DNA of 15,392 nucleotides, taken from an uncultured Eubacteriales bacterium (GTDB taxonomy: Bacteria; Bacillota; Clostridia; Christensenellales; Borkfalkiaceae). The stretch lies in contig CADBSX010000155.1 in NCBI GenBank assembly GCA_902797515.1, positions 1-15,392 of the forward strand, written 5' to 3'. Position numbers and translations under genes: made by a program. Every line of letters begins with the position of its first letter. Within the stretch, counting starts at the first letter, position 1. Below the pieces are notes generated by a model. That model saw only the letters and a program-made list of their open reading frames with translations, did no database searches and was not told where the DNA came from. Below, piece by piece: positions 1 through 15,392 of the stretch.

Positions 1-293
1 TAAAATTCGCGGATCTAAATGGGATTTTGCCGAAGTTTATGACTGACGGATTAAAGGTCGGCATAGCCGATATGGCCACGAAACTCAAATGCTTTGCGGA
101 TAGCGACGCGCTCTTGACGGGCGTCGAAACGAGGTCGTCGAGCCCTGTAAGGATACTTCGCGGGGAAAATATGGAAAGTCCTTTCGCGGAAAATTTTTAT
201 CCCTGCGGCGAGGGCTGCGGATACGCCGGCGGAATAATGAGCGCGGCGATAGACGGGATAAAAGTCGCCGCCGCCGTCGCGAATAAACGCTGA
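1..293 (+). CDS. FAD-dependent oxidoreductase, COG2509-type (C-terminal end only)
   Basis: This is the last 96 codons of a gene that begins before the window; the reading frame is open from base 3. The visible tail carries the conserved end of the COG2509 family of NAD(P)/FAD-dependent dehydrogenases: the LTGVETRSSSPVRI stretch, then YPCGEGCGYAGGIMSAAIDGIK. In such flavoproteins a glycine-rich stretch like the latter forms the last FAD-contacting loop. The physiological substrate of the family is not known to me. The TTG at 27 is an internal codon, not a start. The gene stops at 291-293, about 190 bases before the next gene. Family assignment is good, function is not established. Confidence 0.85.
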   Translation, partial: KFADLNGILPKFMTDGLKVGIADMATKLKCFADSDALLTGVETRSSSPVRILRGENMESPFAENFYPCGEGCGYAGGIMSAAIDGIKVAAAVANKR

Positions 294-484
294 TTTTGCG
301 AAAAAACGTGTATTTTATCTTTTTTCTGCGGTTATTTCCTTTACTTTTTTTTAAAAAAATATTATTATTGTTATATAGTTGTTTCGTAAAGTTTTATTTT
401 CGTCTTTCGGTCCGCGTCGGACCGTCGGATATTCTTTATAGTCGTTATTTTTATTTTTTGTTTTTTTTCGGAGTGTATCACGCA
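294..484 (+). other. AT-rich intergenic gap with T-runs and a perfect short hairpin
   Basis: This gap is far more AT-rich than the genes on either side and has long T-runs around 345-352 and 450-468. A perfect 7-bp inverted repeat (cggtccg / cggaccg, loop cgt) lies at 408-424 but is not followed directly by a T-tract, so it is not a textbook terminator. A TATAGT hexamer at 437-442 could be a -10 box for the next gene, although no good -35 sits 16-18 bases upstream. The frame of the next gene stays open through this gap by chance, but the translation is a low-complexity run rich in Phe, Leu and Tyr and is unlikely to be protein. The region probably holds the end of one transcript and the start of the next. 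Confidence 0.4.
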
Positions 485-1099
485 ATGAAAATAAAATATC
501 TCGGTCATTCGTCCTTTCTTATAACGGGGAAAGATAAGTCCGTAGTAACCGATCCTTTCGGGGATATAGGTTATGAAATCGAACGCGTTTCCGCGGATTT
601 TTGCACGGTTTCTCACGGGCATTTCGACCATAACGCCGTGGAAAAAGTGAACGCGCGGAAAATAATTACTTCTTCTTCCGACGGATTTTTAGCGATCGAA
701 ACTTACCACGATCCTTATCTCGGCGCGAAGAGGGGCAAAAACACCGCTTTTAAGTTTTCCGTTGACGGCGTGACTTTCTGTCACCTCGGCGACGTCGGGG
801 AATATTTTTCCGATTCTCTCGCGGAAGAAATAGGCGAAGTCGACGTTCTGTTTATTCCCGTCGGAGGGAATTATACGATAAACTACGCCGAGGCGGTGAG
901 ATACGTCGAGGGGATAAAGCCGAAGATAGTTATTCCTATGCACTATAAAACGTCGAAGAGCAATATAGATATCGATTCGGCGGAACCGTTTTTAAAGAGG
1001 ATGGCGGGCGTCGAGAGGACGGGAAGAGAGATCGCGCTTTCGCTTTCGGATACGGAAGGACCGAGAACGGTTTACGTTATGGATAACGGGGAATTATAA
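485..1099 (+). CDS. Metallo-beta-lactamase-fold hydrolase (UPF0173 / UlaG-like)
   Basis: A 204-residue metal-dependent hydrolase of the small MBL-fold group related to UlaG and the UPF0173 proteins. The metal-binding signature HxHxDH is present as H44-G-H46-F-D48-H49. The later ligands are plausible in HLGD (100-103) and in PMHYKT (His153), and the family's IPVGGNYTI stretch is at 124-132. It opens with MKIKYLGHSSFLI, the usual first strand of this group. The ATG at 485 is chosen because it has a GGAG at 470-473, eleven bases upstream, and gives the normal family length; the frame is open back to a TTG at 296 but that extension is low complexity. It ends 24 bases before rho and is probably co-transcribed with it. 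The substrate is unknown; lactone or phosphoester hydrolysis are typical for relatives. Confidence 0.85.
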   Translation: MKIKYLGHSSFLITGKDKSVVTDPFGDIGYEIERVSADFCTVSHGHFDHNAVEKVNARKIITSSSDGFLAIETYHDPYLGAKRGKNTAFKFSVDGVTFCHLGDVGEYFSDSLAEEIGEVDVLFIPVGGNYTINYAEAVRYVEGIKPKIVIPMHYKTSKSNIDIDSAEPFLKRMAGVERTGREIALSLSDTEGPRTVYVMDNGEL

Positions 1100-1123
1100 C
1101 GGTAATGGTTGACAAGGAGTTTT

Positions 1124-2485
1124 ATGGAAACGTTTACTAAAAGGGAACTTGAAAAAAAGAGCGTGCAGGATTTAAGGTCGATTTTGAGAGATCTCGACGG
1201 TACGCCCGGAATGGGCAATAAAAAAAGTCTTATAGAAGAGATAATAGGCATACAGAGCGGGGATATCGTCCCTTCGCGCGACAACAGGGGCAGAAAACCT
1301 AACGCCGCGATGACTCTGACCTTTTCGCAGCCCGAGGATGAGGGCGAGAAAGAAGAGGTTTCGGAAGAGCCTATGGTCAGCGGCGTGCTCGACGTGCACG
1401 CGGACGGATACGGATTTTTGCGTAAACTCGATTATAGAATAGGCTCGAACGCCGACGTGTTCGTTCCGCCTAATATGATAAGGTATTACAGGCTCCGAAA
1501 GGGCGATTATATCGAGGGCAGATCGGTCAAAATAAGGGAAAAAGGCTCGGCGGCGCTCACCGACATCGTAACTTTGAACGGCAGCGCGCCGACGCCTGCG
1601 AGAAGAATAGATTTCGACGATCTTTCCCCGCATTATCCCGACGAAAGGATAACTCTGGAAATAGTCGGAAACAACGACTTGTCGATAAGGTGTATGGATC
1701 TTTTCTGTCCGATAGGAAAGGGGCAGAGGGGGCTTATAGTCGCGCCGCCGAAAGCGGGAAAGACGACCTTGCTCAAAAAGATCGCGAACTCCGTAAAGGA
1801 AAATCATAACGACGTGAAACTTATCACTCTGCTTATCGACGAGAGGCCCGAAGAGGTCACCGACATTATGGAAAACATAGGCGGGGAAGTCGTAAGTTCG
1901 ACGTTCGACGACGCGCCCGATTCGCACGTGAGAGTGGCGGAACTCGTGCTTTCAAGGGCGAAAAGGCTGGTAGAAACGGGAAAAGACGTCGTTATCCTTC
2001 TCGATTCTCTGACGAGGCTCGCGAGGGCGTACAACGCCATAACGCCATCGTCGGGAAAGACGCTTTCGGGCGGTCTCGATCCCGCGGCTCTGCAAGGTCC
2101 TAAAAAGTTTTTCGGCGCGGCGAGAAATATCCGCGGCGGCGGCAGTCTTACGATAGTTGCCACAGTGCTCGTCGATACGGGCAGTAAGATGGACGAGGTT
2201 ATATACGAGGAATTCAAAGGCACGGGAAATATGGAATTGCACCTTTCTTCCGAACTTTCGGAAAAGAGGATATTCCCCGCGATAGACCTCTATAAATCGG
2301 GAACGAGGAAAGAAGAATTGCTGCTTTCCGAGGCGGAACTCGACTGCGCCTATAAGGTCAGAAGACTTCTTTCGGAAAACAGATACGCGAGCGCCAATCT
2401 GCTCGATATGATGTCCAAGACCAAGAGCAACGCGGAATTCGTCGAAAAATTACCGGCGTGGCTTAAAATCGCGGGAAGAAACTGA
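1124..2485 (+). CDS. rho: Transcription termination factor Rho
   Basis: A 453-residue hexameric RNA-dependent ATPase/translocase that ends transcription at untranslated RNA. In order: an N-terminal SAP-like Rho_N helix domain (about 4-43), a short charged acidic linker (about 45-85), the cold-shock-like primary RNA-binding domain (about 86-153, with GYGFLR and DVFVPP), and the RecA-type motor. The motor shows Walker A APPKAGKT (207-214), catalytic Glu240 in LIDERPEEV, Walker B VVILLD (289-294), the Q-loop around SGKTLSGG (310-317) and the R-loop around GAARNI (331-336). All are intact. The ATG at 1124 follows AAGGAG at 1114-1119; an upstream in-frame TTG at 1109 lies ahead of this site and is less likely. 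No prion-like or very long N-terminal insertion is present, unlike some clostridial Rho proteins. The last 36 bases overlap the oppositely oriented amidotransferase gene. Confidence 0.98.
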   Translation: METFTKRELEKKSVQDLRSILRDLDGTPGMGNKKSLIEEIIGIQSGDIVPSRDNRGRKPNAAMTLTFSQPEDEGEKEEVSEEPMVSGVLDVHADGYGFLRKLDYRIGSNADVFVPPNMIRYYRLRKGDYIEGRSVKIREKGSAALTDIVTLNGSAPTPARRIDFDDLSPHYPDERITLEIVGNNDLSIRCMDLFCPIGKGQRGLIVAPPKAGKTTLLKKIANSVKENHNDVKLITLLIDERPEEVTDIMENIGGEVVSSTFDDAPDSHVRVAELVLSRAKRLVETGKDVVILLDSLTRLARAYNAITPSSGKTLSGGLDPAALQGPKKFFGAARNIRGGGSLTIVATVLVDTGSKMDEVIYEEFKGTGNMELHLSSELSEKRIFPAIDLYKSGTRKEELLLSEAELDCAYKVRRLLSENRYASANLLDMMSKTKSNAEFVEKLPAWLKIAGRN

Positions 2486-3064
2486 TTTTATCTCTTTGAG
2501 AAAAGTACCGTAAACGGCGGTTATCGCGCGTTCGTCCATTCTTTCGGGATGGAATTGAACGCCGAAAACGTTTTCGTTTCTGATACTTTCCGCGCATCCG
2601 TCCGCGCCGACGGCGCAGACGTCAAATCCCGCGGCGACGCGGTCGATCGCCTGTCTGTGATAAGAATTGACTTCCGTTATCCCGCTTAAAAAATCGCGGG
2701 AAGAGACGGAATGGTATATATCGCCTTTTTCGGCGCGGTGGTTTGCGACCTGTTTCAACGTTCCGCCGAAAAAGACGTTTATCGCCTGCATGCCTCGGCA
2801 AACGCCGAGTACCGGGCGGCGAAGGTCAACGAATTTTCTCAAAGCGATAAATTCCGCCTGATCCCTGACGACGTTTTCGTCTTTAAAAGGGATATTCCCG
2901 CCGTAATAGCGGGGGAACACGTCGCCGCCGCCTATAAGAAGAAGTCCGCCGTAATTCTCGGCGGAAAAACATGGAAATTTATTTTCAAAGGGCAGTCCGA
3001 CGAAGTTCAGCGCGTCGGCGTAAGTTTTCGGGGGATCGGAAGAGAGAACGAGAACGGGCAACAT
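2450..3064 (-). CDS. Class I glutamine amidotransferase-like protein, peptidase C26 family
   Basis: A 204-residue protein of the PuuD/gamma-glutamyl-GABA hydrolase type. The catalytic triad is complete: nucleophile Cys89 in GVCRGMQ, and His172 with Glu174 in VQFHPE. The oxyanion region IGGGDVFPRYY (44-54) and the family motif VNSYHRQAI (132-140) are also clear. Relatives hydrolyse gamma-glutamyl amide or isopeptide bonds in polyamine breakdown or act on other gamma-glutamyl compounds; the substrate here is not evident from context. The ATG at 3064 starts the first Rossmann-like strand and is preferred to a TTG at 3133. No Shine-Dalgarno precedes it; instead a good promoter places the transcript start at about the ATG itself. 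It is the only minus-strand gene in the window, and its end runs 36 bases into rho. Confidence 0.85.
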   Translation of the reverse strand: MLPVLVLSSDPPKTYADALNFVGLPFENKFPCFSAENYGGLLLIGGGDVFPRYYGGNIPFKDENVVRDQAEFIALRKFVDLRRPVLGVCRGMQAINVFFGGTLKQVANHRAEKGDIYHSVSSRDFLSGITEVNSYHRQAIDRVAAGFDVCAVGADGCAESIRNENVFGVQFHPERMDERAITAVYGTFLKEIKSVSSRDFKPRR

Positions 3065-3070
3065 ACTTAC

Positions 3071-3100
3071 ATTATATTTTTCGGAAGGTAAAAAAGTGAA
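3071..3100 (-). promoter_or_regulatory. Predicted sigma-A promoter of the amidotransferase gene
   Basis: Read on the minus strand, a TTCACT -35 box (plus 3095-3100) and a perfect TATAAT -10 box (plus 3071-3076) are separated by 18 bases. The expected transcription start, about seven bases beyond the -10, falls on the A of the ATG at 3064, so the message would be leaderless. The spacer also contains the ribosome-binding site of the divergent nucleosidase gene (GGAAGG, 3083-3088), and the -35 box abuts its start codon. Confidence 0.5.
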
Positions 3101-3778
3101 ATGAAAAGGATCGGAATGGTTGTCGCAATGCAAAAAGAGATAATCCCTTTTATCGAATCGCAGAAAGTCGCGGTGAAAAATCTTAACGTATGCGGTTTCG
3201 ATTTGTCGGTTTTCAATTTAGGGGATTGCGAGATTTACTGCGTCCGTTCGGGCGTCGGCGAGATATACGCCGCCGCGGCGGCGCAGTTGCTCATATGCGA
3301 ATATAACGTCGGAATAATAATAAACTTCGGAGTGTGCGGCGCGCTTTCCGGAAGCGTAAAGACGGGAACGGTTTACGCTGTAAAAGGAGTCGCGCATTAC
3401 GATTTCGACCTTACTCCGTTCGGACTTGAAAAGGGGCAATATCCCGATTATCCGTCCGCGATAGTCGAAACCGACAGGTCTTTGCTCGATAAACTCGCCG
3501 AAAGCGCGGACGGGATAAGAGAAGTTATTTGCGCGTCGGCGGATAAATTCGTCGAGGACGAAAAGATAAAAACCGAACTGCGCGAAAAATACGGCGCGGA
3601 AATCTGCGAAATGGAAAGCGCGGGCGTGCTTATGACCGCTAAAAACGCGGGCGTTCCCTGCCTTATCATAAAGGCGGTCTCGGACGGCGACGGCGGCGCG
3701 GAAGAATATAAAAAGACGGTCAACTCGGCGGCTAAAGAATATATCGGCATAATAAACCGCCTTATCGGAAAATTATAA
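3101..3778 (+). CDS. mtnN: 5'-Methylthioadenosine/S-adenosylhomocysteine nucleosidase
   Basis: A 225-residue nucleosidase that cleaves adenine from methylthioadenosine, S-adenosylhomocysteine and 5'-deoxyadenosine, by-products of S-adenosylmethionine use. It starts in the usual way with MKRIGMVVAMQKE, giving the catalytic-region Glu13. It continues with the RSGVGEI loop (49-55), NFGVCGAL (75-82), the substrate-pocket stretch YDFDLTPFG (100-108), Glu172 in EMES and the catalytic acid Asp195 in KAVSDGD. Length is typical. A GGAAGG at 3083-3088 lies 12 bases before the ATG, a slightly long spacing. It heads a co-directional set; the next gene begins 41 bases downstream. A TATATT at 3073-3078 may be its -10 box but no clear -35 was found. 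Confidence 0.92.
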   Translation: MKRIGMVVAMQKEIIPFIESQKVAVKNLNVCGFDLSVFNLGDCEIYCVRSGVGEIYAAAAAQLLICEYNVGIIINFGVCGALSGSVKTGTVYAVKGVAHYDFDLTPFGLEKGQYPDYPSAIVETDRSLLDKLAESADGIREVICASADKFVEDEKIKTELREKYGAEICEMESAGVLMTAKNAGVPCLIIKAVSDGDGGAEEYKKTVNSAAKEYIGIINRLIGKL

Positions 3779-3819
3779 ATAAAATAAATAGTTTTTCCCC
3801 GTTAGGCGATACTTTAACC

Positions 3820-4587
3820 GTGAGTAATAGGGAAATAAAACGCGGACTCGCTCTCGGCAGCGGCGGAATAAAGGGCATGGCGCATATAGGCGCGTTGGAA
3901 GTCTTTTACGAAGAAGGGATAATCTTCGACGTGGTGGCGGGAACGAGCGTAGGAAGTCTTGTCGGCGCGTTGTACGCGAGAGGATACGCGCCGAAAGAGA
4001 TAATAGATTTAAAAGACGAGTTGTTCGCCTTCTGCAAAGCGGATTTCGTCGCGACGCCTTTCGGGGGACTTGTAAAGGCGATGCGTAAGATATTCGGAGG
4101 GGCGACTTTCGACGACTTGAAAAAGCCTTTCGCCGCCGTGGCGACGGACGCGGACACCGGCGAAGAGGTAGTCATCAGTGAAGGCGATCTCGCGACCGCG
4201 GTCGCGGCGTCGTGCGCCGTGCCGCCCGTGTTCAGGCACGTAGCGAGAGACGGAAGAAACCTCGTTGACGGGGCGTTCGTAAATTACGTTCCGTCGGACG
4301 CCGCGAAAAAACTCGGCGCGGAAAAAGTCGTCGCGATAAATCTCGGAAAGGGAAACGACTACAACGGGAAGATAAAATCCGCGCTCGACAGGACTTATCC
4401 CCGAAACGGCGTGATCTACGGTAACAGAAGTAAACGCTATTACGACTGTTCCGACGTGTTTATAGAGCCCGAACTTACGGGCGCGAAGGCGATGGGACTG
4501 AAAGGTCTCGGAAAGATATACGAGGCGGGATACGTCGCCGCCGCGGAAAAAATTACGGAAATAAAAAAGATCTTGAAAATATTATGA
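3820..4587 (+). CDS. Patatin-like phospholipase family protein
   Basis: A 255-residue serine acyl hydrolase of the bacterial patatin group (RssA/YchK-like). The catalytic dyad is intact: Ser43 in the GTSVG nucleophile elbow (41-45) and Asp150 in VDGAF. The oxyanion loop GSGGIKG (13-19) is close to the N-terminus, as in the family. There is no signal peptide or membrane segment, so it probably acts in the cytoplasm or at the inner membrane face on phospholipids or acylglycerols. The start is GTG at 3820; ribosome-binding sequence is weak (AGG about 13 bases upstream) and the first downstream ATG would remove the oxyanion loop. Its stop overlaps the next start as ATGA (4584-4587), so the two are likely translationally coupled. 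Confidence 0.9.
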   Translation: MSNREIKRGLALGSGGIKGMAHIGALEVFYEEGIIFDVVAGTSVGSLVGALYARGYAPKEIIDLKDELFAFCKADFVATPFGGLVKAMRKIFGGATFDDLKKPFAAVATDADTGEEVVISEGDLATAVAASCAVPPVFRHVARDGRNLVDGAFVNYVPSDAAKKLGAEKVVAINLGKGNDYNGKIKSALDRTYPRNGVIYGNRSKRYYDCSDVFIEPELTGAKAMGLKGLGKIYEAGYVAAAEKITEIKKILKIL

Positions 4588-6611
4588 AAATTTTACCGAA
4601 AGAAAATTTGTACGGCGAATTCATCGTTCCGCCGGATAAGAGCATAACGGAAAGGGCGATAGCCCTCGGCGGCGTCGCGACGGGAAAGACTTACCTTGTC
4701 AATCCTATACTTAACGACGAGATATACACGATGATAACGTGTATGAAAAAACTCGGCGCAAAAATCAGGCTGAAAAACGGGATAATGGAAATAAAGAGCG
4801 CGAAAAAATTGCGTTCGGAGCAGAGGCTCGATTGCGGCGACAGCGCGACGATACTCCGCTATCTATGCGGGATAACGGCGGGGAGCGGCGTGAGGGCGAT
4901 ACTCACCGGCAGTAAAAGTTTGTGTCAGATCCCGATGCGGCAAGTGAAAGAGCCGCTCGAAAAGATGGGCGCGACGGTCGCGCTCACGAGATATTCCGTT
5001 CCGCCCGTACTCGTCGAGGGGGCGAGCGTAAGACCTGTCGAATACGATATGCCGATAGGATTTTCGCCCGTTAAAAGCGCCGTTCTTTTATGCGCGCTCA
5101 CGGGCGGCGTAAGGGCGAAGATTACGGAAACCACGCCTTCGAGAGATCATACCGAAATACTTCTCAAAGAGATGGGCGCGAAAATACATAAAGACAAAGA
5201 CGACGGGACGATAGTCCTCGAAAAGAGCGAGATCGTCGGAAAGAGGTTTTATATCTGCGGCGATACGACGTGCGCGCTTTACTATCTCGCGCTCGGTCTT
5301 ATCGGCGGAAAAGTCACGTGCAGGAACGTCGGGATAAATCCGACGAGGATGCAGGCGATAGACGTACTTCGCCGTATGGGCGCGAGGATAGAGATAGAGA
5401 ACAAACGCAAAGTTTCGGGCGAATATATAGGCGATATCACCGCGTATAAGAGCAAGTTAAGGGCGACGCACGTGCTTTTTGAAGAAACCGCGACGATGCT
5501 CGACGAACTTCCCGCCGTCGCCGTTTTGATGGGGCTCGCGGAGGGCGAGAGCATCATATGCGGACAGGGCGATCTGAAACTCAAAGATTTCGATAAACTT
5601 TCCGACCTCGGACGGCTGATAGACGCTCTCGGAGGAAAGAGCAGGATATTCGACGGCGGACTTATAATAAAAGGCGTCGAAGGATATAAAGGCGGAAACG
5701 CGATCGCGTTCGACGATCCTTACGTCGCGATGGCGGCGGCGGTCGCTCTTACCGTTTCGGAACAGGGCGGAGATATAAACGAAGAACCGGTAAAAAAAGT
5801 CTATCCCGATTTTTTCGCGGAATTCGGCAAAAATTCTTTCGCGGCTTACGGAAAAGACGTGCCGAGCCTGAAAAGCGAGATGAATTATTTTATTCTTTCC
5901 TCTCTCGGCGTCGGCAGTTTCTCTTATTCGACCGTAAGTCCGTCCGTCGGCAAAGTCGTGAAGAGGGATTTTTCGGAACTCAAAGAATACGACGGCTATA
6001 ACGTTTCATCCAAGTATTACGTCGAGGCGATGAAGAGAGTTATGAAATTGCAGGGAACCGCTAAAACGGTCAGAGCTATCGACCTCGTAAAAGGGCTTAA
6101 AGGTTACGCTGCGGCGGGAGAAGGTTTCGTTTCCGCCATGAAAGCGGAAAAGACGGAACTTTCGGGGAAAAGAGTACTCGTCGTCGGTTGCGGCGTCGTC
6201 GGTAAAAGCGCGATCGTAGCCCTTCTCGCGGCAAAGGCGCGAGTTGACGTTTACGACGTTCTTCCGCACGTCGCTCTCGAATTCAAAAAGCGGATCAAGG
6301 AAAACGTTTACGTTCTCCGCGAAATTTCGGAAGATACGGAATACGACGTTATCGTAAACGCCGCGCCCGAGGCAGACGCCGAAACCGTTTCGCAGAAAGT
6401 ACTTGAAAAATGTCCCGTTTTCGCGGATACTACGTCTTATAAAAAGAGTAAAATGGCGGAAATTTGCGAAAAAGCGGGCGGGAAAGCGATAGGCGCGAAG
6501 TCGTTCGAGTTTTTCAGGGCGTATTATTCGGTATGTATATTCCTTAAACGCGATCCTTCGGAAGAAGAGGCGATGGGACTGTACGGAAAATTTATAAAGA
6601 GCGAAAGGTGA
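4584..6611 (+). CDS. Fused EPSP synthase-like / shikimate dehydrogenase-like protein with degenerate active sites
   Basis: A 675-residue fusion. Residues 1-415 have the AroA fold: VPPDKSITER (Lys19, Ser20, Arg24 kept), LDCGDSATILR (82-92), SRDHTE (186-191), the catalytic-type Asp307 in LDELP and Lys405 in KKVYP. Several residues expected for catalysis differ: the KRPM arginine is Ile116, the S-x-Q motif is F160-S-P162, ESDR is DFDK (335-338) and DHR is DPY (378-380). Residues about 419-675 align along a whole AroE: SLKSEMN (428-434) for the substrate S-x-S, GYNVSSKYY (471-479), GYAAAGEGF (507-515), GCGVVG (535-540), VNAAP (591-595) and a final GAKSFEFFRA. The catalytic Lys is Tyr479 and the N-T-D is A509-A-A511. 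It is coupled to the patatin gene by ATGA and ends six bases before the protease gene. Automatic annotation would probably say aroA; I infer it does not perform the standard reactions. Fold assignments are firm, function unknown. Confidence 0.85.
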   Translation: MKILPKENLYGEFIVPPDKSITERAIALGGVATGKTYLVNPILNDEIYTMITCMKKLGAKIRLKNGIMEIKSAKKLRSEQRLDCGDSATILRYLCGITAGSGVRAILTGSKSLCQIPMRQVKEPLEKMGATVALTRYSVPPVLVEGASVRPVEYDMPIGFSPVKSAVLLCALTGGVRAKITETTPSRDHTEILLKEMGAKIHKDKDDGTIVLEKSEIVGKRFYICGDTTCALYYLALGLIGGKVTCRNVGINPTRMQAIDVLRRMGARIEIENKRKVSGEYIGDITAYKSKLRATHVLFEETATMLDELPAVAVLMGLAEGESIICGQGDLKLKDFDKLSDLGRLIDALGGKSRIFDGGLIIKGVEGYKGGNAIAFDDPYVAMAAAVALTVSEQGGDINEEPVKKVYPDFFAEFGKNSFAAYGKDVPSLKSEMNYFILSSLGVGSFSYSTVSPSVGKVVKRDFSELKEYDGYNVSSKYYVEAMKRVMKLQGTAKTVRAIDLVKGLKGYAAAGEGFVSAMKAEKTELSGKRVLVVGCGVVGKSAIVALLAAKARVDVYDVLPHVALEFKKRIKENVYVLREISEDTEYDVIVNAAPEADAETVSQKVLEKCPVFADTTSYKKSKMAEICEKAGGKAIGAKSFEFFRAYYSVCIFLKRDPSEEEAMGLYGKFIKSER

Positions 6612-6617
6612 GAGAAG

Positions 6618-7490
6618 TTGAAAAATAAGTCTTTCACGAGCGGTCTTTCGGTAAGCGTGTTCGCGCTTACGATGATATTTTTAAGTCTTATTTTTTCCGT
6701 CGCGTTCCGCGCGTCGGGAGCGGATACGGAAAGCGCGGCGGCGCGCGCGATCTTTCAGTTGCCGTGTCTTTCGGGCGCGGCGGCGGTTTTTCTCTATTGC
6801 CGTTTCACGCTCGGAAAAGAGGCGTACCGTTTCGGCGGTTTTAAGGCGGCGGGCGCAAAATATTACGGATACGCGGCGATACTTCTCTTCGCGATGTTTT
6901 TCGGGCTTTCCGGATTGAATAATATCTTTACCGAATTTTTAAAGAGCGCGTTCGGTTACGAGAGCGAACCTATAAAACTTCCCGATTTTACGGTCGGCGG
7001 ATATATCCTTACGGTATTTTCTCTGTGCGTTGTTCCCGCGGCGTCGGAAGAGGCGGTTTTCAGGGGATTCGCGCTCGGCGGAATAAAGGGAAACAAATAC
7101 GTTTCGGCGTTAATTACGGGCTTTTTGTTCGCGGTTTACCATATGAATCCGACGCAGACGGCTTATCAGTTCGCGGTCGGCTTTCTTCTCGGACTTCTTT
7201 CCGCGTCGAGCGGCTCGGTATTTCCGTGCGTCGCGGTGCATTTTCTCAACAATTTCGCGATAATAACTCTTTCTTATTTCGCGCCCGACGCCCTGTCGTT
7301 CTCCGGCGCGTGGAAGATCGTTTCCGTTATCGCGGGGGCGGTCGCCGCCGCGGCGTATCTCGTTCTTATCGCGCTCGATAAGACGGAAAAGGAAGAGAAA
7401 GAAAATTGTTCTTATAAAAGTTTTATGCTCGGCGCGTCGATCGCCGCGCTGGCGTTTATTCTTTTCTGGACGGCGAATTTAGTGAAATGA
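6618..7490 (+). CDS. CPBP family intramembrane metalloprotease (Abi/CAAX type)
   Basis: A 290-residue polytopic membrane protein with about eight hydrophobic segments. All three family motifs are present: EExxxR as E144-E145-AVF-R149, FxxxH as F171-AVY-H175, and HxxxN as H208-FLN-N212. These form the glutamate/histidine metal site of Rce1-like proteases. Bacterial members include bacteriocin self-immunity and membrane-protein processing proteins, but the substrate cannot be told here. The start is TTG at 6618, with GAAAGGTGAGAG just upstream spanning the stop of the fusion gene; the next in-frame ATG would remove the first part of membrane segment 1. The stop overlaps the rlmH start as ATGA (7487-7490), implying coupling. 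No peptide precursor or bacteriocin gene is adjacent. Confidence 0.9.
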   Translation: MKNKSFTSGLSVSVFALTMIFLSLIFSVAFRASGADTESAAARAIFQLPCLSGAAAVFLYCRFTLGKEAYRFGGFKAAGAKYYGYAAILLFAMFFGLSGLNNIFTEFLKSAFGYESEPIKLPDFTVGGYILTVFSLCVVPAASEEAVFRGFALGGIKGNKYVSALITGFLFAVYHMNPTQTAYQFAVGFLLGLLSASSGSVFPCVAVHFLNNFAIITLSYFAPDALSFSGAWKIVSVIAGAVAAAAYLVLIALDKTEKEEKENCSYKSFMLGASIAALAFILFWTANLVK

Positions 7491-7960
7491 TAAAAGTAAA
7501 GCTCGTTGCGGTAGGTAAGGTAAAAGAAGAATATTTCAGGCGGGCGGCGGAAGAATACTTTAAAAGGCTTTCTAGGTTCTGCGATTTTTCCGTAGAAGAA
7601 GTCAGAGAGGAAAATTACAGGGACGTCGATAAGGCGACCGCCGAAAAAATAATGCGTATCGAGGGCGGGAGGATTGAAAAAGCCGCTCGGGGCTACAAGA
7701 TCGCGTTCGCCGTGGAAGGGAAGAAAATTTCTTCCGAAGACCTTGCGGAAAAGATAAAAACTCTCGTAAGTTCGGGAACGGGCGAGATAACGTTTATAAT
7801 CGGCGGAAGTTACGGAATAGACGAAGAAGTAAAACGCCGCGCGGACGAGAAGATCTCTTTTTCGGATATGACTTTTCCGCATACGCTTGCGAGAGTTATG
7901 GCGGCGGAGCAGATATACAGGGCGTTTTCGATAATAAACGGGAACGGATACCATAAATAA
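7487..7960 (+). CDS. rlmH: 23S rRNA pseudouridine-1915 N3-methyltransferase RlmH
   Basis: A 157-residue SPOUT-class (alpha/beta knot) enzyme that uses S-adenosylmethionine to methylate pseudouridine 1915 in helix 69 of 23S rRNA on assembled ribosomes. The family landmarks are all present: [11 protein letters not shown] at the start, FIIGGSYG (103-110) forming the cofactor-binding knot, [17 protein letters not shown] (130-146) and the nearly invariant C-terminal YHK. Length is exactly typical. The ATG overlaps the stop of the protease gene by four bases (ATGA), so translation is probably coupled; tadA follows after four bases. Confidence 0.96.
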
Positions 7961-7964
7961 TACG

Positions 7965-8438
7965 ATGAAAACGAATATCGACGAAAAATTTATGAAAGCC
8001 GCGCTTAAAGAGGCCGAAAAGGCGGAGAAGAAAGGCGAAGTTCCGATAGGCTGCGTGATAGTCAAAGACGGAAAAATTTTCGCGAGAGCGCATAATTTAA
8101 GGCAGACGAAGAGGATCCCGACCGCTCACGCGGAAATTCTCGCGATAGAAAAGGCGTGCAAAAAAATCGGAGACTGGCGGCTCGACGGCGCGGATATGTA
8201 CGTAACTCTCGAACCTTGCGCGATGTGCGCGGGCGCGGTTTCGGGCTCCCGCATCAGAAAACTGTATTTCGGCGCTTACGAGAAAAAGGGCGGCGGAGCG
8301 GTGAGCAAATTCAATATTCTGACGGAAAGCGGGCTCAATCACGTTACGGACTTCGAGGGCGGAATACTCGAAGAGGAGTGCTCGGAAATAATCAAAAAAT
8401 TTTTCAGAGAGAAAAGAGTTAAAAATTTTTTCGATTGA
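7965..8438 (+). CDS. tadA: tRNA-specific adenosine deaminase TadA
   Basis: A 157-residue zinc deaminase that converts the wobble adenosine 34 of tRNA-Arg(ACG) to inosine. The zinc site is complete: HAE at 55-57 (His55 ligand, Glu57 proton shuttle) and PCAMC at 84-88 (Cys85, Cys88). The substrate-side stretch AHNLRQT (42-48) and the helix ending in FFREKR match the TadA family rather than a cytosine or guanine deaminase. The ATG at 7965 is four bases after rlmH, with no strong ribosome-binding site of its own, suggesting coupled translation. The gene is followed by the prs promoter with no visible intrinsic terminator between. Confidence 0.95.
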
Positions 8439-8450
8439 CGACTTTTTTGC

Positions 8451-8479
8451 TTGATTATTTCCTTTTAATTTTATATAAT
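8451..8479 (+). promoter_or_regulatory. Sigma-A promoter of prs
   Basis: A TTGATT -35 box (8451-8456) and a perfect TATAAT -10 box (8474-8479) are separated by exactly 17 bases in an AT-rich stretch. The predicted transcription start near 8486 gives a leader of about 95 bases before prs. This is one of the two best promoter matches in the window, in keeping with a highly expressed essential gene. Confidence 0.8.
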
Positions 8480-8580
8480 AAAATGGCGCGGTCGAAAGCG
8501 GTCGGAGAAGAAGGCTTTTATTTGTTCGCGGCATCTTCAACTGAATATTTTTTACCGGCGATAAAACTATCGGAGGACGT

Positions 8581-9537
8581 ATGATCACACACAACACGGA
8601 AATCAAACTTTTTGCAGGCAGTTCCAACAGAACTTTGGCGGAGGCTATCGCAAAGGAACTCAATCTTCCTTTAAGCGACGTGGAAGTAGGGCATTTCAGC
8701 GACGGGGAAACGAGCGTGCATCTCAACGAAACGGTGAGAGGCAGAGACGTATTCATTATTCAATCGACCTGTTCGCCCGTAAACGAGAACCTTATGGAAC
8801 TTCTCATTATGATAGACGCGGCGAGACGCGCTTCGGCCGGAAGAATAACGGCTGTAATACCGTATTTCGGATACGCGAGACAGGACAGAAAGGCGAGACC
8901 GAGAGATCCTATTTCGGCGAAACTCGTAGCCGATATTATCACTTCGGCGGGAGCGGACAGAGTGCTTACGATGGATCTTCACGCCCTTCAGATTCAAGGA
9001 TTTTTCGATATTCCCGTAGATCACCTTATAGGCGGACCTATCCTCTATAAATATTTCAGAAAATACGCCGATAAAAACGAAGATTTTATGGTAGTTTCTC
9101 CGGACGTCGGTTCGGTCGCGAGGGCGAGAAACGTCGCCGCTAAACTCAACTGTCCGATGGCGATAGTAGATAAGAGGCGTCCGAAGGCTAACCAGATAGA
9201 AGTAATGAACGTTATCGGCGACGTAAACGGCAAGACCTGCCTTATGCTCGACGATATGATAGATACGGCGGGAACGATATGTCAGGGCGCGGAGGCTCTT
9301 TACAACAACGGTGCAAAGGAAATATTCGCTTGTTGTACGCACGCGGTTCTGAGCGGTCCAGCGATAGAGAGAATACAAAACTCGCATATAAGCAAACTCG
9401 TGGTCCTCGACACCATACCTCTTCCGGAAGAGAAGAAAATAGACAAGATAGAAGTTCTTTCGGTTGCTAAAATATTCGCGGTCGCGATAGAGAATATCTA
9501 CCTCGACAAGAAAATGTCGGAAATTTACGATAACTGA
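8581..9537 (+). CDS. prs: Ribose-phosphate pyrophosphokinase (PRPP synthetase)
   Basis: A 318-residue class I PRPP synthetase that transfers pyrophosphate from ATP to ribose 5-phosphate, feeding purine, pyrimidine, histidine, tryptophan and NAD synthesis. Visible motifs: YGYARQDRK-type ATP region (FGYARQDRKARPRDP, 96-110), the cation-binding signature MDLHALQIQGFFDIP (131-145), the flexible-loop KRR (198-200) and the PRPP loop DDMIDTAGT (224-232). All key residues are in place and the length is standard. The ATG at 8581 follows CGGAGGA (8571-8577) at close spacing. Its leader of about 95 bases contains no riboswitch I recognise. A GC-rich hairpin follows directly downstream. Confidence 0.97.
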   Translation: MITHNTEIKLFAGSSNRTLAEAIAKELNLPLSDVEVGHFSDGETSVHLNETVRGRDVFIIQSTCSPVNENLMELLIMIDAARRASAGRITAVIPYFGYARQDRKARPRDPISAKLVADIITSAGADRVLTMDLHALQIQGFFDIPVDHLIGGPILYKYFRKYADKNEDFMVVSPDVGSVARARNVAAKLNCPMAIVDKRRPKANQIEVMNVIGDVNGKTCLMLDDMIDTAGTICQGAEALYNNGAKEIFACCTHAVLSGPAIERIQNSHISKLVVLDTIPLPEEKKIDKIEVLSVAKIFAVAIENIYLDKKMSEIYDN

Positions 9538-9550
9538 AAACAATCGAGCG

Positions 9551-9581
9551 ACGGCGCGGCGTGAAATCGCCGCGCCGTTTT
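9551..9581 (+). terminator. GC-rich hairpin between prs and pth, possible weak intrinsic terminator
   Basis: A perfect 11-bp inverted repeat (9551-9561 with 9568-9578) encloses a six-base loop, tgaaat. It is followed by only a short T-run (9578-9581, the first T being inside the stem) and then by A's. The stem is strong but the U-tract is short, so termination is probably partial. I find no convincing promoter between it and pth, which suggests that pth and mfd depend on read-through from prs. Confidence 0.6.
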
Positions 9582-9604
9582 AAAAAATTAAAGGAACGGA
9601 AAAA

Positions 9605-10174
9605 ATGTATCTCGTTGTCGGGCTCGGAAATCCCGGGCTTAAATATCTGAAAAATCTTCATAACATAGGTTTTATGGCGGTCGAACTCCTCGCCGAGAAA
9701 TACGGCGCGGAGTTCAATAAAAAGGGCTTTAAAGGCGTTTACGCGGAAAAGAACGCGGGCGGAGAAAAAGTCTTTTTCTTAAAGCCGCAGACTTTTATGA
9801 ATCTGAGCGGCGAAAGCGTCGCGGAATTTTCCTCTTATTTCAGGATCCCGCCCGAAAGGATAATCGTTATCTACGACGACGTGGATATAGCGATAGGCTG
9901 TTTAAGAGTGAGAGCGGGCGGCTCGGCGGGAACGCATAACGGTATGCGGAACATAGTTTCGCACCTCGGCACGGAAAATTTTCCGAGGATAAGAGTAGGT
10001 ACCAAGCCGGAAAGGCAGGTCGAAATGATAGATTACGTTTTGTCGGATATCCGCAAAGAGGACGAGCCGAGATTCGCCGTTTCGATAAAAGCGGCGGTCG
10101 CCGCCGCGGACGACTTTATCCGCGGCAAGAGTATAGAAGAGATAATGTGCGCCTATAACGGCGTCGGTGCTTGA
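9605..10174 (+). CDS. pth: Peptidyl-tRNA hydrolase
   Basis: A 189-residue esterase that frees tRNA from prematurely released peptidyl-tRNA. The active-site set is complete: Asn9 in GLGNPG, catalytic His19 in LHNIGF, Asn66 in QTFMNLSG, Asp92 in YDDVD and Asn112 in GTHNGMRNI. The last motif has Thr where most family members have Gly (GGHNG), a mild variation. The ATG at 9605 has AAGGA at 9591-9595, nine bases upstream. The gene ends at 10174, overlapping or just before mfd depending on the true mfd start. The pth-mfd order is widely conserved in Firmicutes. Confidence 0.96.
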   Translation: MYLVVGLGNPGLKYLKNLHNIGFMAVELLAEKYGAEFNKKGFKGVYAEKNAGGEKVFFLKPQTFMNLSGESVAEFSSYFRIPPERIIVIYDDVDIAIGCLRVRAGGSAGTHNGMRNIVSHLGTENFPRIRVGTKPERQVEMIDYVLSDIRKEDEPRFAVSIKAAVAAADDFIRGKSIEEIMCAYNGVGA

Positions 10175-10191
10175 TATCGGACGGGACTTAT

Positions 10192-13100
10192 ATGCTTGGC
10201 GATTATCTTAAATTCGAAAATTTAGGCGAAGAGTTCGTTTCTTTGTCCGAAAGCGTGCGCGGCGGGATTCCCTCCGCGATTTTCGGCGTAACTTTTTCCG
10301 AAAAATGCCATATCGCGGCAGAACTCGGCTCGCCCGTATTATATATAGTAAAAGACGCGTTGTACGGCAGAAGAGTTGCGGAAGAGATGTCCGCTTTTTC
10401 GGACGGGGAAGTCGTTTTTCTGCCCGCGAAAGACGACGTTCTTTTATATAAGACGGCTTTCGACAAAGCGGGGCTTTATTCGAGGCTCGACGCATTATAT
10501 AAAATAAAAAAAGGTTTCCGCGCGGTAGTCACGACTTTCGAGGCGTTATTGCAACTTTTCCCGAAAGATCTTCCCGTTTTCACGTTGAAGAGAGGCGGAA
10601 GTTACGACTTGTACGAATTGTCGGAGCGCCTCGTTTCTTTCGGCTATAAAAGAGAGGAATTTGCGGAAGATAAGGGCGTTTTCGCCGTCAGAGGGGATAT
10701 TTTCGAGATATATCCCGTAAACGGCGACTTCGTTTACCGCGTGGATTTTTTCGGCGACGAGGCGGAGAGTATAAAACGCTATACGGCAGACGATAAGGAC
10801 GACAAGCAAAACGTCGCGGAGTTCGATATAATCCCCGCGACCGACGTCCTTATAGAAAAGGATGAAACCGAAGGGCTTAAAGAGAGAATATCCGCGTCGC
10901 TCGCCAAATTCAAAACGCTGATCGTAAGGGACGACGCGAGAGAGATAGCGAACGGACTTAAAGAGAGCCTCGACGGCGGCTGTTTTTGCGATCCTCTTGA
11001 ATTTCTACTTCCGATAATAAGAAACGTCACGGACGATTTTACTTCTTTCCTGCCCGAAAATACCGTCGTCGTTTACGACGAGTGCAAAATGCTTTCGGAC
11101 AATCTGTCCGCCGTTATAAAAGAGCATACCGAGAGGTATCTCTCTCTCGTCAAAGCGGGAAAGGCGTTCGATTTTACCGTTCTGCAACTTTCCGACAAGG
11201 ATAAACTGACAGACAGGCTAAACCGTTTCGCGAGGGCGGCTTTTCAGAATATAACCTCGTCGATAGAATTTTTCAACCCTCTCAAAACTTTCAGTATAAA
11301 GAGTTCGCCCGTCGCGAGATATTCGGTAAAACCGGAAACGCTGTTCGACGACGTCAGGAATTGGAAATACGGCGGATACAGAGTGATTATCTGCTGCGGA
11401 AATTCCGAAAGAGCGGAAAAACTTTCCGAAAACTTTTCTTCTCGCGGCATAGTCGCGCTGAAATCCGACGACGCGTGGATAAAGAGCGGTATGGTGCTTA
11501 TAACGTCGTATTTTCTCCCGTCGGGATTTATTTATCACTCGGCGAAACTCGTCGTTATAGGAACGGGCGACCTCTATATAGGTTCGTCCGACAAAAAGCG
11601 TATAAAGAGAAAGCGCGGCGATCTGTTCCAAGCGCCCGAAGTAGGCGATTTCGCCGTTCACGAGATACACGGCATAGGTTACGTAAAGGGCGTGACGAGG
11701 ATAACCACGCAGGAAGGCAGTAAAGACTACGTCGCCGTGGAATATTACGGCGGGGATATGCTTTACGTCGGCGTGGATTCGATGGATAAACTCTCGAAAT
11801 ACGTCGGCGGCGGCGAAAAGCCGACGCTCAACAAAATAGGCGGCAAGGAATTCGAGAGGATAAAGGAAAGGGCGCGTGCGTCCATTTCCGCAATGACGAT
11901 AAACCTGAAAAAACTCTACGCCGCCCGAAAAGAGAAAAAAGGTTTCGTCTATTCGCCCGACAACGAACTGACCGAAGAATTCGCGGAATCGTTCGAGTTC
12001 GATCCTACCGAAGATCAGTTGCAGTCGATAGAAGAGATACGCTCGGATATGGAAAGCGAAAAGGTTATGGACAGACTGCTTTGCGGCGACGTCGGTTTCG
12101 GCAAGACGGAAGTGGCGTTCCGCGCGGCGTTCAAAGCGATAAGCGACGGGAAACAGGTCGCCCTCGTATGCCCGACGACTATACTTTGCGAACAGCATTA
12201 CAGAGCGGCGAAAAGCCGTTTCGGGAATTTCGGCATAAGAGTTCGCGCCCTCAACAGATTCAAATCGGAAAAGGAGCAGAGAGAAATAACGGAAGGGCTC
12301 AAAAGCGGCGACGTGGATTTCGTTATAGGCACTCACAGACTTTTCGGAAAAGACGTCGTATTCAAAGACCTCGGACTTCTTATCCTCGACGAGGAACAGC
12401 GTTTCGGAGTGGAACACAAAGAGAAACTCAAAGTAATGAAAGACAACGTCGATACTCTCACTCTCACCGCGACGCCTATACCGAGAACTCTTCATATGTC
12501 GCTTTCGGGCATAAGGGATATAAGCGTTATCAACACTCCGCCGAAAAACAGAATACCGGTGCAGACTTACGTCACGGAAGAGAGCGACGCCGTTATTCGC
12601 GACGCGGTCATGCGCGAACTTTCCCGTAAAGGACAGGTGTTCGTGCTTTACAACAAAGTCGAGAGCATCTACAAATTTTCGGAATATTTCAGATCGATAG
12701 TCCCCGAAGCGAGAGTTATAGTCGCGCACGGTCAGATGGACAAAAGAACGCTCGAAGACAGCGTTTTCGGCTTTTACGAGGGGAACGCGGACGTACTTAT
12801 AGCGACGACTATAATAGAGAACGGAATAGACCTTCCGAGGGCGAACACTCTTATCGTTATCGACAGCGATAAACTCGGACTTTCAACGCTTTACCAACTC
12901 AAAGGAAGAGTCGGAAGGAGCAATCTGATGGCTCACGCGTATTTCACGTTCAAAAGGGATAAAGTTCTTTCCGAAACGGCGTACAAAAGGCTGAACGCGC
13001 TTATGGAATTCACCGAGATGGGCAGCGGCTATAAAATAGCGATGCGCGACCTCGAAATAAGGGGCGCGGGCAACGTCCTCGGCAGAGAACAGCACGGGCA

Positions 13101-13605
13101 TATGGACAGGATAGGTTACGAACTCTACAATAAACTTTTGAGAGAGAGCCTCGGCGAAACGACGAAAGATCACGATACCGAACTCGATATAAAAATGGAC
13201 GCGTATATTCCCGACGGATATATTTCCTCGTCCGCGTCGAGGATGGATTGCTATAAGCAGATAGCGGAAATAGAAAACGAAAAAGACGAAGAGAGAGTGG
13301 TTTCCTCGTTAGAGGAAAATTACGGCGGGATACCGAAACAGGTGAAAAACCTTATTCTTATAGCGCGGCTCAAATCGCGGGCGAAGAAACACGGGGCGAT
13401 AAGAATAACGCTCGGCGAAAAGAGGTCGGCTATCACCGTAAACGGGATAGACAGTCTCAAAGAAAACGGATTTTTGGACAGAGTAAACGCGTATAGCGGA
13501 AAAGTGACGCTTTCTTTTTCGGAAAATCCCGAACTCGTATTCGACGTCGGCGGCAAAACGACGGAAGAAGTCGCGGCGCAGATGTCCGAATTTATGAATT
13601 TTTAA
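10192..13605 (+). CDS. mfd: Transcription-repair coupling factor Mfd
   Basis: A 1137-residue ATP-driven DNA translocase that removes RNA polymerase stalled at lesions and recruits UvrA. Domains in order: UvrB-like region without a working ATPase (about 1-330), linker, the CarD-like RNA polymerase-interacting domain (about 483-545), and the RecG-like motor with Walker A GDVGFGKT (632-639), DEEQ (733-736), TATPIPRT and motif VI QLKGRVGRS (902-910). Then come the TRCF element around DLEIRGAGNVLG (954-965) and a C-terminal autoinhibitory domain D7 (about 1000-1137). Everything expected is present. I chose ATG 10192, which opens on the normal N-terminus MLGDYLKF. A TTG at 10171 that shares TTGA with the pth stop would add seven residues and cannot be excluded. 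Confidence 0.97.
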   Translation: MLGDYLKFENLGEEFVSLSESVRGGIPSAIFGVTFSEKCHIAAELGSPVLYIVKDALYGRRVAEEMSAFSDGEVVFLPAKDDVLLYKTAFDKAGLYSRLDALYKIKKGFRAVVTTFEALLQLFPKDLPVFTLKRGGSYDLYELSERLVSFGYKREEFAEDKGVFAVRGDIFEIYPVNGDFVYRVDFFGDEAESIKRYTADDKDDKQNVAEFDIIPATDVLIEKDETEGLKERISASLAKFKTLIVRDDAREIANGLKESLDGGCFCDPLEFLLPIIRNVTDDFTSFLPENTVVVYDECKMLSDNLSAVIKEHTERYLSLVKAGKAFDFTVLQLSDKDKLTDRLNRFARAAFQNITSSIEFFNPLKTFSIKSSPVARYSVKPETLFDDVRNWKYGGYRVIICCGNSERAEKLSENFSSRGIVALKSDDAWIKSGMVLITSYFLPSGFIYHSAKLVVIGTGDLYIGSSDKKRIKRKRGDLFQAPEVGDFAVHEIHGIGYVKGVTRITTQEGSKDYVAVEYYGGDMLYVGVDSMDKLSKYVGGGEKPTLNKIGGKEFERIKERARASISAMTINLKKLYAARKEKKGFVYSPDNELTEEFAESFEFDPTEDQLQSIEEIRSDMESEKVMDRLLCGDVGFGKTEVAFRAAFKAISDGKQVALVCPTTILCEQHYRAAKSRFGNFGIRVRALNRFKSEKEQREITEGLKSGDVDFVIGTHRLFGKDVVFKDLGLLILDEEQRFGVEHKEKLKVMKDNVDTLTLTATPIPRTLHMSLSGIRDISVINTPPKNRIPVQTYVTEESDAVIRDAVMRELSRKGQVFVLYNKVESIYKFSEYFRSIVPEARVIVAHGQMDKRTLEDSVFGFYEGNADVLIATTIIENGIDLPRANTLIVIDSDKLGLSTLYQLKGRVGRSNLMAHAYFTFKRDKVLSETAYKRLNALMEFTEMGSGYKIAMRDLEIRGAGNVLGREQHGHMDRIGYELYNKLLRESLGETTKDHDTELDIKMDAYIPDGYISSSASRMDCYKQIAEIENEKDEERVVSSLEENYGGIPKQVKNLILIARLKSRAKKHGAIRITLGEKRSAITVNGIDSLKENGFLDRVNAYSGKVTLSFSENPELVFDVGGKTTEEVAAQMSEFMNF

Positions 13606-13666
13606 CCTTTTTCGGGCGTAAAAAAATATTTTTAAAATTTTTTCACCGAAAACAGCCGAAAATATC
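13606..13666. other. AT-rich spacer after mfd
   Basis: This stretch has A/T-runs (for example AAAAAAATATTTTTAAAA near 13620) that are self-complementary but lack a GC stem, so no clear intrinsic terminator for mfd is visible. A short direct repeat ccgaaaa occurs at 13646-13652 and 13656-13662. Nothing else is recognised. Confidence 0.3.
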
Positions 13667-13695
13667 TTGCCAACGGACGGAATATTTAGTATAAT
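13667..13695 (+). promoter_or_regulatory. Sigma-A promoter of the lipoprotein gene
   Basis: A TTGCCA -35 box (13667-13672, five of six consensus bases) and a perfect TATAAT -10 box (13690-13695) are 17 bases apart. Transcription would begin near 13702. A second TATAAT occurs at 13703-13708 but has no matching -35. The leader of about 78 bases could fold (ccgag 13717-13721 with ctcgg 13754-13758, and gcgt-aag-acgc 13744-13754), leaving the ribosome-binding site exposed. Confidence 0.8.
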
Positions 13696-13779
13696 ATCAA
13701 GGTATAATGAATTAAACCGAGAGGAATAGGCGCATAAAAACGCGCGTAAGACGCTCGGCATAGCATCGGGGAGTGTCCT

Positions 13780-15392
13780 ATGAAGAAATTTTTGTTGAAA
13801 TTAGTTACGGTCGCCGTAGCGGCGGCGGTCGTTCTCGGCGCGGTCTCGTCGTGCGAACTTTTCACCGTCAATACCGACAGAGATATGGCGCAGGTCGTGG
13901 CGACGGTCAGAGTTTCCGACGAAGTCGAAAAAGAAAACGTCTATAAACGTCAACTTGCCGCAGGATACGTAAATTACGGTTATTATTACGTCAACTACAA
14001 TTCTTATACGACTTCGCAAGCGTATAAACTGATTCTGGATAATCTCGTGAACAACGCGATAGTCACGCAGAAATCGAAGATCGAAACCGCGTCGGGCGCG
14101 GCGGACAAGGTTGCGGAAGGCGGCGAAACGTTGCAGTCCGTTCTCGACGAATTCAAGGGCGGCGAAAATTCGCCGTCGTACCTCGCGGTCCTCGCGAGCG
14201 CGGCCGAAACCGAGAAGTTCGGCGCGGATAATCCGAAACTCAAAGAGGGCGGCGACGAGTACGTCGCGAAACTCGCGGAAGCGGTATATAACAAATACAA
14301 CGGCAAAACGTCCGTCACCGCGAAAGACGCGGAATTCCGTTTCGTCGGCTCGAAAGCCGTTTATAAAGCCCTTTCGTCGGCGGCGGACAACGTGGAATCG
14401 CTCGTAAAGACTTTCTACGACGATGACGAGGAAGAAGAAAAGACGGAGAACAGAGGCGGAGCGGTGACCTATTCGGTCAGGGCCACGCCTACGAAAGACG
14501 CGGATGAAGAGGAAGACGACGTCGAGGAATACAAGAAAAATCTTTCGGATTTCGCGGAATTCCTCAAATCCAACAAGAACGTCGCCGCGCTCAATAAAGC
14601 GGTTAAGAGATTTATAGATCTCGGCGTTGTAAACAGCGGCATTTCCTACAACGCGAAGAGCGTTGTCGGCGTGCTTTCGATCCCGTATTTCAAAGATACG
14701 GTGATATCTTCGATAAGTTCCGAAATAGTGTCGGCTTACGAAGAGAAACTCCGCAAAGACAGCACGGGCGAAAAGATCGCCGACGATTATCTGTGGTCGC
14801 AGTACGTCGATCTCTACAACACGCAGGAGGCGCAGACGAGGGGCAGCGTTTCGGCTTACGAAACCAAACTTTCCGCCGTGTCGAAAGATACCTTTATGGT
14901 TTACGACAACGGTATTCCTTACGGATATATATCTCACCTTTTGATTCCGTACTCGGACGAGCAGAAAACCGAAGTTTCCGATTATATGTCGGACGACACG
15001 CACACCGCGGCGGAAAAAGAAACTTTCCTTAACGGATATTATAATAAGGTTATAGCGAAAGATCTGAGGGCGACTTGGGTGCAGTCCGGTTACGGCGAAT
15101 ACGACGCCGCGACGGGCAAGTTTAAGTTCGACGATAAATATATATACGATACCGAAGGCGAACTCGCGCAGTACAAGGGAACTATCGGATACCGCGACTA
15201 TTACGAGACCGAAGAGAGCGACGGCACGGTGTCCTATAATTTCCGTTACTACAACGTTTCCCCCGAAGAGATGAGCGCGGACGATTTCATCGCCCTCGCG
15301 TATAAAACGCTTACGGGAACGGACGGCACGATCGCGCTCGACGTGAACGGGGCTGTCCCCGCAGACGTGAGTTTAAGAGACGCTTTCGAGAA
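13780..15392 (+). CDS. Large secreted lipoprotein, possibly PrsA/SurA-like foldase (3' end beyond window)
   Basis: The frame is open from ATG 13780 to the window edge: 537 codons with no stop. GGGGAG at 13768-13773 is well placed. The N-terminus is a lipoprotein signal: MKK, a hydrophobic stretch (about 5-22) and a lipobox V-S-S-C with Cys25 as the lipidated residue. After it, NTDRDMAQVVATV and a following helix-rich segment resemble the start of SurA_N/PrsA proteins. YISHLLIPYSDEQK (about 384-397) resembles the opening strand of a parvulin domain. Known context agrees: in many Clostridia mfd is followed by a peptidyl-prolyl isomerase lipoprotein. Two very acidic patches (about 214-221 and 241-249) flank a short variable segment. 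There is no strong full-domain match by eye, so the foldase call is tentative; export and lipidation are well supported. Confidence 0.65.
   Translation, partial: MKKFLLKLVTVAVAAAVVLGAVSSCELFTVNTDRDMAQVVATVRVSDEVEKENVYKRQLAAGYVNYGYYYVNYNSYTTSQAYKLILDNLVNNAIVTQKSKIETASGAADKVAEGGETLQSVLDEFKGGENSPSYLAVLASAAETEKFGADNPKLKEGGDEYVAKLAEAVYNKYNGKTSVTAKDAEFRFVGSKAVYKALSSAADNVESLVKTFYDDDEEEEKTENRGGAVTYSVRATPTKDADEEEDDVEEYKKNLSDFAEFLKSNKNVAALNKAVKRFIDLGVVNSGISYNAKSVVGVLSIPYFKDTVISSISSEIVSAYEEKLRKDSTGEKIADDYLWSQYVDLYNTQEAQTRGSVSAYETKLSAVSKDTFMVYDNGIPYGYISHLLIPYSDEQKTEVSDYMSDDTHTAAEKETFLNGYYNKVIAKDLRATWVQSGYGEYDAATGKFKFDDKYIYDTEGELAQYKGTIGYRDYYETEESDGTVSYNFRYYNVSPEEMSADDFIALAYKTLTGTDGTIALDVNGAVPADVSLRDAFE

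Follow-up and report, generated by a model that had tools for sequence, protein, structure and literature searches.

We asked what a gene that joins an EPSP synthase (AroA)-like and a shikimate dehydrogenase (AroE)-like half is doing at a locus that has no chorismate operon around it. The gene lies in a stretch of 15,392 nucleotides, here called the window, and its features and landmarks are as follows.

3101..3778, plus strand: gene resembling MTA/SAH nucleosidases (PNP_UDP_1); marks the locus on its upstream side
3820..4587, plus strand: patatin-like phospholipase; directly precedes aroC in the genomes G007, G026 and G302
4584..6611, plus strand: AroA-AroE fusion ORF, 675 aa, both active sites eroded
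4584..5828, plus strand: residues 1-415, the half derived from AroA (EPSP synthase)
4929..4931, plus strand: residue 116, PEP-side Arg of the RPM motif replaced by Ile
5061..5069, plus strand: residues 160-162, shikimate-3-phosphate site S-A/S-Q replaced by F-S-P
5583..5597, plus strand: residues 334-338, KESDR loop replaced by KDFDK (Glu and Arg changed)
5715..5723, plus strand: residues 378-380, DHR motif replaced by DPY
5829..6608, plus strand: residues 416-675, the half derived from AroE (shikimate dehydrogenase)
6000..6020, plus strand: residues 473-479, AroE motif NVTxPxK replaced by NVSSKYY (catalytic Lys lost)
6111..6116, plus strand: residues 510-511, AroE T-D (catalytic Asp) replaced by A-A
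6186..6203, plus strand: residues 535-540, dinucleotide-binding turn GxGxxG, kept (G535, G537, G540)
6516..6518, plus strand: residue 645, AroE substrate-site Gln replaced by Arg
6618..7490, plus strand: gene for an Rce1-like (CPBP) membrane protease; marks the locus on its downstream side; G007 has aroQ, aroK and an ABC transporter before it

Fold and active sites of the fusion

An earlier note on this DNA had described an AroA-AroE fusion in one frame, and profiles and an AlphaFold2 model bear this out. The model (pLDDT 92) has an intact fold, with the two-domain EPSP synthase fold in residues 1-415 and the full-length two-domain AroE fold in residues 416-675. Fold matches are the EPSP synthases 3rmt, 3slh and 1rf4, the AroE structures 1p77 and 2hk9, and AROM (6hqv, 7u5s). 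Against the NCBI aroA and aroE models the halves score 257.7 and 48.8 bits, under the cut-offs of 287.25 and 200.2, respectively. The Pfam domain score of the C-terminal half preferred AlaDh_PNT_C, another Rossmann family, an outcome that the note had named as speaking against its reading; however, the full-length NCBIfam profile and the structural models assign this half to AroE, and the other assignment was rejected.

The catalytic positions for scoring were picked from the known motifs of the two enzymes. In AroA we take the Arg of RPM, the Glu and Arg of KESDR and the His and Arg of DHR to be the PEP-side and catalytic residues, and S-A/S-Q to be the shikimate-3-phosphate site; in AroE the Lys of NVTxPxK and the Asp are presumably catalytic, and an Asn, a Thr and a Gln belong to the substrate site. 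Sequence comparison at these motif positions shows that 7/15 AroA and 2/8 AroE residues are left in the window fusion. The PEP-side and catalytic positions of AroA read I116, D335, K338, P379 and Y380, the shikimate-3-phosphate site is altered as listed, and the catalytic and substrate positions of AroE read Y479, A511, D500, A510 and R645, while the GxGxxG/A dinucleotide-binding turn is present. Thus, judged by these residues, the window fusion is not a working bifunctional shikimate enzyme, because 8/15 AroA and 6/8 AroE active-site residues are gone. The sequence resembles a bifunctional shikimate enzyme, as the note's reading implied, but is short of residues that either reaction requires.

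The old locus and the second aro operon

The fusion had been placed outside any shikimate operon. This is true of the window, but the locus itself matches a shikimate operon minus its other aro genes: in G007, a member of the same genus, a patatin-aroC-aroB-aroAE-aroQ-aroK operon stands at the same locus and encodes a fusion with complete sites (15/15 and 8/8). The order of flanking genes is similar across fusion-bearing genomes, and the patatin gene does not adjoin the fusion in G004, G012 and G013. In 14/15 genomes of the genus aroB, aroC and aroQ are absent from the old locus, being there in G007 only, and aroK remains solely in the five genomes whose new operon has no aroK.

The same 14 genomes carry a second aro operon elsewhere; its lack in G007 is unsure because that bin is 64% complete. 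In the window genome it reads aroB-aroC-aroE::aroK-aroA-tyrA-aroF on contig G000:C178, with aroQ on G000:C206, so that the impression that no other aro gene is visible does not extend to the genome. As to the standard aro genes whose presence the note had proposed to check, the genome carries a second aroA and aroE whose key residues are complete. The second AroA keeps every scored position in 13/13 full copies except 86 and 187, which vary in the AroA of other genomes as well, and the second AroE has 8/8 residues in 13/13 copies scored (G009 lies outside this count). Moreover, each genome has a single aroB, a single aroC and a single aroQ (contig ends cut them in G004 and G009), and shikimate kinase is complementary in 15/15 genomes, an old-locus aroK being found only where the aroE::aroK fusion is absent. 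Since the second operon supplies AroA and AroE, and the other redundant genes of the old locus have been lost, the AroA-AroE fusion is redundant for chorismate synthesis. It is nevertheless kept in 14/14 genomes with a second operon and found in 15/15 examined genomes of the genus, versus 0/10 family genomes of other genera that have a different aro operon.

Further genera have the gene order aroC-(aroB)-aroA-aroE-aroQ-aroK, where aroA and aroE are one gene in G026, G302 and G303 but two genes in the six scored genomes of g2/g10; all their sites are complete. In the AroA tree, from which the partial second AroA of G010 was omitted, the separate g2/g10 AroA cluster with Bacilli AroA (97/94), and therefore the separate genes are not established as the direct ancestral state of the fusion. 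Comparison of these loci supports the view that the window gene is an orphan left over from a shikimate operon of older date.

Among the Pfam-labelled genes in the first 13.6 kb of the window, no paired transcription activator or DNA-binding gene was recognised. The window has no Rfam match at the gathering threshold and no tRNA. As a counterpoint to the second role proposed below, the neighbouring rho is eroded too in nine members, so that dead enzymes may simply tend to be kept in this genus.

Erosion and constraint across relatives

Among the 14 genomes with a second operon, 13/13 scorable fusion copies are eroded. The G010 fusion is split over two contigs and outside the site table; for G004 the DNA gives the fusion up to residue 508, and protein cluster P0003 gives it in full. 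In the fusion tree, which omitted 16/72 rows (duplicates and AroA-only), the eroded fusions form one clade with support 100/98, and the intact rows lie just outside. The clade comprises 44 rows (72 aligned minus 21 intact or AroA-only minus 7 duplicates), which filtering to below 80% identity reduced to 31; the window's own cluster, P0002, was dropped. The three GxGxxG positions are kept in 42-44/44 eroded rows. Some eroded relatives retain most of the AroA site (P0007 14/15, P0010 13/15) and, with so much of it kept, may have residual or altered catalysis. The Q of the shikimate-3-phosphate site is kept in 28/31 non-redundant eroded rows, and S161 (or A), S/T186, Q162 and D307 in 28-31/31. 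A shikimate-3-phosphate sensor was considered as a universal role on account of these residues, but rejected, the window being without S160 and Q162.

The pockets have changed pace. Their rate percentiles are 0.11 (AroA) and 0.04 (AroE) in intact proteins and 0.50 and 0.37 over all eroded rows, with 0.09 and 0.05 for the GxGxx turn; within single eroded clades they are less free, at 0.31-0.53 (AroA) and 0.26-0.45 (AroE). A scan of the AroA half made without the chosen catalytic positions found 12 positions that shifted from slow to fast evolution, of which 11 lie in or beside active-site motifs, and 33 conserved positions already fixed before erosion; the reverse scan found 10 positions that are slower in eroded proteins. 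Stretches such as 35-41, 60-70, 95, 128-134, 297-317 and 365-368 are among the positions brought out in this way. These data bear on the possibility that the fusion is still catalytic, its pockets having been remodelled lineage by lineage for new substrates. Strong purifying selection, the intact fold and the kept dinucleotide turn would suit such an enzyme, as would the within-clade pocket rates, partly under average, and pocket letters that are sometimes constant within a clade (for instance Lys at residue 645 throughout the 13 rows of the P0013 and G011 clade). However, we consider it unlikely: the AroA pocket evolves at the average rate of its half over all eroded rows, the residue losses are spread over different lineages (a minimum of 1 to 7 changes per position), and the only new pocket residue fixed across the eroded clade is Ser161 (29/31), which the intact P0020 has too.

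For two sister-species pairs, neither of the window's lineage and with dS of 0.7-2, the omega of the eroded fusion is 0.068 and 0.057, lower than that of the replacing enzymes (AroA2 0.174 and 0.215; AroE2 0.166 and 0.194). The intervals of the AroA half are clear of AroA2 in both pairs, and those of the AroE half overlap AroE2 in one. The idea that the low dN stems from a fusion gene lately passed from one sister species to the other is not supported, since its pS is within the range of other genes (0.50 versus 0.35-0.65 for G003-G006; 0.61 versus 0.60-0.70 for G012-G013). For the window lineage, judged by pN/pS against G004 only, pN and pS are 0.26 and 0.65 for the fusion and 0.27 and 0.66 for MTAN. 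In most of the between-lineage pairs compared, the divergence of the fusion equals or exceeds that of AroA2, which suggests that constraint is episodic. Neither a broken frame nor relaxed constraint marks the gene as a pseudogene. Slow decay of a redundant gene not yet broken would fit the redundancy and the lineage-specific loss of sites, but it is highly improbable: premature stops occur in 0/15 genomes, the fusion is full length in 41/41 fusion clusters among the matches listed (the search admits 0.55-1.75x query length), omega is low, and aroB, aroC, aroQ and redundant aroK have already gone. The gene is, as the note had held, an established one, the same fusion standing with unbroken frame in 15/15 genomes of the genus.

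That the fusion still works as a bifunctional isozyme of the second operon can scarcely be credited; both halves are homologous and some relatives have complete or near-complete sites (G007/P0004, P0005, P0020), but in addition to the losses in the window the AroE Lys is kept in 1/44 and the KESDR Glu in 3/44 eroded rows, and an AroA and an AroE whose key residues are complete are encoded elsewhere in the genome. An assembly or gene-calling artefact has next to no likelihood, for although the fusion-bearing relatives with named records are metagenome bins, the same fusion occurs in 15/15 genomes and in at least 40 further protein clusters of varied source, with similar flanking gene order.

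A proposed second role and its known counterparts

Because the active sites are worn away yet the relatives are strongly conserved, the fusion most likely does something new and hitherto undescribed, in agreement with the note, which had singled it out as a good candidate. We think it probable that it is a displaced shikimate enzyme retained as a pseudoenzyme for a second, presumably regulatory or scaffolding, role. In this sequence of events aroA and aroE would have merged into one gene, which worked within a patatin-aroC-aroB-aroAE-aroQ-aroK operon until an aro operon from another lineage took over chorismate synthesis. The old locus would then have shed aroB, aroC and aroQ, plus aroK where redundant, while the fusion remained and lost both active sites under persisting strong purifying selection. 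Its non-catalytic second job, which probably predates the takeover, would build on the scaffold of AroA and on the AroE fold that binds dinucleotides. By analogy with fungal AROM-derived repressors and Caulobacter CitA, it would most likely serve in regulation or as a scaffold, in response to a metabolite or to NAD(P); the neighbourhood gives no hint of a partner, ligand or phenotype. More tentatively, the fusion could be what the AROM-derived regulators of fungi are, but in bacteria: a protein that had its second role while catalytic, was freed by operon displacement and is now, throughout a gut clade, a dedicated NAD(P)- and metabolite-responsive regulator or scaffold under tighter sister-species constraint than the replacing enzymes.

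When a metabolic enzyme moonlights, its extra role is often difficult to disentangle from catalysis. Here the two appear naturally separated: the pathway was replaced, redundant operon genes were lost, and the remaining gene is without active sites but constrained, which suggests that a core enzyme has a second function. The intact fusion of G007 can be compared with dead ones, that of the window and others. Moreover, public annotation names P0008 and P0028 EPSP synthases, and such annotation of eroded fusions could mislead metabolic models and predictions of the glyphosate sensitivity of gut bacteria.

Among the matches listed in open-licence PMC (titles and abstract openings), we found no description of a bacterial AroA-AroE fusion or of an EPSP synthase pseudoenzyme, nor any paper that characterises the fusion as a bifunctional enzyme, which would have undercut the note's reading. 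Bacterial EPSP synthases and AroE share the fold of the respective halves, but are separate catalytic proteins with complete sites. AROM, like the fusion, combines an EPSP synthase domain with a shikimate dehydrogenase domain in a single chain; unlike the fusion, it is catalytic and eukaryotic and has its domains in another order. According to one account, AROM has five domains and has given rise to QutR, GaaX and TanX, which, in the working hypothesis of its authors, are catalytically inactive and can still recognise or bind the inducer (PMC10512348). As proposed for the fusion, a multidomain shikimate-pathway enzyme would here have turned into a non-catalytic protein; however, these proteins are fungal, resemble the kinase-dehydratase-dehydrogenase part of AROM and not AroA-AroE, and their genes adjoin that of a Zn(II)2Cys6 activator (PMC10512348), whereas no such partner gene was recognised for the fusion. 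Another metabolic enzyme of bacteria, the citrate synthase CitA of Caulobacter, likewise has a functional paralogue and plays a regulatory role independent of catalysis (PMC7083601); unlike the fusion, whose site residues are lost clade-wide, it is still an active enzyme. Also close are the intact AroA-AroE fusions of G007, G026, G302 and G303, which have the same architecture and belong to one fused clade, G007 at the same locus and the others in a similar operon, and which differ in their complete active-site residues and in the aro operon around them.

Active-site residues of the fused AroA-AroE proteins

The fusion gene (4584-6611, plus strand) encodes an AroA-like half (residues 1-415) and an AroE-like half (416-675). 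We scored 15 AroA and 8 AroE positions that were picked by known motifs and whose site roles we take from those motifs; the AroA ones are visible against solved AroA structures. The window's protein retains 7 of 15 and 2 of 8, respectively.

Active-site positions substituted in the window's fusion
AroA GNSGT Asn, residue 86: D
AroA RPM Arg, residue 116: I
AroA SAQ Ser and Gln, residues 160 and 162: F160, P162
AroA KESDR Glu and Arg, residues 335 and 338: D335, K338
AroA DHR His and Arg, residues 379 and 380: P379, Y380
AroE NVTxPxK Pro and Lys, residues 477 and 479: K477, Y479
AroE Asn, residue 500: D500
AroE T-D pair, residues 510 and 511: A510, A511
AroE Gln, residue 645: R645

As judged from these residues, both active sites are gone. 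The dinucleotide turn GxGxxG is still present.

Among the matches listed, a protein search recovers 41 full-length fusion clusters of 674-722 residues, including the window's own (P0002). Below them the score drops from 442 bits to 291, where single AroA proteins of about 418 residues begin. Two of the 40 other clusters (P0004 and P0005) keep 23/23 positions and P0020 keeps 22/23. The remaining 37 are eroded, with 5-14 of the AroA and 1-5 of the AroE positions left. The fusion is found in 15/15 genomes compared within the genus; fusion-bearing genomes are metagenome bins, as far as the records name them.

A tree built from 56 fusions and joined pairs, with the separate pairs as root, places the 44 eroded rows in a single clade (support 100/98). 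G007, a genome of the same genus, together with P0005, and P0020 branch immediately outside it, followed by genus g13. Individual residues show up to seven state changes on this tree. The AroE Lys remains in one and the KESDR Glu in three of the 44 eroded rows, and the three GxGxx positions are kept in 42-44 of them.

Origin of the fusion and replacement of the pathway

The gene order of the window, named by Pfam, is MBL hydrolase-rho-glutamine amidotransferase-MTAN-patatin-fusion-CPBP-rlmH-tadA-prs-pth-mfd. Within the reach of the contigs the genus broadly conserves this order, except that three genomes lack patatin and nine have an eroded rho. At the same place G007, whose bin is 64% complete, has patatin-aroC-aroB-fusion-aroQ-aroK-ABC transporter-CPBP, with complete fusion sites. 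Sites are complete too in g13 (G026, G302, G303), whose operon is aroC-fusion-aroQ-aroK. The six scored genomes of genera g2 and g10 carry aroC-aroB-aroA-aroE-aroQ-aroK, with aroA and aroE adjacent but separate. The simplest reading of these gene orders is that the fusion arose by joining of neighbouring genes in an ordinary operon. A separate, unrooted tree of AroA again joins the fusions in one group (97/83), to which those of g13 and of G054, a genome of another family, belong. The separate g2/g10 AroA proteins cluster with Bacilli AroA (97/94), and these genes are thus not established as the direct ancestral state.

A patatin gene precedes the operon that holds the G054 fusion (L134, 7436-9436), aroC-aroB-fusion-aroQ-aroK. 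In the AroA tree this fusion sits on a long branch, grouped with those of g13 (96/87). A 2.5 kb ABC transporter gene follows the fusion or aroK in ten relatives listed (e.g., L034, 7514-10036; L035, 10091-12577, an ATPase plus FtsX-like permease by Pfam). It is missing at that place in the window (6612-6617) and in G004. No partner of the fusion is visible among the neighbouring genes identified.

All genomes of the genus except G007, 14 in total, have a second aro operon elsewhere. Its AroE (AroE2) keeps 8/8 positions in all 13 scored copies (from genomes other than G009), and its AroA (AroA2) 13-14 of 15 in all 13 full copies, falling short at 86 and 187, two positions that also vary in AroA of other genomes. 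Leaving aside genes truncated at contig ends (G004, G009), aroB, aroC and aroQ are present in one copy per genome, and only G007 has them at the old locus. There is one shikimate kinase per genome, with an additional weak match in G013. Six genomes, none of which yielded an aroE::aroK fusion, have it at the old locus (G005, G007, G009, G012, G013 and G014); in the remaining nine it belongs to the new operon. Since aroB, aroC, aroQ and the redundant kinase have left the old locus, gene loss tracks redundancy with the exception of the fusion, which is redundant in 14/14 genomes, yet retained in 14/14.

In the AroA tree, AroA2 of 12 of the 14 genomes groups with other genera of the family, and AroA2 of the window's genome forms a pair with G032, another genus (100/99). 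The pathway appears to have been replaced at least twice. In the window's genome, an aroE::aroK fusion (C178; L078, 2153-3397) is part of an aroB-aroC-aroEK-aroA-tyrA-aroF operon; the order differs in other relatives seen. Together with the G032 pairing, this suggests a separate origin.

A different type of aro operon is present in ten genomes from the family's other genera (G016, G018, G019, G021, G027, G029, G030, G031, G032 and G036), lineages that may once have had the old operon. These genomes contain neither the fusion nor an old-type AroA, only the other type. G019 and G021 each have one more short weak AroA match. In some genera with the old aroE-aroQ-aroK (G017, G020, G034, G107), the adjoining AroA is of a third kind or absent.

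Constraint on the eroded fusions

Pocket positions are among the slowest in intact proteins (mean percentile 0.11 for AroA, 0.04 for AroE) and closer to average across all eroded ones (0.50 and 0.37; 0.31-0.53 and 0.26-0.45 within single eroded clades). The dinucleotide turn is still slow (0.09 and 0.05; within clades 0.06-0.29). When the AroA half was scanned without pre-chosen sites, 12 positions proved to have changed from slow to fast (42, 110, 112, 306, 331, 334, 335, 337, 338, 379, 380 and 406), all but 42 in or adjoining active-site motifs.

Nei-Gojobori omega values, which are rough at the dS of 0.7-2 seen here, were calculated for two sister pairs. For G003-G006, omega is 0.068 (95% interval 0.050-0.090) for the fusion versus 0.174 (AroA2) and 0.166 (AroE2, an AroK fusion in this pair); for G012-G013, it is 0.057 (0.040-0.077) versus 0.215 and 0.194. 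The AroA half alone gives 0.046 and 0.061, both outside the AroA2 intervals, and the AroE half 0.109, with an interval overlapping AroE2, and 0.052. Protein identities agree (0.91 versus 0.73; 0.89 versus 0.59). At longer distances, divergence of the fusion is about that of AroA2, and greater in some pairs, which suggests that it changed in bursts. Of its two halves, AroA is the steadier (identity 0.71-0.74 versus 0.41-0.55 for AroE in five pairs among G001, G002, G003 and G008). For the window's own lineage, where only G004 is close enough, the AroA half has pN 0.26 and pS 0.65, with synonymous sites near saturation, and its neighbours are similar (MTAN 0.27 and 0.66; RlmH 0.29 and 0.73).

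In the AroA half, 128 positions are conserved at ≥90% among 31 eroded rows. Seventy are old, being present in at least 7/9 outgroup rows, and 33 are common to all three intact fusions within the genus and rare in the outgroup. Four are missing from two of these three, all four being present in P0020. This pattern fits a role predating the catalytic loss; the conserved positions could instead be fold-stability changes on the stem of the genus.

An eroded rho and a possible role of the fusion

At the same locus rho is intact in the window (1109-2485), G004 and G011, and eroded in G001, G002, G003, G005, G006, G008, G009, G012 and G013.

Eroded rho genes
L035, 4577-5785
L036
L038
L039
L041
L042
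L043
L123
L124

They have lost the P-loop and other ATPase motifs and keep a frame of about 402-450 residues. In seven of the nine genomes the single Rho_RNA_bind match is at this locus; G012 and G013 have none. In these two, a single frame is read through MBL hydrolase and eroded rho (L039, 4843-6702; L042, 4615-6480). Eroded rho has a dN/dS of 0.24 in G003-G006 and 0.10 in G012-G013 (dS saturated), and its conservation is lower than that of the fusion (identity 0.56 versus 0.91 in G003-G006). By its motifs, it is a second dead enzyme retained at the fusion locus, and the genus may thus tend to keep dead enzymes.

Fusion, displacement, erosion, retention and constraint are supported by these comparisons. 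We infer that a second role of the fusion already existed before displacement and would now be its only one, and we favour a regulatory or scaffolding function. This role may use the dinucleotide site; the shikimate-3-phosphate site may serve too in most relatives, though not clearly so in the window. Known systems offer analogies, not family membership. The fungal repressors QutR, GaaX and TanX are similar to part of AROM, the multidomain shikimate-pathway enzyme, and are hypothesised to be inactive yet still inducer-binding (PMC10512348), and Caulobacter CitA is described as controlling the cell cycle independently of its catalysis, a paralogue providing the activity (PMC7083601).
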